This document shows, piece after piece, positions 1 to 64,000 of a DNA stretch of 64,000 bases. The translations under genes were made by a program, and so were the position numbers. Source of the stretch: Deltaproteobacteria bacterium (GTDB lineage: Bacteria; JAMCPX01). The stretch spans positions 1 through 64,000 of the forward strand of contig JAMCPX010000031.1 of the NCBI GenBank assembly GCA_023382265.1, in the 5' to 3' direction. Positions within the stretch are counted from its first letter, which is position 1. The number at the start of each line of letters is the position of its first letter. The notes under the pieces are model-generated. The model was not told where the DNA came from, searched no databases, and worked only from the letters and a program-made list of their open reading frames with translations.

Positions 1-111
1 GTAAAAACTGGTAGTAAGTCATAGGAACACATAAAAGACCGCTAATCCGCTTGAATAAAGGGTTTGCACGGAAAAAACCTTACTTTTCAAGACCTTATGT
101 TTTTAGCTGAT

Positions 112-130
112 AGCGGGTTTAAAACCCGCT
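112..130. repeat. Short perfect palindrome, dispersed-repeat family
   Basis: A 9-bp inverted repeat (AGCGGGTTT / AAACCCGCT) with a 1-nt centre, followed by CTCCTGCC. It resembles the palindromes at 19271, 37181, 38686, 43384 and 55302. It lies just beyond the 3' end of glpA, but no T-run follows on the minus strand, so it is a poor intrinsic terminator. Nothing else is recognisable in bases 1-153. Confidence 0.5.
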
Positions 131-153
131 CCTGCCTCCCAAAACTGCGGTTT

Positions 154-1806
154 CTATATTTTTTCCGTCATTATATTAAAGCTGTCGGTAAGCACATAGG
201 TTGCAAGATTGAGTTCCTCTTCTGCAAGCTGTTTGCCTGAAAGAATCGGGGCATTGCCTTTCCATCTTTCTTTTACAAAAACAGCTATATGCCTTTTTAT
301 GCTGTCCGCATCAAGTCCAAGCTCATCACCGAGTATAAAACCCGCCCTAACTGCACACCGCCTCCCCTGACATGAACCTGTGCCGAGACGCGTTCGCCTT
401 CTCAGATCGGGTAAAGTTTTTGCCCACTCATATCTTATCGCATATCTTATCTCTGCTTCTATGACCGGCTCACATTCACAAACGATTGCCTTGTAGGAAG
501 GGTCCTCGTCTATCAGCCCGAGTACATTCTCCGTTTTTGAGCCGTGCCTGTATGCGATTCTCGAAACCGTATAAGGATCAAGCTTAAACATCTGAGAAAG
601 TTTTTTAACGTCTGGGATAAAATGCCCTCCTGGAAGCGGCTTTAAATGCGTTGTGCATGTCTGTGTTATACCGAGTTTTTTACATATAAGATCGGCGGCC
701 TCTTCCGACATAAGTCTATAACTCGCCAGCTTACCGCCTGCTATTGTCATAAAGCCTTTGATCCCCTCTTCCGACTCGTGATCGAAAATCCTGTGTTCTC
801 TATACAGTGCATCCTCGTTTTTACCCCATTCGTAAAGCGTGGGTCTGATACCGATCATTACTCTTGAGATCCTGTACTTTCTTATATCCGGAAAATATTT
901 TTCTGCAGCCTGAATCAAATATTCGATCTCGTCATTCGTCGCCCATAGATTATCGAGATCACCGTAATAATCGTCATCCGTTGTACCCACTATGAATGTA
1001 TTATCATGCGGCATCATAAAAACCTGTCTGCCGTCAATTGCTTTTATAACGACCCCAGTGTTCGACAACCGCCTGTCAAATATAAGGTGTATACCCTTGC
1101 CGGGCCTAACCCTTACTTCCGTGCCTGCAAGGTTTGCAACTTTGGGCAGCCATGGGCCTGCTGCGTTCATGGTAATTCGTGCAAAAACGTCCCTTTCCTC
1201 ACCCGTTACAGCATCTTTTATTTTAACACCTTTAACCGTTTTATCTTTGATTATGAGATCGCTTACCTTTGTATGGTTATATATCTCTGCTCCGTGTTCT
1301 TGTGCGGATATGGCATTCTCTACACACAGCCTGAATGTGTCTATGCCAAACTCATCAAATGAAACACCGCCTATTGCGTCATCGGTAAGCCCTGGCTCTA
1401 TTTTTTGAAGTTCCTGTTTTGTTAGCCTTGTATGGGGCTTGCTGTTTTTAAATGGTGCAAACTTATCATAAGCCTCAAAAAATGTTTCAAGCAGCTCGAT
1501 GTATATCTCCGGGACTGCATCCGTCTTTAAAACTGGCGTCACAAACGGTATCCTGAACAGGAGGTGCGGGGCTATCTTCTGAATATATCCTGAATCAAGG
1601 CTCGACAATCTCGTCGTGTTAATATCGTTCAACAGGTACCTTGCACCGCCGTGAATCATGCCTGTGCATGCACCCGTTGCACCGGAGGAAAGATCATTCT
1701 TTTCAAAAAGGATAACCTTTAAACCACGCATGGCACAGTCTCTCGCTATACCCGTACCATTAATACCTCCGCCTATAATTGCCAAATCATAAATCTGTTC
1801 AGCCAA
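154..1806 (-). CDS. glpA: Anaerobic-type glycerol-3-phosphate dehydrogenase, catalytic subunit A
   Basis: FAD-dependent oxidation of sn-glycerol 3-phosphate to dihydroxyacetone phosphate, delivering electrons to the quinone pool. The N-terminal dinucleotide fold GGGINGTG is at residues 12-19, followed by the DAO-type FAD oxidoreductase body. The C-terminal 110 residues carry a BFD-like [2Fe-2S] region with CEC near residue 445 and CQGRRC near 479. These cysteines separate the GlpA type from aerobic GlpD; the length (550 aa) fits E. coli GlpA (about 540). The start is TTG, supported by a strong GGAGGA 9 nt upstream. It is the last gene of mltD-mrp-glpA, 33 bp after mrp. No glpB is present, while glpK (39701) and a GlpC/GlcF-like subunit (43693) lie elsewhere in the window. 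The GlpA assignment is firm; the identity of its electron-transfer partner is not. Confidence 0.9.
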   Translation of the reverse strand: MAEQIYDLAIIGGGINGTGIARDCAMRGLKVILFEKNDLSSGATGACTGMIHGGARYLLNDINTTRLSSLDSGYIQKIAPHLLFRIPFVTPVLKTDAVPEIYIELLETFFEAYDKFAPFKNSKPHTRLTKQELQKIEPGLTDDAIGGVSFDEFGIDTFRLCVENAISAQEHGAEIYNHTKVSDLIIKDKTVKGVKIKDAVTGEERDVFARITMNAAGPWLPKVANLAGTEVRVRPGKGIHLIFDRRLSNTGVVIKAIDGRQVFMMPHDNTFIVGTTDDDYYGDLDNLWATNDEIEYLIQAAEKYFPDIRKYRISRVMIGIRPTLYEWGKNEDALYREHRIFDHESEEGIKGFMTIAGGKLASYRLMSEEAADLICKKLGITQTCTTHLKPLPGGHFIPDVKKLSQMFKLDPYTVSRIAYRHGSKTENVLGLIDEDPSYKAIVCECEPVIEAEIRYAIRYEWAKTLPDLRRRTRLGTGSCQGRRCAVRAGFILGDELGLDADSIKRHIAVFVKERWKGNAPILSGKQLAEEELNLATYVLTDSFNIMTEKI

Positions 1807-1839
1807 AGCCTGCTTTCCTCCATTTTTTAGAATGAGATG

Positions 1840-2910
1840 CTATTCTGCCATATTTATTACACTAAGCTTTGATGCGATCTTCTGTGCAATCCGGTGAAAC
1901 TCTTTTGCAGATTTTGATTCCGGATCCATAACAACTATCGGTTTACCGATGTCGCCGCCCTCTCTTATCTTTGTTTCGATCGGCAGTTGTCCAAGAAAAT
2001 CAACACAGAGCTTTTTTGCAGCGGCCTCTACCCCGCCTGTTCCGAATATGTCGGTCCTATTATTACAATGCGGGCATACAAAATAGCTCATGTTCTCGAT
2101 CATTCCTATCACGGGCACCTCCACCTTTACAAACATATTAAGCGCCTTTGTTGCATCAAGTAAAGATACATCCTGCGGGGTTGAAACAATTACGCCCCCC
2201 GTTACAGGTACCTTTTGAACGAGCGTGAGCTGCACATCTCCTGTTCCAGGAGGAAGATCAACCACCAGATAGTCAATCTCACCCCAGTACGTTTTTGTAA
2301 GGAACTGTTCTATCATCTGGCTGACAAGCGGCCCACGCCATATAACAGGGGTTTCGTTCGGCAGAAGCAAGCCTATTGAAATAGTTTTAACCCCATACAC
2401 GTCAACGGGTAAAATTTGATCTTCCTTCAATGCTGTTATTTTTTGCTCCTCCGAGATGCCCATCATTAACGGCACATTCGGGCCATATATGTCCGCATCT
2501 ATCAATCCTACTTTAGCACCCGTCTGTGCAAGTGCTATAGCAAGATTAACACTTACCGTAGATTTACCTACTCCGCCTTTACCGCTGCCCACCGCTATTA
2601 TATTTTTTATTCCGTCTAAAGGAATCGGCTTCCTCGGTACCTTAGACTTAGCCTTCGGCACATTTGATTCCTGCCTGATCTCCACCGATTTTACCCATCC
2701 AATAGACTCAACAGCTTTCCTTACCGCCCTGTTTAAACTATCCGCAAGCGGGCATGCAGGCGTTGTGAGAACAAAAGTAAAACTAACCCTTCCGTCTTCT
2801 ATTTTAAGCTCCCTGATCATCCCGAGACTAACAACGTCCCGCTTCAGCTCGGGATCTTCGACTGTACTGAGCGCTTTAAGCACTTCCCTTTCAAGTTCGA
2901 TATCCGACAT
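1840..2910 (-). CDS. mrp: Mrp/NBP35-family iron-sulfur cluster carrier ATPase
   Basis: Cytosolic P-loop ATPase that by family knowledge binds and transfers [4Fe-4S] clusters to apo-proteins. The first 80 residues form a MIP18/DUF59 domain (VEDPELKRDVVSLGMI, then TTPACPLAD). It is followed by the deviant Walker A GSGKGGVGKS near residue 108, the DADIYGPN switch, and the CPHC pair near residue 277 that bridges a cluster between subunits. At 356 aa it has the usual length for DUF59-Mrp fusions. It sits 12 bp after mltD and 33 bp before glpA, whose product needs an Fe-S cluster, so co-transcription makes functional sense. The symbols apbC and mrp are both used for this family. Confidence 0.92.
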   Translation of the reverse strand: MSDIELEREVLKALSTVEDPELKRDVVSLGMIRELKIEDGRVSFTFVLTTPACPLADSLNRAVRKAVESIGWVKSVEIRQESNVPKAKSKVPRKPIPLDGIKNIIAVGSGKGGVGKSTVSVNLAIALAQTGAKVGLIDADIYGPNVPLMMGISEEQKITALKEDQILPVDVYGVKTISIGLLLPNETPVIWRGPLVSQMIEQFLTKTYWGEIDYLVVDLPPGTGDVQLTLVQKVPVTGGVIVSTPQDVSLLDATKALNMFVKVEVPVIGMIENMSYFVCPHCNNRTDIFGTGGVEAAAKKLCVDFLGQLPIETKIREGGDIGKPIVVMDPESKSAKEFHRIAQKIASKLSVINMAE

Positions 2911-2922
2911 AGAATTTCCTTT

Positions 2923-4368
2923 CTATCCCTCACTCGCGAAAACTCTCGGTATTCTCAAAACCATATTCGGTTTTATAAAACTCGTCCTGTATATATGGTT
3001 TATATACTTTATCCTGTGGATGGATACATCAAACTTACGGGATATATCCCACAGAGTATCACCGTTCCTTACCCTGTAATATATATAATTCGTTGAGGCA
3101 CTATGCATAGTCACATACCTGGCATGCCGTATCTCCGTATATTCGATAGGCCTTCTGTGCTCGTACGGACTCACCGGTATTATGATTGCATGTCCAGGCC
3201 TGAGATACCTGACAAATCTTATGCGATTCATCTCTCTAAGCCGTGCTATGGGAACGCCGTACAGCCTTGAAATCGCGTATAGTGTGTCTCCCTGCCTTAT
3301 CACATATCTTTTATAAGTGAACCAATCCCTCTGAGGGATTTTTTTTAATCCTTTGAGGAATTGAGTCTTTGTTCCATCAGGCAGGTTTAACGTATAAGAT
3401 TTTACCGGGGGAGTCGCCCATCTGAGCAATTCGGGGTTAAGCTCTTTGATGACTTTATAACTTACATCCGCAAGCCTTGCTGCCACATGCAGATCTATTT
3501 GATGGTCAAGAACAACCTTGTCGTCGATTATCGGCTTCTCGTACGTCAGCTCAGTAAAGCCGAACATCACAGGGTTCTTTGCAATCATGGCTGCTGCAAT
3601 AAGCTTCGGCACATAGTCTCTTGTCTCTTTCCTTAAATACCTGTATTCGGAAAGTTTCCAGAAATTATCTGTCTTCTTTAGCTGTATAGCATGCATTATT
3701 TTTATCGGACCTGCATTGTAAGCAGCCTCTGCAAGATACCATGAACCGAAGGTGTCATAAAGGTTTTTCAGATAAAGTGCGGCGGCGAGTGTAGCCTTTT
3801 CGGGATTTCTACGTTCGTCTATCCACCAATTCACCTTAAGCCCGTATAACCTCGCAGTACTTCTTATAAACTGCCATTGACCGCATGCACGTTTACTTGA
3901 CACAGCTTTTGTGTTAAAACCGCTTTCTATCAAAGCCATATATACAAGATCCTCCGGAAGCCCGTGTTCTTTAAGAATTTCTTTCATCTCCGGTATATAT
4001 CTCTCGGAACGCTCAAGCCACTTTACGAATACATCGTGCTGAACATTAGAAAAATAATTAATAAAGTATTTTACCTTCTCATTCATTACGGTTGGAATAT
4101 CTATATCGCTTGTCACGGTTTCACCTGTCAAAGGCGATTTGCTGTGATCCATTATATGGATTATATCCCCGTTATTCTCCGACGTGGTTGTGCAAGAATC
4201 AGAAGACACCGATGTTATAGCCGTAGCTGTCAACCCTGCGGCTGTGGTTGATGTTATACCTATTAACGCAGGATTTACACTCCCTTTCTCAATGACCTTT
4301 GAAGTGGCACACCCAATACCCGTACCCATGATCCCTAAAATCAAAACCAGTTTGAATATTTTCTGCAT
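2923..4368 (-). CDS. mltD: Membrane-bound lytic murein transglycosylase, MltD-like lipoprotein
   Basis: Cleaves the MurNAc-GlcNAc bond of peptidoglycan with 1,6-anhydro product formation. A lipoprotein signal ends in GTGIGC (Cys 20), placing it in the periplasm on a membrane. The SLT domain (about residues 120-250) has the catalytic Glu in ALIESGFN, then GQWQFI and EAAYNAGP. Two LysM domains follow (about 353-400, YVIRQGDTLYAISRLYG; about 430-475, YRVRNGDTLWDISRKFD). The order SLT then LysM repeats and the 481-aa length match MltD. The chosen ATG has no Shine-Dalgarno and lies 8 nt from a plausible -10 box, so the mRNA may be leaderless; the alternative Met 14 would remove most of the signal peptide. 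First gene of the mltD-mrp-glpA unit. Confidence 0.88.
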   Translation of the reverse strand: MQKIFKLVLILGIMGTGIGCATSKVIEKGSVNPALIGITSTTAAGLTATAITSVSSDSCTTTSENNGDIIHIMDHSKSPLTGETVTSDIDIPTVMNEKVKYFINYFSNVQHDVFVKWLERSERYIPEMKEILKEHGLPEDLVYMALIESGFNTKAVSSKRACGQWQFIRSTARLYGLKVNWWIDERRNPEKATLAAALYLKNLYDTFGSWYLAEAAYNAGPIKIMHAIQLKKTDNFWKLSEYRYLRKETRDYVPKLIAAAMIAKNPVMFGFTELTYEKPIIDDKVVLDHQIDLHVAARLADVSYKVIKELNPELLRWATPPVKSYTLNLPDGTKTQFLKGLKKIPQRDWFTYKRYVIRQGDTLYAISRLYGVPIARLREMNRIRFVRYLRPGHAIIIPVSPYEHRRPIEYTEIRHARYVTMHSASTNYIYYRVRNGDTLWDISRKFDVSIHRIKYINHIYRTSFIKPNMVLRIPRVFASEG

Positions 4369-4376
4369 TTTGTTTG

Positions 4377-4404
4377 ATTACAATGACAAACGCCTTCATG
4401 TCAA
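4377..4404 (-). promoter_or_regulatory. Sigma-70-type promoter of mltD-mrp-glpA
   Basis: Read on the minus strand: TTGACA (4404-4399), 16-bp spacer, TGTAAT (4382-4377). Only 8 nt separate the -10 box from the mltD ATG and no Shine-Dalgarno is visible, so the predicted transcript starts within a couple of bases of the start codon. The rest of the 4369-4545 gap shows no gene. Confidence 0.5.
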
Positions 4405-4545
4405 GATTATGTTTTTCTGCTTTCAGTAAGTCCTGGAATCATAACAGCGGGACCAGTGTGTTTTTTCACCGGTTTTCTCAAATGCGTTTGTCACGGTTGA
4501 ACCGAAGAGCCTGAGAACGAAAAAGCATTATTACACGCGATAGCC

Positions 4546-4833
4546 TTACCTTACGAGAATATACGTTACTGCAATAAGAACACCTGCAAATATGGATGCA
4601 AATGCCCATTTCCATTGCCTGTTGTACGCAAAATAAACGGATACGGAAACCATTGCACTAACAGGTGTAAATATCAAAATCATGATACCCGAGAAGGCGA
4701 GTGCCTTAAAATAAATGGCCTGTATGTGAATAAGATTACTTAACAACTCAAGCAAAAACTCAAGAACAAGCAACCCTATGCCTGTATAAGAACCTATCCG
4801 GATAACCGTGCTTACGATCCTTCTATCATTCAT
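4546..4833 (-). CDS. DUF1634 small membrane protein
   Basis: A 95-aa protein with three hydrophobic segments (about residues 14-32, 42-65 and 74-94) and a short basic N-terminus, MNDRRIVSTVIRIG. This matches the DUF1634 family, which typically accompanies TauE/SafE permeases. Its ATG overlaps the stop of the permease gene by 4 bp (ATGA), so the two are translationally coupled. The function is not established; a helper or regulatory subunit of the permease is the natural inference. Confidence 0.75.
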   Translation of the reverse strand: MNDRRIVSTVIRIGSYTGIGLLVLEFLLELLSNLIHIQAIYFKALAFSGIMILIFTPVSAMVSVSVYFAYNRQWKWAFASIFAGVLIAVTYILVR

Positions 4834-5597
4834 AGATACGCCTTAATCCCGTGATAAAGCATCTCAAGTGCTATGAGTATCATTATAACGGCAAATATGC
4901 GCTTCAATAGCGCGGTATTGATCCTTTTAAGCATACCCGACCCGATCTTGGCACCAGTAAAAACACCAACAGTAACAGGCGTTGCAGCATAAAAGTTTAT
5001 GGCCCCTTTAAGCAGATATACAAACGTTGCAGCCGACGCCGTTGCGCCTATCATAAAATTGCTTGTTGCAGTTGCAACCTTTATAGGGGCATACATTACG
5101 AGATGCATTACGGGTACATTAATGGCACCGCCTCCTACCCCGAATATGCCTGAGAATATCCCAGCAAAAAAGGCGAGCCCTATGCCGATCGTATAATGCG
5201 CATAGCCGTTGTTAAAATTATCGTCCGCAGACCGTTTTTTAAACATTTCATAAGACGCGTAAAATAAAACAACAGGAAAAATCATTTCGAGCATGCGGCT
5301 TTTAAGCGTATGTGATAAAAGGCTACCGATAATAGCACCCGACGTCGTGCCGAGCATAAGGAGTATTCCAAGCTTAAGATCCGTAAAGCCTTCGGAAATA
5401 AACCTTGAAGTCCCGCCAAGGGACGTGGCAAGCACACCCACCATGCTTATGGCAATAGCCTTATGTATGGTCATGTGAAAGTAAGGAATCAGTGTTAGTG
5501 CAGGAACAACTATGATCCCGCCGCCGAGACCCAACAGGGCTCCAAGAAAACCGGCGGCAATCCCTATAACAAGCAATGCAAATAAATATATGATCAT
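4830..5597 (-). CDS. TauE/SafE-family sulfite/organosulfonate permease
   Basis: Inner-membrane anion permease of the TauE/SafE (formerly DUF81) family, members of which export sulfite, sulfoacetate or related anions. It has about eight membrane segments in two homologous halves. Each half opens with the glycine-rich signature of the family: GALLGLGGGIIVVPAL near the N-terminus and FAGIFSGIFGVGGGAINVPV in the middle. At 255 aa the length is normal. It is divergent from the TPR lipoprotein gene (158-bp gap) and overlaps the DUF1634 gene downstream. The actual substrate cannot be read from the sequence; no sulfur-metabolism gene lies next to it. Confidence 0.85.
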   Translation of the reverse strand: MIIYLFALLVIGIAAGFLGALLGLGGGIIVVPALTLIPYFHMTIHKAIAISMVGVLATSLGGTSRFISEGFTDLKLGILLMLGTTSGAIIGSLLSHTLKSRMLEMIFPVVLFYASYEMFKKRSADDNFNNGYAHYTIGIGLAFFAGIFSGIFGVGGGAINVPVMHLVMYAPIKVATATSNFMIGATASAATFVYLLKGAINFYAATPVTVGVFTGAKIGSGMLKRINTALLKRIFAVIMILIALEMLYHGIKAYL

Positions 5598-5720
5598 TTA
5601 TTGATAAAACATTCCCATCATACTGCAAACTCATTATTCCGTTTTTCGTACTGATGGATCATACGCTTTTGTGTTAATGCTATCATCAAAAGATTTGGCC
5701 GTGCAAGACAAATAAATATA

Positions 5721-5749
5721 TTGAAATATTCATAATCAGGCATTATTCT
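5721..5749 (+). promoter_or_regulatory. Promoter of the TPR lipoprotein gene (leaderless arrangement)
   Basis: TTGAAA (5721-5726), 17-bp spacer, TATTCT (5744-5749). The ATG at 5756 begins 6 nt after the -10 box and no Shine-Dalgarno precedes it, so the start of transcription should coincide with the start codon. Confidence 0.5.
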
Positions 5750-5755
5750 CTGTCT

Positions 5756-7447
5756 ATGAAACATATAATTATAGTACTGATGTTGTTCATGCCCATAACA
5801 GGTTGCGTACACTATTATCATACAACGGATATCCCCGTTTATACAATAGACAAGACCTCAAAAGCAGAAGCGTACCTGATGCTTTCGAACACGGAAGCAG
5901 AAAACGGAGATGCCGGGCCTGCAATAAAAAACCTGAAATCTGCAATAGAAAACGACCCGTCTTCTCCATATCTCTATCTGAAACTTGCCCAGTTATATGG
6001 ATTGAAGCAGGAGTTTAAAAACGCAGATAAAGCAATAGATCAGGCTTTAAAAATCGATCCGGATTATATCCCCGCCCTGTATGGTAAAGCCGATCTGTAC
6101 AGCAGTGAAGGTAAAACAAAACAGGCAATAGGCATATTAAAACACATCGTCGTACTTAACCCGGATTCGGAAAATGCGTATCTTGCACTTGCACTCACAC
6201 AGTATCATTCGGAGGATATTAAAGGTGCCCAGTCTGCACTGAAAGATATGATCATACATATACCTTCTTCGCCTTACTCATACTACTATCTGGCAAAGAT
6301 AGCCGTTGATCAAAAAAAGTACAAAGACGCCATAGAATATTACAATGAGGCGTACAAAGTGGCACCCGATTTTTATACGGCACTCTATGAAGAGGCTGAT
6401 GTTTATGCATATTTAAAAGAGTACGGCAATGCCGTCAAGACTTACAATAAACTGATCAAAGAAGGCAGCCCCGATACACCGGTGATTTATGAAAAGATGG
6501 GCGACCTCTATCTCTCGGAAAAGGACTATACGAAAGCCATTGGAAGTTATCTGAAAGCGCAATCGTCCCGTTCATCAATAACTTTACAGTTGAAAACGGG
6601 TATCGCATACGTTGAAGCGAAGGATTACAAAAATGCGGAAGTTGTGTTTAAAGATATAATACGATCTAATCCCGATTTTTACAGGGCGTATTATTATTAC
6701 GGTATGCTGCTTGCGGAAAACAGGAAATATGATGCTGCAATAAATATCCTCAATAAAGTTCCTGAAGGCGACCCCGTTTATCCCGATGCTGTTGTAGAGA
6801 TTGCTATAATATACAGTGACAGAAAAGATAATAAATCTGCCGAAAACACACTCCTGCCTTTATTAAAACAAAAACCGTCAAAGGACATATATAATCTATA
6901 CGCATCATTCCTGGCAGCAGATAAGAATTACAAGGGTGCTGTTTCCATACTTAACACGGCATTAGAAAAATTCACGGATAGTCAATCGATACTTTATCAC
7001 CTTGGTGTTGTTTACGATCAATCGGGGGATAAGACGGCCGCACTTAGCACAATGCATAGTTTACTTAAGATCAACGAGAATAATCCCGATGCACTTAACT
7101 ATATCGGCTACACTTATGCAGAAGAAGGCATAAAGCTGAATGAAGCAAAACAGCTGATAAAAAAGGCTTTAAAAATCAAGCCCGATGACGGCTACATAAC
7201 AGACAGTCTTGGATGGGTATATTATAAACAGGGTTTCATAAAAAAAGCCATAGCCACACTTGTGAAGGCTGTTAAATATTCAAAAGGCGATCCTCAGATA
7301 CTCGAGCATCTCGGGGATGCTTATATCAAGGCAGGGGATAAACCTAAGGCAATAATAAGCTATGAGGCTGCATTAAAGAATAAGAATATAAACGATGAAA
7401 AGCTTAAGAAACGGTTACAGGAGAAGCTTCATAAGCTCGTCAGATAA
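5756..7447 (+). CDS. Tetratricopeptide-repeat lipoprotein
   Basis: A 563-aa periplasm-facing lipoprotein: signal peptide MKHIIIVLMLFMPITGC with the lipobox Cys at 17. The rest is almost entirely TPR helical hairpins (for example YLYLKLAQLYGLKQEFKNAD and LGWVYYKQGFIKKAIATLVK), roughly a dozen units. Such proteins act as protein-protein scaffolds; in Gram-negatives, large TPR lipoproteins often serve outer-membrane or envelope assembly. The partner is unknown. Another lipoprotein gene of the DUF4292/LolB-like type follows 48 bp downstream on the same strand, a recurrent pairing that supports an envelope-biogenesis role (inference). Confidence 0.85.
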   Translation: MKHIIIVLMLFMPITGCVHYYHTTDIPVYTIDKTSKAEAYLMLSNTEAENGDAGPAIKNLKSAIENDPSSPYLYLKLAQLYGLKQEFKNADKAIDQALKIDPDYIPALYGKADLYSSEGKTKQAIGILKHIVVLNPDSENAYLALALTQYHSEDIKGAQSALKDMIIHIPSSPYSYYYLAKIAVDQKKYKDAIEYYNEAYKVAPDFYTALYEEADVYAYLKEYGNAVKTYNKLIKEGSPDTPVIYEKMGDLYLSEKDYTKAIGSYLKAQSSRSSITLQLKTGIAYVEAKDYKNAEVVFKDIIRSNPDFYRAYYYYGMLLAENRKYDAAINILNKVPEGDPVYPDAVVEIAIIYSDRKDNKSAENTLLPLLKQKPSKDIYNLYASFLAADKNYKGAVSILNTALEKFTDSQSILYHLGVVYDQSGDKTAALSTMHSLLKINENNPDALNYIGYTYAEEGIKLNEAKQLIKKALKIKPDDGYITDSLGWVYYKQGFIKKAIATLVKAVKYSKGDPQILEHLGDAYIKAGDKPKAIISYEAALKNKNINDEKLKKRLQEKLHKLVR

Positions 7448-7495
7448 AAGCAAACCGCGTCTTTGATTTAGCCGGAAGATGCATTCGGAGAAACA

Positions 7496-8224
7496 ATGAA
7501 TGAACAAACATACTCTCCTGCTGTATTCTTTGGGTTGATCCTTGCCTTTGTTGTTCTTGCAGGGTGCGTCTATACACCAGCCCATGTAAACTACAATAAT
7601 CCCGATGCGCTGGCTGCGGCAATGAATAAAAACCATCTGCACAGCATTAAAGCACTGATAAGCGTCAATATGCATGTGAACGGCAGGTATATGAGCTTTC
7701 CGGAATCAATCATTATAGACGGTAACGCGATGCGTCTTGAAACACTGAACATTTTTTATCAGCCGGTCCTCATCATCATTTATAACGGCACGGCTGCAGT
7801 GATGGACGTCAATAAAGGTACATGCAGTATATCTTCATCAAGCGTACTCAGGCAATACACCCGCATGGATGTAGAGCCTGTGAATTTTGAGAGGCTTATA
7901 ACGGCACGGCTTATCGGCAAACCCGATAGATTATCCGACACTAAGAAAGGCATCATGCTGTACGGCAAAACCGGCAGGACGATCTGGTCTTCCGTACTCA
8001 ACGACGATTTATTACTTACATCAACAACGGCGCAATATATGAGCGGGGATACCGTAACCTGCACTTATAAAGATCATGATACGATCGACGGTGTAACACT
8101 GGCGATGCATGTTACATGCGATTGGGGAGATAACAGGGTCGCCGTTCATTATAAAAATGTACGGGTGAATGTACCGGTTGATTCTTCATTGATGGATACA
8201 CACAAGCTTTGCGGTTATGATTGA
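7496..8224 (+). CDS. DUF4292/LolB-like outer-membrane lipoprotein
   Basis: A 242-aa lipoprotein: signal peptide ending FVVLAGC (Cys about 23), followed by a beta-rich body. The order is a helix with conserved spacing (NPDALAAAMN), a strand region (SIKALISVNMHVNGRYMSFPESIIIDGNAMRLE), then TAAVMDVNKGTCSI. This layout resembles the LolB/LppX/DUF4292 lipoprotein fold, whose members bind acyl chains or lipoproteins, but the similarity is by pattern only. It is probably co-transcribed with the TPR lipoprotein 48 bp upstream. Convergent with the radical SAM gene at 8294; the 69-bp gap has no clear terminator. Confidence 0.6.
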   Translation: MNEQTYSPAVFFGLILAFVVLAGCVYTPAHVNYNNPDALAAAMNKNHLHSIKALISVNMHVNGRYMSFPESIIIDGNAMRLETLNIFYQPVLIIIYNGTAAVMDVNKGTCSISSSSVLRQYTRMDVEPVNFERLITARLIGKPDRLSDTKKGIMLYGKTGRTIWSSVLNDDLLLTSTTAQYMSGDTVTCTYKDHDTIDGVTLAMHVTCDWGDNRVAVHYKNVRVNVPVDSSLMDTHKLCGYD

Positions 8225-8293
8225 CCGGCTGCCCCTCCAGATGTGAGCGAAGATGGAGCCATGCCCGTCAAGACCTTACGGAACTATCCCTGC

Positions 8294-9700
8294 CTACCGG
8301 ATACCAAGTTTTTTCCGGACAATATTATTAAGATATGTAGGCAGTACCTTGATATTGACCATGTTTAACATGTTCTTTAATTTGGTCAGCCTTAAATAAA
8401 ATCTCATGTACGCTTTGAGCTGCAATGCTTCAAGCCTTTTTCTTGATACCTGCTTTAACTCTGCCGCACTGCCCATTTGCCATCCATACATGTCCCAATC
8501 ACCCGTCAGGGTGTTTAACCCCCCGTCACCCGTCTTTGCCATTTCATAAAGTTCTGTGCCGGGGTACGGCACCGTTATAAAAAAGTTTGCATAATCGGGA
8601 TCAAGTTTTATCGCGAATTTTATTGTCTGATTTATGGTAGCCTCTGTTTCATGCGGCAAACCGAGTATAAAAAATGTGTCCACTGTTAAACCTGCAGCCT
8701 TCGCCCATTTAACCGCATTGACGGCATGCTCAATGGTTGTTCCCTTTTTCATTTTATTTAGTATTTCCTGATTCCCCGATTCTATACCGTATGCAATCAA
8801 AAAGCAGCCCGCAGAACGCATTTTTTTAAGTAATTCGGGGTTTACCCTGTCAACCCTTGTCTGGCACAGCCATTCTATCTTTTTATTCAAACCACTCTCT
8901 ATCATTGCATCACACAGCTCGCCCGCTCGTTTCATGTTTATGGTAAAGGTCTCATCCATAAAAACGAATCTTTTTGCATTAAATTTATCGATCATTCTTT
9001 CCATTTCTCTAATCACACTATGGATCGATCTCTGTCTTACCCTGCCGCCTGTAACCCTCGCACATGTGATACACCTGCTTACACAGCCCCTGCTTGTTGA
9101 TATGGGCAGTTCAAGAAAATCCGTTTTTTTAGAATAATGGGCATGATATCTGTCGAGTTTGAACAAATCCCATGCAGGGAACGGAAGGGTATCAAGATCA
9201 AAAATGACTTCTGAAGGCAGATTTACTACAACATCATTACCTTTTCTATAAGCTATTCCTTTCACACTCTCAAAGCCGCGTTTATCCCTGATGGCATTAA
9301 TAAGATTAAGAAACGGCAGCTCTCCTTCTCCATGAACGAGCAGATCGAAATGCGGGAATTCCCTAAGTGTTTGTCCCGGCATTGCCGTTGCATGATAACC
9401 ACCTATAACGGTAATAATGTTTTTATCAATTTCTTTTATGATCCTTGCCGCATCTTGTGCGGATTTAATAAGAAAGGTCGGAGCGGTGATACCGATAATA
9501 TCGGGAGAGACATCTCTAATCCTTGTCTCGAGTTCATCAAGCAATAATTGTTCTGCCTGTGCATCAATGATGCTGACATCCGCACCGTTTTGTCTTAAAT
9601 AAGATGCAATATAACCAAGCCCATGATGTGGTTCATGGACATAAGAAACGCGTTCTGTAAGCTTCGTCAGCTTTGGAGGATTAATCAATAAAACTCTCAT
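8294..9700 (-). CDS. B12-binding-domain radical SAM protein
   Basis: A cytosolic 468-aa enzyme with an N-terminal cobalamin-binding Rossmann-like domain (MRVLLINPP start, HHGLGYIASYL, VIGGYHATAMP) and a central radical SAM domain whose 4Fe-4S ligands are RGCVSRCITC (CxxxCxxC). The tail contains typical class-B positions GIESGNQEILNKMKKGT and FILGLPHETEAT. Relatives perform methylations or ring rearrangements in lipid, hopanoid and cofactor biosynthesis; the substrate here is unknown. It stands alone, 152 bp downstream of the site-2 protease gene. Confidence 0.85.
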   Translation of the reverse strand: MRVLLINPPKLTKLTERVSYVHEPHHGLGYIASYLRQNGADVSIIDAQAEQLLLDELETRIRDVSPDIIGITAPTFLIKSAQDAARIIKEIDKNIITVIGGYHATAMPGQTLREFPHFDLLVHGEGELPFLNLINAIRDKRGFESVKGIAYRKGNDVVVNLPSEVIFDLDTLPFPAWDLFKLDRYHAHYSKKTDFLELPISTSRGCVSRCITCARVTGGRVRQRSIHSVIREMERMIDKFNAKRFVFMDETFTINMKRAGELCDAMIESGLNKKIEWLCQTRVDRVNPELLKKMRSAGCFLIAYGIESGNQEILNKMKKGTTIEHAVNAVKWAKAAGLTVDTFFILGLPHETEATINQTIKFAIKLDPDYANFFITVPYPGTELYEMAKTGDGGLNTLTGDWDMYGWQMGSAAELKQVSRKRLEALQLKAYMRFYLRLTKLKNMLNMVNIKVLPTYLNNIVRKKLGIR

Positions 9701-9852
9701 AAACCCGTTTATCCGGAAAATGTAAGGTCTAAACCAATTTTTTTAAATACATCTTTTTGCTTTATAATAACAGATTTAATACCGTAACACAAACGCTCTT
9801 TCGGCAGGGGGGATGAAGCAGCGTGCCGGTGGCGCTCCAGGCATTTCACGGA

Positions 9853-10767
9853 TTAAAATCCTGAGAAAGGCACAGGAATAAATGTTATTATAAAGATAAT
9901 AACAGCGATCCAGCCTATGATCTTTCTTTTTGAATCGAGCGGCTGGAATGGATCCATGGGACTTGGATGTCTTATCCCGAGAATCAATATGATCAAAGCC
10001 CAGAACAGCCATACGTTCCATGACATTATGCCAATGACAACAAGCCCGATCAGGGCTAACCTTGCAATCATGTTATACCATTTACCAAATAATGCATAGG
10101 CGATATGGCCGCCGTCCAATTGGCCTATCGGTATAAGATTCATGGCTGTAACGAACATGCCTATCCAGCCAGCAAAGGCTATTGGTCCGAACGCAATCTC
10201 ATGGCCCGGCGGAATGTTGGGTCTTAATATGTGTGATAGAAGTTTTACGAGCAGCGAATTCCCCAGCTTTATACCTTCTACACCCGATGAAGCCAATAAT
10301 GGAGATAACTTTATACCCACAATAAGGGCCGGCAGTGCTACAATAAAACCTGCAATCGGTCCTGCAGCGCCTATATCGATAAGCGCATTACGATCCGGGA
10401 TGGGTGATTTCATACGGATAAAAGCGCCGAACGTTCCGAGTATGTTAGGTGCAGGAATAAAGTAAGGTAATGTAGCAACTACATTATGGTATCTTGAAAC
10501 AAGGAAATGCCCCATCTCGTGAGATAAAAGGATGGCCATTATGGTAAGGGCGAAAGGTAAACCCAGATAAAGACTTCCAGGCGATGATATCGGATTCACA
10601 CCAACCTGAAGTGCACCTGCAACTATTGTTGCGAGAAAAGTTATAACGAATAAAATAGCGGGCGTTAGAATTTTAATCTTTGCCTTCTCCGGCTGTTTAT
10701 ACCCATAATAATCGTCATGAAGCTTTTCAAGGTCTATCTGAATATTGTCAATATAATCTCTGCTCAT
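9853..10767 (-). CDS. Site-2-type membrane metalloprotease (peptidase M50)
   Basis: A 304-aa multi-pass zinc protease that cleaves membrane-embedded substrates. The zinc motif HEMGH is near residue 85 in a membrane segment, and the third ligand motif NLIPIGQLDGGH is near residue 208-219, as in M50 proteases. About six transmembrane helices are visible, and there is no PDZ domain, unlike RseP. The cytosolic N-terminus (MSRDYIDNIQIDLEKLHDDY) is short and acidic. It is 12 bp after recO in the chemoreceptor-like/recO operon. Proximity to two membrane signalling proteins may or may not be functional; recO is a housekeeping gene. Confidence 0.85.
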   Translation of the reverse strand: MSRDYIDNIQIDLEKLHDDYYGYKQPEKAKIKILTPAILFVITFLATIVAGALQVGVNPISSPGSLYLGLPFALTIMAILLSHEMGHFLVSRYHNVVATLPYFIPAPNILGTFGAFIRMKSPIPDRNALIDIGAAGPIAGFIVALPALIVGIKLSPLLASSGVEGIKLGNSLLVKLLSHILRPNIPPGHEIAFGPIAFAGWIGMFVTAMNLIPIGQLDGGHIAYALFGKWYNMIARLALIGLVVIGIMSWNVWLFWALIILILGIRHPSPMDPFQPLDSKRKIIGWIAVIIFIITFIPVPFSGF

Positions 10768-10779
10768 GTTTTCCTCTTC

Positions 10780-11523
10780 TTATATATTATTGTTGATCAT
10801 CTGCCATATCGTTTGAGGTCTGCCTATGTAATCGGATATGTGCCTCATCGTAAACCCAAACATATCCAATGGAATATCTATAGACAGGAATTCCTTAAAA
10901 TCCACTATCCGTTCGTTAATGCTGTTTAACAGAATTATAACGTTCAAAGGTATACGCCTTACCGCAATATCATTCATTATGCAAGATTTGCAAATTATCC
11001 TGCCGTTTTTAAACGTAATGTAAGTATCGTCATAATCAAGCCCGCCGCCGCAAGATTCGCAATTCTTGATATAGGGTAATATGCCGTTCATTTTTAGCAG
11101 ATATGATTCGTAAAAAAGCCTGATTGCCAAAACGGGATGATCCTCCTCAAGGAGCCGTAATGCCGTGAGAAACACATCAAACAATTTTTCGTTTTTTTGT
11201 TTCTCGGGTAATAAATTGTCCGTAATACTCAAGAAATGAAACAACATTAACAACTTATTGTAATCCTTTCTTATATTAAGAAAATAATTATTTATATGTG
11301 CATGCTCTATTCTCATAAGCTGATGTATGTGTTTTTCTACAATGCCGAATTCTCCGTCATTCCCGACCTCAAACGCCGCGGCAAACCTTTTTCTGCTTTT
11401 CGCTCCGCCCTTGGCAATTGCCTTTATCTTCCCTTCATCTTTCAAGAAGATAGTAACGATAAGATCCGATTCAAGGTACTTGATCTTGTTTAAAACAATA
11501 CCTTCCGAGTTAAAGATATGCAT
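10780..11523 (-). CDS. recO: DNA repair protein RecO
   Basis: Recombination mediator that with RecR loads RecA on SSB-coated single-stranded DNA. The N-terminal OB fold is typical (MHIFNSEGIVLNKIKYLESDLIVTIF in the first 26 residues, then GKIKAIAKGGAKSRKR), followed by the helical domain. A four-cysteine zinc site is present (NCESCGG around residue 151 and IICKSC around 177). At 247 aa the length is normal. It lies 9 bp after the second chemoreceptor-like gene and 12 bp before the M50 gene. Confidence 0.92.
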   Translation of the reverse strand: MHIFNSEGIVLNKIKYLESDLIVTIFLKDEGKIKAIAKGGAKSRKRFAAAFEVGNDGEFGIVEKHIHQLMRIEHAHINNYFLNIRKDYNKLLMLFHFLSITDNLLPEKQKNEKLFDVFLTALRLLEEDHPVLAIRLFYESYLLKMNGILPYIKNCESCGGGLDYDDTYITFKNGRIICKSCIMNDIAVRRIPLNVIILLNSINERIVDFKEFLSIDIPLDMFGFTMRHISDYIGRPQTIWQMINNNI

Positions 11524-11532
11524 ATCGAAGAT

Positions 11533-14046
11533 TTATACCCGGAATATACGGATGATACCGCTTAATGAATCAAGCCCTGTGGAAAGAGTTTTAATGGTCT
11601 CTTCAAGCTCATTTACGTTTTTTTCGTTCAGCTCCAGGTGATTAACCAGTTCCCGTGCCAAAGCTGTTGCTGCGTCTATCTGACCGTTTATTTGTGCAGC
11701 AAGTGTATCATTTATATAACCCGTGAATGCCTTCATGTTATCGACAGAATCGTAAAGAAGGTTTGATGTTGCTCCATTTTTCTCCTTCGTTTCCATAAGT
11801 TTTATAAAGATATCCTGCAAATTGGTTACCGAATTTTTCATTTTTGTTAATAGCTCAATGATAGACGACAGCTTTTCTACCGAGCGATCTACAGCCTTAA
11901 TTGACTCTGCCATGTTTCCCGCATCTAACGTTTTCAAACGATTGAAAATCTCTTTATCCTCCTCGAGATGCCCGGAAAGCTTTACAAATGAATTACTCAT
12001 TTTATTTACAGAAAAACTCATGTCATCGAATGACTGCTTTATCAACGCCGTAAATTGATCCGCAAGCTTGATACCGGAGGAAGCGTTTTCAATAGTTTTT
12101 CTCACCGCACTCGTTGATTCGGACACTTCTCTCGAACCGCTTCTTGCTCTCTCTGCCAGTTTTTTGATCTCCTCTGCTACCACTTTAAAATTCTGCTTCG
12201 TGGTCTGCGGCGAGGCTGCAAGTATAAATGCATTGATTGACAACAGGTTTGTTCTCTCCGCAACGTTATGAATGATGCCCAGCATATCGTCTGCCTGCAG
12301 TATGTGCGATGAAAAACTGGAGAACAGAATATTTAATCTGTCCAAAATATGGTCTATCTCTTCAGCGTCAGCTGCTATGCCTGCCGATAACCCGGTAAGC
12401 CCTTCATTAAAAGTCTTTACGGAATTACTTTCATTGACGATCTCATTTATTCCTGAAGTCAGAGCTGCAACCTTAGAATCAACCGATTTGCTTAATTCAT
12501 TGAGCCCCAGCATTTCATCCTTGCTGATCAATAATTTATGTCTGATCTCCTCATAAAAATTGATGCTCTTGCCGATCATGCCGAGAACCCTCTGTAAGCC
12601 TGACTGCGTAAAATTAATGAAAGATGATAATTCCTTTTCGTGTTGTATTATAGTATTTATTCGTTCGCTCTTATCCTGTGCCTGCACACTCAATGGCACT
12701 ATGTTTTGCAATATCCTCTGCGAGGAATCTTTCAGCAAATCACAGGTGCTCAACAATTCCCGAGTATGTTTTTTTTGTTTGTAAATATCGGTTTTCACTT
12801 CCGAAAGGACCTCGGACAGTGAAGTTATTAAATTATTCATGGAGATAATACCCGCGGTCATCCTGCGCCACGACTCACGAAAATTGAGGATGACTTTTTT
12901 CATGCTAATCCCGATTGAAGCAAATTCATCGGTTGAGAGAACGTCGGGCACTCCTGTCAGGTCTTTATCTGAAAGCCTTATAGAATAACCCGTTAATTCC
13001 TTTTCATTCGATGAGATATCATCGGATACGAGTATAGCGGTAATGAGGATAATGATTATCATCAATATACCGGTAAACGCCATATCCTGTATAAACCCGC
13101 TGTACAACTGTTCGTAAATCCGCTTTACATCCAATAAAAGATAATACTTAATCCCATCCACATTAACCGGAGCCTGTGAAAGAAAAAATATGCTTTTATC
13201 TTTTTTATCAATTATTATGTTTTTATTATCGAGCTGCGTTAATACAACATCCGGTATCTTATCATTGGTGTAACTCTTTACGTTTTTTGTTGCCGGGTCA
13301 TACAGGTAGATGCCGTACCGGTTCCCCAAACTATGCGACATGCCGGATAGTATGGTGTCGGCGTTTACATTGTTGTTTATAAGACCGTCTATGCGCGATA
13401 TGACATTATACGTAGTGCCGTAAAGGTTGCGGCGGGTATAATCGTTGGCTGTTTTATAGATGGCATACATTATGAGAGAGTATGAGCTGATTATGAGTAA
13501 ACCGAAAATGATTATGAGCTTGTATCTTACCGGTACATATACGCTGTGCAAATTAACGACATTGAGTTTTTTTATCGCCTGCGTGACAAAAAAATTGGTG
13601 AAAAGCTTAAACGAGTATACCTGTGCGATAACCGCTGTTATCACAATAAAAACAAACGTGATGATAAACCCGGCAGGCTTGATCTCCAATGTTATGGCTC
13701 CAACACGGCTGCCGGTGATGAGATAAACGAAAATGACGAACATCAATATCAATACGTTCAAAGGTACGGCTCTAAAAGGGTAAGATGCGATGCGGCCTAT
13801 CTGTTTTGTATCGGTACTGCCGTAATCATTGTTCAATATGCCTTTAGAGCTTTTAAGTAAAAACGGATTTATGATTAAGAAAATCACGGTACCCGTTACG
13901 ACCGCCGAAACAATAATAATCAGGTTATAGATGTGGTCCGTTATCCGCAGCGAATATGTGAAAGCCAGTATCGCACTGAATGAACCGATAATGATCAAAC
14001 TATTTATAAAGAAAAATACTGCCAGTATCCTATTAGCGTATTTCAT
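11533..14046 (-). CDS. Degenerate methyl-accepting-chemotaxis-like membrane protein (B)
   Basis: An 837-aa protein. About six hydrophobic segments fill residues 5-200, then comes an extracytoplasmic sensor loop (about 205-315), a membrane segment (about 322-342), a HAMP-like stretch (about 345-400) and a long coiled-coil signalling domain. The hairpin tip near residue 595 reads AERTNLLSINAFILAASPQT, then VVAEEIKKLAERA. The MCP framework is clear, but the residues normally Glu and Arg in NAAIEAARAGE are Leu and Ser here, positions that in Tsr contact CheW and neighbouring receptors. Its ATG overlaps the stop of the sister gene by 4 bp. No cheA, cheW, cheR or cheB is in the window. It may be a heteromeric partner of its sister, or a receptor for a non-flagellar output. 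Confidence 0.75.
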   Translation of the reverse strand: MKYANRILAVFFFINSLIIIGSFSAILAFTYSLRITDHIYNLIIIVSAVVTGTVIFLIINPFLLKSSKGILNNDYGSTDTKQIGRIASYPFRAVPLNVLILMFVIFVYLITGSRVGAITLEIKPAGFIITFVFIVITAVIAQVYSFKLFTNFFVTQAIKKLNVVNLHSVYVPVRYKLIIIFGLLIISSYSLIMYAIYKTANDYTRRNLYGTTYNVISRIDGLINNNVNADTILSGMSHSLGNRYGIYLYDPATKNVKSYTNDKIPDVVLTQLDNKNIIIDKKDKSIFFLSQAPVNVDGIKYYLLLDVKRIYEQLYSGFIQDMAFTGILMIIIILITAILVSDDISSNEKELTGYSIRLSDKDLTGVPDVLSTDEFASIGISMKKVILNFRESWRRMTAGIISMNNLITSLSEVLSEVKTDIYKQKKHTRELLSTCDLLKDSSQRILQNIVPLSVQAQDKSERINTIIQHEKELSSFINFTQSGLQRVLGMIGKSINFYEEIRHKLLISKDEMLGLNELSKSVDSKVAALTSGINEIVNESNSVKTFNEGLTGLSAGIAADAEEIDHILDRLNILFSSFSSHILQADDMLGIIHNVAERTNLLSINAFILAASPQTTKQNFKVVAEEIKKLAERARSGSREVSESTSAVRKTIENASSGIKLADQFTALIKQSFDDMSFSVNKMSNSFVKLSGHLEEDKEIFNRLKTLDAGNMAESIKAVDRSVEKLSSIIELLTKMKNSVTNLQDIFIKLMETKEKNGATSNLLYDSVDNMKAFTGYINDTLAAQINGQIDAATALARELVNHLELNEKNVNELEETIKTLSTGLDSLSGIIRIFRV

Positions 14047-16649
14047 AGCATTCTGTAGATCCTTGTCTCTTCTTTGATTGTGTCTTGAATCATTTTGAGC
14101 TGTTTCCTTATATCAGCCTGTTTAATATCTTTATCATCCCGTTTCAAGACTGCATTTCTAATATCGGATTCTTTACCGTAGGTCTCCGCACCGGTTTGTT
14201 TGATTTTGTCTTCGATATCTCCGGCTATTATCACCATGCTGTCGAGTACGCTCTTGATCTCCGTTGTTTTATCTTTTATGGTACCCATGTAACCATTTAC
14301 CGTGCTTGTAGCATCCTGAATTTTTATTAGGTCTGCCAGCAGCGGTATCATGCTGTTTGTAAGGTCGGACCAGTTCTTATAAAGATAGTCAAACGTATCG
14401 CCGTATTCCGATGAGATCTTTGAGATATTTTTTATGTCATTTTCTATATTCGGTGTTTTCATTTTAACGATCTGAAGCGCATCCGAGGAAGCCGAATTAT
14501 GGTTAATGAGGCTGTGTATCTCGTAAAAAATATTTTTCATAGCATCGTAAAGTTTATCATACCCGTTATCGATAGAGGATATTGAAGCTGGTATTTTATT
14601 TACCTCGCTTTCGAATAAACCCGATTTTTCAGTTAACATGGATACGAATTTTCTACTCTCATTTATGCTGGTTATTAACGTATCCCTTTCTTTTACAAGT
14701 AATTCTGTCAAACCCTTGAATTCGTATATCTTGTTCTGGGTAACATCGGCGAGTTTTGTTATCTCCTCTGAAATAACATCAAATCCCCTGCCCGTTTCAC
14801 CCGCCTGGGCAGATATGACGGATGAATTCATAGCGAGCAGGTTCGTATCGTCTATAACGGCATCGATCGTGTTAATGTCCGAGACTATTTTATTTACGTT
14901 TATGTTTAACACAGGGGCTATGCTTGTAAATTTATTAAAGTTATCTTCCACTTTTTTATAATAACCCGAGCTTAACGACAGCCTCTGCAGCATACCGGAA
15001 TAATCGTTTTTCATCTGCTCAATCAGACTTTGATTCTCCGCAATAAACTTTGAAGATTCCTCTTCTATATACCTCAAATGGTTATTTCTATCTCCCTCTG
15101 CCGTGGACACGGCATCCGCGATAGATTTATTTATACCCGATGTGATTGTCAAAAAATCGCTATTGAGTTTCATGTATTCATCATTGTTTTTCTTTACAGC
15201 GTCCACAGAATTTTTGGTGTTTTTTATAGACTCGGTAAGATTGTTTCCGTTTACGATCGTATCGTTTATAGAATTCATCAAGCCGTCTATATGTTCAGTA
15301 AGCTGATTAATGGTATCCTGCACGGACATCACGGAATTGATGCCAGCTTTTACCTCGCTGCCATGCATGGACATGCTTTCCTTTGACGTATCAAGAAAAT
15401 TAAGCAGCTGATCCGAGGTTTCCAATATCGTTGAGCTCGAAGATTTTATGTTTTTTAGTGTCTCTTGAATATCGTTGATCATTTTTCTTAAACTGTTCGC
15501 CATTATACCGGACTCATCTTCCACATATAAGCCTGTTGTGGCAGAGAAATCGCCGGAGGCAAGCTTTTCAACGGTCACGGCCAAAGCTCTTATTGGCAAG
15601 TACGTATCTACCGCTGTCAAGAGCGAAAAGAAAGTCAGTAATACGCCTATTATCAGAAATAACCAGCTTAAAGATTCATTAAAAGAATTAAGCATCGGCT
15701 CATAATCAGACCACGGTAAAACCCCGACCAAAAAAAGACCGTCTTTGTAAGGCATTTTGATCAACGTATCATTGTCCGCATAATCGTTATAAACATCCCT
15801 GTTTGAAAGTTTGTCTAAAGGCAATGAAGTTGAATGAATATCGGATATGTTCAATACGTCGTTGAATTTATTGTCCATTATAAGAGCATAGCCGGATGTT
15901 CCAAGCTTTAATCTGGATATTTTATATGCCGTTATATCTGAGGATAACTGTTCCGCTAAGATGGAATCTATTGTCGGTTCGTACACGGAAAGCTCTATTT
16001 TTGCGGATGCCGTGTTTTCTTCTTTTAATATGTTCTCAACAAGTTTACTGCTTATATCGCTTATGAAAATAAGGAACAGTAACGAGAGCAGGGCAAAACT
16101 CAGGAATATCTTTGCCATTACGCCCATCCTTATTTTTATTGCAAGATTTGTATTCCGCAATTGAGTCTGGATCTTCCTCAGCAGGGGTCTCGATATCCTA
16201 TGATAAACAAAGTACTGAAATATGTTTGCAATCGTGGCACCATTGACTATAGCAAAGACCATCCTTGCCGAGGTGGTCAGACTTGCATGTGCAAACACGT
16301 ATCCGATTATAAAAAATATTACGGAAGCGGTATACCACTGTACAGCCGACAAAGTCATAAATAAAAGAGGAAAATGCAGTGCGGTTTTGAATGCGAATTT
16401 AACAAAACTTTCATTAAGCTTATTGTCCTTAAATCTGTCTTCAAACTCCCGTATTATGGAGAACGGCTTTATGCTTAATATGAACTGGATTGTTATGGCT
16501 ATGGGGACGATAATTGCCGCTGCCATTGTTACAATCCTTAATTGCTCTCTTGTATAGCTGATCGTATTTCTCGCCACATAGTAAATGGCGGATGTGGCTA
16601 TAAGCGTTATTATCGTGTTAGCTATCAGTATTTTTGTCTTAAATCTCAT
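14043..16649 (-). CDS. Degenerate methyl-accepting-chemotaxis-like membrane protein (A)
   Basis: An 868-aa paralogue with the same layout as its downstream neighbour: N-terminal multi-pass region (residues 5-200), one extracytoplasmic sensor (about 205-320, including ISRLKLGTSGYALIMDNKF, Cache-like), a membrane segment (about 325-345), HAMP (YLPIRALAVTVEKLASGDFS near 345) and a long coiled-coil signalling domain. The tip near residue 598 reads DDTNLLAMNSSVISAQAGET, then GRGFDVISEEITKLAD. Much of the MCP signature survives, but the usual Glu and Arg of the tip are Ile and Gln. The first gene of the A-B-recO-M50 unit, it has TTGACA 32 nt upstream of its ATG and no Shine-Dalgarno. Confidence 0.78.
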   Translation of the reverse strand: MRFKTKILIANTIITLIATSAIYYVARNTISYTREQLRIVTMAAAIIVPIAITIQFILSIKPFSIIREFEDRFKDNKLNESFVKFAFKTALHFPLLFMTLSAVQWYTASVIFFIIGYVFAHASLTTSARMVFAIVNGATIANIFQYFVYHRISRPLLRKIQTQLRNTNLAIKIRMGVMAKIFLSFALLSLLFLIFISDISSKLVENILKEENTASAKIELSVYEPTIDSILAEQLSSDITAYKISRLKLGTSGYALIMDNKFNDVLNISDIHSTSLPLDKLSNRDVYNDYADNDTLIKMPYKDGLFLVGVLPWSDYEPMLNSFNESLSWLFLIIGVLLTFFSLLTAVDTYLPIRALAVTVEKLASGDFSATTGLYVEDESGIMANSLRKMINDIQETLKNIKSSSSTILETSDQLLNFLDTSKESMSMHGSEVKAGINSVMSVQDTINQLTEHIDGLMNSINDTIVNGNNLTESIKNTKNSVDAVKKNNDEYMKLNSDFLTITSGINKSIADAVSTAEGDRNNHLRYIEEESSKFIAENQSLIEQMKNDYSGMLQRLSLSSGYYKKVEDNFNKFTSIAPVLNINVNKIVSDINTIDAVIDDTNLLAMNSSVISAQAGETGRGFDVISEEITKLADVTQNKIYEFKGLTELLVKERDTLITSINESRKFVSMLTEKSGLFESEVNKIPASISSIDNGYDKLYDAMKNIFYEIHSLINHNSASSDALQIVKMKTPNIENDIKNISKISSEYGDTFDYLYKNWSDLTNSMIPLLADLIKIQDATSTVNGYMGTIKDKTTEIKSVLDSMVIIAGDIEDKIKQTGAETYGKESDIRNAVLKRDDKDIKQADIRKQLKMIQDTIKEETRIYRML

Positions 16650-16656
16650 TTCTTAT

Positions 16657-16687
16657 TACATATCTCTTAATATCGCTTTTTTGTCAA
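16657..16687 (-). promoter_or_regulatory. Putative promoter of the chemoreceptor-like operon
   Basis: On the minus strand: TTGACA (16687-16682), 19-bp spacer, TATGTA (16662-16657), then 7 nt to the ATG. The spacer is long, but the overall spacing from the -35 box to the start codon (32 nt) matches other apparently leaderless genes in this window. The remainder of the gap to 16812 shows no gene. Confidence 0.35.
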
Positions 16688-16812
16688 TGGAGCAGCTGCA
16701 CAGAGTTGCCCCTGCGATATCTTTTTTGCTTTTGCATGGATACCGCATCTCTGGTGCAGCCGGCCTTACACAACAGCAGCCGGGGACAGAGGGTTTCCGC
16801 TTCGTACCGGTT

Positions 16813-18207
16813 TCAGCTACCGCTTCTTTTAACGGTATGCATCGACAGTTTATCAACTGCCCATGCCGATTCGCCTATCGCCTCCGATAGGCTTGGATGC
16901 GCGTAAACAGCCCTTCTCAACTCATCCACGGTAATCTCACCCGCGATGCCTGCCGTAAAAACAGGTAACAGTTCATAAGCATACTCGCCCGCACAAACAG
17001 CACCGAGAATAGTTCCATACTTTTTATCTGCAATGAGTTTTACGAATCCAGACGGCTCTCCGTGAACAATCGCCATCGGGCTGTTTGAAAGCTCAAACAC
17101 ACCGATCTTGTACTCCACACCCTTTTTATTCAATGCCGGTTCATCCATGCCCACCTGTGCAACGGGCGGATTTGAATAAACAACAGACGGAACAAGCTCC
17201 GGCTCATAAATCCCGTTCATTCCAAACATATTCTCTACTGCGATTATCCCCTGATGAAACGCTGCGTGTGCAAGCAGTCTGATGCCGTTCACATCGCCCG
17301 CTGCATAAATATTCTCGACACTTGTCCTCATTGCCATATTGACATCGATCCAGCCGTTCGTCGTGGATATCCCGATGTCCTCGATGCCGATGCCTTTTGT
17401 ACCGGACTTTCTTCCCGTTACAACGAAGACGCGATCCACAGATGTTGAATCCTTTGCACCGTGCTGCCCTGCGAATTCAATTTTCAAGCTGCTTCCGGAT
17501 GCCGTTATGCCGGTTACCCGTGATGACGTGTACAGGTTAACCGCCATGCCGCGCATGAGGCTCTCTATAAATGTGCTGATATCGGGGTGCATAAGAGGCA
17601 CAGGCCTGTCCATGTACTCAAGAACAGTAACTTCGGAACCAAGCGCCTTAAGGATGGTCGCAAACTCTATGCCTATTGCACCAGCACCTATAATGCCGGC
17701 CCTTTTTGGTATCTCTTTGAGTGCGAAAAGCCCGTCGCTTGAACTAACACCTTCAAGTTCAATACCAGGAATGTCCGGGAATGCCGGGACAGAGCCTGTT
17801 GCAATGAGTATATATTTTGATGTAATAGTTTGCGTTCCGTTAATTTTAATCGTGTACCTGTCTATAAACTCCGCTCTAGCATTGACGACGTCCACCCTGT
17901 TTGAATCAAGCAGGGCTTTGATCCCTGCACGCACATAGGATACGACGCCGTTCATTCTCGACATTACCATCGGAAAATCGATTCTTGATTGTTCTATACT
18001 GAAGCCCATTTCAGACCATTTTGAAGCAGCTAAAATGGGATTCGCAACCTCAAGCAATGCCTTTGACGGTATACACCCCCTGTTTGTGCATACGCCGCCG
18101 AGCAGATCCTTTTCTATTACGCAGGCCCTTGCACCAAGCTGGCTTGCCCTTATGCCTGCAAGATAGCCTGCCGGCCCGCCGCCGATTATACAAACGTCAT
18201 AGTCCAT
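16813..18207 (-). CDS. lpdA: Dihydrolipoyl dehydrogenase (E3)
   Basis: Re-oxidises the dihydrolipoyl groups of E2 with NAD+. It has the FAD-binding GGGPAGYLAG motif (residues 9-18), the redox-active disulfide CTNRGC at residues 40-45 followed by IPSKALLE, the NAD fold GAGAIGIEFA, and the C-terminal interface with the catalytic His-Pro in YAHPSLSEAIGE. At 464 aa the length is usual. It is the last gene of the dehydrogenase-complex operon, with its start 3 bp after the stop of E2, so it is the dedicated E3 of this complex. Confidence 0.93.
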   Translation of the reverse strand: MDYDVCIIGGGPAGYLAGIRASQLGARACVIEKDLLGGVCTNRGCIPSKALLEVANPILAASKWSEMGFSIEQSRIDFPMVMSRMNGVVSYVRAGIKALLDSNRVDVVNARAEFIDRYTIKINGTQTITSKYILIATGSVPAFPDIPGIELEGVSSSDGLFALKEIPKRAGIIGAGAIGIEFATILKALGSEVTVLEYMDRPVPLMHPDISTFIESLMRGMAVNLYTSSRVTGITASGSSLKIEFAGQHGAKDSTSVDRVFVVTGRKSGTKGIGIEDIGISTTNGWIDVNMAMRTSVENIYAAGDVNGIRLLAHAAFHQGIIAVENMFGMNGIYEPELVPSVVYSNPPVAQVGMDEPALNKKGVEYKIGVFELSNSPMAIVHGEPSGFVKLIADKKYGTILGAVCAGEYAYELLPVFTAGIAGEITVDELRRAVYAHPSLSEAIGESAWAVDKLSMHTVKRSGS

Positions 18208-18210
18208 AGC

Positions 18211-19617
18211 CTATACCCCTAATACAAGGTAAGGATTTTCAACGTACAGCTTTATTGTCTGCAAAAACTGTGCGGCAGGTGCTCCGTCAATAATCCTGTG
18301 ATCAAATGTAAGACTTAGAACCATTGCCGGTGCGGCCTCAACCCTGTCATCTATGACAACAGGCTTTTTAATTATCCTGCCGACGCCGAGTGTCGTTGAC
18401 TGCGGAGGATTGATAATGGGTGTAAACATGTCAATACCAAAAGCGCCGAGGTTAGTGATCGTGAACGTTCCCCTCGACAACTCTTCATACGTAAGCCTGC
18501 CCGTTTTCGCTCTTTCTATAAGGTCCCTTGATTCTCTTGAGATGCGGACGATGCTTTTCTTATCCGCATCAGTGATTGCCGGGACGATCAATCCCCCTTC
18601 GATTGCAACGCCTATACCCACATTGATAATGTTATATACCCTTATGCCGTTATCTTCCAATGATGCATTCGCGAGCGGATGTTTTTTCAGTGCCATTGCG
18701 GCAAGCTTAACAAGGATGTCATTTATAGTTATCTTATCGGACGGATACGAAACCGCCATTGCTATCTTAAGCTTCAAAAGCTCTGCGGCGATGACATCCA
18801 TGCCGAGCGTTACAGGAGCAGCGGTATGGGCGCTGTAACTCATCCGCTCTGCAACGGCCTTCCTGATGTCTGTAAGCGGCAGTATTGCCGACTGTTCATT
18901 ACCCCCGGCCGCCTCTCCTTTATCTGCCCCTCTTCCATTGGTGAGGGAGCCGGATGATTGGGCGAGGTTTATAACATCGTGTGCGTATATCTTCCTGTCA
19001 CCAGCCGCCTGTGAAACCCGCTGTATGTTTACGCCGTACTCCTGTGCAAGTTTTTTTGCATAAGGCGTTGACCGCGCGTCCTTTGCCAGTGCAACAGAAT
19101 CTTCAGCGTTAATACCCGCGGTTTCCGCGGGCTTAAAGTTAATCACATCCGATTCGGTGATCCTTCCGCCGGGCCCCGTCCCTCTCACCCTTAAGATGTC
19201 TATGCCCTTCTCTTTTGCAAGCCTCTTTGCAGCGGGACTGGCTTTGATGTTATTCTCCTTATATACGTCCGCAGGGGCAGGTTTTAAACCTGCCCCTGCA
19301 TTATTTGGCGCAGCGTAGTCACCTATACCCTCGTTATCCATCTCATAAACCGGGGATTTCATATCGGGTAAAGGTTCATCCTTATCTCCAAGAAGCCCGA
19401 TAATGCCGGAAACAGGAACTATTGCTCCCGTCTGGGCATAGATGGCCCTGAGGTACCCGTTACCCTTTGATTCTACGTCTATCGTAACCTTTTCTGTCGA
19501 GATCTGGAACAGTTTCTCACCCTCTTTTACATAATCACCGGCTTGCTTATACCACTTTATGATCCTGCCTTTTTTCATCACAAGACCGAGTTTTGGCATC
19601 AGGACATTCGTAATCAT
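18211..19617 (-). CDS. Dihydrolipoamide acyltransferase (E2) with two E3-binding domains
   Basis: Core acyltransferase of a 2-oxoacid (pyruvate/acetoin) dehydrogenase complex. The N-terminal lipoyl domain (residues 1-78) has lipoyl Lys 43 in STEKVTID. Then come two peripheral-subunit-binding domains, about 126-160 (ASPAAKRLAKEKGIDILRV) and about 177-215 (STPYAKKLAQEYGVNIQRV), and a catalytic domain ending with LTFDHRIIDG near residue 440. One such binding domain is usual, so the tandem pair is notable. Residues 106-116 of the first linker (AGAGLKPAPAD) are encoded by a perfect 29-bp palindromic repeat, an in-frame insertion into a flexible linker. It is 73 bp after E1beta and 3 bp before E3. 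AcoC and PdhC cannot be told apart from sequence alone. Confidence 0.9.
   Translation of the reverse strand: MITNVLMPKLGLVMKKGRIIKWYKQAGDYVKEGEKLFQISTEKVTIDVESKGNGYLRAIYAQTGAIVPVSGIIGLLGDKDEPLPDMKSPVYEMDNEGIGDYAAPNNAGAGLKPAPADVYKENNIKASPAAKRLAKEKGIDILRVRGTGPGGRITESDVINFKPAETAGINAEDSVALAKDARSTPYAKKLAQEYGVNIQRVSQAAGDRKIYAHDVINLAQSSGSLTNGRGADKGEAAGGNEQSAILPLTDIRKAVAERMSYSAHTAAPVTLGMDVIAAELLKLKIAMAVSYPSDKITINDILVKLAAMALKKHPLANASLEDNGIRVYNIINVGIGVAIEGGLIVPAITDADKKSIVRISRESRDLIERAKTGRLTYEELSRGTFTITNLGAFGIDMFTPIINPPQSTTLGVGRIIKKPVVIDDRVEAAPAMVLSLTFDHRIIDGAPAAQFLQTIKLYVENPYLVLGV
19271..19299. repeat. 29-bp perfect palindrome translated inside the E2 gene
   Basis: Two 14-nt arms (GCAGGGGCAGGTTT and its complement) around one central T. 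On the minus strand it encodes AGAGLKPAPA in frame with E2. It belongs with the intergenic palindromes at 112, 37181, 38686, 43384 and 55302, of which it is the most perfect copy. Confidence 0.8.
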
Positions 19618-19690
19618 AATGCCCTCCTTATGTCATTGAAGCCGCGGTGCCCCTGCAGCGTTATGATGAAAAAATCATGAGTCATTTCAG

Positions 19691-20665
19691 TCACCCGAGC
19701 AGCTTCTTTACCGCTTCCACTATGCTGTCCTCGGTTGGGTACATCAACTCTTCAAGCAAAGGTGAAAACGGTATCGGAATGTCATAAGCCCCGAGTCTTT
19801 TAACAGGTGCATCGAGATAATCCAATGCCTCTTCCGCGACCCTTGCCGCTATTTCTGCACCTATGCCTCCCGTCTTTACGCCCTCCTCTACGGTGATAAG
19901 CCTTTTCGTCTTTTTTACCGAGTTAATTATCGTTTCCATATCAAGAGGATTCAGGGTTCTCGGATCAACAACCTCAACGTCAATGCCCTGCGCAGCAAGC
20001 GTATCCGCGGCCATCAATGCCCTTTTCACCATAACGAGCACGGCCACTATCGTTACGTCCCTGCCCTGCCTTTTTACGTCGGCATTACCGAAAGGAATGG
20101 TGTACTCACCCTCGGGTACGTCTCCACCTTCGTAGTAAAGCATCTTATGCTCAAAGAAAAGGACAGGGTCATCCATTCTGATGGCTGTTTTTAACAGCCC
20201 CTTCATATCATAAGGGGTCGAAGGCACCGCAATTCTGATACCGGGTATGTGCATGAATATTGCCTCGGGGCTCTGGGAATGCTGTGCCGCGGCAGAAAGC
20301 CCTGCACCAGACGGGGTCCTTATGACCATCGGTACCTTTGCCTGGCCGCCGGTCATAAACCGCGCCTTCGCCATCGTATTGACAATCGGATCCATCGCAT
20401 CCATAAGAAAATCGGCAAACATGATCTCTGCCACTGGTCTCATGCCTGTAAGTGCCGCACCGATCGATGCTCCGATAATTGCATTCTCGCTGATGGGCGT
20501 ATTCCTTACCCTTTCTTTACCGAACTCTTCCAGAAGTCCTTCCGTAACGCCGAACGTTGACTGCACAAGGTCTTCTCCAAGAAGAAATACGTTTTTGTCC
20601 CTTTTCATCTCCTCTATCAGAGCCTCTCTTATCGCATCCTTACCTGTAATCAATCTTTCACTCAT
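19691..20665 (-). CDS. 2-oxoacid/acetoin dehydrogenase E1 component, beta subunit
   Basis: Transketolase-like pyrimidine-binding and C-terminal domains of the thiamine-diphosphate E1 heterotetramer. Diagnostic segments are REALIEEM at the start, FLLGEDLVQSTFGVTEGLLEEFG, NTPISENAIIGASIGAALTGMRPVAEIMFADF, and HSQSPEAIFMHIPGIRIAVP. At 324 aa the length is that of AcoB/PdhB/BkdA2 proteins. It lies 10 bp after E1alpha. The similarity pattern is closest to acetoin/pyruvate-type E1 rather than branched-chain E1, but the substrate is not proven. Confidence 0.9.
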   Translation of the reverse strand: MSERLITGKDAIREALIEEMKRDKNVFLLGEDLVQSTFGVTEGLLEEFGKERVRNTPISENAIIGASIGAALTGMRPVAEIMFADFLMDAMDPIVNTMAKARFMTGGQAKVPMVIRTPSGAGLSAAAQHSQSPEAIFMHIPGIRIAVPSTPYDMKGLLKTAIRMDDPVLFFEHKMLYYEGGDVPEGEYTIPFGNADVKRQGRDVTIVAVLVMVKRALMAADTLAAQGIDVEVVDPRTLNPLDMETIINSVKKTKRLITVEEGVKTGGIGAEIAARVAEEALDYLDAPVKRLGAYDIPIPFSPLLEELMYPTEDSIVEAVKKLLG

Positions 20666-20675
20666 ATTTTAACTC

Positions 20676-21635
20676 CTATCCTGCATAGACGTAATCCGTC
20701 AGGGTTGACGGATCCGGCGTCGGGCTGCTGCTTGCGAACTCCACAGCATCAATGATTTCTTTTGCTATCTTGTTTTCGATCTTATCTATATCTTCCGGCT
20801 TTATCTTAAATTCCTTTTTAAGTCTCTCTTTATACAATTTTACAGGGTCGCGTTTTTCGATCCATTCCTCGACCTCTTCTCTTGTTCTGTAGGTTTCCGG
20901 ATCTCCTATATGGTGGCCGTGGAATCTGTAAGTCCTCGCCTCGATGAGTGTTGGTCCATTGCCGTCCCTTGCATGTTTAACGGCTTCTGAAACAGTCTCG
21001 TATATTTTTAATACATCCTGGCCGTCGACGTTGATGCCAGGCATATCGTAAGCCTTTGCCCTGACAGATATGTCTTTTATCTTCATGTGCTGCCATTGAG
21101 GCGTCGCTTCACCATAAAGGTTGTTCTCGCAGATAAAAATAATGGGCAGGTCCCATACGGATGCGAGATTTAAAGCCTCATGAAATTTACCCTGATTTGC
21201 AGCCCCGTCGCCAAAAAAGCTTAGAACGACCTTTTTATTTTTTTTAAGCTGTGCCGTCAGTGCGGCCCCGTTGGCAACAATAATCCCGGCGGCAACAATA
21301 CCGTTTGCCCCAAGGCTTTCCACGCTCATATCGGTGATGTGAAGGCATCCGCCCCTGCCCTTGCAATAGCCCGTCGATCTTGCAAACAGCTCTGCCATCA
21401 TGCGGTCCGTTTTACCGCCTTTCGCTATCAGATTGGCATGTCCTCTATGGGTAGAACCTATATAATCATCCTTCTCAAGAGCTGCACACGCGCCTGCCGA
21501 TACAGCCTCCTGGCCTGATGCAATGTGGATAAAGCCGGGGATGTTGCCGTCTTCAAACTGTCTTTTTACCTCTTCTTCAAAACTCCTTATTCTGAACATC
21601 GTTTCATACAGGCCAAGAAGGAAACCCTTTTCCAT
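20676..21635 (-). CDS. 2-oxoacid/acetoin dehydrogenase E1 component, alpha subunit
   Basis: Thiamine-diphosphate-binding alpha subunit that decarboxylates the oxoacid or cleaves acetoin. The ThDP motif runs from GDGAANQGKFHEALNLAS near residue 141 to ENN about 30 residues later. The phosphorylation-loop/active-site region YRFHGHHIGDPETYRTREEV is present, as are STHRGHANLIAKG and GRGGCLHI. At 319 aa it is short, typical for the AcoA/PdhA type. It follows rubrerythrin by 19 bp and precedes E1beta by 10 bp, giving the unit SCP2-rbr-E1alpha-E1beta-E2-E3. Confidence 0.92.
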   Translation of the reverse strand: MEKGFLLGLYETMFRIRSFEEEVKRQFEDGNIPGFIHIASGQEAVSAGACAALEKDDYIGSTHRGHANLIAKGGKTDRMMAELFARSTGYCKGRGGCLHITDMSVESLGANGIVAAGIIVANGAALTAQLKKNKKVVLSFFGDGAANQGKFHEALNLASVWDLPIIFICENNLYGEATPQWQHMKIKDISVRAKAYDMPGINVDGQDVLKIYETVSEAVKHARDGNGPTLIEARTYRFHGHHIGDPETYRTREEVEEWIEKRDPVKLYKERLKKEFKIKPEDIDKIENKIAKEIIDAVEFASSSPTPDPSTLTDYVYAG

Positions 21636-21654
21636 AAAACCTCCTCAAAAAAAC

Positions 21655-22161
21655 CTAAAACTTCTTAAATGCATTTTTTTTGGCACCGCAGATCGGGCAT
21701 ACGTCCGGTGCCTCGCCTTCAACCGTGTATCCGCACAGATCACATATATAAACATCTTTCAACTCTATGTCCCCGCCCTTCTGGTCCACCGCCTCTTTCG
21801 ACTTTTTGTAAAGCACGGCATGAATCTTTTCCGCCTCAAGCGCAAAATTGGTCGACCTTACGGCAGACTTCTCGCCCTGCAGCTCTGCAACGGCCTTATA
21901 AGCAGGATACATGTCCTCTACTTCATAAGTCTCGCCGTCAATAGCCGCCTGCAGGTTCTTCGAAGAATCGTTAAGATCACCGAGAGCACGGAAGTGATTT
22001 GCCGCATGGACCTGCTCCGCATAGGAAACGGCTTTAAACAATCTTGAAAGATTCGGTTTATTCTCTTTCCCGGCTTTCTCGGCAAATATCAGATACCTCA
22101 TGTGTGCCTGAGATTCGCCTGCAAATGCCGACCTGAGATTTTGTTCCGTCATTTTTCTCAT
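21655..22161 (-). CDS. rbr: Rubrerythrin
   Basis: Non-haem di-iron peroxidase of anaerobes that reduces hydrogen peroxide with electrons from rubredoxin or NAD(P)H systems. The ferritin-like four-helix domain (residues 1-130) has glutamates in AFAGESQAHMRY and a His in YAEQVHAANHF. A C-terminal rubredoxin-like iron site (ICDLCGYTVEG, then CPICGAKK) ends the 168-aa protein, the normal rubrerythrin architecture. It lies 13 bp after the SCP2-like gene and 19 bp before E1alpha. Co-transcription with a 2-oxoacid dehydrogenase would couple oxidative-stress protection to that pathway. Confidence 0.93.
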   Translation of the reverse strand: MRKMTEQNLRSAFAGESQAHMRYLIFAEKAGKENKPNLSRLFKAVSYAEQVHAANHFRALGDLNDSSKNLQAAIDGETYEVEDMYPAYKAVAELQGEKSAVRSTNFALEAEKIHAVLYKKSKEAVDQKGGDIELKDVYICDLCGYTVEGEAPDVCPICGAKKNAFKKF

Positions 22162-22174
22162 TTTTTACCTCCAC

Positions 22175-22582
22175 TTATTCTGGAATACCTTTCTCCTTTA
22201 AATAACCCTTATACATCTCTATGCCTTTAGGCATAAGTGATGTTAATTTCATAATACTCGCGATGTTGCCCTCCGTCTTGATCTTCCGCATTGAAAATGC
22301 CCATACAATATTAAGCTTCCCTATCCATAGGCTGTGGAATACATCGCTGTTCAGTTTAAGCGCTGCTTTGGGTTTTTCGGGATAGCCTCTTGTGATGATG
22401 ACATCCTTAAGAGACGAACAGTCGATTGCATAGCCGAGCCCTAAATCGGGTATCTGAACGCCGACCATCATGCCGAGATTTTTCCACCCCTCAAACAATG
22501 AAGGGTCCGTTTTTGTTTTCAGGAAAAACTCATACAAGAACTCATCGGCCTTTTGTTTGTCACCTGTATATGGGAATGCCAT
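22175..22582 (-). CDS. SCP2 sterol-binding-domain protein
   Basis: A 135-aa soluble protein without signal peptide. The C-terminal two thirds match the SCP2 lipid-binding fold: a strand region (VIITRGYPEKPKAALKLNSD), then FHSLWIGKLNIVWAFSMRKIKTEG, then the helix IASIMKLTSLMPKGIEMYKGY. Family members bind fatty acyl or sterol-like ligands in a hydrophobic tunnel. It is the first gene of the rbr/dehydrogenase operon, 123 bp downstream of the GT-C-like membrane protein gene. Confidence 0.72.
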   Translation of the reverse strand: MAFPYTGDKQKADEFLYEFFLKTKTDPSLFEGWKNLGMMVGVQIPDLGLGYAIDCSSLKDVIITRGYPEKPKAALKLNSDVFHSLWIGKLNIVWAFSMRKIKTEGNIASIMKLTSLMPKGIEMYKGYLKEKGIPE

Positions 22583-22705
22583 AAAACCTCCTTTATATAT
22601 AACCTTTAATCGAATTCCTTATACCCTTTGCATCAAATATCATACGGGACATGATAGGATCATGCTATTTAAAGTGTACGAACATGTCAAGAAGAGGCGG
22701 ACAAT

Positions 22706-24007
22706 TTAGGGGTTGTCTATTCGTTTTTCTTTCTCCACACGCTTTAGATACAGCCCGTATCCGCTGAACACGAGTATCAGAATGGACACCTGTCCTCTAA
22801 AACGGTACGCGGCACCCATGTTTGTTATTGCAAGCGCATACGCAGACGATAACACGCCTATGATCACCAGCACAGGCATTATATTAAACCTGCCCTCTTT
22901 TAATGACCTTATCAGCCCTTTTATCGCGTAGTAAAAAAAGTAATACCAGATCAGTCCTTCTGCCGTTGCAACGTTGTGCAGAATACTGCCCGAAATGTTC
23001 CATGGAAAAGGGGCAAGGAGGAACACGGTCAATAACAGAGGCAGGTACATGATCGCATCAACGGGATTTGATACGTTGATATGCCCGAGTATTTTTGATC
23101 CGCCCTGATAAAATCCCGTTCTCGTCTGTTCCAATGTCTGAAACACGGACTGCGGTTTTTCCCCCTGTAGCGGGACCTGTTTGGATTCATAAGAAGAAAG
23201 GAATGCAGCAAATACAATCGCAAGCACAAATATCACCACGACATTTCTTATGAACGTATCCGGCCTGTACGGAATAAAAGACGAGGCAATGGGAACAAGT
23301 ACCATTAACAGCAGATAAGCCCTGAAGAACCCTAACAGCAAGATGGAACCGACAAGCAGAAATACATTATTAATTCTCAGCCTTTGCTTGAGCCTTAATG
23401 TAAGATGTATTATAAATGTTATAAGAAACTGTGTGTAAGGGTCTTTTAACGGCAGGGATGACCATAAAACAAGCGACGGTAAAACGGCAGCCACTATGGA
23501 GGAGTATTTCGCAGATTGCTCATTGAATAACCGTCTGGCTATAAAATAGATGTTCAGAACGGACATCGCACCGAGAAAGTTTACAAATAAAAATAGAATG
23601 TGCGGTTTATATCCGAAGATGTAAAATATGGTGCCCGCAAAAAAACGCACCCCGTCGATCATCTTTGTGTTATAGCTGCCGCTGCCTGACCAATAATGCG
23701 CGATCATCTTCCCGTTGAATAAAATGCCCGATTCATCGGGTGCGAAATAGCCTTGCGGAAGCAGTGAATGAACAAGCATTGAAACAAGCATTCTTAAAAA
23801 CAATGCGGTAACGAATATGAAAAATAAATACCTTCTCTCTTCATCATTCTCAGCATAGAACACGATCACAAACCCGCCGATGAACACAAAGAACAACAGC
23901 ATGACCGTGTATTCTATCATCCCCCCGAATCTCGGGTCAAAGAGAAACCAGCCTATTGATGCCGCTGCCATTATCGATATAACATATACAATTGTGTTGT
24001 TACGCAT
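22706..24007 (-). CDS. Polytopic membrane protein, GT-C glycosyltransferase-like
   Basis: A 433-aa protein with about ten to eleven transmembrane helices. The extracytoplasmic loop between helices 3 and 4 carries an acidic motif (GYFAPDESGILFNG), in the position where GT-C glycosyltransferases keep catalytic acidic residues. Later segments SLVLWSSLPLKDPYTQFLI are also seen in ArnT/PMT-like or O-antigen-related proteins. A lipid-linked sugar transfer role is an inference; no specific family is recognised. The 123-bp gap downstream is empty. It is divergent from the papain-like peptidase gene. Confidence 0.55.
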   Translation of the reverse strand: MRNNTIVYVISIMAAASIGWFLFDPRFGGMIEYTVMLLFFVFIGGFVIVFYAENDEERRYLFFIFVTALFLRMLVSMLVHSLLPQGYFAPDESGILFNGKMIAHYWSGSGSYNTKMIDGVRFFAGTIFYIFGYKPHILFLFVNFLGAMSVLNIYFIARRLFNEQSAKYSSIVAAVLPSLVLWSSLPLKDPYTQFLITFIIHLTLRLKQRLRINNVFLLVGSILLLGFFRAYLLLMVLVPIASSFIPYRPDTFIRNVVVIFVLAIVFAAFLSSYESKQVPLQGEKPQSVFQTLEQTRTGFYQGGSKILGHINVSNPVDAIMYLPLLLTVFLLAPFPWNISGSILHNVATAEGLIWYYFFYYAIKGLIRSLKEGRFNIMPVLVIIGVLSSAYALAITNMGAAYRFRGQVSILILVFSGYGLYLKRVEKEKRIDNP

Positions 24008-24142
24008 ATCCTTTGCTTTTTCATTTTCCCTTCAAGCCAAAACCGCAGCATGGAGGCTTTACCCGTATTTCCGAATGCATTGTACGGGTTGATCTGTGTT
24101 CCCACTTATCACATAACGGTTAAGGTATAAAGAACAATTTTG

Positions 24143-24170
24143 TTGACACGACGCACATAAATCGTATTGT
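24143..24170 (+). promoter_or_regulatory. Promoter of the papain-like peptidase gene
   Basis: TTGACA (24143-24148), 16-bp spacer, TATTGT (24165-24170). This places transcription start near 24177, downstream of an in-frame ATG at 24171. It therefore argues for the second ATG at 24192, which has GGAGG at 24183-24187. Confidence 0.5.
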
Positions 24171-24191
24171 ATGCAAAAACACGGAGGTTAT

Positions 24192-24932
24192 ATGATAAAA
24201 AGAAAATACGGCTGGAGGCCTGATGTACCGGATCAAAGGGATTTCCTTTATGCAAGGATTGTACGCGTACCCGAAAAACTGCCGGAGAAGACCGATCTGC
24301 GCGCGTACTGCTCGCGGGTGGAGGATCAGGGAGAGCTTGGGAGCTGCACTGCCAACGCGATAGCTGGCAGCATTGAATTCATCGAAAACCTTCTCAAACA
24401 AAAGTTCGAGGATAAAAGCAGGCTTTTTATTTATTACAATGAACGGGCGATTGAGGGGCACGTCGATGAAGACAGCGGTGCAATGCTCAGGGACGGCATA
24501 AAGGTTTGCGCCAGGTTCGGCGCATGTGATGAACTCATCTGGCCGTACGATATCGATCGGTTTGCCCAAAAACCGGATCAAAAGTCTTACAAAGACGGGC
24601 TGCAGCACCTGATCACGTCATACCACCGTATCCTCAATATCAATGAGATGCGGACCTGCCTTGCCCGGGGCTATCCGTTTATATTCGGTTTTGCTGTATA
24701 CGAGAGTTTTGAATCGGATAAGGTTAAAAAAACCGGTATTGTAGATATGCCTGCCGCCTCAGAAAAGATGATCGGCGGCCATGCCGTAATGGCTGTCGGG
24801 TATGATGATTTAAAAGAACGTTTTCTCGTGCGTAATTCATGGGGTAAAAGCTGGGGCATGGACGGCTATTTTACAATACCTTATCAATATCTTAAAACCC
24901 TTGCCGATGATTTCTGGACAATAAACAAGTAG
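24192..24932 (+). CDS. Papain-like cysteine peptidase (family C1)
   Basis: A 246-aa single-domain C1 peptidase. It has the oxyanion Gln and catalytic Cys in DQGELGSCTANAIAG, the catalytic His in GGHAVMAVGYDD, and the Asn in VRNSWGKSWGMDGYF, so the triad is complete. There is no signal peptide and almost no propeptide: the mature-type sequence YGWRPDVPDQRDF begins a few residues after the start, so it appears cytosolic or exported by an unusual route. The start at 24192 was chosen over the ATG at 24171 because of the Shine-Dalgarno and the promoter position. The gene stands alone, divergent from the membrane protein gene. Confidence 0.88.
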   Translation: MIKRKYGWRPDVPDQRDFLYARIVRVPEKLPEKTDLRAYCSRVEDQGELGSCTANAIAGSIEFIENLLKQKFEDKSRLFIYYNERAIEGHVDEDSGAMLRDGIKVCARFGACDELIWPYDIDRFAQKPDQKSYKDGLQHLITSYHRILNINEMRTCLARGYPFIFGFAVYESFESDKVKKTGIVDMPAASEKMIGGHAVMAVGYDDLKERFLVRNSWGKSWGMDGYFTIPYQYLKTLADDFWTINK

Positions 24933-24979
24933 CACTTATCTCCCCGACAATGACAAATAGACCTAAACCCTTTTCCACC

Positions 24980-26973
24980 TTATGTGGTTAAAGGGAATGC
25001 AGATGTGGTGGACGCAAATATCGTTTTTCAATTATCCGGGCGGCCCGCCGGGCCGCCCTTTGTTATAGTTATATGCGATATACTTGCAGGTAATGCAAGC
25101 CCTGCCCATGCAGTCCATGTTTTACCTGCGGTGTCTCTGCAATACAAGCCTTCTTCTAAGGATAAGAAAACCTATGCCTGTCAGAGGTATGAGCAGGAAC
25201 ATTATACCGGAACTGCCGCTTGTGCCCTGCGTACCAAGCCATGCACATCCGGAGCTTGACGATGACTTTGTCGCAAAGCTGAAGTCCAGCGTTGACGTAT
25301 TATCAGATGCATCCGTTGCCGTGATAATAACACTGTGCTTACCGGGACTCAGGAAACTGAGCAATATCTGTCTCGACGAGCCGAGGGACTTTGACGGAGA
25401 GCCGTCAAGGCTGTACGCAACCGCGATCTCGTCCGACGGCGTCTGATAATCAGAGACCTTGAGATCGAGTTCCACGTTCGTTCCCGTTGTTGCACCGTTC
25501 TGCATGTTTGTAACGGATATCGCGGGCGGCACAGTGTCTACCCTGAACGTGAGGCATGCCGGCGTAAGGTCCGAGAAATTACCCTTGTTCTTTGCCATGA
25601 CCTCAAACGTATGCACACCCTCTGTCAGAACAGGCAGGGTCGCCTCTGTCGACGTAGTAAACGGCGACCATAAGCCGTCATCAAGCCTGTACGTGTATTC
25701 AAGCTGTGCATTGTAATTCATAGGATCATAGCCCGCATAATTGATCACGGTATTGCTCGAGCTTATCCCAAGCATCTTTGATTGAATGCCGTTGACATTC
25801 AGCGTATTGAGGACAACAGGCCCTGAAGTCTGCTTGCCAATGTCCTGTCCATCAGGTACCAGTATATAAGCGTGCGGTGCACCGTTCTGCATCAATGCCT
25901 GGTACCTCGGCGCACCGAGTATGCCCTGCCAGTTCAACGGGCCGTACGCATAAGCGTATGCCGATAGAAAATCAGGTGTACCATCGGCATCGGCATCCAG
26001 TGCATTCGGATCAGGACCGATATAATAGAAACCCACGTTTATACCGAGCGCACCGAGATTGATCGGTGCCTGGATATAGCCGCCGAGCACGGTCGACAGA
26101 AGAACGGGTATGATCTGGGCAATGCCGTGTACCATATCCTGCGTTATGCCGGGGTATATGTTCGTTACCTGCGTAATCTTGGGAACAAGCAGGAAATTAA
26201 CCATTAATGCGCCGTACGTAGACGGAGGCAAGGGCGTGGGAACAAGGTAACTTATGTCCGCGCCTGCCTGCAGGTTCCAGTTTAACGTGAACATCCTTTG
26301 CTGGACACCACCTACCTGTGCATAGAAATCTATCTGATAGTTCGGCAGTGCCGCATAGATCATGCTCGTGGTAAGTGTACCGGACGTAAACGTCTCGGAC
26401 AGGTTGCGTCCAAGCTGTAAAGATGTCGGAGGCGGGTTGTTCGTCCCGCTCGACCTCGGGATCAAAGAGATCGAAACGTAGGAATTCGGATCAGCTATCT
26501 GTGCGATGGCAGGGGCAAACCTCGCAAACGCATTTATATTAAGATACGATGCGAGCGACGGGTATGTGTTTATGTTTATGTCAATACACGCAAGCCCGGA
26601 CAGATATATGTCGTAAAGCAGCTCATTAAGCACGTCCTGGGACATGCCTATGCCGAGATCATAAGGCTGTCCCGCGTATTGTATCGTATGGGTACTGCCT
26701 CCAAATAGGTATGTGCCGGACGGCACGGTTGTACTGTTGAATACGTTTGCCGCAACCTTTACGCCGGTTGTCGGCGGATTGGTCAGTAAAACGTTTGTCG
26801 GATTAAAGCTCGTCATGTCCACGCAGGATTTGTCACAGCTTGCACTGTTCGACGTATAGTACGGCGTATATATGGCAGGCAACAGGCCGAAATCGAGCGG
26901 GAATTTAACGCCGTAGCAATCCCCGTACAGTCCGCCGGCAGGATCGGGATAGGCGCCGAACAAATAGCAGTTC
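24980..26973. repeat. Near-identical 2-kb repeat, copy 1
   Basis: By eye this segment matches 28352-30345 at a constant offset of 3372 bp, with only two differences noticed (25006 T versus 28378 C; 26943 A versus 30315 G). It covers the 3' untranslated hairpin and the C-terminal 650 or so codons of the BPI-like gene. Identity stops abruptly at 26974, inside the coding region. Such sharp borders are typical of gene conversion or recent recombination. Confidence 0.9.
25038..25058. terminator. G+C-rich hairpin downstream of BPI-like gene B
   Basis: Perfect 9-bp stem (GGGCGGCCC / GGGCCGCCC) with a 3-nt loop, between the convergent peptidase gene and the 3' end of the BPI-like gene. On the plus strand TTTGTTATAG follows, a weak U-tract; on the minus strand there is none. 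It is probably a shared transcription-ending or mRNA-protecting hairpin. Confidence 0.45.
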
Positions 26974-28241
26974 TTTGAGAGATTAAGCGGCTCTCCGAGC
27001 TTTGCATTGATATCCATGGGTAAACCGAGTGTTTTATTCAGCATTACAGGAAGCTGGTTGTTTAACACGTTTTGTAACACAAGCATGACGACGAATTGAA
27101 GATAGTTTGATATTGTTCCATTAACATAACTATCAACAAGGCTGCATACGTTAATGCCGAAGATAGAACAGTTAAAGTTTAATGCCTGTAAATAAAACCC
27201 GGGCAGTAATACACTGGTTACATGCACGGAACCGGGCGGGAAGCTGAAGTATGTATCAGGCCCCCATGGACCGGTTGCCGATGTAAATGAGGGGGTTGCT
27301 GTTGCATTGATTATAATATTGCTTACAGCAGCATATATATCACCGGAAATAGGCCCAAGAAAAGGCAGATCAATACGATAGTTAATGTCTCCGATGTTTA
27401 CCGGCGCACCGGTAAGCAGGCTCCATGTGCTGTCCGGACAATTAGTGGGCCAGGGCTGGCTCGCCCATGAAGGGGTATTGCCGTTAAAAGACAGGTTAAT
27501 GCCTATATTCAAAGTTGCGGGCGTGCCGCCGGAGCATGAATTCGGACTCCACCCGAGTGTTACAGACGCCTGATCATAGTATATAAGAATTCCATCGCCG
27601 ACAGGCAGAGGACAGCTCGACGGTGCACAGTTATCCGTAAGCTGCATGCCGTAAGCAACATCTCCGCAGCATGATCCGCCCACAGTGCAGGGATTGAAAG
27701 GGGTATCGCCGCAGCCATTCGGCGTATAAGTGCCGCCTGAACATGTTCCGCAATATGCAATACAGCCGAAAGGACAACTCCAGCCCGTTTTTGCATAACA
27801 ATAGTCCCCTGCAAAGTTCATGCCGTTGAGCGAGCTGCTGATGTATTTTATCATGTACTCCGTCGTTAACAGGTTCGCAAGCTGTGTTTGCAATGCATTT
27901 ATAGCACCGGCCGTAAGTCTTACAACAAGACCGTCCGGTGCAACGCCGTAAGGGCTGAATTGATTGGGCAATCCCTGTATCGTAAAGTTCGGCGTATAGG
28001 ACGTGGTCGTGGCTGTCGTGCCGGAAAAGGCTTTTAAAGCAACTGCCCTGCCGTTTGCCATGCCCTCAGCGTACAATTCTTTTGGAGAGACATTTATAGT
28101 GGGCATCTGCTGCTGCAATTGCTGGATAGGCTGATCCTGATTTACATTGATATAGGTCTGTCCAAATCCTTTATAAGGATATATTAGCAGTACATATAAT
28201 AATATGCCCATGCTGAGCAATAATAATTTCTTGTGATTCAT
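25122..28241 (-). CDS. Giant secreted BPI/LBP-like (TULIP) lipid-binding protein B
   Basis: A 1039-aa exported protein. Signal peptide about residues 1-27 (ending GFGQ). A segment PDGLVVRLTAGAINALQTQL near 100 resembles the start of the BPI fold (GVVVRISQKGLDYASQQG, recalled from human BPI). A 12-cysteine insert follows (about 140-235). The second half shows LGIGMSQDVLNELLYDIYLS (about 530), FARFAPAIAQIADPNSYVSI (about 574) and LPNYQIDFYAQV (about 634), the order seen in the C-terminal BPI domain. A DADADGTPD calcium-type loop is near 750, two Ig-like domains span 800-990, and the tail has SSSSGC, a hydrophobic stretch and LRRR. The TULIP assignment is inference from local patterns. The C-terminal 650 residues are identical to the neighbour at 28494. 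It has its own promoter and a Shine-Dalgarno (AAAGGAG). Confidence 0.6.
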   Translation of the reverse strand: MNHKKLLLLSMGILLYVLLIYPYKGFGQTYINVNQDQPIQQLQQQMPTINVSPKELYAEGMANGRAVALKAFSGTTATTTSYTPNFTIQGLPNQFSPYGVAPDGLVVRLTAGAINALQTQLANLLTTEYMIKYISSSLNGMNFAGDYCYAKTGWSCPFGCIAYCGTCSGGTYTPNGCGDTPFNPCTVGGSCCGDVAYGMQLTDNCAPSSCPLPVGDGILIYYDQASVTLGWSPNSCSGGTPATLNIGINLSFNGNTPSWASQPWPTNCPDSTWSLLTGAPVNIGDINYRIDLPFLGPISGDIYAAVSNIIINATATPSFTSATGPWGPDTYFSFPPGSVHVTSVLLPGFYLQALNFNCSIFGINVCSLVDSYVNGTISNYLQFVVMLVLQNVLNNQLPVMLNKTLGLPMDINAKLGEPLNLSKNCYLFGAYPDPAGGLYGDCYGVKFPLDFGLLPAIYTPYYTSNSASCDKSCVDMTSFNPTNVLLTNPPTTGVKVAANVFNSTTVPSGTYLFGGSTHTIQYAGQPYDLGIGMSQDVLNELLYDIYLSGLACIDININTYPSLASYLNINAFARFAPAIAQIADPNSYVSISLIPRSSGTNNPPPTSLQLGRNLSETFTSGTLTTSMIYAALPNYQIDFYAQVGGVQQRMFTLNWNLQAGADISYLVPTPLPPSTYGALMVNFLLVPKITQVTNIYPGITQDMVHGIAQIIPVLLSTVLGGYIQAPINLGALGINVGFYYIGPDPNALDADADGTPDFLSAYAYAYGPLNWQGILGAPRYQALMQNGAPHAYILVPDGQDIGKQTSGPVVLNTLNVNGIQSKMLGISSSNTVINYAGYDPMNYNAQLEYTYRLDDGLWSPFTTSTEATLPVLTEGVHTFEVMAKNKGNFSDLTPACLTFRVDTVPPAISVTNMQNGATTGTNVELDLKVSDYQTPSDEIAVAYSLDGSPSKSLGSSRQILLSFLSPGKHSVIITATDASDNTSTLDFSFATKSSSSSGCAWLGTQGTSGSSGIMFLLIPLTGIGFLILRRRLVLQRHRR

Positions 28242-28272
28242 ACTGATTCTCCTTTACCTTCTCATTTGATTC

Positions 28273-28301
28273 ATTATACGCTACTTTATAACAGATGTAA
28301 A
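28273..28301 (-). promoter_or_regulatory. Sigma-70 promoter of BPI-like gene B
   Basis: Minus strand: TTTACA (28301-28296), 17-bp spacer, TATAAT (28278-28273). It aligns with the promoter of the sister gene at 31655-31683, but has one mismatch in the -35 box. The rest of the 252-bp gap (28242-28493) holds the beginning of repeat copy 2 and its hairpin. Confidence 0.75.
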
Positions 28302-28351
28302 CATCATCAATCAAAGAAAACAGCAGGGTATTTTTTAAACCCCTTTTCCCC

Positions 28352-30345
28352 TTATGTGGTTAAAGGGAATGCAGATGCGGTGGACGCAAATATCGTTTTT
28401 CAATTATCCGGGCGGCCCGCCGGGCCGCCCTTTGTTATAGTTATATGCGATATACTTGCAGGTAATGCAAGCCCTGCCCATGCAGTCCATGTTTTACCTG
28501 CGGTGTCTCTGCAATACAAGCCTTCTTCTAAGGATAAGAAAACCTATGCCTGTCAGAGGTATGAGCAGGAACATTATACCGGAACTGCCGCTTGTGCCCT
28601 GCGTACCAAGCCATGCACATCCGGAGCTTGACGATGACTTTGTCGCAAAGCTGAAGTCCAGCGTTGACGTATTATCAGATGCATCCGTTGCCGTGATAAT
28701 AACACTGTGCTTACCGGGACTCAGGAAACTGAGCAATATCTGTCTCGACGAGCCGAGGGACTTTGACGGAGAGCCGTCAAGGCTGTACGCAACCGCGATC
28801 TCGTCCGACGGCGTCTGATAATCAGAGACCTTGAGATCGAGTTCCACGTTCGTTCCCGTTGTTGCACCGTTCTGCATGTTTGTAACGGATATCGCGGGCG
28901 GCACAGTGTCTACCCTGAACGTGAGGCATGCCGGCGTAAGGTCCGAGAAATTACCCTTGTTCTTTGCCATGACCTCAAACGTATGCACACCCTCTGTCAG
29001 AACAGGCAGGGTCGCCTCTGTCGACGTAGTAAACGGCGACCATAAGCCGTCATCAAGCCTGTACGTGTATTCAAGCTGTGCATTGTAATTCATAGGATCA
29101 TAGCCCGCATAATTGATCACGGTATTGCTCGAGCTTATCCCAAGCATCTTTGATTGAATGCCGTTGACATTCAGCGTATTGAGGACAACAGGCCCTGAAG
29201 TCTGCTTGCCAATGTCCTGTCCATCAGGTACCAGTATATAAGCGTGCGGTGCACCGTTCTGCATCAATGCCTGGTACCTCGGCGCACCGAGTATGCCCTG
29301 CCAGTTCAACGGGCCGTACGCATAAGCGTATGCCGATAGAAAATCAGGTGTACCATCGGCATCGGCATCCAGTGCATTCGGATCAGGACCGATATAATAG
29401 AAACCCACGTTTATACCGAGCGCACCGAGATTGATCGGTGCCTGGATATAGCCGCCGAGCACGGTCGACAGAAGAACGGGTATGATCTGGGCAATGCCGT
29501 GTACCATATCCTGCGTTATGCCGGGGTATATGTTCGTTACCTGCGTAATCTTGGGAACAAGCAGGAAATTAACCATTAATGCGCCGTACGTAGACGGAGG
29601 CAAGGGCGTGGGAACAAGGTAACTTATGTCCGCGCCTGCCTGCAGGTTCCAGTTTAACGTGAACATCCTTTGCTGGACACCACCTACCTGTGCATAGAAA
29701 TCTATCTGATAGTTCGGCAGTGCCGCATAGATCATGCTCGTGGTAAGTGTACCGGACGTAAACGTCTCGGACAGGTTGCGTCCAAGCTGTAAAGATGTCG
29801 GAGGCGGGTTGTTCGTCCCGCTCGACCTCGGGATCAAAGAGATCGAAACGTAGGAATTCGGATCAGCTATCTGTGCGATGGCAGGGGCAAACCTCGCAAA
29901 CGCATTTATATTAAGATACGATGCGAGCGACGGGTATGTGTTTATGTTTATGTCAATACACGCAAGCCCGGACAGATATATGTCGTAAAGCAGCTCATTA
30001 AGCACGTCCTGGGACATGCCTATGCCGAGATCATAAGGCTGTCCCGCGTATTGTATCGTATGGGTACTGCCTCCAAATAGGTATGTGCCGGACGGCACGG
30101 TTGTACTGTTGAATACGTTTGCCGCAACCTTTACGCCGGTTGTCGGCGGATTGGTCAGTAAAACGTTTGTCGGATTAAAGCTCGTCATGTCCACGCAGGA
30201 TTTGTCACAGCTTGCACTGTTCGACGTATAGTACGGCGTATATATGGCAGGCAACAGGCCGAAATCGAGCGGGAATTTAACGCCGTAGCAATCCCCGTAC
30301 AGTCCGCCGGCAGGGTCGGGATAGGCGCCGAACAAATAGCAGTTC
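28352..30345. repeat. Near-identical 2-kb repeat, copy 2
   Basis: Second copy of the segment at 24980-26973, in direct orientation. It starts in the untranslated region downstream of BPI-like gene C and ends inside that gene, where codons diverge from the first copy at 30346. Confidence 0.9.
28410..28430. terminator. G+C-rich hairpin downstream of BPI-like gene C
   Basis: Same 9-bp stem and 3-nt loop as at 25038, duplicated with the repeat. It separates gene C from the promoter of gene B. The U-tract is weak on both strands. Confidence 0.45.
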
Positions 30346-31622
30346 GTGGAGAGATTAAGCGGCTCTCCGAGCAATTTATTGATATCGAGTGGTAAGCCAA
30401 GCCCGCTGTTCAGCATTGTCGGGAGCTGGGTGTTTAACGCGTTTTGTATCGTGCTTTGAACAGTGCCCTGAAGGTATCCTGATACCAGCCCATTAATCCA
30501 TGTAGCAATCGACTGACATGGATTCCAGCCGAAGATGCTACAGCTCCAGTTTAATGCCTGTACATAGAACCCTGGCAAAGATACACTGTTTACATGTACG
30601 GAACCGGGCGGGAAGCTGAAGTATGTATCAGGACCCCATGCGGTGGTTGCCGATGTAAATGAGGGGGTTGCTGTCGCATTAATACTGATGTTATTTACTG
30701 CTGCGTACCCATTACCTGTCAGCGTTCCAACTATAGATATGTCGGCACGATAGTTGATATCACCGACATATAACGGCGCAGATCCCGGGCCAGAGCTCCA
30801 ATTGCTGTCAGGACAGTTATTGGGCCACCACTGGCTTGCCCATGAAGGGGTATTACCGTCGAAGTACAGTTGAATGCCTATGTTTAAGCTCGTAGGCACG
30901 CCGCCAGGACATGTGTTCGGGCTCCATGCAAGGGTTACATTTGCCTTATCATAGTACATCAAGATGCCATCACCCGCAGGCAGGGGACAGCCTGAAGGCT
31001 GACAATCATCCGTAAGCTGTACTCCATACTTGGCATCCGCACAGCATGAACCGCCGTAGCTGCAAGGAGAGAACGGGCCGTCGCCGCAGCCATTCGGCGT
31101 ATAAGTGCCGCCTGAGCATGAACCGCAGCTTCCAAGACAGCCAAAAGGACACGTCCAGTTTGCCGTTGCCCAGCAAAAATCGCCTGCAAAGTTCTCGCCA
31201 TTAAGTGAGGTGCCTATATATTTTATCATGTATTCCGATGTTAACAGGTTCGCAAGCTGTGTCTGCAATGCGTTTATAGCGCCGGATGTAAGCCTTAAAA
31301 CAACGCCGTCAGGCGCAACGCCGTAAGGGCTGAATTGATTGGGCAATCCCTGTATGGTAAGGTTCGGAGTAAATGCCGGGGTTGTGGCTGTTGTGCCGGA
31401 AAAAGCCTTTAAAGCTATTGCAGTGCCCTCTGTAAAGCCCTGCTCATACAATGCTTTTGGAGAGACGCCTGTAAGAGTGGGCATAGGCTGCTGTTCATAT
31501 TGCTGGATAGGCTGGTTTTGATTCCCATTAAAATAGGTCTGCCCAAATCCTTTATAAGGATGTATGAGTAATACGTATAAAAATATACTCAAGGTAACCA
31601 CTAACAATTTTTTGTTATCCAT
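28494..31622 (-). CDS. Giant secreted BPI/LBP-like (TULIP) lipid-binding protein C
   Basis: A 1042-aa paralogue of the protein at 25122, with signal peptide (MDNKKLLVVTLSIFLYVLLI, ending GFGQ), BPI-type start PDGVVLRLTSGAINALQTQL, a 12-cysteine insert at the same positions, the C-terminal BPI-like half, calcium-type loop, two Ig-like domains and a Cys/hydrophobic/Arg tail. From about residue 420 onward it is identical to protein B, while the N-terminal 400 residues differ at many positions. The pair therefore offers two different N-terminal modules on one constant C-terminal half. Promoter TTGACA-17-TATAAT and a Shine-Dalgarno (AAAGGAGGG) suggest strong expression. Same caveat: the TULIP fold is inferred, not demonstrated. 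Confidence 0.6.
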   Translation of the reverse strand: MDNKKLLVVTLSIFLYVLLIHPYKGFGQTYFNGNQNQPIQQYEQQPMPTLTGVSPKALYEQGFTEGTAIALKAFSGTTATTPAFTPNLTIQGLPNQFSPYGVAPDGVVLRLTSGAINALQTQLANLLTSEYMIKYIGTSLNGENFAGDFCWATANWTCPFGCLGSCGSCSGGTYTPNGCGDGPFSPCSYGGSCCADAKYGVQLTDDCQPSGCPLPAGDGILMYYDKANVTLAWSPNTCPGGVPTSLNIGIQLYFDGNTPSWASQWWPNNCPDSNWSSGPGSAPLYVGDINYRADISIVGTLTGNGYAAVNNISINATATPSFTSATTAWGPDTYFSFPPGSVHVNSVSLPGFYVQALNWSCSIFGWNPCQSIATWINGLVSGYLQGTVQSTIQNALNTQLPTMLNSGLGLPLDINKLLGEPLNLSTNCYLFGAYPDPAGGLYGDCYGVKFPLDFGLLPAIYTPYYTSNSASCDKSCVDMTSFNPTNVLLTNPPTTGVKVAANVFNSTTVPSGTYLFGGSTHTIQYAGQPYDLGIGMSQDVLNELLYDIYLSGLACIDININTYPSLASYLNINAFARFAPAIAQIADPNSYVSISLIPRSSGTNNPPPTSLQLGRNLSETFTSGTLTTSMIYAALPNYQIDFYAQVGGVQQRMFTLNWNLQAGADISYLVPTPLPPSTYGALMVNFLLVPKITQVTNIYPGITQDMVHGIAQIIPVLLSTVLGGYIQAPINLGALGINVGFYYIGPDPNALDADADGTPDFLSAYAYAYGPLNWQGILGAPRYQALMQNGAPHAYILVPDGQDIGKQTSGPVVLNTLNVNGIQSKMLGISSSNTVINYAGYDPMNYNAQLEYTYRLDDGLWSPFTTSTEATLPVLTEGVHTFEVMAKNKGNFSDLTPACLTFRVDTVPPAISVTNMQNGATTGTNVELDLKVSDYQTPSDEIAVAYSLDGSPSKSLGSSRQILLSFLSPGKHSVIITATDASDNTSTLDFSFATKSSSSSGCAWLGTQGTSGSSGIMFLLIPLTGIGFLILRRRLVLQRHRR

Positions 31623-31654
31623 GGCTGTCCCTCCTTTACCTTCTTATTAAACTC

Positions 31655-31683
31655 ATTATACATAAATCTATAACGGATGTCAA
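31655..31683 (-). promoter_or_regulatory. Consensus sigma-70 promoter of BPI-like gene C
   Basis: Minus strand: TTGACA (31683-31678), exactly 17 bp, TATAAT (31660-31655), a perfect match to the E. coli consensus. The transcript leader is about 25 nt and contains AAAGGAGGG. Confidence 0.85.
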
Positions 31684-31698
31684 TAGCATAAAAATATC

Positions 31699-32856
31699 TT
31701 AATAATAGTTTATGTATGCAAACATAAGCGCATGACTCGTTGCGTTTCTATAACTTATGCCGAGCCCGCCTGCGGGTGATTTAGCCATGCTTATCCAATA
31801 GCCTGTTCTGTAGATATCCGATCTGTCGACATAGTACGTACTCCAGCCCTTGTTTCCTCTTATGGCAAATTTTAATGCGTCATTCGTTACGTCCTGGTAT
31901 GCAACAACGGGATTCCCGAATTGATCTATTGCAATGGAATTGTAAGCCCCTACAAAACTCTCTGCGTCTATGTATTCATAATTCCAGCCCGTCCCGTCGT
32001 TATAAGCATACCTGAGTGTCCCATTATCAGCGTCATAATAGCTGATATGCGGATTATTAGCGCTGTCCAGCACAAGTGAATTATACATGCCCACGTCTTT
32101 TGACGACGGCTGCAACTCTGATCCGTTGGCAACGATCTGAAGGTTCCACTGCTGGGTTGACGTATCATAGCTGCCGAGCTTAAGTGTCCCGTTTGATGCG
32201 TTATAATAGCTGACGTACGGGATTCCCTGTGGCGTGAGCTGGAGCGAGGACGTGAAGTTGATGTCGCCGGTCCCATACCCCTGCTGCAAAGAAGCACCGG
32301 TGTCCACGAACTGGAGATTAAGCCCGTTACTGCTGCTGATAAAGCCGTACTTCAACTCGTAATTAAGAGGGGCTGCGGTTATGTAGGTAAAATGGGGATT
32401 GCCGTTTACATCAAGCTTGAGGGAGCTGTATGTGCCGTTCGGATTAAACGGATCTATTGTCTTGATCACCCATCCCTGCTGGGTTTTATAGGCATACTTT
32501 AATACGCTGTCAGTGGCATCATAGTATGTGATGTGCGGCACATTGTTCCCGTCAATCGCGAGCGACGGGTATAGACCGGTGTCGCCGTTCTTATCCACAA
32601 CCTCCGTAACAAAGCCGCCGCCGTTATAATGCGCCAGCTTTAACACCCCGTCCGTGGCATCATAATAAGCTATCCATGGATTTCCATTGTTATCAAAAGC
32701 CATCGAGGAAAAATAGCCTGTGTCCCCTGTGGTATCGACCGTGTATATAACACTGCCGGGAAGCATGCCCGAGCTTGTAAACTGGCCTGTTCTGCCGCAG
32801 TTTACTATAAAAAGCCCCGCCATTATCAATATAATAAAAAGATATATACGTTTCAT
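31699..32856 (-). CDS. Seven-repeat propeller-type lipoprotein 1
   Basis: A 385-aa lipoprotein (lipobox GLFIVNC). The mature part is made of seven repeats of about 45-55 residues with the pattern Y-S-S/L-D-x-x-G-x-P-x-I-x-Y-Y-D-x-x-x-x-x-L-K-x-A, for example YPSLAIDGNNVPHITYYDAT and YNSLVLDSANNPHISYYDAD. Seven units of this kind suggest a seven-bladed beta-propeller. No catalytic motif is seen; ligand or protein binding at the cell envelope is the likely role. Its ATG overlaps the stop of the similar gene upstream (4 bp), so the two are co-translated. It lies between BPI-like genes A and C on the same strand. Confidence 0.75.
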   Translation of the reverse strand: MKRIYLFIILIMAGLFIVNCGRTGQFTSSGMLPGSVIYTVDTTGDTGYFSSMAFDNNGNPWIAYYDATDGVLKLAHYNGGGFVTEVVDKNGDTGLYPSLAIDGNNVPHITYYDATDSVLKYAYKTQQGWVIKTIDPFNPNGTYSSLKLDVNGNPHFTYITAAPLNYELKYGFISSSNGLNLQFVDTGASLQQGYGTGDINFTSSLQLTPQGIPYVSYYNASNGTLKLGSYDTSTQQWNLQIVANGSELQPSSKDVGMYNSLVLDSANNPHISYYDADNGTLRYAYNDGTGWNYEYIDAESFVGAYNSIAIDQFGNPVVAYQDVTNDALKFAIRGNKGWSTYYVDRSDIYRTGYWISMAKSPAGGLGISYRNATSHALMFAYINYY

Positions 32857-34112
32857 AAGTTATTGTAATCAATAATACCGAATTTTATTGTAAACAAGTT
32901 AAACCCGGGTGCATACTGCTGATACGTAACAGTGGGCGTACCTGTCGGTGCGAGTGCCAAAGACGGATAAAACCCCGACAGCAATGCAGAGTCGAGTATG
33001 GAGATGTTCCACCTGTTGTCGGATATGAATGCTACCTTAAGCTGATTGAACGTAGAATCATAGTAGGCTATAACCGGGTTGCCGTTACTGTCAAGGATAA
33101 TAGAGTTTGTGACAAACTTGACACCGCTCTCATAATCAACATACTCATTATGAAAGGCGGAGCCGTCATACCATGCATACTTCAATGCTATCGTTACTGT
33201 GCCCGTATTCTCGGTATATGAGAGATGCGGATAACCTTTGCTGTCGAGGGCGAGGGAAAGGTATTGACCGTCATCGTAGCCTGAATTGTCTACAACCTGT
33301 GTTATCCAAGCACCCCCTTTATTCTTCGCTATCTTCAACGCATGATCAAAGACATCATAATATGCAAGCCATATTGTTCCGTCAGGAGCTACAGCAATAG
33401 CTGTGGAATATGCCGTGGACGCGAGCGGCTGCGCCAGTGCCCTGCCTTCTATGCCTGGATCAACTACCTGCGGTGATATGGATGTGCCAGACGACCATGA
33501 AACGTACCGCGGATAAGCAGCAACAACCCTTGAAGGATCATTGCTGTCAAGCACGACGTGCATATAACTGATGTTCACCTTGTCGTTTTGCCCGAGTTTC
33601 AAAGACGTGTAAAGGCCCGTCTGATTGTAAGGCTGTGCCGAGGTAACATGATCGAGCGTATACATCTTAGGCTGTGCAATACTTCCTATATTTGAAGGCA
33701 ACGGGCCCGTTACCATTTCAAGGGCATTGGAAATGGGATCAAAGTAGCTTATATAGTAATTATTACCGTTCGATATCCCCATTGATCCGTAACTTCCCGC
33801 ATCGATGTAACCGGTCCCGCCGGTAACCACAACATTGTCCCAGTATCCGGACCGGTCAAGCCATGCCATCTTTAACGTACCGTTATAACCATCCCTGTAC
33901 GCCACATAAGGCACACCGCCGGAAGTATATGCAAGGGAAGAATACGCACCTATCTGTGTACCGCTATCGATGATCCTTGAAAGCATTTTCATACCGAGAG
34001 GACTCGTGTGGCTTACAAGAAATGCCCTGCCGCACCCGTAGCCTGACATCAAAATTACAGCAAATAGTGCATAAGTAAATCTTAACCTGATTTGACGCCG
34101 TTTTTTGCTCAC
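32853..34112 (-). CDS. Seven-repeat propeller-type lipoprotein 2
   Basis: A 419-aa lipoprotein: basic N-terminus MSKKRRQIRLRF, hydrophobic segment, lipobox SGYGC. Seven repeats of the same kind as in the downstream gene are visible (YSSLAYTSGGVPYVAYRDGY, YLSLALDSKGYPHLSYTENT, TNSIILDSNGNPVIAYYDST and others), so it should also be a seven-bladed propeller. The two proteins are clearly paralogous but well diverged. It begins 74 bp after BPI-like gene A, from which it is separated by an intrinsic terminator, so it probably has its own promoter or depends on read-through. Confidence 0.75.
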   Translation of the reverse strand: MSKKRRQIRLRFTYALFAVILMSGYGCGRAFLVSHTSPLGMKMLSRIIDSGTQIGAYSSLAYTSGGVPYVAYRDGYNGTLKMAWLDRSGYWDNVVVTGGTGYIDAGSYGSMGISNGNNYYISYFDPISNALEMVTGPLPSNIGSIAQPKMYTLDHVTSAQPYNQTGLYTSLKLGQNDKVNISYMHVVLDSNDPSRVVAAYPRYVSWSSGTSISPQVVDPGIEGRALAQPLASTAYSTAIAVAPDGTIWLAYYDVFDHALKIAKNKGGAWITQVVDNSGYDDGQYLSLALDSKGYPHLSYTENTGTVTIALKYAWYDGSAFHNEYVDYESGVKFVTNSIILDSNGNPVIAYYDSTFNQLKVAFISDNRWNISILDSALLSGFYPSLALAPTGTPTVTYQQYAPGFNLFTIKFGIIDYNNL

Positions 34113-34149
34113 TTTTCAGCCTTCACCATTTTTTTAGTTTAAAAATATT

Positions 34150-34178
34150 AAAAAAGCGTCCTGCCAAAGGCAGGACGC
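34150..34178 (-). terminator. Intrinsic terminator of BPI-like gene A
   Basis: On the minus strand: a perfect 10-bp stem (GCGTCCTGCC / GGCAGGACGC) with a 3-nt loop followed by six T. It lies 9 bp beyond the stop codon of the 915-aa gene. A textbook rho-independent terminator. Confidence 0.92.
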
Positions 34179-34186
34179 CAATACGA

Positions 34187-36934
34187 TTATCTTATTTCCT
34201 TTTCCCTTCTCTTCAACACGTACACGAATACTAGCGGAACTATTATCATAAACAGAAGCGTTAACAAGCCCGCATTCCCTTGATCGGATGTCGTTGAACA
34301 GCCGAAGAAGCCTGATTTGGCACCGTTTACCACATTAAAGTTGGCACTGACATCACTCGCATTACCCGCCAGATCAACGGCTTGTATAACCACCGAATGG
34401 CTGCCTGAGCTGAGTCCGGATAGTACAACATCTTTGTTTGTAGACGGCGTCGTAAAGCCCTTGTTATCAAGATTGTATAAAATGGCGATCTCGTTAGACG
34501 GGGTTTGATCGTCGGACGCCTGCACCTCAAAGGTTGCCCTGCTTCCATTCACCGTCCCCTGCGGACCTGTGACAGAAAGTGTCGGCGGGATAGAATCAAT
34601 ATCAAAGGTCAGCGTTGCCGGGGATGCGGATTCCATACTATTGGCATCAATCGCCTCAACCCTAAGGGTGTGCTGTCCTTCAAGCAAGTTACTAAGCTCA
34701 ATGTGATTTCCTGAAATATAGAATGACCATGGTCCGTTATCCATGCTGTAAACATAGTTGATCCCCGTGTTCTGCCCGTTAACCTCATACCCGGACACGC
34801 CGACAACACTCGAGTATGCTGTCAAGCCTGCTTCTTTCGTCTGTTTTGCGTCCAAAACGATGTTTGAACCGCTCAAACCGCCTACAGACACGTCTGCAGC
34901 AGGATACGGGAGACCGAGCTGCATCGGGCTTGGCTGGGGTGATGATAGACCAAGTGAAGACGTAAGCCCTGTAGAGCTGAGCAGCGTAAAGATCAGACCC
35001 GGATCGATATTCCCGACAATGGATGCATAAAAAGCAAAGTAGCTCGGGTTGCCTGTGGTTGGATCAATCAGACCCGCGGGACCGATGTAGGGTGCATCAA
35101 ATGTAATACCAAGCAGCGGTGCGAGATTGACTGCGAGATCCAATCTGCCGTTGATTGCGGTTGTCAGCAATGTCGGCAGTATCTGGGAGATTGCATTGTG
35201 CATACTGGTAACCGTAAGCGGCAATGCTGCAGAATATGGTATGTATTCCTCAATAGTCGGTTGATCCGCAAGCAGTACCCTGACAACACGCGCAGCTGCG
35301 GGAAGATTGGGATCGGTCCACACGGTAATTCCAAAACCCGCGGTTAGACTTATATCCAAACCGAACACCCGCTGATAATCACCAGCCCCGGTTGTGTCTA
35401 CATAGAAATCGGTAACAAAATGGGGAATAACCGCGTTTAAAGTCCCCCAGACACCCGAAGGCCCTGTAGATGGAGCCGGTACCGGACCCAGGGTCGTTGT
35501 CATGGTTGTATACATTGCAGGACCGGTTTTTATGTACGGCGTATCTATCAGCTGATTGTATGCACCCGATTCGGGGCTTATCAGCGTTGGCCGTAATGAT
35601 ATCTGCATCGGCATCTTGGGATAATACTCGGTAAGTGCCGGCATAAGTAAGCCGAATATGGTGGTGGTAAGATACGTTCCCACAAGACTGCCGAGAGTCG
35701 GAGTATTCTTGTTTACGTCGAGGCACAGAATACCATCTGTGTAGACATTATACAATAGTTCTGAAAGCACGTTTTCATGGACCGCAATACCTGCCATGTA
35801 GGACCCGCCTGTAGGTGTGGTGCCTCCCATCTCAAAACCCGGAGCCGGGATAGGATTCATAATAATCGGTCCCGCACCTGTAGGCATTGTTACGCAGGAG
35901 CCGAGGTTGTATTTCAATCCGAGACCTAAACCGCCGGGATAGAATTCTATGCCGTTGTTGTCCGCTTTAAAGCCCCAGTAGAACCCGGCATCGAGCGTGA
36001 TCTTTCCGCCCGTTACAAACGGATCGGCAAATGTTAGCGATGATATTAATGTGCCGGCATCATAAAGCATCGTTGGACCGAAGTAGTATTCAAGTGCCGA
36101 ATTGAAGTTGTCCTGTGCCTGTGCATTAAACTGTGCATCTATGTAAGGAATCAATGACGAGATCAAACACGATTTATAGGTTTGACTCCCATCGTTAACA
36201 AGCGGATTAGGGCATGCCATATCTGGCGTAAGCGCAAAGTGGAATCCAACGCCGAGATTTGCCTGAAGCAACTGGATGCCGATCATGGTACCGGGCTGAG
36301 GGTTCGGCTGGGTTGTTGCCGTGGGCCAATAGGTCGGGAGATTTCCACCGAGGATCGTAAGGTTTGCACCGATGGATAAATACGGGACGGTTGCCCAACC
36401 GTGAGCAAGTACATAATCCGTTATAGCCGCACCGGTTGTCGACGTGTATGCAGTGCCTGTGTATAGATGAACATCGAGTTTAACATTATCAAGGTTGATA
36501 TTAACACCCATGGTACCTGCCGGGGCGTTTGGCAAGCCTGATGGGGTCGGGTTTGCAGAAATTCCTGTAGGGCCTACCGTGTATGTAAATACATACCCAT
36601 CATAATCCCAATCCTGAATATAAACCGCAAGACATGTCATACCGACAAGCGGAATACTCAAACACGTATCTACCAATGCCTTTGGATTTCCCGTAGTCGA
36701 ATCGGTAAATGCTTTTGTGATCAGATTCTGGATCATGGTAGTAACCGTAGGGGATGTGAGTATGTTGTTGAGCTGTGTGTTAAACCAGCCCAGTCCATTG
36801 TTCGTTAATCTAAGAGTAAATGAGTACGGATCAACCTCAGGCAGAGCATAAGAATTTTTTACATTCGCAAAAGATACCCCTCCTATTAAAATGAGGAGCG
36901 CAAGATAGAACCCTAATCTTTTTTTGCTTTTCAT
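34187..36934 (-). CDS. Giant secreted BPI/LBP-like (TULIP) lipid-binding protein A
   Basis: A 915-aa exported protein, more distant from proteins B and C and without their Cys-rich insert. Signal peptide 1-30. The N-domain opens with FTLRLTNNGLGWFNTQLNNI (about 38-57). The inter-domain region is followed by GIAVHENVLSELLYNVYTDG (about 378-397) and IFGLLMPALTEYYPKMPMQI (about 424-443). The latter matches, in spacing and hydrophobic pattern, a segment recalled from human BPI ([20 protein letters not shown]). Two Ig-like domains (about 690-868) and a tail with FFGC, a hydrophobic helix and LKRRE follow. This copy gives the clearest case for the TULIP fold, a hydrophobic tube that binds lipid. 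Preceded by a strong promoter and Shine-Dalgarno (GGGAGGG); ended by an intrinsic terminator. Confidence 0.6.
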   Translation of the reverse strand: MKSKKRLGFYLALLILIGGVSFANVKNSYALPEVDPYSFTLRLTNNGLGWFNTQLNNILTSPTVTTMIQNLITKAFTDSTTGNPKALVDTCLSIPLVGMTCLAVYIQDWDYDGYVFTYTVGPTGISANPTPSGLPNAPAGTMGVNINLDNVKLDVHLYTGTAYTSTTGAAITDYVLAHGWATVPYLSIGANLTILGGNLPTYWPTATTQPNPQPGTMIGIQLLQANLGVGFHFALTPDMACPNPLVNDGSQTYKSCLISSLIPYIDAQFNAQAQDNFNSALEYYFGPTMLYDAGTLISSLTFADPFVTGGKITLDAGFYWGFKADNNGIEFYPGGLGLGLKYNLGSCVTMPTGAGPIIMNPIPAPGFEMGGTTPTGGSYMAGIAVHENVLSELLYNVYTDGILCLDVNKNTPTLGSLVGTYLTTTIFGLLMPALTEYYPKMPMQISLRPTLISPESGAYNQLIDTPYIKTGPAMYTTMTTTLGPVPAPSTGPSGVWGTLNAVIPHFVTDFYVDTTGAGDYQRVFGLDISLTAGFGITVWTDPNLPAAARVVRVLLADQPTIEEYIPYSAALPLTVTSMHNAISQILPTLLTTAINGRLDLAVNLAPLLGITFDAPYIGPAGLIDPTTGNPSYFAFYASIVGNIDPGLIFTLLSSTGLTSSLGLSSPQPSPMQLGLPYPAADVSVGGLSGSNIVLDAKQTKEAGLTAYSSVVGVSGYEVNGQNTGINYVYSMDNGPWSFYISGNHIELSNLLEGQHTLRVEAIDANSMESASPATLTFDIDSIPPTLSVTGPQGTVNGSRATFEVQASDDQTPSNEIAILYNLDNKGFTTPSTNKDVVLSGLSSGSHSVVIQAVDLAGNASDVSANFNVVNGAKSGFFGCSTTSDQGNAGLLTLLFMIIVPLVFVYVLKRREKEIR

Positions 36935-36966
36935 ATTTCCCTCCCAAAATTTTTTATTATGGGTTT

Positions 36967-36995
36967 TTTATACAGTACAATAAAATTCTTGTCAA
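36967..36995 (-). promoter_or_regulatory. Sigma-70 promoter of BPI-like gene A
   Basis: Minus strand: TTGACA (36995-36990), 17-bp spacer, TATAAA (36972-36967). The transcript would start about 25 nt upstream of the ATG, with GGGAGGG as ribosome-binding site. The rest of the 298-bp divergent gap holds the palindromic repeat at 37181 and no gene. Confidence 0.85.
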
Positions 36996-37180
36996 GTCTA
37001 TTTTTTTCAACAGCTGCTGTTTAAAATTGTGCATAAAAAATCAAACCGGTTTACTTTTTCAAACTTATATAGTTGACTCGGATGGCATGTCCTTGTAACA
37101 GACCGTCATGCAGGTAGATGAGAAATTTGAATGATGAACGATTCAGTAATATCGTTTCAATAAAAAAGTCTTATGAAAAG

Positions 37181-37219
37181 CAGGAGCGGTTCATGAACTG
37201 CCCCTGTTTAGACAGGGCA
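37181..37219. repeat. Palindromic dispersed repeat in the leader of the OMP gene
   Basis: CAGGAGCGGTTCATGAACTG followed by CCCCTGTTTAGACAGGGCA; the second half forms a 6-bp hairpin (CCCTGT/ACAGGG) just before the Shine-Dalgarno of the gene at 37233. It matches the element at 43384-43422 over most of its length. Confidence 0.6.
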
Positions 37220-37232
37220 AGAAGGAGTTGAA

Positions 37233-38036
37233 ATGAAGAGATTTTGTTTGGTGATCATTTTTGTCGTAATATGTGCTGGTGTTAATGCGCATGCGGATAT
37301 ATATCCCGGAGTAGGAGGCGACGTATCGTTTACGGACCAAAATAATATATACTATACTGCGTACGGGACACTCGGCTATACCCCTTCTCCAAAAACGTAC
37401 GCCGACGTAGGATACACCCATGAGTGGGATGTCACTCAAACGGCAAGCTCAATGGAATTTCATATCGTCAGTGCGGACCTTTATCATAAATTGTATAAAG
37501 ACTGGAAACTTGGAGGTTCTGCAAGCTACACTTTTGCAGCCACACCGAATGCTTATGGATATTATTTTTTCCTGTCAAGACTTGAAGCAAGGTATTCATT
37601 GGTTCATAATGTAGAGATCGGAGCCGGTCCTGTTTATTATGATGTGTACGGGATAGGAGGTTTTATAGGTGCATTCATCGGATTGTACCTTTATCCGGCT
37701 TATAAATGGTCTATAATCGCAAGAGGAACCATGGACACTGCCATCTCGCAGAATGTATCTCAACAGGATACGGCGATCAGCCTCGGCACGTCCTACAATA
37801 TAATCCGGTATTTTGGCGTATATGCTATATACAGGCTGTCTACGGGTATTTCGACCTCTCCTGCAAACAACACTACCGCCAATAACCCGATCCAGAATAG
37901 AGGAGGCATTGGTACAATGGCAATGGGTACCGGTATGCCGGGTTCATCTAACAGGGACAGCGGGAGCTATCCTGTCATCGGCTATTACACCTCAACCATA
38001 TCGACATTTACACTTGGACTGTTCGTAACGTTTTGA
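37233..38036 (+). CDS. Outer-membrane beta-barrel protein
   Basis: A 267-aa exported protein with a signal peptide ending NAHA-D (cleavage near residue 22). The rest is alternating short strands rich in Tyr, Gly and aromatic girdle residues (YTAYGTLGYTPSPKTYADVG, WKLGGSASYTFAAT, YSLVHNVEIGAGPVYYDVYG) and ends in a strand with C-terminal Phe (FTLGLFVTF), the BAM recognition signature. About ten strands are expected. The family is not recognised. It has GAAGGAG before the ATG. It is divergent from BPI-like gene A and 38 bp ahead of the small periplasmic protein gene, so it may form the outer-membrane part of that locus (inference). Confidence 0.72.
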   Translation: MKRFCLVIIFVVICAGVNAHADIYPGVGGDVSFTDQNNIYYTAYGTLGYTPSPKTYADVGYTHEWDVTQTASSMEFHIVSADLYHKLYKDWKLGGSASYTFAATPNAYGYYFFLSRLEARYSLVHNVEIGAGPVYYDVYGIGGFIGAFIGLYLYPAYKWSIIARGTMDTAISQNVSQQDTAISLGTSYNIIRYFGVYAIYRLSTGISTSPANNTTANNPIQNRGGIGTMAMGTGMPGSSNRDSGSYPVIGYYTSTISTFTLGLFVTF

Positions 38037-38074
38037 TCTATATTTTGTCTAAACAATAAAGAAAGGAGGTATAT

Positions 38075-38608
38075 ATGAAAAAGCTTTTAACGGTCATAAC
38101 ATTGGTATCTGCGTTCGTTTTTGCCTGCAGTTTGTACGCAAATGCGCAGGGAAATTCAGAGGTGAACAAGAACGCCATGGAAAACATCACAGGCATGAAC
38201 TCAAAAGCCCTCAAGGGGCTTGAGGCAAAACATTTCGGCAGCGGCGAGATTGCTATCGCATCCGCGATAGCAAAGAAAACAAACCAGCCCGTGGACAGCA
38301 TACTCGCTTTAAGAAAACAAGGGCTTGGCTGGGGGGAGATCGCCCGGAAGTATAATCTCAAACTCGGAGATGTAATGAAATCCGTTTATGCCAGCATCAA
38401 CGCGGCGGAAAAGAACGCAAAAGAAACGCACAATGAAAAAGCGATAAGGGAAGCACAGCATGTAAACGAACAGGTACAGAATGAAGAGAAGATGAATATG
38501 CGTGAAATGATGGAGAACCGCAATCAGGAAATGAGGCAGCATGAGAACATGATGAATCACCAGAATAACAGCCCTTCAGAAGGCATAGGCTACCGCGGCA
38601 TGAAATAA
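38075..38608 (+). CDS. Small secreted/periplasmic protein with charged Met-rich tail
   Basis: A 177-aa protein with signal peptide (MKKLLTVITLVSAFVFACSL, cleavage after ANAQ). A globular part contains GSGEIAIASAIAKKTNQPVD and LRKQGLGWGEIARKYNLKLG, a helix-turn motif found in hypothetical periplasmic proteins of deltaproteobacteria. A highly charged, Glu/Asn/Met-rich helical tail (about 115-165) follows. Function unknown; Met- and His-rich tails can bind metals, but this is speculative. A strong Shine-Dalgarno (AAAGGAGG) precedes the ATG. Probably co-transcribed with the beta-barrel gene. Confidence 0.7.
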   Translation: MKKLLTVITLVSAFVFACSLYANAQGNSEVNKNAMENITGMNSKALKGLEAKHFGSGEIAIASAIAKKTNQPVDSILALRKQGLGWGEIARKYNLKLGDVMKSVYASINAAEKNAKETHNEKAIREAQHVNEQVQNEEKMNMREMMENRNQEMRQHENMMNHQNNSPSEGIGYRGMK

Positions 38609-38685
38609 CAGCAGGTTAACCATCACCCATTTAATTCCGCTTTCAAAAAGCCTGTTACGGGGGGGAAGCGTATCGCAGTTCTATT

Positions 38686-38713
38686 GCAGGGCAGACCGTG
38701 TATCTGCCCCTGC
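38686..38713. repeat. Imperfect palindrome of the dispersed family
   Basis: GCAGGGCAGA and TCTGCCCCTGC flank a 7-nt centre. It lies between convergent genes at 38608 and 38739; no T-run follows on either strand. Confidence 0.5.
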
Positions 38714-38738
38714 CGGGGAACATAAATACAGGCTGCTT

Positions 38739-39674
38739 CTACTTTACGGACAGCGTATTCATCCCGGATACCGGCTGATAAGCCGCATTAAATGTCACCG
38801 TGCCGGGTCCGCCAAAGTTGGGATCATTCTCATCAAGTACCTGTATCTTTCCATAATTGGCATCGGGTGCGCAGTCATAACCATAAGTTTTAGGTTTCGG
38901 AACAAGCTGTGTACACACCGCATACACATGGCCGATTAAAGCCGGCACTGTATAGCCTGTTATCGGATAGCCTTCTGTCGGCAATGAGCCGGCCTGATCC
39001 CAGTCAGACATATAACCCAGATCCATTATAGAGCCTCCGTTTATGCCGTTAAGCAATATAGATTCAGTACCAGCAGTAAGCCCCTGCGCCATTATATTGC
39101 CGCCTGTCGCCGTCTTATAAGTATTAGAATTCAATGAGCTGCAGTCAACAACCGTAAATCCGTTTAACACCAGGCCTGATTTTGCGGCATCTGCCGAATA
39201 TACATGTAAAGTTACCGGAGCTGATGCCTCCGGCCTTGGTGCTGCAAGAACAATATTACTGCTGTAGCTTAAGATAGAGTCGTTTTCTCCCACAGCCCTT
39301 ATTGCAAAGGCGTAAACAGTACCGTTCTGGAGTCCATTGACGGTAAAGCTTTGTTGGCCCGTTACCGGCGGCTTTAACGGGATTGTCGGCGCCTGCCCAT
39401 TTATAACCGTAAATGCGGATGCAAGACTTTTTTGAGAATCGGCAGTAGCCGTAATTATACTGCCCGGTGCCATATATACATTGTAGCCGTTAAAGTATGC
39501 TTCGTAATTGCTGGTCTGCCATACAAGTGTTATTGACCCGTTATTTTCTATTGCCTGCAGTGCAAGCGGAGGCGCAAGGCTTGAGACGTAAACCGTTGAT
39601 GATGTAGAGCTCTTGCACGAACTCAATACTGCACCCATTAACATCAGGAAAATAAACACGCAGTTCTTTTTCAT
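38739..39674 (-). CDS. Fibronectin type III-like lipoprotein
   Basis: A 311-aa lipoprotein (lipobox AVLSSC). Residues about 35-145 form an FN3-type domain: LAPPLALQAIENNGSITLVW at its start, then YFNGYNVYMAPG and FTVNGLQNGTVYAFAIRAVG. The C-terminal half (about 150-311) is beta-rich and of unknown family, with a GYMSDWDQAG segment. Likely surface or periplasmic binding. It ends the glpK-proximal group; its start lies 26 bp after the glpK stop, with AAGGAGA as ribosome-binding site, so it may be in the glpK transcript. Confidence 0.7.
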   Translation of the reverse strand: MKKNCVFIFLMLMGAVLSSCKSSTSSTVYVSSLAPPLALQAIENNGSITLVWQTSNYEAYFNGYNVYMAPGSIITATADSQKSLASAFTVINGQAPTIPLKPPVTGQQSFTVNGLQNGTVYAFAIRAVGENDSILSYSSNIVLAAPRPEASAPVTLHVYSADAAKSGLVLNGFTVVDCSSLNSNTYKTATGGNIMAQGLTAGTESILLNGINGGSIMDLGYMSDWDQAGSLPTEGYPITGYTVPALIGHVYAVCTQLVPKPKTYGYDCAPDANYGKIQVLDENDPNFGGPGTVTFNAAYQPVSGMNTLSVK

Positions 39675-39700
39675 ATTTTTTATCTCCTTTGTAGCGTTTT

Positions 39701-41191
39701 TTATTTTTGTTTCACCAGCATATCTATTGCACTATCCCATCTTGCGAGATACGATTTTCTCTGGGCAACGGGCATGAGGGGTTTAAATGTTTTGTCCTCT
39801 TTCCATTGCTTTTCCAATTCTTTAGTATTCTTCCACATGCCTATTGCAAGCCCCGCGAGCATGGCAGCTCCGATGGATGTTGTCTCAACATTCATGGGCC
39901 TCACAACGGTTATACCGAGAATATCGGCCTGGAATTGCATTAAAAGATTATTATTGCTTGCACCGCCGTCCACCTTAAGTATTTTTATCTTCTGGCCCGT
40001 ATCCTCTTTCATTGCCTGCAGAAGTGCGGATTCCTGCGATGCGATGCCTTCAAGTATTGCCCTTGCGATGTGTGCCTTTGTTGTCCCTCTTGTTATGCCC
40101 GTTATTATGCCTTTTGCACCGCTTTTCCACCACGGTGCGCCAAGCCCGCTCAATGAAGGCACGAAGATCACGCCGCCGCTGTCGGTCACCTGCGATGCAA
40201 GCGGTTCAATATCCTCTGATCGGGTTATGATGCCGAGCCCGTCCCTTGCCCATTGAACTGCAGCCCCTGCTATAAGAGCGCTTCCTTCAAGGGCATAGGT
40301 AATCCTGTTCTTGATCTGCCATGCAATGGTTGTTAAAAGCCCATGATTGGACATTACAGGTTTATTGGATGTATTGAAAAGGACAAAAGAGCCGGTGCCG
40401 TAGGTTGCCTTTGCCGTGCCTCCATCAAAACATGCCTGTCCAAACAGGGCTGCCTGCTGATCCCCCACGAGACCCGTGATCGGAATCCCGTCGGGAAGCG
40501 GCGAAAAACCCCTTGTATAACCGAATATCCCTGAGGTTGGCTTGACCTCCGGCAGGATATACTGCGGCACATTTGTTATCTTTAGAAGCTCATCATCCCA
40601 TCTCAAATGCTTTATATTGAATAACAGCGTTCTCGATGCATTGCTGACATCTGTCGCATGGTTTATACCACCTGTCAGATTCCAGAGCAGCCATGAATCG
40701 ATAGTGCCGAATGCAATCTCTCCTGCGGCCGCCCGCCTCCTGAGCCCTGTTATCGTGTCAAGCAGCCACATGATCTTTGTTCCCGAAAAATAGGGATCGA
40801 GAACAAGGCCCGTTGATCGTTTAAAAATCTTTTCATACCCGTGTTTTTTTAACTTATTCACAATCGCGGATGTCCTCTTGCACTGCCATACAATGGCATT
40901 ATAAACCGGCTTTCCCGTTTTTTTATCCCAGAGTACCGTTGTCTCTCTCTGATTCGTGATACCTATTGCCGCTATCTTATGCGGGTCTATGCCAGACTTT
41001 GCGATAACCGATCTTATACTGTCGCCCGTGATCTTCAATATGGCGGCAGGATCATGCTCAACCCATCCCGGTCTTGGATATATCTGCTGAAGCTCGTTTG
41101 AAGCGGATGCGACGATCTGCATCGACGCATCTACAAGCAGAGCCTTCGTAGAAGTAGTGCCCTGATCAATTGCGAGTATATACTCTGTCAT
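39701..41191 (-). CDS. glpK: Glycerol kinase
   Basis: ATP-dependent phosphorylation of glycerol to sn-glycerol 3-phosphate, the substrate of GlpA (154). FGGY-family actin-like fold with phosphate loop AIDQGTTSTKALL (residues 7-19), GITNQRETTVLWDKKTGKPV, the catalytic-Asp region GLVGDQQAALFGQ, GTGSFVLFNT, and KVDGGASNNNLLMQFQADIL. At 496 aa the length is standard. It has a strong GAGGAGGG before the ATG. No glycerol facilitator (glpF) is next to it; a radical SAM gene lies 89 bp upstream. Confidence 0.95.
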   Translation of the reverse strand: MTEYILAIDQGTTSTKALLVDASMQIVASASNELQQIYPRPGWVEHDPAAILKITGDSIRSVIAKSGIDPHKIAAIGITNQRETTVLWDKKTGKPVYNAIVWQCKRTSAIVNKLKKHGYEKIFKRSTGLVLDPYFSGTKIMWLLDTITGLRRRAAAGEIAFGTIDSWLLWNLTGGINHATDVSNASRTLLFNIKHLRWDDELLKITNVPQYILPEVKPTSGIFGYTRGFSPLPDGIPITGLVGDQQAALFGQACFDGGTAKATYGTGSFVLFNTSNKPVMSNHGLLTTIAWQIKNRITYALEGSALIAGAAVQWARDGLGIITRSEDIEPLASQVTDSGGVIFVPSLSGLGAPWWKSGAKGIITGITRGTTKAHIARAILEGIASQESALLQAMKEDTGQKIKILKVDGGASNNNLLMQFQADILGITVVRPMNVETTSIGAAMLAGLAIGMWKNTKELEKQWKEDKTFKPLMPVAQRKSYLARWDSAIDMLVKQK

Positions 41192-41280
41192 ACTCCCTCC
41201 TCATGTTTATCATATTTGAACCCATGTTATCACGTTTAAACACGCACATCGTCCAATACCATACTTCACTCCCGGATAAA

Positions 41281-42369
41281 TTAATAAATAGTAGACCGCC
41301 TGTCCCCGGAAACTGCCCTGCGAGGTATTTTCGCCGGAGCACGGCTGTCTCTTGCTTTTGTGTAGTCTGCCGCCCACGGATCGTCACTGTACTTCTCCAT
41401 CCATTCAAGCTTGTTAAAATATTTGGAGCAGTAAAAGCATGGGAAATGATCAAGCTCCGAGAGCCCGCCTTTTTCTATGAGCCCTATTTTATCAACATTA
41501 AATTTGTGTATAGCATCAGCCCATAATTTGTGCGCCTCGTATAAGCTTGCCGTGTTTAGATCCGCAATAATATCGGATTCATCGGAAGAACCCGTATAGC
41601 CCGAAAGCTGGCAGCAGAACGTAAGCCTGCCTTTATAATCCACGTTCGGAGCGTACATGGTGAGTGCCCTGCACTGCAGGAAACCGAGAGGTTCATAATG
41701 CCCCAGCGAAAAGTTTATCTCGAGTTTTAGTGTACTTTTGAGCTTTTCAACCCGTTGTTCTGCATCCCTGTACTGGTCCGGTGAGAGTACTAAGCCGTGA
41801 TCGTATGACGGCGGCGTTGGCTCGAGGTGTGCATAGAAGAGCCTTTTTAAACCCAGGTCGGATGCTAAAAATGACATTTGTTCTATTTCATTAAAGTTCT
41901 TTTTGTTTATGGTCATCTGAATGCTCGTTTCTACACCCTTTATCCTGAGTATGCTGACAGCCTGCATTATCCGCTTGAAAGAGCCTTTGCCCCTTATGTA
42001 GTCATGCGATGCTTCTTCTGCCCCGTCTATAGAAATGGAAACCCCCGCGAGTTTCGTGCGCCTGCCCGGGTGCTGAGGATCGTTGAGCATCTTCCACACC
42101 TGAGTGAAATTCCATGCGTTTGTAATAAAATGGTACGTATAATCATACCGGACGGCCGTATCTATTATACCGGAGAACTGCGGATGCAGTGTGGGCTCTC
42201 CGCCCGTGAATGCAACATGCTTCATACTATAAGCCTTTGCCTGTTTAAGTATGCTGTCGAAGAGCTCAACAGATATGTAGCTTCTTGTATCCGTTTTATC
42301 CCTTAAACAGTGCAGGCAGCTTAAGTTGCATTTGTTCGTAAGCTCAAAACTCATTTCATAAAACGACAT
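41281..42369 (-). CDS. Radical SAM protein with SPASM-like C-terminus
   Basis: A 362-aa enzyme with the radical SAM cluster motif NKCNLSCLHC (CxxxCxxC) near residue 13-22, the GGEP motif in AFTGGEPTLHPQF, and SISIDGAEEASHDYIRG. The C-terminal third has further cysteines (LQCRALTMYAP, GRLTFCCQLSGY, and HFPCFYCSKYF) that could bind auxiliary 4Fe-4S clusters as in SPASM/Twitch peptide-modifying enzymes. It lies 11 bp after an HprK-like kinase gene; this pairing recurs in peptide-modification (RiPP-like) loci. Substrate unknown. Confidence 0.85.
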   Translation of the reverse strand: MSFYEMSFELTNKCNLSCLHCLRDKTDTRSYISVELFDSILKQAKAYSMKHVAFTGGEPTLHPQFSGIIDTAVRYDYTYHFITNAWNFTQVWKMLNDPQHPGRRTKLAGVSISIDGAEEASHDYIRGKGSFKRIMQAVSILRIKGVETSIQMTINKKNFNEIEQMSFLASDLGLKRLFYAHLEPTPPSYDHGLVLSPDQYRDAEQRVEKLKSTLKLEINFSLGHYEPLGFLQCRALTMYAPNVDYKGRLTFCCQLSGYTGSSDESDIIADLNTASLYEAHKLWADAIHKFNVDKIGLIEKGGLSELDHFPCFYCSKYFNKLEWMEKYSDDPWAADYTKARDSRAPAKIPRRAVSGDRRSTIY

Positions 42370-42380
42370 CCGTTCTCCTT

Positions 42381-43424
42381 CTAATGATCCCTTATCACAC
42401 TTAGAGGATTTTTTAAAACATCCCTGCCAAGTATTGCTTCGTACGACTTTACCTGATTTAAAAGTACGTTCAATACCGCCGCATGCCTGCCGGCATACTC
42501 CTCATCCATAAAGAGCATCAATGACTGAGGAATAAGCATCGCCATTGCCCGCGTTTTATCGATCCGCTTTATGATCGTTCCATCTTCACCCCCGCGCTCA
42601 AGAAACATGATCGTATCCGGTACGATCTCTTCCACGGTGTTAAAATAAGAATACGGTATATTGGATTTTTTAAACGGCGGGTCCGGCATGACCGCACCTT
42701 TTAAAAACCGGCCGTACAGCTTAATAGTATCCCCGGTAACATTTATGGGTTTTTTAAACCCCAGTGCTGAAGCCTTTTTATCTTCGTACCGTAAAAATAC
42801 CGCGTCATCGGAGCATAATTGAAAACCATTAAAAACAAGGCCGAGAGCCAGGGTTGTCTTACCCGACATACCCATGCCGCACAGCAGCATAGAGCGTCCG
42901 GCACCCCGTACACCCGCCGCATGGAGATAATACAATCCATTACATCTCAATAATTCTATGAGTCCGATCGTTAAAAATACGGACGAGAACCAGGAACCCC
43001 TTTTGAGCATTGCCCCGCCGACGTAGCCTGTAAAGATATTGTTCCTTTTATCAACAATCCCTATCGTAGTTCCATCACTTAATAAAAGCCCCTCATCAAT
43101 CTCATAACCTTTCAGGTGCCCGTAAGAGAACAGGTGCGGCTTATCCGGATCGATTTTTATATCATGTTTTTTATCTGTAAAAAATCTCAGTCTGATAAGC
43201 GTGCTCTGCACCTTATCATGCCCGGCGGCTACAGGATATGCATCAAAAAAGGTCCTTACCGCCCCGAATAATCGTTCGTTATCCGCTTCTGCAAGGACGG
43301 ATATGCCCGATATTATGTTGAATAAAAACCTCATACTCATTGTATCCGTTATTGGTTTTAACACAAAGAATGCAATAAGAACTGCAGGAGCGGTCCGGTG
43401 AATCGCCCTGTTTTCAGGCGGCAC
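42381..43424 (-). CDS. HPr-kinase-like (HprK C-terminal-fold) protein
   Basis: P-loop kinase-like protein with Walker A CGMGMSGKTTLALGL and the HprK signature downstream (LCSDDAVFLRYED). Homologues next to radical SAM genes are thought to phosphorylate or otherwise act on small peptides rather than HPr, and no HPr gene is present. The longest frame starts at a GTG (43424), but its first 28 codons read through a palindromic repeat (43384-43422). The ATG at 43340 (MSMRFLFNIISG) is therefore the likelier start, giving 319 aa. It is 11 bp upstream of the radical SAM gene, with which it forms an operon. Confidence 0.75.
   Translation of the reverse strand: MPPENRAIHRTAPAVLIAFFVLKPITDTMSMRFLFNIISGISVLAEADNERLFGAVRTFFDAYPVAAGHDKVQSTLIRLRFFTDKKHDIKIDPDKPHLFSYGHLKGYEIDEGLLLSDGTTIGIVDKRNNIFTGYVGGAMLKRGSWFSSVFLTIGLIELLRCNGLYYLHAAGVRGAGRSMLLCGMGMSGKTTLALGLVFNGFQLCSDDAVFLRYEDKKASALGFKKPINVTGDTIKLYGRFLKGAVMPDPPFKKSNIPYSYFNTVEEIVPDTIMFLERGGEDGTIIKRIDKTRAMAMLIPQSLMLFMDEEYAGRHAAVLNVLLNQVKSYEAILGRDVLKNPLSVIRDH
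43384..43422. repeat. Palindromic dispersed repeat overlapping the 5' end of the HprK-like frame
   Basis: GCAGGAGCGGTCCGGTGAAT, then CGCCCTGTTTTCAGGCGGC. It is clearly related to the element at 37181-37219 and contains a terminal hairpin (CGCCCTG/CAGGCG). The 43425-43692 gap otherwise holds only the promoter of the next gene and a doubtful 38-codon minus-strand ORF (43541-43657). Confidence 0.6.
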
Positions 43425-43650
43425 ATCCGGCCGTACCTACGAAGGTACAAAAAGGTTTTTCATCACGAGGCGGTCTAACCTCCGGAATCTGCGCCTTTTT
43501 TTAAAAATATAACTTACGTCCATCTTTTTGTAAACAACCATCAAAGGCGGCAGGCTTTAAAAAGACGAGCACGCGATGTTATTACCGGACCCGGGGAAAT
43601 ATCGTATAACAGTTCAACCTTGATTCTCAGATGCACAATTTTTATCGGGC

Positions 43651-43679
43651 TTGCCATGCTGTCCGCATTAGAGTATCAT
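43651..43679 (+). promoter_or_regulatory. Promoter of the GlcF/GlpC-like gene
   Basis: TTGCCA (43651-43656), 17-bp spacer, TATCAT (43674-43679), then 13 nt to the ATG with no Shine-Dalgarno. The leader would be only about 6 nt. Confidence 0.45.
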
Positions 43680-43692
43680 TATTAGTTGAATT

Positions 43693-44892
43693 ATGAACTT
43701 TAATATCCATGATGAGTATAACAAATGCGTAAAGTGCGGTAAATGCAGGTCGGTTTGCCCGGTTTTCAAAGAACTGAACGATGAGGGGGCTTCTGCAAGG
43801 GGAAAGGTAACGATTATTCAGGCACTGCTTGAACAAAACATTGAGCCGTCTGCGAGATCAAAGCTTTTTATATCCCAGTGCCTCTTGTGTGAAGCATGCG
43901 TTTCCGTTTGTCCGAACGACGTTAGAACCGATTTGCTTATCTTATCTGCAAGGGAAATGCTTGTCGGGAAACTGGGGTTTGATTATACCGAACTAAGCAT
44001 TACTAAATTTGGTTTCTCAAAAACGGGTTTAAGCTTCAAGCTGATCCATATTGCAGAAAAATTTGCTGGCAAAGAAATAAGCACGCGATCGGGCATATTC
44101 TACCGCATTCCTTCGAACCGCCTGATCCCCGGGATCAAACAAAAGGCATTCTCCAGTTCAGAACAAAACATCTATAAACACAGAACAAAAACGGGGTTCT
44201 TTACCGGATGCCTTATAGATTATGTTTATCATGATATCGCAGCGGATTCCATAAAGCTTATGCGTGCCTCGGACATCACGCCGTTTATCCCGGATGAACA
44301 GGCCTGCTGCGGCTTACCAGCTTTCAGTTTAGGAGACAGGGCGGCTGCAAAAAAGCAGGCTGAGGCTGTTATGGACATGTTCAAGGATACAGAGCTCATA
44401 GTAACCGCGTGTGCATCGTGCGGATCAATGTTAAAAAACTATTATCCGGTACTCTTTAATAATGAAAAGAATGCGGTTGAGTTCTCGAAGAGGGTGAAAG
44501 ATATAACAGAGGTCATAGACGAGGCAAAGATAAATAAGGGTTCGGATACGGCGGCCGTAACATACCATGATCCGTGCCATCTTAAACGGGGCATGGGCAT
44601 TCATAAACAGCCAAGAAACCTGATCAAAAAAGCGGGGATGGAGATCGTGGAGATGAAAGATGCGGACAGGTGCTGCGGTCTCGGAGGTGCATTCGGCATA
44701 AAACATCACGGCCTGTCTCTCAATATATCGGAAAAAAAGATAAACAGTATAAGGGAGACTAATGTGGATATTGTTGCAACAGGCTGTCCGGGCTGCATGA
44801 TAAACATATCAACCACAGCTGCCGGGTACGGGGCAGACATAAAGGTTCTGCACACGGTCAACCTGCTTGCCGGGGCTCTAACCAATAAATGA
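43693..44892 (+). CDS. Iron-sulfur CCG-domain oxidoreductase subunit (GlcF/GlpC type)
   Basis: A 399-aa electron-transfer subunit. The N-terminus carries two 4Fe-4S ferredoxin motifs: CVKCGKCRSVCP (residues 12-23) and CLLCEACVSVCP (about 63-74). Two cysteine-rich CCG domains follow: GFFTGCLIDYVYHD/ACCGLPAF/TACASCGSML, then YHDPCHLKRGMGI/DRCCGLGGAFG/ATGCPGCMIN. This is the architecture of GlcF (glycolate oxidase) and GlpC (anaerobic glycerol-3-phosphate dehydrogenase); E. coli GlpC is of almost the same length. Because glpA and glpK are in the same window, a GlpC role is attractive, but the gene is unlinked to them and alone, so the partner is uncertain. Confidence 0.8.
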   Translation: MNFNIHDEYNKCVKCGKCRSVCPVFKELNDEGASARGKVTIIQALLEQNIEPSARSKLFISQCLLCEACVSVCPNDVRTDLLILSAREMLVGKLGFDYTELSITKFGFSKTGLSFKLIHIAEKFAGKEISTRSGIFYRIPSNRLIPGIKQKAFSSSEQNIYKHRTKTGFFTGCLIDYVYHDIAADSIKLMRASDITPFIPDEQACCGLPAFSLGDRAAAKKQAEAVMDMFKDTELIVTACASCGSMLKNYYPVLFNNEKNAVEFSKRVKDITEVIDEAKINKGSDTAAVTYHDPCHLKRGMGIHKQPRNLIKKAGMEIVEMKDADRCCGLGGAFGIKHHGLSLNISEKKINSIRETNVDIVATGCPGCMINISTTAAGYGADIKVLHTVNLLAGALTNK

Positions 44893-45023
44893 TTCGGTAT
44901 AGAAAGTCATTTAAATCACATTGATTATATTCATGAGCAGGTTTTCGGTTCAAATAAGGGTAAATAATAGTAGGGCTTTTTTTAATAACTTTTCAATTTT
45001 AATCAACACCCAGAAATAAAATC

Positions 45024-45052
45024 TTGACAAAAATGTCAAAAATATATATTTC
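45024..45052 (+). promoter_or_regulatory. Operator-promoter 1 of the mannosidase island
   Basis: A 16-bp palindrome TTGACAAAAATGTCAA (45024-45039) whose left half is also the -35 box; a -10 box follows (TATATT or TATTTC, within 45045-45052). Downstream is a second inverted repeat, CTCTCTCAATAAGAG, whose right arm runs into a ribosome-binding site. The same palindrome and the same downstream layout recur on the minus strand at 49355. Occupation by a repressor would block the -35 box. Confidence 0.65.
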
Positions 45053-45071
45053 TCTCTCAATAAGAGGGGAT

Positions 45072-45146
45072 GTGATAACGCATTATGATGCAGTTATAAT
45101 AGGTTCTATGTTTGGTGGAGCTATACCTGCACTTTGTATTGTGTAG
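45072..45146 (+). pseudogene. Remnant of an FAD-dependent (GMC/cholesterol-oxidase-like) oxidoreductase
   Basis: Twenty-five codons from a GTG preceded by GAGGGG. The reading HYDAVIIGSMFGGAIPAL resembles the FAD-binding N-terminus of GMC or cholesterol-oxidase-like enzymes (usual GSGFGG, here GSMFGG) and then stops at TAG. The rest of the gene is missing. It lies between operator-promoter 1 and the mannosidase gene, as if the promoter had once served this gene. Apart from this and the operator, the 44893-45223 gap shows nothing. Confidence 0.4.
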
Positions 45147-45223
45147 GATGTAAAGCAAGGGAGATATATTTTTCAATTGGATAATTCATTTTTACAATCA
45201 AATAAATGTTTTCAGGGGGAATC

Positions 45224-47935
45224 ATGAAGTTAAAATCACTGTTGCTTATATTATTTGCCATTACTGGAAGTATTGCCTGTTCAAAAAATAGTAATAATCA
45301 GAGTAATATCCTAACTGCGAATAGCGAATCACAGATCAGGGACTTGCTTGGTGTACCTTTGAACGCAAAACAAGTAATGATAGTAAGCCAATCATCACAC
45401 TGGGATATAGACTGGCTTGAAACGTTCAATGGATATTATACAACATTTGTAGAACCAATAATTGAACAGGCATTAAACATGCTTGATAATAACAAGGGTT
45501 ATTATTATTCAATTTGCGAGATAGCATATCTAAAAAAGTTCTGGGATGAGCACCCTGAAGATCATGCAAAGATCATAAAATATCTTAAAGATGGGCAATT
45601 AAGAATCGTTGGCGGCGGTATGACAAGTCCTGATATAAACCTTCCAACAGGTGAGGCTTTAATGATGGATTGGTTTTATGGGAATCAATGGGTATACAAC
45701 ATTGCCGGAGTAAAACCTATTACAGCCTGGCAGCCTGATAGCTTTGGTCATGCACAGAGCCTGCCTGATATACTTGGTTCACTTGGTTATAAATATGTTG
45801 GGTTTTCAAGGGTACCCGGAGTTGAGTCCATGTCACAGTGGCTTGGATATGTTCCACCAGATCCAAATAGTTTTGCAGCAAAACTAATATCTAACGGCTC
45901 TTTAGATTTTGTCTGGAAAGGCATTGGCGGGGCAGAGGTGCTTGCACATTTTGTAATTGGCAGCTACGGGTTTGGAGATGCACTTTATGCTGCCACAGAT
46001 ACAACTTCAGTTGGTGTATTCAACAAATTTATAAGCATACTTAAACCTGTTTCACCAACAGGATACATGTTTGTTCCGGTTGGAGCTGATTTTATGCTGC
46101 CTGCTCCAAACTTACCTAAAATAATATCATACTGGGACGCGACCATGTATCAGTCAACAGGCGTATGGATAACCATGGCTACATTTGAAGATTATATGAA
46201 ACTTGTTTCCTTTCACGAAGCTCAATTACCTGTTTATTCTGTAGACCTTAATCCGTATTGGACAGGTTATTATGGCAGTAGGCCAGAGCTAAAAAAGCTT
46301 TCAAGGGAAACGACAAATACTCTATTAGCAGCACAACTATACTCTATTATAGCTGGTAATGCAGGTTACATTTATCCATCTGATAACTTAAACAATGTGT
46401 GGTCATTATTTGTATTATCAAATCATCATGACTGGGTTACAGGGACTGGTACAGATACGGTTTATTATAGTGAACAGCTTCCTGTGATGCAGGAGACATT
46501 AAACGAGGCAGATGCACTTGAGCAAACAATTACATCATACATTGCAAATCACATTAATACATCCTCTATTACAGCTACTGATATCTCTTTAATTATGTTT
46601 AATCCATCGGGTTTTATTAGATCAGATGTTGCTCAGGTATCTGTATCTTTTAATAATCCCGGGACTAAAAGTATCGGGATTGTTGGTCAGGATGGTAGCA
46701 CTGTTCCGTCCCAGATTATTACAGAAACCACATACAATGACGGGAGTATTGATAATGCAATAGTTATGTTATACGTTAATAACATTCCGTCACTTGGATA
46801 TGCGGTTTATTCTGTTATACCTAATGGCACCTCTTCTTCAACAGGTCCTACAATGACAACAGATGCACAAGGTGATGTTGTTCTTTCCAATCAATATGAA
46901 ACACTTGTGCTTGGTAAAAATGCAGGATATGCGATTACATCACTTGTTGATGATTCAAGTGATACGCAGATGATTTCAGGTCCATCAAATGATATTGAGT
47001 ATTATGAAGACACTGGAGATATGTGGTCAATTGGGTCTGAACCTGATGCTTGTGGCGTATTCGTACCCATATACTCACTATCACAAGCGGTATCAACTTA
47101 TACTGTATTAGGAATTGGGCCTGTTTACATAGAAATTCAGGTTCAGACAAATAGTCCATATGGCAATGTAATCCGCACCTACACGATGTATGCATCTTTA
47201 AAGAGAATTGATATGTCAACAACCTTATCCGCACCAACAGGAACAACAATTGCCGCGGTGTTCCGCACCACCATAAACAATGGCATAGATCGGATAGCCA
47301 TACCTTACGGTATTATTCAAAGGTCGTTTGAATCCATGTACACGCCTCAATTCTGGCCAGGGATAGAGTGGGTTGATCTGTTAAATCCTTCTACCAATGC
47401 GGGTATTGCTATGTTTGATATTGGCAATGAGATGTGGTCATTCGATAAAGCCGGCAACATTACAATGGTATTGGTAAGAAATCCTTCAGAAAATGGTAGT
47501 TGTTTCACAAAAGGCGCGTGTGGGACAGATAATGATACGCATACACTTGATTATGCTGTGTTATCACACGCATCAGGCAGCTTTGATGTCCGTGAAGGAT
47601 ATGCATTCAGTTCACCTTTAACAGCAATAGTAACATCAGTACATAACGGTAGTTTACCATTGTCTTATAGCCTTGCATCTTCAAATGATACGAATGCCTT
47701 GATTACAGCGGTTAAAGAATCAAAGAATGGAAATGGCATTATTCTTAGATTATTCAGACTTACCCCAGTTCCATCTCAGACATCAATTACTGTTACAGAC
47801 AGCAATATTAACACATCCGGTGCAACAATAGATGATAGCTTTGAAGACCCAATAGGAAAACCTGTTATAAATGGTTCTACAATAAGCCTTGATATAACAG
47901 GCACTATCTCTACCCTATTTTTACCCTTTGAATAA
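45224..47935 (+). CDS. GH38-like alpha-mannosidase lipoprotein
   Basis: An extracytoplasmic glycosidase of about 903 aa. The signal ends in GSIAC (lipobox); an upstream in-frame ATG at 45206 is less likely because AGGGGG precedes the ATG at 45224. The GH38 catalytic barrel begins with the zinc-binding SSHWDIDW (about residue 56-63) and contains AWQPDSFGHAQSLPDIL near 168-184, whose Asp corresponds to the nucleophile of GH38 retaining mannosidases (usual form DPFGHS). A further His pair, NHHDWVTGTGTD, fits the remaining zinc ligand region. The C-terminal 450 residues form the beta-sandwich domains usual for this family. Expected reaction: release of mannose from alpha-mannosides. The gene is visibly richer in A+T than the flanks. 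Confidence 0.82.
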   Translation: MKLKSLLLILFAITGSIACSKNSNNQSNILTANSESQIRDLLGVPLNAKQVMIVSQSSHWDIDWLETFNGYYTTFVEPIIEQALNMLDNNKGYYYSICEIAYLKKFWDEHPEDHAKIIKYLKDGQLRIVGGGMTSPDINLPTGEALMMDWFYGNQWVYNIAGVKPITAWQPDSFGHAQSLPDILGSLGYKYVGFSRVPGVESMSQWLGYVPPDPNSFAAKLISNGSLDFVWKGIGGAEVLAHFVIGSYGFGDALYAATDTTSVGVFNKFISILKPVSPTGYMFVPVGADFMLPAPNLPKIISYWDATMYQSTGVWITMATFEDYMKLVSFHEAQLPVYSVDLNPYWTGYYGSRPELKKLSRETTNTLLAAQLYSIIAGNAGYIYPSDNLNNVWSLFVLSNHHDWVTGTGTDTVYYSEQLPVMQETLNEADALEQTITSYIANHINTSSITATDISLIMFNPSGFIRSDVAQVSVSFNNPGTKSIGIVGQDGSTVPSQIITETTYNDGSIDNAIVMLYVNNIPSLGYAVYSVIPNGTSSSTGPTMTTDAQGDVVLSNQYETLVLGKNAGYAITSLVDDSSDTQMISGPSNDIEYYEDTGDMWSIGSEPDACGVFVPIYSLSQAVSTYTVLGIGPVYIEIQVQTNSPYGNVIRTYTMYASLKRIDMSTTLSAPTGTTIAAVFRTTINNGIDRIAIPYGIIQRSFESMYTPQFWPGIEWVDLLNPSTNAGIAMFDIGNEMWSFDKAGNITMVLVRNPSENGSCFTKGACGTDNDTHTLDYAVLSHASGSFDVREGYAFSSPLTAIVTSVHNGSLPLSYSLASSNDTNALITAVKESKNGNGIILRLFRLTPVPSQTSITVTDSNINTSGATIDDSFEDPIGKPVINGSTISLDITGTISTLFLPFE

Positions 47936-48014
47936 TGTCTTATATGATTTTCCCTAAGTTTCCCATTTTTGCAGCTTAAAATAAAAAGTATTGATTTAAC
48001 AACAAGTTACCTGT

Positions 48015-48040
48015 AAAAAAGTAGTGTGAAACCACACTAC
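48015..48040 (-). terminator. Intrinsic terminator of the GH99-like gene
   Basis: On the minus strand: an 8-bp stem (GTAGTGTG/CACACTAC) with a 4-nt loop, followed by six T. It lies 110 bp beyond the stop of the GH99-like gene, in the convergent gap 47936-48149, which holds nothing else. Confidence 0.85.
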
Positions 48041-48149
48041 GACTTATATCTCTCCTGGTTTATATTTCCAGATCTTCTTTACTCCAAATCCATAGGCCAA
48101 AACGGGGTTTTCTTTTAAACATATGGCCTCAGTGGCGACCCGTCTGAAT

Positions 48150-49205
48150 TTAATTAAACAATGTTTTAGTGAGATCTATGTATTGTTCCATGTATTGATA
48201 ACTGGGTTCTATCTCAGTACCTTCATGCCATTCATTAAAGGTTGTTATTAGAATCCAGTTAGGTGCTGGCGATGCTTTTAAAGCATCATTCACAAGCGCG
48301 GTATATAAGGCTCCATTGTTCCTGTCTACGACAGAAGTTATAGTTCTACCGATATTTGAATCATTATATCCAGGGATTACTGTAAGTGCAGACAGTAGCC
48401 CATCCTGTTTTGCAAGTTCTGTAAATCCTTTATATGCATTAGCCATATTGGCTCCAGACTGTATATCCAGGAGCGGATTGTATATATGAATACCCTGAAA
48501 GCCCATGTTTTTTAACTGCGGGACACTATAAGAAGTTAAAAAATAAGACATGGCATCACCAATAAAAATAACATCAGGGAATTTGTGAATTACAGAACTC
48601 CAGTTTATCACATCCGGCGTATTAGATGGACAGTTTCCTGTGCACCATAATGCAGGGAAAATCGCCCTGCCGTATACAAATATCACAGGCTTTCCATTAT
48701 ACTTCAGATAGTTTTTCATCCCAAAATAGTTTTCTTTTATATAAGTAATATCGCTGATTACATTACCTATATTTAGTCCCGGTACAATCTCATAATAAAT
48801 AGCTATCTTGGGCGGTGTATTAGTATCTTGAGCTACTTCAAATATCTTTTTTAGGGCATCATCCTCAAAACTGTTTATCCCCCACCATGAAACGATAAAA
48901 CCGTTTATCCCTGCGCGATTTGCAAGCTCAAACTGCCATTCTATTCTTAATTCATCTGTTGAGTCATACACATCGGGATATGGGTAATCCGTTGTGCCGA
49001 TATCTCTAAATCCAAGGGCATTAGTAATATCAGGATCATGCCCTGCCTCGTTCCAGTGTCTCCATTGCCCACTAAAGAAAGGGGTTCCATACCAAGGATA
49101 AAAGAAAGCTAAAACCTCTGGATGCTGCATTACTGGCACATTGCCGCTGCAGCCTTGATATACAAGTATCAGCAAAACTATCAACAGCCACGTCAACCTC
49201 TTCAT
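48150..49205 (-). CDS. GH99-like endo-alpha-mannosidase lipoprotein
   Basis: A 351-aa lipoprotein (lipobox VYQGC) with a GH99/GH71-type barrel. The N-terminal FFYPWYGTPFFSGQWRHW (about residue 34-51), then INGFIVSWWGINSFEDDAL, YNGKPVIFVYGR and the C-terminal TTFNEWHEGTEIEPSYQY (about 321-338) are the conserved positions of bacterial endo-alpha-mannosidase/mannanase relatives, with acidic catalytic residues in NEWHEGTEIEPS. It would cut inside alpha-mannan chains or glucosyl-mannose caps. Driven by operator-promoter 2; its ATG overlaps the end of a 40-codon lipoprotein-like ORF. Confidence 0.8.
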   Translation of the reverse strand: MKRLTWLLIVLLILVYQGCSGNVPVMQHPEVLAFFYPWYGTPFFSGQWRHWNEAGHDPDITNALGFRDIGTTDYPYPDVYDSTDELRIEWQFELANRAGINGFIVSWWGINSFEDDALKKIFEVAQDTNTPPKIAIYYEIVPGLNIGNVISDITYIKENYFGMKNYLKYNGKPVIFVYGRAIFPALWCTGNCPSNTPDVINWSSVIHKFPDVIFIGDAMSYFLTSYSVPQLKNMGFQGIHIYNPLLDIQSGANMANAYKGFTELAKQDGLLSALTVIPGYNDSNIGRTITSVVDRNNGALYTALVNDALKASPAPNWILITTFNEWHEGTEIEPSYQYMEQYIDLTKTLFN

Positions 49206-49324
49206 AAAAAGCCTTTTGGAAAGCTTATCGGTGCTGTTCCTTTACTACTATTTGAACATGATACTATGAAAATTTCAAAACATCCTACAACTAGAAAATT
49301 TATAATGGTTATATTTTTTCCCAT
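49202..49324 (-). CDS. Putative 40-aa small lipoprotein upstream of the GH99-like gene
   Basis: Starts ATG (49324) after AAGAGAAG, and encodes MGKNITIINFLVVGCFEIFI followed by VSCSNSSKGTAP, a lipoprotein-like signal with Cys 23, then stops overlapping the ATG of the GH99-like gene (TATGA). It could be a real mini-lipoprotein, a translational-coupling leader, or the leftover N-terminus of a lost gene. It occupies the same position relative to operator 2 as the FAD remnant does relative to operator 1. Confidence 0.35.
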   Translation of the reverse strand: MGKNITIINFLVVGCFEIFIVSCSNSSKGTAPISFPKGFL

Positions 49325-49341
49325 ATCTTCTCTTACTAAAA

Positions 49342-49370
49342 GAGATATCTTTTTTTGACATTTTTGTCAA
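49342..49370 (-). promoter_or_regulatory. Operator-promoter 2 of the mannosidase island
   Basis: Minus strand: the palindrome TTGACAAAAATGTCAA (49370-49355), identical to operator 1. Its first half is a -35 box, followed by a 17-bp spacer to TATCTC (49347-49342) and a second inverted repeat, CTCTTTTAGTAAGAG, whose right arm overlaps the Shine-Dalgarno. It sits between the divergent GH99-like and GxGYxYP genes and could control both. Confidence 0.65.
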
Positions 49371-49466
49371 GTATTTTATTCTCTGGAGTTTCCTGAGTTA
49401 TTTCAACAAAATAAAAATGACCTGCCTGTTTATAAAAACATCTTTTTGTGATATACTTTTCTCAAG

Positions 49467-51122
49467 ATGAGATGCCCTTATAAAATAATCTTTGTTTTAT
49501 TGGTATTACTCTCTTTCGTAAGATGTAGTAGAGAGCTTTCAAGTTTACCTGCCCTTAATAACATGAATACCCTTGATAAACTTTATATTGTGCGGCGACC
49601 TCCTATAGGTAATCTTTATGTAATTGATCTTACAGGCGAAACTTATGAAAATAAGGTGCTTGCAGCAAGCCTGCAGGGTATTGTAAATCGTAAATCAGCC
49701 AGGATATATCTTCTTGACGGCGATTCAAGTACCAATACAAGTATCAGACCATGGGAAGATACAACTGAACAAGCTTCAGAACTTTTCTGGCTTAATCTTT
49801 ATAAACAGCAGTATAATATAAAAGAGGTGTGGGAAGGCAATCTTGAGAATGCACTTTTAAAGTTTTCGGATGATATAAACGGCTATATACTTATTTCCAA
49901 TAATGAACCATGGACTATAAATGCAGGAACAACTATAGCAGGTATTACAGGCTCTCTTATAGCTTTTAGTGACCAACAGCCTCTTCTTGAGGCAGCAGGG
50001 ATTAAATTAAAAGAGTCGTTAATTGGTAAATGGACGGATTCATCCCAGTGTTATTTAGATTTAAGACAAAAATATTACCCGCAGATGGATAGCCCGGCTA
50101 TAGCAATCCTTGATCCAGAACAGTACCGTTTGCGCGATTTTTTGATACAGCAAGGTATTTTTACCATCTTTGGACGGCCCACAACCAATGACTGGCCTGC
50201 TGTAAAAGAGATCATACAGAGCCTTCCCCCTAATATACCTGTTTTTGGCTACCTTTCACTTACAGGTGAAGAGGAATTTGTAGCTATAACTACACTTTCA
50301 CAGGCGGGCAAATACCTTATACCAACGGATACCACACCAAATCTTTCTTTCCATGTAGCAGTCTTACCTTATTCATCTGAAACCAAAAAAACTCGCATTT
50401 ATCAAAATCATCTACTGTCAACGACAGTATGCAATCCCGGAGAGGTTAATGTAACTATTGCTATAAGTGATGGTGATAATTTAGCTATACCCTTACTTCG
50501 TTATCCGTGGTCTACTTACTGGAATTCTTCTCTTCGTGGACAGGTACCCATGGGATGGAGTATCTCTCCCGCACTGTACACGCTTGCACCTGCGGCAATG
50601 AACTATTATATAACCACGACTACCCCTCAGGATGAATTAATTGGTATGCTCGGGGCAGGGTATGCATTCCCATCCTTTTATCCCGACATTGATTTCTTTT
50701 TATCAAATAGTTTTCAGCTTATTTATACGCTCGGTTTCCCAACCTACTGGACGATTGATCCAATAGCATATTTTCAGGCCGCTCCACTGTGGGATGCTAT
50801 TTCAAGAAATACTGTAAATGGCTATCCTTCAGGTGTACTGGTCGGCTATGGCGGGGCAGCAAATTATTTTCTTACACAAAAAGGTATGCCTGTTCTTATG
50901 GCAGGGAACAGCTATGCTGATACCCCACAGACTATTGCCCAGCATATAACTGATATTATAAATGAGCCTGCCTCACAAAGGCCCCTTATAACCTTTCTCT
51001 TTGCATCAGTCTGGTCTAACTCGTATGAGGGATTAGCTCAAACACTTGAGCCATTTCAGTCCCAGGGGGTTCATTTTTTGCTTCCTTCTGAAGCTTTAAA
51101 ATGTATTTCACAGAAATATTAA
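49467..51122 (+). CDS. GxGYxYP-family lipoprotein (putative glycan-active)
   Basis: A 551-aa lipoprotein (lipobox SFVRC). The N-terminal domain begins GNLYVIDLTGETYENKVLAA, then SLQGIVNRKSARIYLLDG. The C-terminal domain has the family name motif as GAGYAFPSFYPD (about residue 396-407), preceded by NVTIAISDGDNLAIPL. Pfam GxGYxYP proteins occur in polysaccharide-utilisation loci and are regarded as putative glycoside hydrolases, without proven activity. The ATG lacks a Shine-Dalgarno; a TATACT box lies 9 nt upstream. Divergent from the GH99-like gene and sharing its operator. Confidence 0.78.
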   Translation: MRCPYKIIFVLLVLLSFVRCSRELSSLPALNNMNTLDKLYIVRRPPIGNLYVIDLTGETYENKVLAASLQGIVNRKSARIYLLDGDSSTNTSIRPWEDTTEQASELFWLNLYKQQYNIKEVWEGNLENALLKFSDDINGYILISNNEPWTINAGTTIAGITGSLIAFSDQQPLLEAAGIKLKESLIGKWTDSSQCYLDLRQKYYPQMDSPAIAILDPEQYRLRDFLIQQGIFTIFGRPTTNDWPAVKEIIQSLPPNIPVFGYLSLTGEEEFVAITTLSQAGKYLIPTDTTPNLSFHVAVLPYSSETKKTRIYQNHLLSTTVCNPGEVNVTIAISDGDNLAIPLLRYPWSTYWNSSLRGQVPMGWSISPALYTLAPAAMNYYITTTTPQDELIGMLGAGYAFPSFYPDIDFFLSNSFQLIYTLGFPTYWTIDPIAYFQAAPLWDAISRNTVNGYPSGVLVGYGGAANYFLTQKGMPVLMAGNSYADTPQTIAQHITDIINEPASQRPLITFLFASVWSNSYEGLAQTLEPFQSQGVHFLLPSEALKCISQKY

Positions 51123-51285
51123 GTTAACACAGCGTTTTAAAATTTCACTATTGAAAGCAGAACAGGAAGGGGTCTACACAGGCTGACTGAGAATGGGAAG
51201 TCTTTTTAAATTCAAAATATTCTTCACTTCCGAGAGTGAAAGCGTTATAAACAAGCTATGAAATACAAAACCAAAAGGAGCATTG

Positions 51286-51623
51286 ATGTCTAAATTCAAA
51301 CCGTATCGCAAAGAGCAATTATATCTTCGCCGCCCGGTTTAGAAGATTTTGTTCCCGAAGAACACATAACAGAGTTTGTGTATGAGACGGTAGAGGAATT
51401 GGATACCTCAGGTATAGAAAATAAATACGGTGAATTAGGACAAAACACCTATCATCCCAGGATACTACTAAAGCTACTTTTATATGGATATACAACAGTG
51501 GTGCGAAGCGGGCGTAAGATAGCTGCACGATACGAAAGTGATACGGCATACATGTATCTTGCGGAGATGTACCAGGCAATTCTCGGTCAGCATGGAAACA
51601 GGCTGTTGAAAAACTCCTCTTAA
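51286..51623 (+). pseudogene. Decayed IS1182-family transposase fragment
   Basis: The start MSKFKPYRKEQLYLRRPV reaches a stop, and the next frame continues GLEDFVPEEHITEFVYETVE, then ENKYGELGQNTYHPRILLKL, YGYTTVVRSGRKIAARYES and DTAYMYLAEMYQ, the N-terminal DUF772 domain of IS1182-type transposases. A single-base frameshift and loss of the catalytic C-terminal three quarters make it non-functional. GGAG precedes the original ATG. The 51123-51285 stretch before it holds no gene. Confidence 0.8.
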
Positions 51624-51670
51624 AAAGAATCTATTTTACGATCCGATCATGGTAGAACGAGAGTAATTCA

Positions 51671-51916
51671 TTAATTGCCGGACAAAACCTTTATAGGAAG
51701 GCACTGGAGTATATCCTCTACAAAATGATCTGCCTGTTCAATACCTCTATGTCTTGCAACGATTGGGTATACCTCACCCATATTCAGGTCATTCATTATA
51801 ATTATATAGTCAGATTTTGTAAGGGTTTCTTTTACCATTAAAGTGCACCAGCTAAGAGAAAAGTTTGTTTGACAAAACAGCATTATAACTATATAAACTT
51901 TATAATGGTTTTGCAT
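51671..51916 (-). pseudogene. PIN-domain (VapC-like toxin) fragment
   Basis: The segment SDYIIIMNDLNMGEVYPIVA, then RHRGIEQADHFVEDILQCLP matches the central PIN-domain region with the conserved Glu (NLGEVYYI in relatives). The N-terminal first-Asp motif and the C-terminal acidic residues are absent, and the upstream residues do not look like PIN sequence. It is taken as a broken toxin gene, with no antitoxin nearby. Confidence 0.45.
51869..51897 (+). promoter_or_regulatory. Strong promoter ahead of the phosphohexomutase operon
   Basis: TTGACA (51869-51874), 17-bp spacer, TATAAA (51892-51897). An ATG starts 7 nt later (51905), the same leaderless spacing as at 5756 and 56939. It may serve both the 32-codon ORF and the phosphohexomutase-MBL-coaBC unit. 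Confidence 0.7.
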
Positions 51917-52003
51917 CCGGAAGAGTTAGGGCTCAAAGGTGTTAACAGCATTATTGCAACCGATGAGGTGACCTTTGCAGCAAAGGCTGCAATATGGGTA
52001 TAG
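51905..52003 (+). CDS. Possible 32-aa ORF between the island and the phosphohexomutase gene
   Basis: Encodes MVLHPEELGLKGVNSIIATD and then EVTFAAKAAIWV. No family is recognised. The position 7 nt after a near-consensus -10 box suggests leaderless translation. It ends 29 bp before the phosphohexomutase ATG, so it could be a leader peptide or a remnant of a longer gene. Confidence 0.3.
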   Translation: MVLHPEELGLKGVNSIIATDEVTFAAKAAIWV

Positions 52004-52032
52004 CACAATAATCTAATACGGAGCTTTTATAT

Positions 52033-53451
52033 ATGGATGATGTGATCAGGTTTGGTACTTCAGGATTCAGAGGCATTATCGCGTCAGATTTTAACTTTAA
52101 GACTCTTGATGCTGCTGTCCGTGCAATAGCGGATTATGCGGGATCTCATCCGCTCAATACACCCCCGCGGCTTATAGTCGGGTACGATCCAAGATTCATG
52201 GGCGAGGTGTTTGCAAAAAGGTCTGCAGAACTGCTTGCGGCAAACGGTATCGACGTCCTGCTGACAATGAGGGATACACCCACGCCGGTGCTTTCGTACT
52301 ATGTCATAAAACATGGGCTCGATGGTGCCGTAAACATAACGGCGAGCCATAATCCGCCCGCATACACAGGGATCAAATTCACACCGTCCTGGGGCGGTCC
52401 TGCGATGCCGGAGGAAACAAAAAAGATAGAGACGCTTGCAAACCATTATCTCAGGGAAGGGCTGTTCCGGCAAAACGCCGGAAGGACCGGCAGAATCGAG
52501 TATATTGATCCAATGTCCGGGTATATCGACGGATTAACGGACATGATCGATTTCGATATAATTACAAAAGCCAATCTCAAGATAGCCGTAGATCCCTTAT
52601 ACGGGGCCGGCAGAGGCTACATGAGATCCATATGCGATACCTATGGCATAAAATGCGTTTCAATACATGAAGCGAGGGACCCTTATTTTGGAGGCGGCGC
52701 ACCCGATCCTGAAGAGACCCATCTGGCAGAACTGATAAAGATTCTAAAAGAAGATGAGACGATTGCACTCGGCACTGCAACGGACGGCGATGCAGACAGG
52801 TTTGGTATCGTGGACAGGGGCGGCAAATTCATTTCGCCGAATTACGTTCTGGCCGTTTTATCGGAATACACACTTTCAACGAGGGATTACGAGGGCGGTC
52901 TCGGCAGGTCTATCGCAACAACCCATCTTATGGACAGGATAGCGCGCCAGCATCAAAGAGAAATCTATGAAACACCCGTAGGCTTTAAGTACATCGGTAA
53001 ACTGTTAACGGAGGAAAAAATCGTGTTCGGCGGCGAAGAAAGCGGCGGCCTTTCCATCGCAGGGCACGTACCGGAGAAGGACGGCATTCTTGCGGGGCTG
53101 CTTGTACTCGAAGCCGTGTCAAGGAGGAATAAATCCGTTGGTTTTCTTATAGAAGACGTTTATAAAATGGTTGGTACCTTATACTCGGCAAGAAAGGACA
53201 TTGAACTCAGCGAACACAGCGCTGCAAATGCACGCGCACTTATGGAAAATCCTGCCAAACTTGTAGATGCACTTAAACCCGTAAACATCGATAGAACGGA
53301 TGGACTTAAATTTTTGCTCGAAGGCGGTGCATGGCTGCTTTTAAGGCTGTCCGGCACAGAGCCCGTGATCCGCATATACGCGGAGGGGAGGCGTATAGAA
53401 GAAGCAGACCGGTTTATAAAAAAGGTAGAAGAGATATTAAGCCATGCTTAA
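52033..53451 (+). CDS. Phosphoglucomutase/phosphomannomutase
   Basis: Alpha-D-phosphohexomutase that interconverts hexose 1- and 6-phosphates and feeds glgC (56939) or GDP-mannose synthesis. All four family motifs are present: the phosphoserine loop TASHNPPAYTGIKF (Ser about residue 105), the metal loop ATDGDADRFG (about 248-257), the sugar loop GGEESGGLS, and the phosphate-binding LSGTEPVIRIYAE near the C-terminus. At 472 aa the length is typical. GGAG precedes the ATG by 10 nt. The stop overlaps the start of the next gene by 8 bp. Glucose versus mannose preference cannot be read reliably. Confidence 0.92.
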   Translation: MDDVIRFGTSGFRGIIASDFNFKTLDAAVRAIADYAGSHPLNTPPRLIVGYDPRFMGEVFAKRSAELLAANGIDVLLTMRDTPTPVLSYYVIKHGLDGAVNITASHNPPAYTGIKFTPSWGGPAMPEETKKIETLANHYLREGLFRQNAGRTGRIEYIDPMSGYIDGLTDMIDFDIITKANLKIAVDPLYGAGRGYMRSICDTYGIKCVSIHEARDPYFGGGAPDPEETHLAELIKILKEDETIALGTATDGDADRFGIVDRGGKFISPNYVLAVLSEYTLSTRDYEGGLGRSIATTHLMDRIARQHQREIYETPVGFKYIGKLLTEEKIVFGGEESGGLSIAGHVPEKDGILAGLLVLEAVSRRNKSVGFLIEDVYKMVGTLYSARKDIELSEHSAANARALMENPAKLVDALKPVNIDRTDGLKFLLEGGAWLLLRLSGTEPVIRIYAEGRRIEEADRFIKKVEEILSHA

Positions 53452-54094
53452 AATAAACCGCATGGTTGTCGGCCCGCTTTACGTGAACAGCTATATCCTG
53501 TGGGATTCGGAATCAAAGGAAGGGATTATTGTTGACCCGGGAGATGAGGGAGAAATGCTGCTGAATGAGATAGACAAAAAAAACATAATTTTAAAACGGG
53601 TGATAATAACTCACGGTCATTTCGATCATTTAAAAGATGCTGCTTACGTAAGTTCAAAGGCGAAAGTCCCTGTACTCGCGAATAAAGAGGATTTACCCCT
53701 GATAGAGGCTGCACCGTCACAGGCAGCGTTGTTCGGGTTTCCCCAGATAAAGGTGCCCCGCATCGACAGCTATATTAAAGAAGGGGATATCGTACAGGTT
53801 GGAAGTTACGGATTTATGGTGCTTGATACGCCGGGGCATTCCCCGGGGAGCATAACGCTTTACAACAAACAGGAACGCATAGCCGTTGTCGGGGATTTAT
53901 TGTTTCTTGAATCCATCGGCAGAACAGATTTTTTTGGCGGTGATTACAAAACATTGCTTCTCAGCATAAAAGATCGTATACTCACGATGGCGGATGATAC
54001 GCTTGTATTATCGGGACACGGAAACGAAACAACGGTGGGCCATGAGAAGGCGTACAACCCGTTTTTAACAGAGTTTTATAGAAATGAAACTTGA
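53444..54094 (+). CDS. Metallo-beta-lactamase-fold hydrolase (glyoxalase II-like)
   Basis: A 216-aa cytosolic hydrolase with the MBL-fold metal motif THGHFDHLKDA (HxHxDH), then DTPGHSPGS with the third His, GDLLFLESIGRTDF with the bridging Asp, and a final His in LSGHGNETTVGHE. The N-terminus VVGPLYVNSYILWD is that of the glyoxalase II/YcbL-like subgroup, which hydrolyses thioesters such as S-lactoylglutathione. It overlaps the phosphohexomutase gene by 8 bp and coaBC by 11 bp. Confidence 0.9.
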   Translation: MLKINRMVVGPLYVNSYILWDSESKEGIIVDPGDEGEMLLNEIDKKNIILKRVIITHGHFDHLKDAAYVSSKAKVPVLANKEDLPLIEAAPSQAALFGFPQIKVPRIDSYIKEGDIVQVGSYGFMVLDTPGHSPGSITLYNKQERIAVVGDLLFLESIGRTDFFGGDYKTLLLSIKDRILTMADDTLVLSGHGNETTVGHEKAYNPFLTEFYRNET

Positions 54095-55274
54095 AGGCAA
54101 AAACATACTTGTCGGAGTAACAGGCGGTATTGCTGCATATAAAGCGGTAGAGCTTGTCAGACTGCTGACGAAACGAAAAGCCGCTGTCAACGTGGTAATG
54201 ACGGAAAATGCGGAGAAGTTTGTTACAAGATTGACATTCCAGACAATCTCCGGGAATCCCGTTATTCCGGATACCTTTGATCTCGCATACGGTGCCGAGA
54301 TAAAACACATCTCAATACCAGGCGATACGGATCTCGCTGTCATAGCACCTGCTACCGCAGATTTTATCGGCAAAGCCGCCGGCGGCATTGCGGATGATCT
54401 TCTGACCACCATGATGCTTGCGATTACAAAACCCGTACTCATAGCACCGTCAATGAATGTTCACATGTACGAGAATGGCATAGTTCAGGACAACATAAAA
54501 AAACTAAAACGGTACGGCTTTTATTTTATAGAGCCCGATTCGGGCTGGCTTGCATGCGGATACGAGGGTAAAGGAAGGCTTGCAGAGCCAGAGGATATCG
54601 TAGAAGAGATCGAATCTATTTTAAGTAAAAAGGACATCAAAGGAAAAAAACTCATCGTTACCGCAGGGCCTACGCGTGAGTATATGGATCCCGTAAGGTT
54701 TATATCGAACCCGTCATCAGGCAAAATGGGCTATGCGATAGCAAGGGCAGCAAGACTTAGAGGTGCTGAGGTAACGTTAATCTCGGGCAGGGTAGCAGTA
54801 AAACCGCCTTACGGAGTAAAGTTCATAGAAACGGAATCGGCAAAACAGATGCTCGAACATGTAAGCAAATTATTCAACGAGTCGGATGGAATAATAATGT
54901 CTGCCGCCGTTTCTGATTATACCCCGGTTACGGTAGAGCAGCACAAGATCAAAAAGATGCATGACTCTCTTGAAATAAAACTCTACCGCACCGTTGACAT
55001 ACTTGAATCCATAGCAAAAGATAAAGGTAAAAAAGTGATCATCGGCTTTGCTGCCGAGACGGATGATCTGGAGAAATACGCAAGGCAGAAGATGAAAAGT
55101 AAACGGATGGACATGATCGTTGCAAACGATGTTGCGGCTAAAGGCAGCGGGTTCGGCGTTGATACGAACAGAGCCACGCTAATATACAAAGATGACAGTG
55201 CGGAAGAACTGCCATTGATGTCAAAGGCGGAACTTGCAGACGTGATCCTCGATAGAATGATCGGTATGTTTTAA
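54084..55274 (+). CDS. coaBC: Phosphopantothenoylcysteine decarboxylase/synthetase
   Basis: Bifunctional coenzyme A biosynthesis enzyme. The N-terminal flavoprotein CoaC domain (about residues 1-185) has GVTGGIAAYKAVELVRLLTK, the active-site PSMNVHMYEN, and the catalytic Cys in WLACGYEGKGRLA. The C-terminal CoaB domain has TAGPTREYMDPVRFISNPSS, GKMGYAIARAA, AAVSDYTP and GFAAETDD. At 396 aa the length is standard. The last gene of the phosphohexomutase-MBL-coaBC unit, it overlaps its neighbour by 11 bp. Confidence 0.95.
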   Translation: MKLEGKNILVGVTGGIAAYKAVELVRLLTKRKAAVNVVMTENAEKFVTRLTFQTISGNPVIPDTFDLAYGAEIKHISIPGDTDLAVIAPATADFIGKAAGGIADDLLTTMMLAITKPVLIAPSMNVHMYENGIVQDNIKKLKRYGFYFIEPDSGWLACGYEGKGRLAEPEDIVEEIESILSKKDIKGKKLIVTAGPTREYMDPVRFISNPSSGKMGYAIARAARLRGAEVTLISGRVAVKPPYGVKFIETESAKQMLEHVSKLFNESDGIIMSAAVSDYTPVTVEQHKIKKMHDSLEIKLYRTVDILESIAKDKGKKVIIGFAAETDDLEKYARQKMKSKRMDMIVANDVAAKGSGFGVDTNRATLIYKDDSAEELPLMSKAELADVILDRMIGMF

Positions 55275-55301
55275 AATCTTTTTCTGATCGGGTATTTTAT
55301 T

Positions 55302-55330
55302 GCAGGGACGTGTTAAAAACCCGAACCTGC
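55302..55330. repeat. Imperfect palindrome of the dispersed family
   Basis: GCAGG at the left and CCTGC at the right enclose a degenerate inverted repeat around AAAAAC. It lies between coaBC and the NapH-like gene, on the 3' side of coaBC, without a T-run. Confidence 0.4.
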
Positions 55331-55450
55331 CGCACCGGCTCATTCAATGGACAATTTTACATTATACAAACATGAAAAAAACAAACTCATCAAACCCATA
55401 ATACGATCGCCCCGTTACAGCAAAACAGAAAAAGGGTATTAGACAAGTCC

Positions 55451-56440
55451 ATGCTTAAAAGAGATAAATCCAATGTCAGGGTTTACGTTCAATTATTTTT
55501 CATCTTTTTAAGTCTGTGGATCGGCATTGATTTTGTTTTATTTGTAAATCAGCTTCAAAACGGCGTAATTCCTACGATCCATAGGCCTGCCGGGGTAGAA
55601 GGCTTCCTGCCAATCAGTGCATTGATCAGCTTAAAGTTTTTCTTGTTTACGGGTGTTATCAATCATATACATCCCGCAGGATTTTTTATACTTATAGCCG
55701 TCTTATTGATTTCAATTTTTTTAAAGAAGGGATTCTGCAGCTGGATATGCCCGATCGGTATGTTATCCGAGTGGCTGCACAAGTTTGGATATAAGATTTT
55801 CAAAAGAAACTTTATATTACCAAAATGGGTTGATATCCCGCTCCGGTCTCTAAAATATCTGCTAATGGCATTCTTTCTTATAAGTATTTCAACAATGTCT
55901 GTATCGGAGATACACAACTTTATTCACTCGAATTACAACAAGTCAGCAGACATAAAGATGTTCCTGTTTTTTGCGAACATCTCAGAGCTTTCTGCGATGG
56001 TTATCGGGATGCTGCTTCTTTTATCCATCTTCTTTGAAAATTTCTGGTGCAGGTACCTATGCCCCTACGGTGCGATGCTCGGGCTGATGGGATCGATCAG
56101 CCCGTTCAAGATCAGAAGAAATCCAGATACATGCATTGATTGCGGGAAGTGTAATGCGGCATGCCCTTCTTTATTACCGGTTGATAAGCTTAGCACGGTC
56201 TATTCACCAGAGTGTACGTCATGCTATTCCTGTGTAGAGATCTGTCCTGTAAAGGATACATTAAAATTTTCCTTAACATCAAAATCCAAAGGCTTAACAC
56301 AACGCCAATACGCATTGATTATGCTTCTTATTTATTTTGGCATTGTTGGTACAGCCATGCTCGCCGGCCTATGGCAGAATTCGATATCAGGGCATGAGTA
56401 TCTGAGGCTTTTCGTCGGCACAAACTCAACAACTCACTGA
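55451..56440 (+). CDS. NapH/MauN-like ferredoxin-type membrane protein
   Basis: A 329-aa inner-membrane electron carrier with about five transmembrane helices. Two membrane-edge motifs are present, FCSWICPIGMLSEW (about residue 96) and WCRYLCPYGAMLGL (about 199), plus two soluble 4Fe-4S motifs, CIDCGKCNAACPS and CTSCYSCVEICPV. This is the NapH/MauN/CcoG-like architecture that passes quinol electrons to periplasmic acceptors. No partner oxidoreductase is adjacent. The ATG lacks a Shine-Dalgarno; TATTAG ends 8 nt before it, so it may be leaderless. Convergent with rpsT, 13 bp away. Confidence 0.82.
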   Translation: MLKRDKSNVRVYVQLFFIFLSLWIGIDFVLFVNQLQNGVIPTIHRPAGVEGFLPISALISLKFFLFTGVINHIHPAGFFILIAVLLISIFLKKGFCSWICPIGMLSEWLHKFGYKIFKRNFILPKWVDIPLRSLKYLLMAFFLISISTMSVSEIHNFIHSNYNKSADIKMFLFFANISELSAMVIGMLLLLSIFFENFWCRYLCPYGAMLGLMGSISPFKIRRNPDTCIDCGKCNAACPSLLPVDKLSTVYSPECTSCYSCVEICPVKDTLKFSLTSKSKGLTQRQYALIMLLIYFGIVGTAMLAGLWQNSISGHEYLRLFVGTNSTTH

Positions 56441-56453
56441 CTTTATGTAACTA

Positions 56454-56762
56454 TCACCGGGCTTTTACGTTTGTAAGATTATTAAGGCTTTTGTATATCC
56501 TTGATATGCGTCTACTCGCGGTCTGCTTTCTCAGTACACCTTTTGCCCCGAGCCTTGCTATTGTGGAAACAACTTCACTTAAAAATGCTTTTGCTTTATC
56601 AATATCTTTATTTTCAATTAAGCTGTTAAACTTTTTAACCTCTGTTCTCATTGCCGATATGTACGAGCCGTTCCGGGCCCTCTTTTTTATATTCTGTCTT
56701 TGCCTTTTCAAAACCGATTTTGATCGCTTAGGCGGTTTTCTTGTTTTGCCAGTTTGTGCCAT
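56454..56762 (-). CDS. rpsT: 30S ribosomal protein S20
   Basis: A 102-aa very basic protein that binds 16S rRNA. The conserved core is SVLKRQRQNIKKRARNGSYI, then SAMRTEVKKFNSLIENKD, AFLSEVVSTIARLGAKGVL and KQTASRRISRIYKSLNNL, the usual three-helix S20 sequence. The N-terminus has a small extension. GGAGG precedes the ATG by about 12 nt. It is a single gene, divergent from glgC. Confidence 0.92.
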   Translation of the reverse strand: MAQTGKTRKPPKRSKSVLKRQRQNIKKRARNGSYISAMRTEVKKFNSLIENKDIDKAKAFLSEVVSTIARLGAKGVLRKQTASRRISRIYKSLNNLTNVKAR

Positions 56763-56795
56763 TTGTTCTTATTACCTCCAAATAATATTTGTAGT

Positions 56796-56824
56796 TCTCT
56801 ATCATGCCGGTTTTTGACTGTCAA
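56796..56824 (-). promoter_or_regulatory. Putative promoter of rpsT
   Basis: Minus strand: TTGACA (56824-56819), 17-bp spacer, TAGAGA (56801-56796). The -35 box is perfect, the -10 box weak. Confidence 0.4.
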
Positions 56825-56902
56825 GGTTAACTCCAAAGTGCATGTGAAATAACGCCGTCAGGAAAGATCGCTGCCGGTGTTTTGATATAAAGCACGGTTT
56901 TG

Positions 56903-56932
56903 TTGACTACAGTCATTTTAAAGCTGTATACT
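56903..56932 (+). promoter_or_regulatory. Promoter of the glycogen operon (leaderless arrangement)
   Basis: TTGACT (56903-56908), 18-bp spacer, TATACT (56927-56932), then 6 nt to the glgC ATG at 56939. There is no Shine-Dalgarno, so transcription should start at or next to the A of ATG. This rules out the longer reading from 56900, which would lie upstream of the transcript. Confidence 0.6.
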
Positions 56933-56938
56933 TTTTAC

Positions 56939-58171
56939 ATGCTCACTGAAAAGATACTCGTCATGATCATGTCAGGCGGTGAGGGAAAGAGATTGTACCC
57001 TCTTACAAAAGACAGGGCAAAACCCGCTGTGCCTTTTGGAGGCAGGTATAGAATAATAGATTTCGTTCTCAGTAATTTTATCAACTCCGGTTTATACAAA
57101 TTGAAACTTCTCACACAGTATAAATCGGAGTCTCTTAATTCCCATATAGTCAGGGCATGGCATTTATCTACATCGATAGGACATTACATAGATCTCGTGC
57201 CGGCACAGATGCGCACAGGGAAAGACTGGTATAAAGGGACCGCGGATGCCGTTTACCAGAATCTGAATCTAATCCATGATGAGAACCCCGATCTGGTCTG
57301 CGTTTTTGCAGGCGATCACATTTACAAGATGGATGTAAGGCTTATGTTGAACTTTCACATAAGGAAACGTTCCCACATCACCGTCAGCGCCATACCCATG
57401 CCTGTTAAAGAGGCGAGCTCTTACGGCGTGATTGAGGTGGATAAAGACAGTAAGATAAAATCTTTTGAGGAGAAGCCCGAGCATCCGAAATCAATACCAA
57501 ATAAAAAGGACCTGGTTTTTTGTTCCATGGGTATCTACGTATTTAACACAGATGTCCTGTTAAAACTACTTGAAGACGATGCAAAAAAAGATACGAACCA
57601 TGATTTCGGCAAAGACATTTTACCGTCCGCCATAAACGAGTATAATGCTTTTGCTTATAACTTTTCGAAAAACATAATCCCGGGAGAGAGCAGAATAACT
57701 ACGGAATACTGGAGAGATGTGGGGGAGATAGACTCATACTGGCAGGCGAACATGGACCTTATTTCGGTCACGCCTAAACTCAATTTATACAACTACGGAT
57801 GGCCCATACGAACATTTTATCCTCCTTATCCGCCGGCAAAGTTTGTTTTTGCGGACGAGGATACAAAGAGGATCGGTATTGCTACAGACTCAATGGTGGC
57901 GGAGGGCTGTATCATAAGCGGCGGCCAGATAAATAGAACCATTTTATTCCCGAGAGTAAAGATCAATTCTTATTCTACAGTGGAAGACTCGGTCATATTC
58001 GATAGGGTTGATGTGGGGCGGTATGCAAGAATAAGAAGGGCTATTATAGACAAAGATGTGAAGATCATGCCCAATGCAACAATCGGATATGATCTCGAAA
58101 AGGATAAAAAAAGATTTACGATATCTGAAAAGGGTATCGTTGTTGTCCCAAAGGGAGCTGTCGTAGACTAA
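56939..58171 (+). CDS. glgC: Glucose-1-phosphate adenylyltransferase
   Basis: Makes ADP-glucose from glucose 1-phosphate and ATP, the committed step of glycogen synthesis. The nucleotide-binding N-terminus is IMSGGEGKRLYPLTKDRAKP, followed by AVPFGGRYRIIDFVLSNFIN, WYKGTADAVYQN, FAGDHIYKMD and TTEYWRDVGEIDSYWQANMD. The C-terminal left-handed beta-helix carries GCIISGGQINRTILFPRVKI. The start at 56939 gives 410 aa, the normal length; the promoter position excludes the upstream start. It leads the operon glgC-GH57-GH57-galT-glgA, with the next gene 3 bp away. Confidence 0.95.
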   Translation: MLTEKILVMIMSGGEGKRLYPLTKDRAKPAVPFGGRYRIIDFVLSNFINSGLYKLKLLTQYKSESLNSHIVRAWHLSTSIGHYIDLVPAQMRTGKDWYKGTADAVYQNLNLIHDENPDLVCVFAGDHIYKMDVRLMLNFHIRKRSHITVSAIPMPVKEASSYGVIEVDKDSKIKSFEEKPEHPKSIPNKKDLVFCSMGIYVFNTDVLLKLLEDDAKKDTNHDFGKDILPSAINEYNAFAYNFSKNIIPGESRITTEYWRDVGEIDSYWQANMDLISVTPKLNLYNYGWPIRTFYPPYPPAKFVFADEDTKRIGIATDSMVAEGCIISGGQINRTILFPRVKINSYSTVEDSVIFDRVDVGRYARIRRAIIDKDVKIMPNATIGYDLEKDKKRFTISEKGIVVVPKGAVVD

Positions 58172-58174
58172 AAT

Positions 58175-60352
58175 ATGGATGATCTGTTTGTTTCTTTCAT
58201 CTGGCACATGCACCAGCCCATGTACAGGGATCCCTTTACGGGGAAATACACACTCCCCTGGGTCCGGCTGCATGCATGTAAAGCCTACTATGATATGGCA
58301 AGCGTATTGCAGCAATACCCCGGCATAAAGGTAAACATAAACCTTGTTCCATCCCTGGTTGAACAATTAATAGATTATACCTCGAACAATGCCGCAGACA
58401 CATTTTACGAATACTCTATCAAGCCGGCGGGCGAGCTCTCCTATGAAGATAAGGCTTTTATACTGCGATATTTTTTCATGTCCAACTGGGAGACGATGGT
58501 AAAGCCGTATCAGAGGTATTATGATCTGCTCTTAAAAAGGGGCAAAAAGATTGATCCGAACAGCATGGACAGCTTGATCAGCATATTTAATAAACAGGAT
58601 TTTCTCGACCTTCAGGTATGGTTCAATCTTTCATGGTTTGGGTTTACCGCATTGGCTCAATACCCGGACATCGTAAAACTAAAACAGAAAAGGAGGGATT
58701 TTACAGAACAGGATAAAAAATTTGTTCTCGATACACAGATGGACATAACAAAAAAGATCCTGCCCCTATATAAAGAGCTGAGCACGTCCGGGCAGATAGA
58801 GATAACAACAAGCCCGTTTTATCACGCCATAATGCCGCTTGTTTATGATACCGACATAGCACGCAGGGTCATGCCAAAGGCAGCACTGCCAAAAAGGGCG
58901 ACCTATCCTGAAGATGTGCTGGCACAGCTTAAACTCGGCAGGCAATTTTTAACAGATAAGCTCGGAGTAGCCCCAAAGGGCCTCTGGCCGTCCGAAGAAT
59001 CGGTCGCACCCGAGATCATCCCACTCGTTAAGGAAGCGGGCTTTGAATGGATGGTTACGGACGAGGACATATTGTTTGCCTCAACAGGCACCGAACGTAA
59101 AGGGGAATTCCTTTATAAACCTTACAACGCCATATTCCATAACAGTAATATGACGGTCATTTTCAGGGATAAACTCATATCCAACTTTATAGGTTTCGAT
59201 TGTGCAAAATATACGAATAAAAATGATGCGGTAGAATATATTGTTAAAAATCTCCTGGACATAAAGTCGTATCTTAACACAAAAAGAATGGACGGACTCG
59301 TTACCATAGCACTTGATGGAGAGAATGCGTGGGAATATTTTATAAATAGCGGAAGAAACTTTTTGAATGGCATGTATTCAAGGTTGAGCAAAACACAGGG
59401 GCTTAAAACGACAACAGTCTCGGGCTATCTCGAGAGCCATAAGCCCGACTCATCCATAATAAACCTGTACTCGGGTTCATGGATAGACAAGAACTTTTAT
59501 ATATGGATTGGACAGGAAGAGAAAAACCTTGCCTGGGATTATCTCAGCTCGACGAGGGAATACCTTAAGGCTCATATCTCGGAGCTAACACCCGAACAGG
59601 CTGCCAATGCCCTTAAGCACATTTATATAGCAGAGGGGAGTGATTGGTTCTGGTGGTACGGGGATACGTTCTACACCGAGAATGAAGAAGAGTTTGACAA
59701 ACTATTCAGGAAAAATTTAAAAAAGGTGCTTGAAATCATGAAAAAGCCTGTTCTCGATTTTCTTCATACACCTGTAATAGCCATCTCTGAAACGAGTCCA
59801 AAAACTCAACCGCTTGGTTTTATAACGCCCATTCTTGACGGGATTTCTACCAATTATTATGAATGGGAAAGCGGGGGTGTGTGTTATTATACGGCAGCGG
59901 GATCCATGCATAATCCCAATCCATATATTCATAAAATATGCTACGGCTTTGATCTAAATAACCTCTACGTACGCATCGATCACAGTATGGATAAAATTAG
60001 ATCGGAAGATACCGATCTATATTTTGCCATAAACATTTTCGATCATAGCTTTGAATACAGAATAACGATACCGATCAAAAAGATGCTTGGTACGGCACCA
60101 TATTATGAACTTTACTACGCAAAGGATCAAACAAACTTTGAGCTCGTTAAGAAAAGCAATGATATAGCAATCGAAAAAATCATCGAATTAAAGATCCCCT
60201 TCGCGGATATTAATGCAAACACGGATATGAAATTAAACATCATTATAAGCGCAAGGTCGGGGGATGTAGAGCTTGAGAAATATCCTTCTACTGGGCTGAT
60301 AACGATCACCGTCCCTGATAAAGACTACAAAAATAAGATGTGGAGCGTATGA
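58175..60352 (+). CDS. Glycoside hydrolase family 57 protein (alpha-amylase/amylopullulanase-like)
   Basis: A 725-aa cytosolic (no signal peptide) GH57 enzyme. The N-terminal catalytic barrel starts FVSFIWHMHQPMYRDPFTGK and has VNINLVPSLVEQL, GLWPSEESVAPEI (about residue 268-280, Glu nucleophile region) and WMVTDEDILFAS. An Asp in IALDGENAWEYF (about 375-386) is a candidate acid/base. A C-terminal beta-domain (about 545-725) resembles DUF1957/DOMON-like extensions. Likely acts on alpha-1,4- or alpha-1,6-glucans in glycogen turnover. It overlaps the second GH57 gene by 4 bp. Confidence 0.85.
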   Translation: MDDLFVSFIWHMHQPMYRDPFTGKYTLPWVRLHACKAYYDMASVLQQYPGIKVNINLVPSLVEQLIDYTSNNAADTFYEYSIKPAGELSYEDKAFILRYFFMSNWETMVKPYQRYYDLLLKRGKKIDPNSMDSLISIFNKQDFLDLQVWFNLSWFGFTALAQYPDIVKLKQKRRDFTEQDKKFVLDTQMDITKKILPLYKELSTSGQIEITTSPFYHAIMPLVYDTDIARRVMPKAALPKRATYPEDVLAQLKLGRQFLTDKLGVAPKGLWPSEESVAPEIIPLVKEAGFEWMVTDEDILFASTGTERKGEFLYKPYNAIFHNSNMTVIFRDKLISNFIGFDCAKYTNKNDAVEYIVKNLLDIKSYLNTKRMDGLVTIALDGENAWEYFINSGRNFLNGMYSRLSKTQGLKTTTVSGYLESHKPDSSIINLYSGSWIDKNFYIWIGQEEKNLAWDYLSSTREYLKAHISELTPEQAANALKHIYIAEGSDWFWWYGDTFYTENEEEFDKLFRKNLKKVLEIMKKPVLDFLHTPVIAISETSPKTQPLGFITPILDGISTNYYEWESGGVCYYTAAGSMHNPNPYIHKICYGFDLNNLYVRIDHSMDKIRSEDTDLYFAINIFDHSFEYRITIPIKKMLGTAPYYELYYAKDQTNFELVKKSNDIAIEKIIELKIPFADINANTDMKLNIIISARSGDVELEKYPSTGLITITVPDKDYKNKMWSV

Positions 60353-62493
60353 TGAATAATCTTAACTTTCATATAGGACTCCACTATCATCAGCCTGTTG
60401 GGAATTTTGACGGTGTTTTCAGGGAGGCGTTCGAGAGAAGTTATAAACCTTTTATCAAAACGATCTCAAAACATCCTGCAATAAAATTTGCGCTGCATGT
60501 ATCGGGTCCGATCTGGGATTGGATAATAAAGAAAGAGCCGTCCTTTATGGAGGATATAGAAAAACTAATATCGACTGAGCAGGTGGAGCTTATGTCCGGC
60601 GGCTATTACGAACCTATCCTTTCGGTTTTAACTGATGATGACGCTAACGGACAAATAGAAATGATGAACGGGTTCATAAGGACAACATTCAAACAAAATC
60701 CCATGGGAATATGGCTTGCAGAAAGGGTATGGGACCCCTCACTTCCGAAGCTGATTGCAAATACCGGATTGATATATACGATTCTCGATGATACTCATTT
60801 TTATTATGCTGGTATCAGTGAAAAGGATATACACGGTTACTATATAACGGAACGCTCCGGACATGCCATCGATATATTCCCCATACAGAAGGATTTAAGA
60901 TATGCAATCCCTTTTAAACAACCCGACGAGGTAATAGACATACTAAAGGGTTACATGGATAAGGGCATTGATTCCGTCACCTACGCCGATGACGGCGAAA
61001 AATTCGGACTCTGGCCCGGTACATTCAAGTGGGTTTATGCGGAAAAATGGCTTGAAAAATTTTTCGTAAAGCTCGAGGAGAATTCGGGCTGGCTTAACAT
61101 AACGACCTTCGGCAGTTATATCTCATCAAAACCACCCGCGGGGAGGGCATACATACCTTCTTCGTCTTACGAAGAACTGCTTGAATGGGCATTACCGGTG
61201 GACACATCCGCACAGTTCAGGGCTTTAAAATCGTTCCTCCAGAATTCACCATTCAAAGACACGTATAAACCGTTTATACGGGGCAGCTTCTGGGATAATT
61301 TCCTCGCAAAGTATCCCGAGAGTAACTGGATGCATAAACGCATGCTTTATATGAGCAAATCGTTATCAGACTTAGAATCAAAAAAAGGGATAGCTCTCGA
61401 TGATGCGAAAAGAGAACTTTATAAATCGCAGAGCAACTGTGTTTACTGGCACGGATTGTTCGGAGGAATTTATCTGAATTACTTAAGACATGCAGTATTC
61501 GAGCACCTTCTTAGGGTTGAGTCTATTCTTGATGCACACAGGCCGCTGCCCGAGGCAACGGCTTTTTTAGAAAACGATATCGATCTTGACGGTAAAAAAG
61601 AGATCGTATTGAAGAATAAACATATCTCGCTTTACATAAACCCGTCAAGAGGCGGCTCTGCTGTGGAGATAGATCTGAGAGAATACAACTTTAATATCAC
61701 AAATGTTATGACACGCCGGAAAGAGGCTTATCATGATATCATACCGGATGGACATTACGATTCATCGGATTCGCCAGTAAGCATACACAATCTTATCAAT
61801 GCAAAGGAGGGCGGATTAAGGGCACATCTGTTTTATGATTGGCATCCAAGATATTCTTTTGTAGAACATTTCCTGCAGCAAGATGTCCTTGACGTACAAA
61901 GGCTTTATATGAACCGGTACACGGACCTCGGAGATTTCACACTTGAACCGTATCGATTCATAAAGTACGAAGGCAATACCGTTTTTCTAAGCAAAGAAGG
62001 ACACATAAATATAAACAGCGAATTATTGAGTTTTAGACTTGAAAAGAGTTACAGCCTCTTTGATAGGAGGCTTGAAACGGGCTACAGGCTCACAAACAAC
62101 TCCGATAAACCGATAGACGTGTTTTTCATTGTGGAGCTTAACTTAAGCCTGCTCGGAACAGATGCCCGGCGCTCGATAGTGATAAAAAGCGGGGCCAAAG
62201 AGGAAACAAATAAAATGAACGAATTCGTTGTTGCGGATGGTATAAATGAATTTGACCTTATCGATAGATGGCAGGGTTTTGAAGTATCGATAATACCATC
62301 TCTACCTGCACGGTTTTATATGTATCCGATAGAGACAATTTCTTCTTCCGAATCCGGGTTTGAAAAGATATACCAGGGCACATGCTTTATGCTTGTTTTT
62401 AAACTTAAGCTTGAATCGGGTATGAGTAGTGGTATAACGGTACCCATTAACCTTCACAGTATATTACCTCAAACCGAAGGACATGATGAATAG
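60349..62493 (+). CDS. Glycoside hydrolase family 57, 4-alpha-glucanotransferase/alpha-amylase type
   Basis: A cytosolic enzyme of about 714 aa. The barrel begins HIGLHYHQPVGNFDGVF; the nucleophile motif GIWLAERVWDPSL places Glu at 125 and the acid/base TYADDGEKFG places Asp at 214 or 215. These positions coincide with Glu123 and Asp214 known for the Thermococcus litoralis 4-alpha-glucanotransferase. The middle and C-terminal parts fit DUF1925 and DUF1926 (for example GNFTLEP-like and YSLFDRRLETGYRLTNNSDK). The start is taken as ATG 60349 (ATGA overlap with the upstream gene); ATG 60352 after GGAG is equally possible. Confidence 0.87.
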   Translation: MMNNLNFHIGLHYHQPVGNFDGVFREAFERSYKPFIKTISKHPAIKFALHVSGPIWDWIIKKEPSFMEDIEKLISTEQVELMSGGYYEPILSVLTDDDANGQIEMMNGFIRTTFKQNPMGIWLAERVWDPSLPKLIANTGLIYTILDDTHFYYAGISEKDIHGYYITERSGHAIDIFPIQKDLRYAIPFKQPDEVIDILKGYMDKGIDSVTYADDGEKFGLWPGTFKWVYAEKWLEKFFVKLEENSGWLNITTFGSYISSKPPAGRAYIPSSSYEELLEWALPVDTSAQFRALKSFLQNSPFKDTYKPFIRGSFWDNFLAKYPESNWMHKRMLYMSKSLSDLESKKGIALDDAKRELYKSQSNCVYWHGLFGGIYLNYLRHAVFEHLLRVESILDAHRPLPEATAFLENDIDLDGKKEIVLKNKHISLYINPSRGGSAVEIDLREYNFNITNVMTRRKEAYHDIIPDGHYDSSDSPVSIHNLINAKEGGLRAHLFYDWHPRYSFVEHFLQQDVLDVQRLYMNRYTDLGDFTLEPYRFIKYEGNTVFLSKEGHININSELLSFRLEKSYSLFDRRLETGYRLTNNSDKPIDVFFIVELNLSLLGTDARRSIVIKSGAKEETNKMNEFVVADGINEFDLIDRWQGFEVSIIPSLPARFYMYPIETISSSESGFEKIYQGTCFMLVFKLKLESGMSSGITVPINLHSILPQTEGHDE

Positions 62494-62564
62494 GTTTATG
62501 AACAAAAAGTTGGGAATGACGTATTATTTTATATTTGATACCGGTAACAAATTAGGAGGACATA

Positions 62565-63563
62565 ATGCCTGAGTTAAGAAAAGATCCGATCGTCGGCAGA
62601 TGGATTATAATATCAACCGAAAGATCAAAAAGACCTTCTGATTTTAGTGTGCCTGAGCCTAAAAAGCCTGAAAACGGGTTTTGTCCTTTTGATTATAACA
62701 ATGAGAGCAATACCCCGCCCGAGATCCTTGCGATAAGAAGGAACGGCTCGCAGCCAAACAAATCCGGCTGGTCTCTGAGAGTGGTAGCCAATAAATTCCC
62801 CGCCCTGAGAATAGAGGGCGAACTCAACAGAGAGGGTGACGGCATGTATGACAAAATAAACGGTATCGGTGCGCACGAGGTTATAATCGAAGTACCCGAC
62901 CACAATAAAGAAATGGCAATGTTTTCAGCCGGTGAGATGAAGGACGTATTATGGACGTACAGGGAACGCATAAGGGATCTCAAACGGGACAATAGATTCA
63001 AGTATGTGCTTATATTCAAAAATCACGGTGAAGCCGCGGGCGCATCACTCGAGCACACACATTCACAGCTTATAGCACTGCCGATAATCCCGATAGCGGT
63101 TGAGGAGGAATTGAACGGCGCAAAAGATTATTATGAGTACAAGGAAAGGTGCATATTCTGCGATATGATTAGGCAGGAGATAGTAGATAAAAGCAGGCTC
63201 GTAACCCAGAATCCGGATTTCATTTCATTTGCACCTTACGCATCAAGATTTCCATTCGAAACATGGATACTGCCGAGAAAGCATCTCTCCCATTTTGAAA
63301 ACATATCTAACGATGCGATTGAAAGCCTTTCCAATATCTTTCTTGAAGTGATCATGAAACTCGACAAGGCCCTTAGCCATCCGCCTTTCAACTTCATGCT
63401 GCACACATCACCGCTTACCACCGATGAGCTTGATCATTACCACTGGCACTTTGAGATCATTCCAATCTTAACAAAGGTTGCAGGTTTTGAATGGGGAACG
63501 GGTTTCTTTATAAACCCCACTCAACCCGAGGATGCTGCCAGATACTTAAGAGAGTTAGCATGA
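62565..63563 (+). CDS. galT: Galactose-1-phosphate uridylyltransferase family protein
   Basis: HIT-superfamily nucleotidyltransferase. The active site is EHTHSQLIALP (HxHxQ, second His as nucleophile), and the second HIT half has HYHWHFEIIP. The N-terminus MPELRKDPIVGRWIIISTER is diagnostic. The usual zinc motif CPFCPG is reduced to CPFDYN, while CIFCDMI remains, so zinc binding may differ. At 332 aa the length is normal. Some relatives in glycogen operons act on ADP- or UDP-sugars rather than galactose (ADP-glucose phosphorylase type), which would suit this context. AGGAGG precedes the ATG; the stop overlaps glgA by 4 bp. Confidence 0.88.
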   Translation: MPELRKDPIVGRWIIISTERSKRPSDFSVPEPKKPENGFCPFDYNNESNTPPEILAIRRNGSQPNKSGWSLRVVANKFPALRIEGELNREGDGMYDKINGIGAHEVIIEVPDHNKEMAMFSAGEMKDVLWTYRERIRDLKRDNRFKYVLIFKNHGEAAGASLEHTHSQLIALPIIPIAVEEELNGAKDYYEYKERCIFCDMIRQEIVDKSRLVTQNPDFISFAPYASRFPFETWILPRKHLSHFENISNDAIESLSNIFLEVIMKLDKALSHPPFNFMLHTSPLTTDELDHYHWHFEIIPILTKVAGFEWGTGFFINPTQPEDAARYLRELA

Positions 63564-64000
63564 TCATAGCACACATAGCATCCGAAGTTTTTCCATTCTC
63601 AAAAACGGGCGGTCTCTCTGACGTCGCTGGTGCTCTGCCCGCCTCACTTGCAAACATCGGTCATGAGGTCATAGTGATCTCCCCACTCTACAAATCGACA
63701 GCTGAAAATTTTAAACCAAAGAAACACGCCATTGAGTTTACGGTTGATATTAACGGCACGGATACGCGTGCGGACATCTATTACATAGACATGAAGCAAG
63801 GGGTAAAAGCTTATTTCATAAAAAACGATGAGATGTTCTTTAGAGACGGCCTTTATCTTGATAAGAGCGGCATTGATTATAAAGATAACTCGAAAAGATT
63901 TATCTTCTTTTCGAGATCTTCACTCGAGCTTATAAAAAGACTCGGATATCATCCGGATATAATCCATAGCCACGATTGGCAGTCCGGCCTCGTACCCGCA
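63560..64000 (+). CDS. glgA: Glycogen synthase, N-terminal part (cut by window end)
   Basis: Transfers glucose from ADP-glucose to the growing alpha-1,4-glucan. The first 147 codons are visible: HIASEVFPFSKTGGLSDVAG contains the ADP-glucose-binding KTGGL, then ALPASLANIGHEVIVISPLY, FIFFSRSSLELIKRLGYHPD, and IIHSHDWQSGLVP. The start ATG overlaps the galT stop (ATGA), so it is the fifth gene of the glgC operon. The rest lies beyond base 64000. Confidence 0.95.
   Translation, partial: MIIAHIASEVFPFSKTGGLSDVAGALPASLANIGHEVIVISPLYKSTAENFKPKKHAIEFTVDINGTDTRADIYYIDMKQGVKAYFIKNDEMFFRDGLYLDKSGIDYKDNSKRFIFFSRSSLELIKRLGYHPDIIHSHDWQSGLVPA

Follow-up and report, generated by a model that had tools for sequence, protein, structure and literature searches.

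Bacterial BPI/LBP-like TULIP proteins with predicted MYXO-CTERM-like tails are encoded beside beta-propeller genes

The lipid-handling proteins BPI, LBP and CETP act outside eukaryotic cells, and the bacterial roots of this group are debated. A 64-kb stretch of deltaproteobacterial DNA (the window; positions 1 to 64,000 of contig JAMCPX010000031.1) raised the question of whether bacteria encode such proteins themselves, as a first-pass annotation had read three large genes there as exported BPI/LBP-like TULIP proteins with Ig-like domains and membrane-anchoring tails. We found that the core of this reading was supported by profile–profile comparison with controls, a profile search of the PDB, matches to PF02886 and Foldseek. 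The annotation had named the joint absence of an LBP/BPI match and of TULIP structural features as decisive against it, and the analysis came out on the other side.

The gene cluster and its duplicated members

The three minus-strand open reading frames were those annotated, encoding exported proteins of 1039 (A), 1042 (B) and 915 (P3) aa in the order P3-propeller-propeller-B-A (Table 1). The two propeller genes were homologous to each other. Genome G007 carried orthologues of P3 (58% identical) and A (54%), as well as a syntenic gene 57% identical to the 419-aa propeller gene and a gene 63% identical to the 385-aa one. No toxin genes were seen in the 64 kb. The N-terminal strings on which the BPI reading had drawn were present, LVVRLTAGAINALQTQL in A, VVLRLTSGAINALQTQL in B and FTLRLTNNGLGWFNTQL in P3. 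The second-half strings ENVLSELLYNVYTDG and IFGLLMPALTEYYPKMPMQI occurred literally in P3, A and B having QDVLNELLYDIYLSG, AFARFAPAIAQI...YVSI and PNYQIDFY in the corresponding alignment columns, and the fragments of human BPI quoted for comparison proved genuine (PDB 1BP1/1EWF). Each of the three proteins has a pair of Ig-like domains and, at its C terminus, a hydrophobic tail.

In addition, the final 1821 nt of coding sequence and the 115 nt 3′ of it were identical in A and B, a segment that the annotation did not mention, and the N-terminal parts were ~70% identical. As their C-terminal parts are identical, A and B provide barely more than a single independent sequence for that region. Duplication, here of A/B and elsewhere of other paralogues, may let the N-terminal domain vary while the C-terminal half stays constant.

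Table 1. Positions of genes, domains and repeats in the window
Feature	Positions	Strand	Remarks
P3	34187..36934	-	915-aa exported protein, putative tandem TULIP; first gene of the cluster; ORF call
P3 putative N-terminal TULIP domain, residues 27-367	35834..36856	-	starts with the P3 string given in the text
P3 predicted C-terminal TULIP domain (BPI-C homologue)	34997..35833	-	profile comparisons; PF02886 match
P3 two Ig-like domains, residues 727-868	34331..34756	-	PF07495/PF19077 under cut-off; Foldseek Ig/FN3 matches
P3 predicted GC-transmembrane-RR sorting tail, MYXO-CTERM-like	34187..34336	-	TIGR03382 14.3 bits; tail profile
419-aa BNR-like propeller, probable lipoprotein	32853..34112	-	4-bp overlap with next gene
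385-aa BNR-like propeller, probable lipoprotein	31699..32856	-	PF15892 BNR_4 6.9e-8
B	28494..31622	-	1042-aa putative tandem-TULIP protein; ORF call; PKD/Ig matches
B putative N-terminal TULIP domain, residues 91-516	30075..31352	-	weak A-type match to BPI-N
B predicted C-terminal TULIP domain	29301..30074	-	
B predicted GC-TM-RRR sorting tail	28494..28649	-	tail profile E 3e-21; B itself in seed
A	25122..28241	-	1039-aa putative tandem-TULIP protein; ORF call
A putative N-terminal TULIP domain, residues 88-513	26703..27980	-	weak match to BPI-N
A predicted C-terminal TULIP domain	25929..26702	-	profile comparisons
A two Ig/PKD-like domains, residues 844-983	25293..25712	-	PF00801 2.1e-5, over cut-off
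A predicted GC-TM-RRR sorting tail	25122..25277	-	tail profile
1936-bp identical segment, first copy	25007..26942	not assigned	matches 28379-30314
1936-bp identical segment, second copy	28379..30314	not assigned	matches 25007-26942

Resemblance of the two halves to BPI

The resemblance to BPI exceeds chance. In profile–profile comparison, a deep profile of the C-terminal domain scored 42.8 against BPI-C/LBP-C (E 5e-6; shuffles 11.3±1.6), and C-domain scores lay ~20 SD over shuffles. The shallow profile gave 28.8 against BPI-C (shuffles 12.0±1.9) and no significant score against BPI-N. When the deepened, 23-member profile was searched against all PDB sequences, human BPI was the sole return (E=0.058), and the C-domain was in register with BPI residues ~253-370. 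PF02886 was matched by 6 of the 23 C-domains (best E 3.1e-4), under its curated cut-off of 23 bits, which was reached in none of the family scans; P3 gave 17.9-19.5 bits (E=0.0022). No other Pfam family was matched more than once by these 23 domains. Homology of the C-domain to BPI-C, a known TULIP domain, is supported by these comparisons.

The structure models were of low confidence. The full-length AlphaFold model of P3, built from 8 sequences, reached a pLDDT of 32, with only the Ig domains and the transmembrane helix usable and residues 781-870 as the sole confidently modelled part (pLDDT ~70-85). For a type III C-domain (pLDDT 37) the coordinates were uninformative but the Foldseek ranking was informative: the best 18 PDB matches were all BPI/CETP/PLUNC TULIPs (best E 9.8e-4), with OrfX, JHBP and P47 close behind, at low TM-scores of ~0.3. 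In this model a helix was followed by strands, a long helix and two strands, which is the order of elements in BPI-C. A viral structure library gave no match with E below 0.001. PDB searches with P3 and with a full-length alignment did not find BPI. One could read these models, together with the failure of the first, shallow C-domain profile (7 sequences) to retrieve BPI from the PDB, as signs of convergent hydrophobic and helix patterns on another fold; we consider this highly improbable, given the retrieval of BPI alone by the deepened profile, the TULIPs at Foldseek ranks 1-18 and scores far over those of shuffled columns.

For the N-terminal half, the pooled N-domain helix match to BPI-N scored 24.8 (shuffles 8.2±1.2) and A-type N-domains scored 24.1 (shuffles 13.7±2.6), but among real decoys one unrelated ORF outscored every family member; P3-type N-domains alone were not above shuffles. 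PF01273 was unmatched in the family scans and in the source genome, where the control genomes were without a match too. Because the decoy beat all family members, we kept the likeness to BPI-N as weak; it weakly suggests an N-terminal TULIP domain and hence two TULIPs in tandem.

Tails, protease genes and distribution

The tails had been annotated as membrane anchors. They are indeed hydrophobic and C-terminal, but are better described as predicted MYXO-CTERM-like sorting signals, carrying a motif of that type: an invariant Gly-Cys, then a transmembrane helix and an Arg/Lys end. The tails in the window did not reach the curated cut-offs of TIGR03901 or TIGR03382 (15.85 bits for the latter), and TIGR03901 was matched by 4 of 24 family members (best E 2.6e-4). 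A mechanism for MYXO-CTERM processing has been described (PMC11980579). The source genome encodes an Mrt_core protease (113.9 bits; cut-off 100), Mrt_core was over cut-off in seven of nine genomes of the source phylum, and the type II secretion ATPase GspE in all nine. All 11 high-quality genomes that encode the family gave an Mrt_core match, compared with 35/330 overall, counts that are uncorrected for phylogeny. Genome G321 has the protease and tail-less family members. Members without a tail occurred in the families f118, f164 and f232, so surface sorting is not universal.

If the tails were plain transmembrane anchors, the proteins might instead shuttle lipids between the membranes within the periplasm, as proposed for DUF4403/YceB. 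Hydrophobic tails with basic ends, an N-terminal lipobox-like site in several relatives and the assignment of known diderm TULIPs to the periplasm (PMC6791001) would fit, but the invariant Gly-Cys ahead of the helix, the MYXO-CTERM matches and the co-occurrence with Mrt proteases speak for sorting, and we judge the periplasmic alternative improbable.

Matches confined to near relatives had raised the suspicion that the family was restricted to one lineage. This was ruled out, as relatives were present in 17 genomes from at least 11 other bacterial families. Viral contigs and plasmids yielded no relatives. Members were mostly 830-1380 aa long, with tail-less ones of 510-540 aa, and those outside the source family usually had Ig-like domains and a Gly-Cys/transmembrane/Arg tail. 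Propeller genes adjoined TULIP genes in the source family, and four further families, represented by five genomes, had propeller relatives beside their TULIP genes as well (E down to 8e-76). The order TULIP-propeller-propeller-TULIP was found again in one distant family.

A possible surface lipid-handling system and its known counterparts

Related proteins with the same tail type and neighbours in at least 11 distant families point to an undescribed surface lipid-handling system. We favour, at a probability of roughly 0.6, a cell-surface system in which tandem TULIPs and propeller partners would bind lipids or other hydrophobic ligands. A signal peptide would export each TULIP protein, the genome's myxosortase-family CPBP protease would process the tail, probably once its Cys is lipidated, and the type II secretion system would bring the protein to the exterior side of the outer membrane. 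On the cell surface, a pair of Ig-like domains may hold up the BPI-like tandem module, whose tubular cavities would accommodate a lipid or another hydrophobic ligand. The neighbouring propeller lipoproteins most likely attach to this tube or to glycans of the cell surface.

The TULIP modules could also be rigid surface scaffolds or adhesins that move no lipid and leave specificity to the Ig-like domains and propellers. The Ig/PKD domains, sorting tails and propeller partners are compatible with this, other tail-bearing proteins of the genome resemble hydrolases, and MYXO-CTERM proteins are for the most part predicted to be adhesins or hydrolases (PMC11980579). However, the TULIP C-domain is the part conserved across families, and members of 510-540 aa do without a tail; the scaffold explanation is unlikely, though less so than periplasmic shuttling. 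There is a very slim chance that the proteins are antibacterial, acting like BPI on the LPS of neighbouring cells: the searches run found homology to BPI-C and not to YceB or DUF4403, but nothing connects these proteins with killing, the analysis identified no immunity gene, and the producers are diderm themselves, with GspE and OmpA-domain genes.

Returning to surface lipid binding, a broader form of this reading falls a little short of even odds, namely an undescribed TULIP-propeller-propeller-TULIP cassette across distant lineages, displayed via myxosortase-family proteases and closer to eukaryotic BPI-C than known bacterial TULIPs are. If true, bacteria would have a widespread, unannotated family that forms a new class of lipid-binding proteins at their surface, myxosortases, a recently characterised protease type, would gain clients, and sequence comparison could test where the BPI family came from.

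Among known systems, the MYXO-CTERM/myxosortase proteins (MrtX/MrtC/MrtP) share the Cys motif, transmembrane helix, Arg-rich end and an Mrt_core protease in the genome; the present tails differ in lying under the curated cut-offs. P47/OrfX1-3 of clostridial clusters share the TULIP fold, lower in the Foldseek list, but stand in another gene context, whereas this family has Ig domains and sorting tails. With BPI/LBP/CETP (PF01273 and PF02886) it shares the homologous C-domain, but it is bacterial, falls under the Pfam cut-offs, has an N-domain that PF01273 does not recognise, and mostly has 830-1380 aa, including Ig domains and a sorting tail. DUF4403, YceB/DUF1439, DUF2140 and DUF2993 are likewise bacterial TULIPs; they differ in location, the known diderm TULIPs being placed in the periplasm or at the outer face of the inner membrane (PMC6791001). 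Membership in DUF4403 was ruled out, as neither PF14356 nor another bacterial TULIP Pfam family was matched by 24 full-length members or 23 C-domains; across nine genomes PF14356 was unmatched, as was its control. BPI-type tandem TULIPs can no longer be regarded as mainly eukaryotic, DUF4403 (PF14356) being a bacterial TULIP predicted as a tandem pseudodimer (PMC6791001). In summary, tandem bacterial TULIPs are already known, and the BPI-C-related family with its predicted sorting tails adds a variant.

Gene layout around the three TULIP genes

The sequence motifs quoted in the first-pass annotation were found in the ORFs of A, B and P3, exported proteins with a C-terminal TULIP domain (C-domain), a putative N-terminal one (N-domain), Ig-like domains and a sorting tail. 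P3 and B are separated by genes for two propeller-type proteins (419 and 385 aa), and the close gene spacing and a 4-bp overlap suggest that P3, the two propeller genes, B and A form a single operon. In a same-family relative (G007) the order was P3-type gene, 410 aa, 426 aa and A-type gene, with the same 4-bp overlap. The window's genome also carries, elsewhere, a third TULIP type (type III, ~785 aa), which recurs in relatives belonging to genus g3. At three of the type III loci (L021, L022 and L023) the gene precedes one for an outer-membrane protein with an OmpA domain and then two propeller lipoprotein genes, the second of them GH130-like and, in L021, truncated where the contig ends.

Features of the cluster and of related loci (window positions unless a contig or locus is named)
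Feature	Position	Strand	Description
A	25122-28241	-	ORF, 1039 aa
B	28494-31622	-	ORF, 1042 aa
P3	34187-36934	-	ORF, 915 aa
Identical segments of A and B	25007-26942 and 28379-30314		1.94 kb, nucleotide-identical
Papain-like cysteine protease gene	24171-24932		PF00112; convergent with A
Possible outer-membrane beta-barrel protein gene	37233-38036		Adjoining P3, divergent; weak NCBIfam match only
1251-aa repeat protein, probable glycoside hydrolase, HEYGH-motif protein	C8:5890-6012, C28:21675-21770, C32:3227-3370		With tails; window's genome (G000)
Myxosortase-family CPBP protease	L025:1177-1827		G000 contig C50; Mrt_core 113.9 bits, above myxosortase core cut-off
Type III gene series	L022:9475-13536
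Two relatives ending directly past FFGC	L081:744-4073, L085:2087-5218		Without transmembrane helix

A and B do not differ in a stretch of 1821 coding nt and the 115 nt downstream of it, but their N-terminal parts are only about 70% identical (~30% of residues differ; dN ~0.2, dS ~0.8). The pattern suggests gene conversion or a partial duplication, and may be an assembly artefact.

The propellers of the window and of its relatives belong to one family. In the fetched loci, to which the search was confined, this family adjoins TULIP genes in five genomes (G196, G158, G296, G022 and G254; E 8e-76 to 4e-23). G158 and G296 (both family f151) have one TULIP-propeller-TULIP locus each and a second, window-like locus with two propeller ORFs between two TULIP genes. 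These paired ORFs overlap in both genomes (~140 bp in G296, a longer stretch in G158), which leaves their exact boundaries uncertain.

Relationship of the TULIP domains to BPI

The proteins had been read as BPI-like, and for the C-domain this was borne out. In a Pfam scan P3 matched PF02886 with E 0.0022, under the cut-off, and its G007 orthologue matched the same profile region. The three TULIP types could be aligned across the entire C-domain. Genuine BPI, LBP and CETP sequences for comparison were drawn from PDB alignments. Eight C-domains compared profile to profile with BPI-C/LBP-C gave a score of 28.8, where 60 column shuffles gave 12.0±1.9; the same profile against BPI-N was not significant. 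The C-domain profile score was at most 21.6 for 130 unrelated decoy ORFs, and P3 was the top scorer against BPI-C among all ORFs tested. A 33-row C-domain alignment including other families raised the score to 42.8 against 11.3±1.6 (E 5e-6). When 177,635 PDB sequences were searched with a 23-member C-domain profile (E up to 10), the only sequences returned were the two BPI entries, in register (E 0.058). PF02886 was matched by 6 of the 23 C-domains (best 3.1e-4), and no other Pfam family was matched twice.

AlphaFold models were poor, limited by shallow alignments. The C-domain model ran helix, strands, a 26-residue helix and two strands, and Foldseek against the PDB placed CETP, LBP, BPIFA1, SPLUNC1, BPI and latherin chains at positions 1-18, with OrfX, JHBP and P47 entries just below. 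TM-scores were only ~0.3, so this result backs the proposed TULIP topology and not a structure.

The region of BPI-N's closing helix was matched by A-type N-domains at scores above those of shuffles, and the long helix of BPI-N by a pooled N-domain alignment (E 0.004). Decoys reached similar scores by chance, so the tandem arrangement proposed for A, B and P3 is likely rather than proven, the N-domain signal being weak.

Distribution, sorting tails and myxosortase

Homologues and their neighbours were collected as had been proposed. Searching 386 genomes around the window's genome with the C-domain profile revealed the TULIP family in 23, of which 17 lie outside the window's phylum, in 11 other families. 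Many of the relatives' proteins were fetched. Most are 830-1380 aa long, their C-terminal end made up of a Cys motif (Gly-Cys in the majority), a hydrophobic stretch and Arg/Lys; in families f118, f164 and f232 the proteins stop shortly past the C-domain without a tail. The TULIP part was spanned by neither a Pfam nor an NCBIfam model. The tails of the L081 and L085 relatives would be either truncated or frameshifted.

The window tails resemble MYXO-CTERM, and the same GC-TM-K/R tail was found on three other G000 proteins, probably a metalloprotease-like protein, a large repeat protein and a glycoside hydrolase. In Myxococcus, MrtX cleaves the tail for surface display, with the type II secretion system (PMC11980579). 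In the window's phylum-level lineage an Mrt_core-type protease scored above cut-off in 7 of 9 genomes and the type II secretion ATPase in 9 of 9. Mrt_core matched in 43 of the 386 genomes, and in 11/11 high-quality TULIP-family genomes versus 35/330 overall (Fisher p 4e-12, uncorrected for phylogeny; the 11 represent nine families). The TULIP profile excluded the tail, so the test is not circular. Family-bearing genomes without an Mrt match were all <=86% complete, and where these had tailed members, confamilial genomes carry Mrt. Family f118 had neither tails nor Mrt; G321 was an exception, with the protease present and tail-less members.

Function and comparison with known systems

At the outer surface the TULIP proteins most likely capture lipids or other hydrophobic molecules or hand them over. 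The fold and the outer-surface location are supported to the degree stated; the putative ligand, direction of transfer and propeller role are what we infer. Tandem BPI-type TULIPs had been regarded as known mainly from eukaryotes, a view contradicted by DUF4403, a tandem bacterial TULIP (PMC6791001), so the kind itself is not new. Within the libraries and open literature covered, BPI-C homology in a bacterial surface protein, the accompanying modules (Ig and sorting) and the gene cassette all appear undescribed.

Follow-up and report, generated by a model that had tools for sequence, protein, structure and literature searches.

A palindromic candidate operator of a FadR-like TetR regulator precedes fatty-acid genes and, behind truncated gene starts, two mannosidase-type genes

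Regulons of fatty-acid genes under TetR-family proteins are already well known. In the Bacillus FadR (YsiA) regulon a TetR repressor acts through a palindromic operator that precedes acyl-CoA genes, and this operator is reportedly of the TGAATGA type and not TTGAC-N6-GTCAA. Stearoyl-CoA is a ligand of the B. subtilis protein (PDB 3whc). Thermus thermophilus has a FadR that is a TetR-family repressor of fatty-acid genes, with the short pseudo-palindrome TTRNACYNRGTNYAA (PMC5597230). PsrA and FadP are TetR-family regulators that control fatty-acid degradation in Proteobacteria, and the PsrA regulon has undergone lineage-specific expansion into other pathways, such as TCA-cycle genes in Shewanellaceae (PMC5343134). 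The TetR-family FadR of Sulfolobus acidocaldarius has a 16-bp dyad-symmetric motif, a site at its own gene and release by acyl-CoA (PMC6449355). The regulon that we describe here has its own motif, TTGACAWWWWTGTCAA, and its unusual part is two mannosidase-type genes that appear to have been recruited behind truncated gene starts. In the literature that we searched we found no precedent for mannosidases under fatty-acid TetR control.

Both mannosidase-type genes lie in a window of 64,000 nucleotides, by which we mean the whole stretch of DNA that was analysed. The source genome (G000) is a draft of 2.63 Mb in 73 contigs and is 96% complete. A preliminary description of the window had reported the 16-mer TTGACAAAAATGTCAA at 45024-45039 on the plus strand and at 49355-49370 on the minus strand, and exact copies are present at both places. 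It had noticed no other copy, and indeed the window has none; the next matches in it have three mismatches, which is at chance level. A matrix trained on the sites of this genome outside the window, which are fatty-acid sites, was applied to the window and gave both copies the joint top score of 21.2 bits; the next-best position scored 14.0, and 50 simulated windows reached 17.0 at most.

The similarity that had been described downstream of the palindrome is real, but it covers more sequence than had been described. A block of 65 bp is common to 45010-45074 (plus) and 49322-49386 (minus), with 82% identity (E 1.1e-9) in a whole-genome search that turned up nothing comparable at a third place. 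Outside the palindrome, the likeness of the flanks exceeds that of dinucleotide shuffles (the downstream value was reached by 8/2000 and the upstream value by 16/2000). The second inverted repeat, CTCTCTCAATAAGAG at 45052-45066 (plus) and CTCTTTTAGTAAGAG at 49330-49344 (minus), overlaps a Shine-Dalgarno both times, as had been noted, and at both places this Shine-Dalgarno belongs to a short reading frame that is a gene relic. When folded as RNA, the repeats give -6.0 and -3.8 kcal/mol, respectively, with z about -1.5, which is unremarkable. We considered an RNA hairpin switch at the Shine-Dalgarno and rejected it, as the hairpins exist, yet their z-scores are weak. Each operator copy contains a TTGACA hexamer, in keeping with the earlier view of the palindrome as a repressor site that holds the -35 box, and its behavior is like that of a repressor operator. 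The -10 boxes at both sites are weak, with 3/6 matches at a spacing of 17 bp.

Sites across the genome were found by pattern search. There are exactly five copies of TTGACN6GTCAA in the 2.63 Mb, against two of the reversed control. The core is pure A/T in every one of them, with about 0.17 such copies expected by composition, and each time genes begin a short way downstream: in the window these are GH38 and GH99, on contig C1 an acyl-CoA ligase, on C30 a divergent ligase/acyl-CoA dehydrogenase pair, and on C32 a TetR gene with two acyl-CoA dehydrogenases behind it. The relaxed pattern TTGAYW6RTCAA has 11 sites in this genome (one for the reversed control) and 67 in the nine family genomes counted (six for the reversed control); the relatives compared are family members, none from the same genus. 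All nine sites of this genome outside the window precede fatty-acid/CoA genes or operons, and the six further relaxed sites head a 3-beta-HSD-type SDR, an HMG-CoA-synthase-like gene, a thiolase, a ChsH2-like gene with thiolases, an acyl-CoA dehydrogenase and a folK-GMC operon. Many orthologous promoters in the relatives keep the site, so that the operator stands in a conserved position before beta-oxidation and acyl-CoA genes, as in a fatty-acid regulon. Further genes behind it there are those for MaoC, SCP2, CoaE/CoA-transferase and 2-hydroxyacyl-CoA dehydratase, and five relatives have the identical window 16-mer before acyl-CoA or SCP2 genes. Gene context was read for part of the 67 sites, and the gene calls at L207, L217, L218 and L220 in the relatives are ambiguous. 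At many sites the TTGACA half is usable as a -35 box, and a -10 box resembling TATAAA or TAATAT follows after 16-18 bp. At others, 12-20 bp separate the operator from the start codon, so it must act within the promoter or the early transcript.

This distribution does not agree with the earlier reading that the palindrome marks a mannoglycan-degradation island. The same operator heads genes for acyl-CoA ligase, acyl-CoA dehydrogenase, thiolase, a hydroxysteroid-type SDR and TetR, and the genome scan with the operator pattern, akin to the check that had been proposed, lists fatty-acid/CoA promoters beside the two window sites. The island itself consists of three glycosidase-type genes (GH38, GH99 and GxGYxYP) among ordinary genes. 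We rejected a mannoglycan-specific operator on the strength of the genome- and family-wide searches, in which the operator precedes acyl-CoA genes. Nor does the locus look like a dedicated one for mannoglycan utilisation, with the operator also in front of acyl-CoA genes and, as the preliminary description had said, no regulator gene adjacent in the window. GH38 and GH99 are the only sugar targets of the operator found in this analysis.

As a separate observation, folK with an operator-like site heads an operon on contig C64 (G000:C64:1524-4041) that also holds a 142-aa protein with no Pfam match and a GMC oxidoreductase. Folate synthesis is oddly paired there with a fatty-acid operator.

The regulator had been placed elsewhere in the genome, with LacI, GntR or MarR proteins as the guess. 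It is likely encoded elsewhere, on contig C32, and the candidate is instead a FadR-like TetR protein. Its gene (25690-26319) is followed by two acyl-CoA dehydrogenase genes. Orthologues are present in all nine genomes, and 9/9 have the site TTGAC..(A/G)TCAA upstream, at 21-23 bp from the start codon in the seven relatives where the start was read and at 46 bp in this genome. The self-site is a nearly invariant block in an upstream region that has otherwise diverged, and the DNA-recognition segment SYGLVYHYFKNKED is invariant among the seven aligned full-length proteins. This genome has several TetR paralogues; among the other TetR groups that we fetched, none had a consistent self-site. From the conserved self-site we infer that C32 TetR is the regulator.

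The C32 TetR protein has a TetR_N domain (E 1.5e-13), and its best NCBIfam model is FadR (E 3e-22), although it reaches 79 bits against a cut-off of 200 for the Bacillus FadR equivalog NF053878. Its best PDB profile matches are Bacillus FadR (5gp9, 5gpa, 1vi0, 3whb). The predicted fold (mean pLDDT 83) is also closest to Bacillus FadR: FadR chains from B. subtilis and B. halodurans rank near the top, with a TM normalised by target of about 0.76-0.87. The candidate is therefore a TetR-family protein resembling FadR, as is expected of a fatty-acid regulon. Judged by sequence and model, it is FadR-like and not a strict Bacillus FadR, because its best matches by profile and fold are to FadR, yet the equivalog score is below the cut-off.

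Of the described systems, Bacillus FadR is thus the closest in both sequence and fold, and it shares a palindromic operator before acyl-CoA genes. It differs in that C32 TetR has about 22-25% identity to it in structural alignments, and in that two mannosidase-type genes are targets here. Thermus FadR has a 15-bp site with another core and half-site spacing, and the protein is a more distant match (rank 30). PsrA and FadP form separate regulator groups, with a weak match of C32 TetR to PsrA, and are likened here by regulators and not by motifs. The S. acidocaldarius FadR is archaeal and a more distant match (6el2), and its likeness rests on motif layout and not on motif sequence.

Behind operator 1, a putative GH38 alpha-mannosidase lipoprotein of 909 aa is encoded at 45206-47935 (plus). 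It has PF01074 (E 2.8e-37, 129 bits) and PF09261 (59 bits), with the C-terminal domain just under its cut-off, and the nearest PDB entry is Golgi alpha-mannosidase II. Between the operator and this gene lies the relic of a GMC oxidoreductase gene start at 45072-45146 (plus; GTG, 24 codons, TAG). It keeps the first ~23 codons, up to a premature stop, with 78% identity over 23 residues to intact kin in the same genome (C22:5719, E 2.9e-7). After the relic comes a 60-bp spacer, and GH38 has its own Shine-Dalgarno. A possible further GMC fragment at 45146-45181, resembling residues 199-210, was suggestive in translation (E 0.001), and we dropped it because the match at the DNA level was not significant. 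That the operator is perfect while the relic next to it has decayed hints at continued use of the site.

There is a second GH38 copy in this genome (G000:C18:39444-42161), 79% identical to the one in the window, which follows a ketopantoate-reductase-like gene and has no operator. In four relatives (G002:C24, G003:C8, G007:C350 and G008:C34; L060-L063), GH38 comes after a stand-alone response-regulator receiver gene, with the gene ends adjacent or overlapping. This setting is conserved, and it differs from that in the window. In G002 and G004 there is a relaxed site at 1.3-1.5 kb from GH38; we assigned it to an SCP2-like gene in divergent position and set it aside.

The minus-strand operator leads to a putative GH99 endo-alpha-mannosidase-type lipoprotein of 351 aa at 48150-49205 (minus; PF16317 E 2.4e-31, 109.6 bits against a cut-off of 33; nearest PDB entry 4acy, an endo-alpha-mannosidase). 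Here the relic, at 49202-49324 (minus), comprises the initial 40 codons of a gene for a GH1 lipoprotein, with 67% identity to a GH1 protein of a relative (G005:C24, E 5.5e-12) that is intact there (Pfam GH1 E 2.2e-52). The DNA alignment to G005 runs from part of the 5'UTR to TTTTTATG and breaks where the GH99 start codon begins. Because the stop of the relic overlaps the GH99 start (ATGA), GH99 is probably translationally coupled to it. A GH38 origin of the GH99 leader was not supported, and conserved attenuator peptides were rejected for both leader reading frames, as these correspond to GMC and GH1 gene starts. Divergent from GH99 is a putative glycoside hydrolase lipoprotein of the GxGYxYP type at 49467-51122 (plus; PF14323 E 3.2e-29); its start is 96 bp from operator 2, and it may be a third target. 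The similarities of GH38 and GH99 fit mannoside degradation.

Elsewhere in the window, two adjacent minus-strand reading frames of ~1040 aa (25122-28241 and 28494-31622) have the look of a tandem duplication, and the 16-mer TTTATGTTTATGTCAA occurs at 26569 and 29941.

The operator was absent at all of the GH38, GH99, GH1 and intact GMC genes that we examined in relatives. We looked for conservation of the operator at the relatives' GH38 and GH99 genes and did not find it, and we did not find the two genes together in any relative. Since orthologues in the relatives lack the site, the entry of GH38 and GH99 into the regulon appears to be specific to this lineage, as far as it has been sampled.

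We think it probable that the palindrome is the operator of the FadR-like TetR repressor encoded on C32, with GH38 and GH99 as lineage-specific members behind truncated gene starts. By analogy with FadR, a TetR dimer would bind the 16-bp motif over or beside the promoter and block RNA polymerase, which is how the regulon would be repressed and controlled in vivo. Long-chain acyl-CoA would presumably be the effector that releases the repressor, as in FadR (PDB 3whc) and the archaeal case (PMC6449355). Gene loss or rearrangement would have left GH38 and GH99 reading from the operator-bearing promoters of the GMC and GH1 relics. Against this explanation stand the poor -10 boxes, the FadR equivalog score below cut-off, and the absence of the site at the relatives' genes and at the C18 copy of GH38. 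To our knowledge, moreover, no physiological connection of mannosidases with fatty acids has been established, which counts against it as well.

The truncated gene starts after both operators could also mean that the operators are leftovers of the GMC and GH1 genes, that GH38 and GH99 are expressed from other promoters or at background, and that the sites no longer matter. The weak -10 boxes fit this, and GH38, with its own Shine-Dalgarno, has a spacer that could hold another promoter. We still find it unlikely, because both operators fit the regulon consensus at every conserved base despite the decay of the GMC relic, and because GH99 begins exactly at the stop of its relic (ATGA) and so stays on one transcript with it. 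It is rather improbable that the fatty-acid regulon is real and its regulator a different TetR or a protein of another family. The number of TetR paralogues would allow it, and binding by C32 TetR is a prediction, but only the C32 orthologue group has the consistent self-site, and the gene is FadR-like and sits beside acyl-CoA dehydrogenases.

Two further explanations take the window locus as special. Both sites head mannosidase-type genes, and the 65-bp block was not seen elsewhere, as would fit a dedicated regulator of mannoglycan use whose palindrome resembles the fatty-acid sites by accident. However, relatives have the identical 16-mer in front of acyl-CoA and SCP2 genes, and in this genome the remaining three strict sites all lie at acyl-CoA promoters, so we regard this as very improbable. 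We give even less credence to the two copies being terminal inverted repeats of a mobile or invertible segment of 4.3 kb. Their inverted orientation around GH38-GH99 and the 65-bp similarity suit such a segment, but the similarity stops near the relic start codons, no transposase or invertase reading frame lies between the copies, and the core of the 16-mer is common to unrelated acyl-CoA promoters.

If the FadR-like operator does control GH38 and GH99, a possible reading, which we offer tentatively, is that surface-anchored alpha-mannosidases were recruited into the regulon by promoter capture, with two unrelated upstream genes truncated, so that mannoside trimming would come on when acyl-CoA rises. 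Feeding on mannosylated lipids or on dead cells is an equally tentative example of when this would happen. The family with this regulon is known here from draft genomes alone, and a conserved fatty-acid regulon could be defined in it from sequence, with an operator, a candidate regulator and up to ~10 promoters per genome. This corrects the plausible inference from a shared palindrome to a sugar regulator specific to one pathway. If the glycosidase promoters work as we propose, they would clearly illustrate how a regulon expands, with the truncated gene starts still showing the origin of the promoters.
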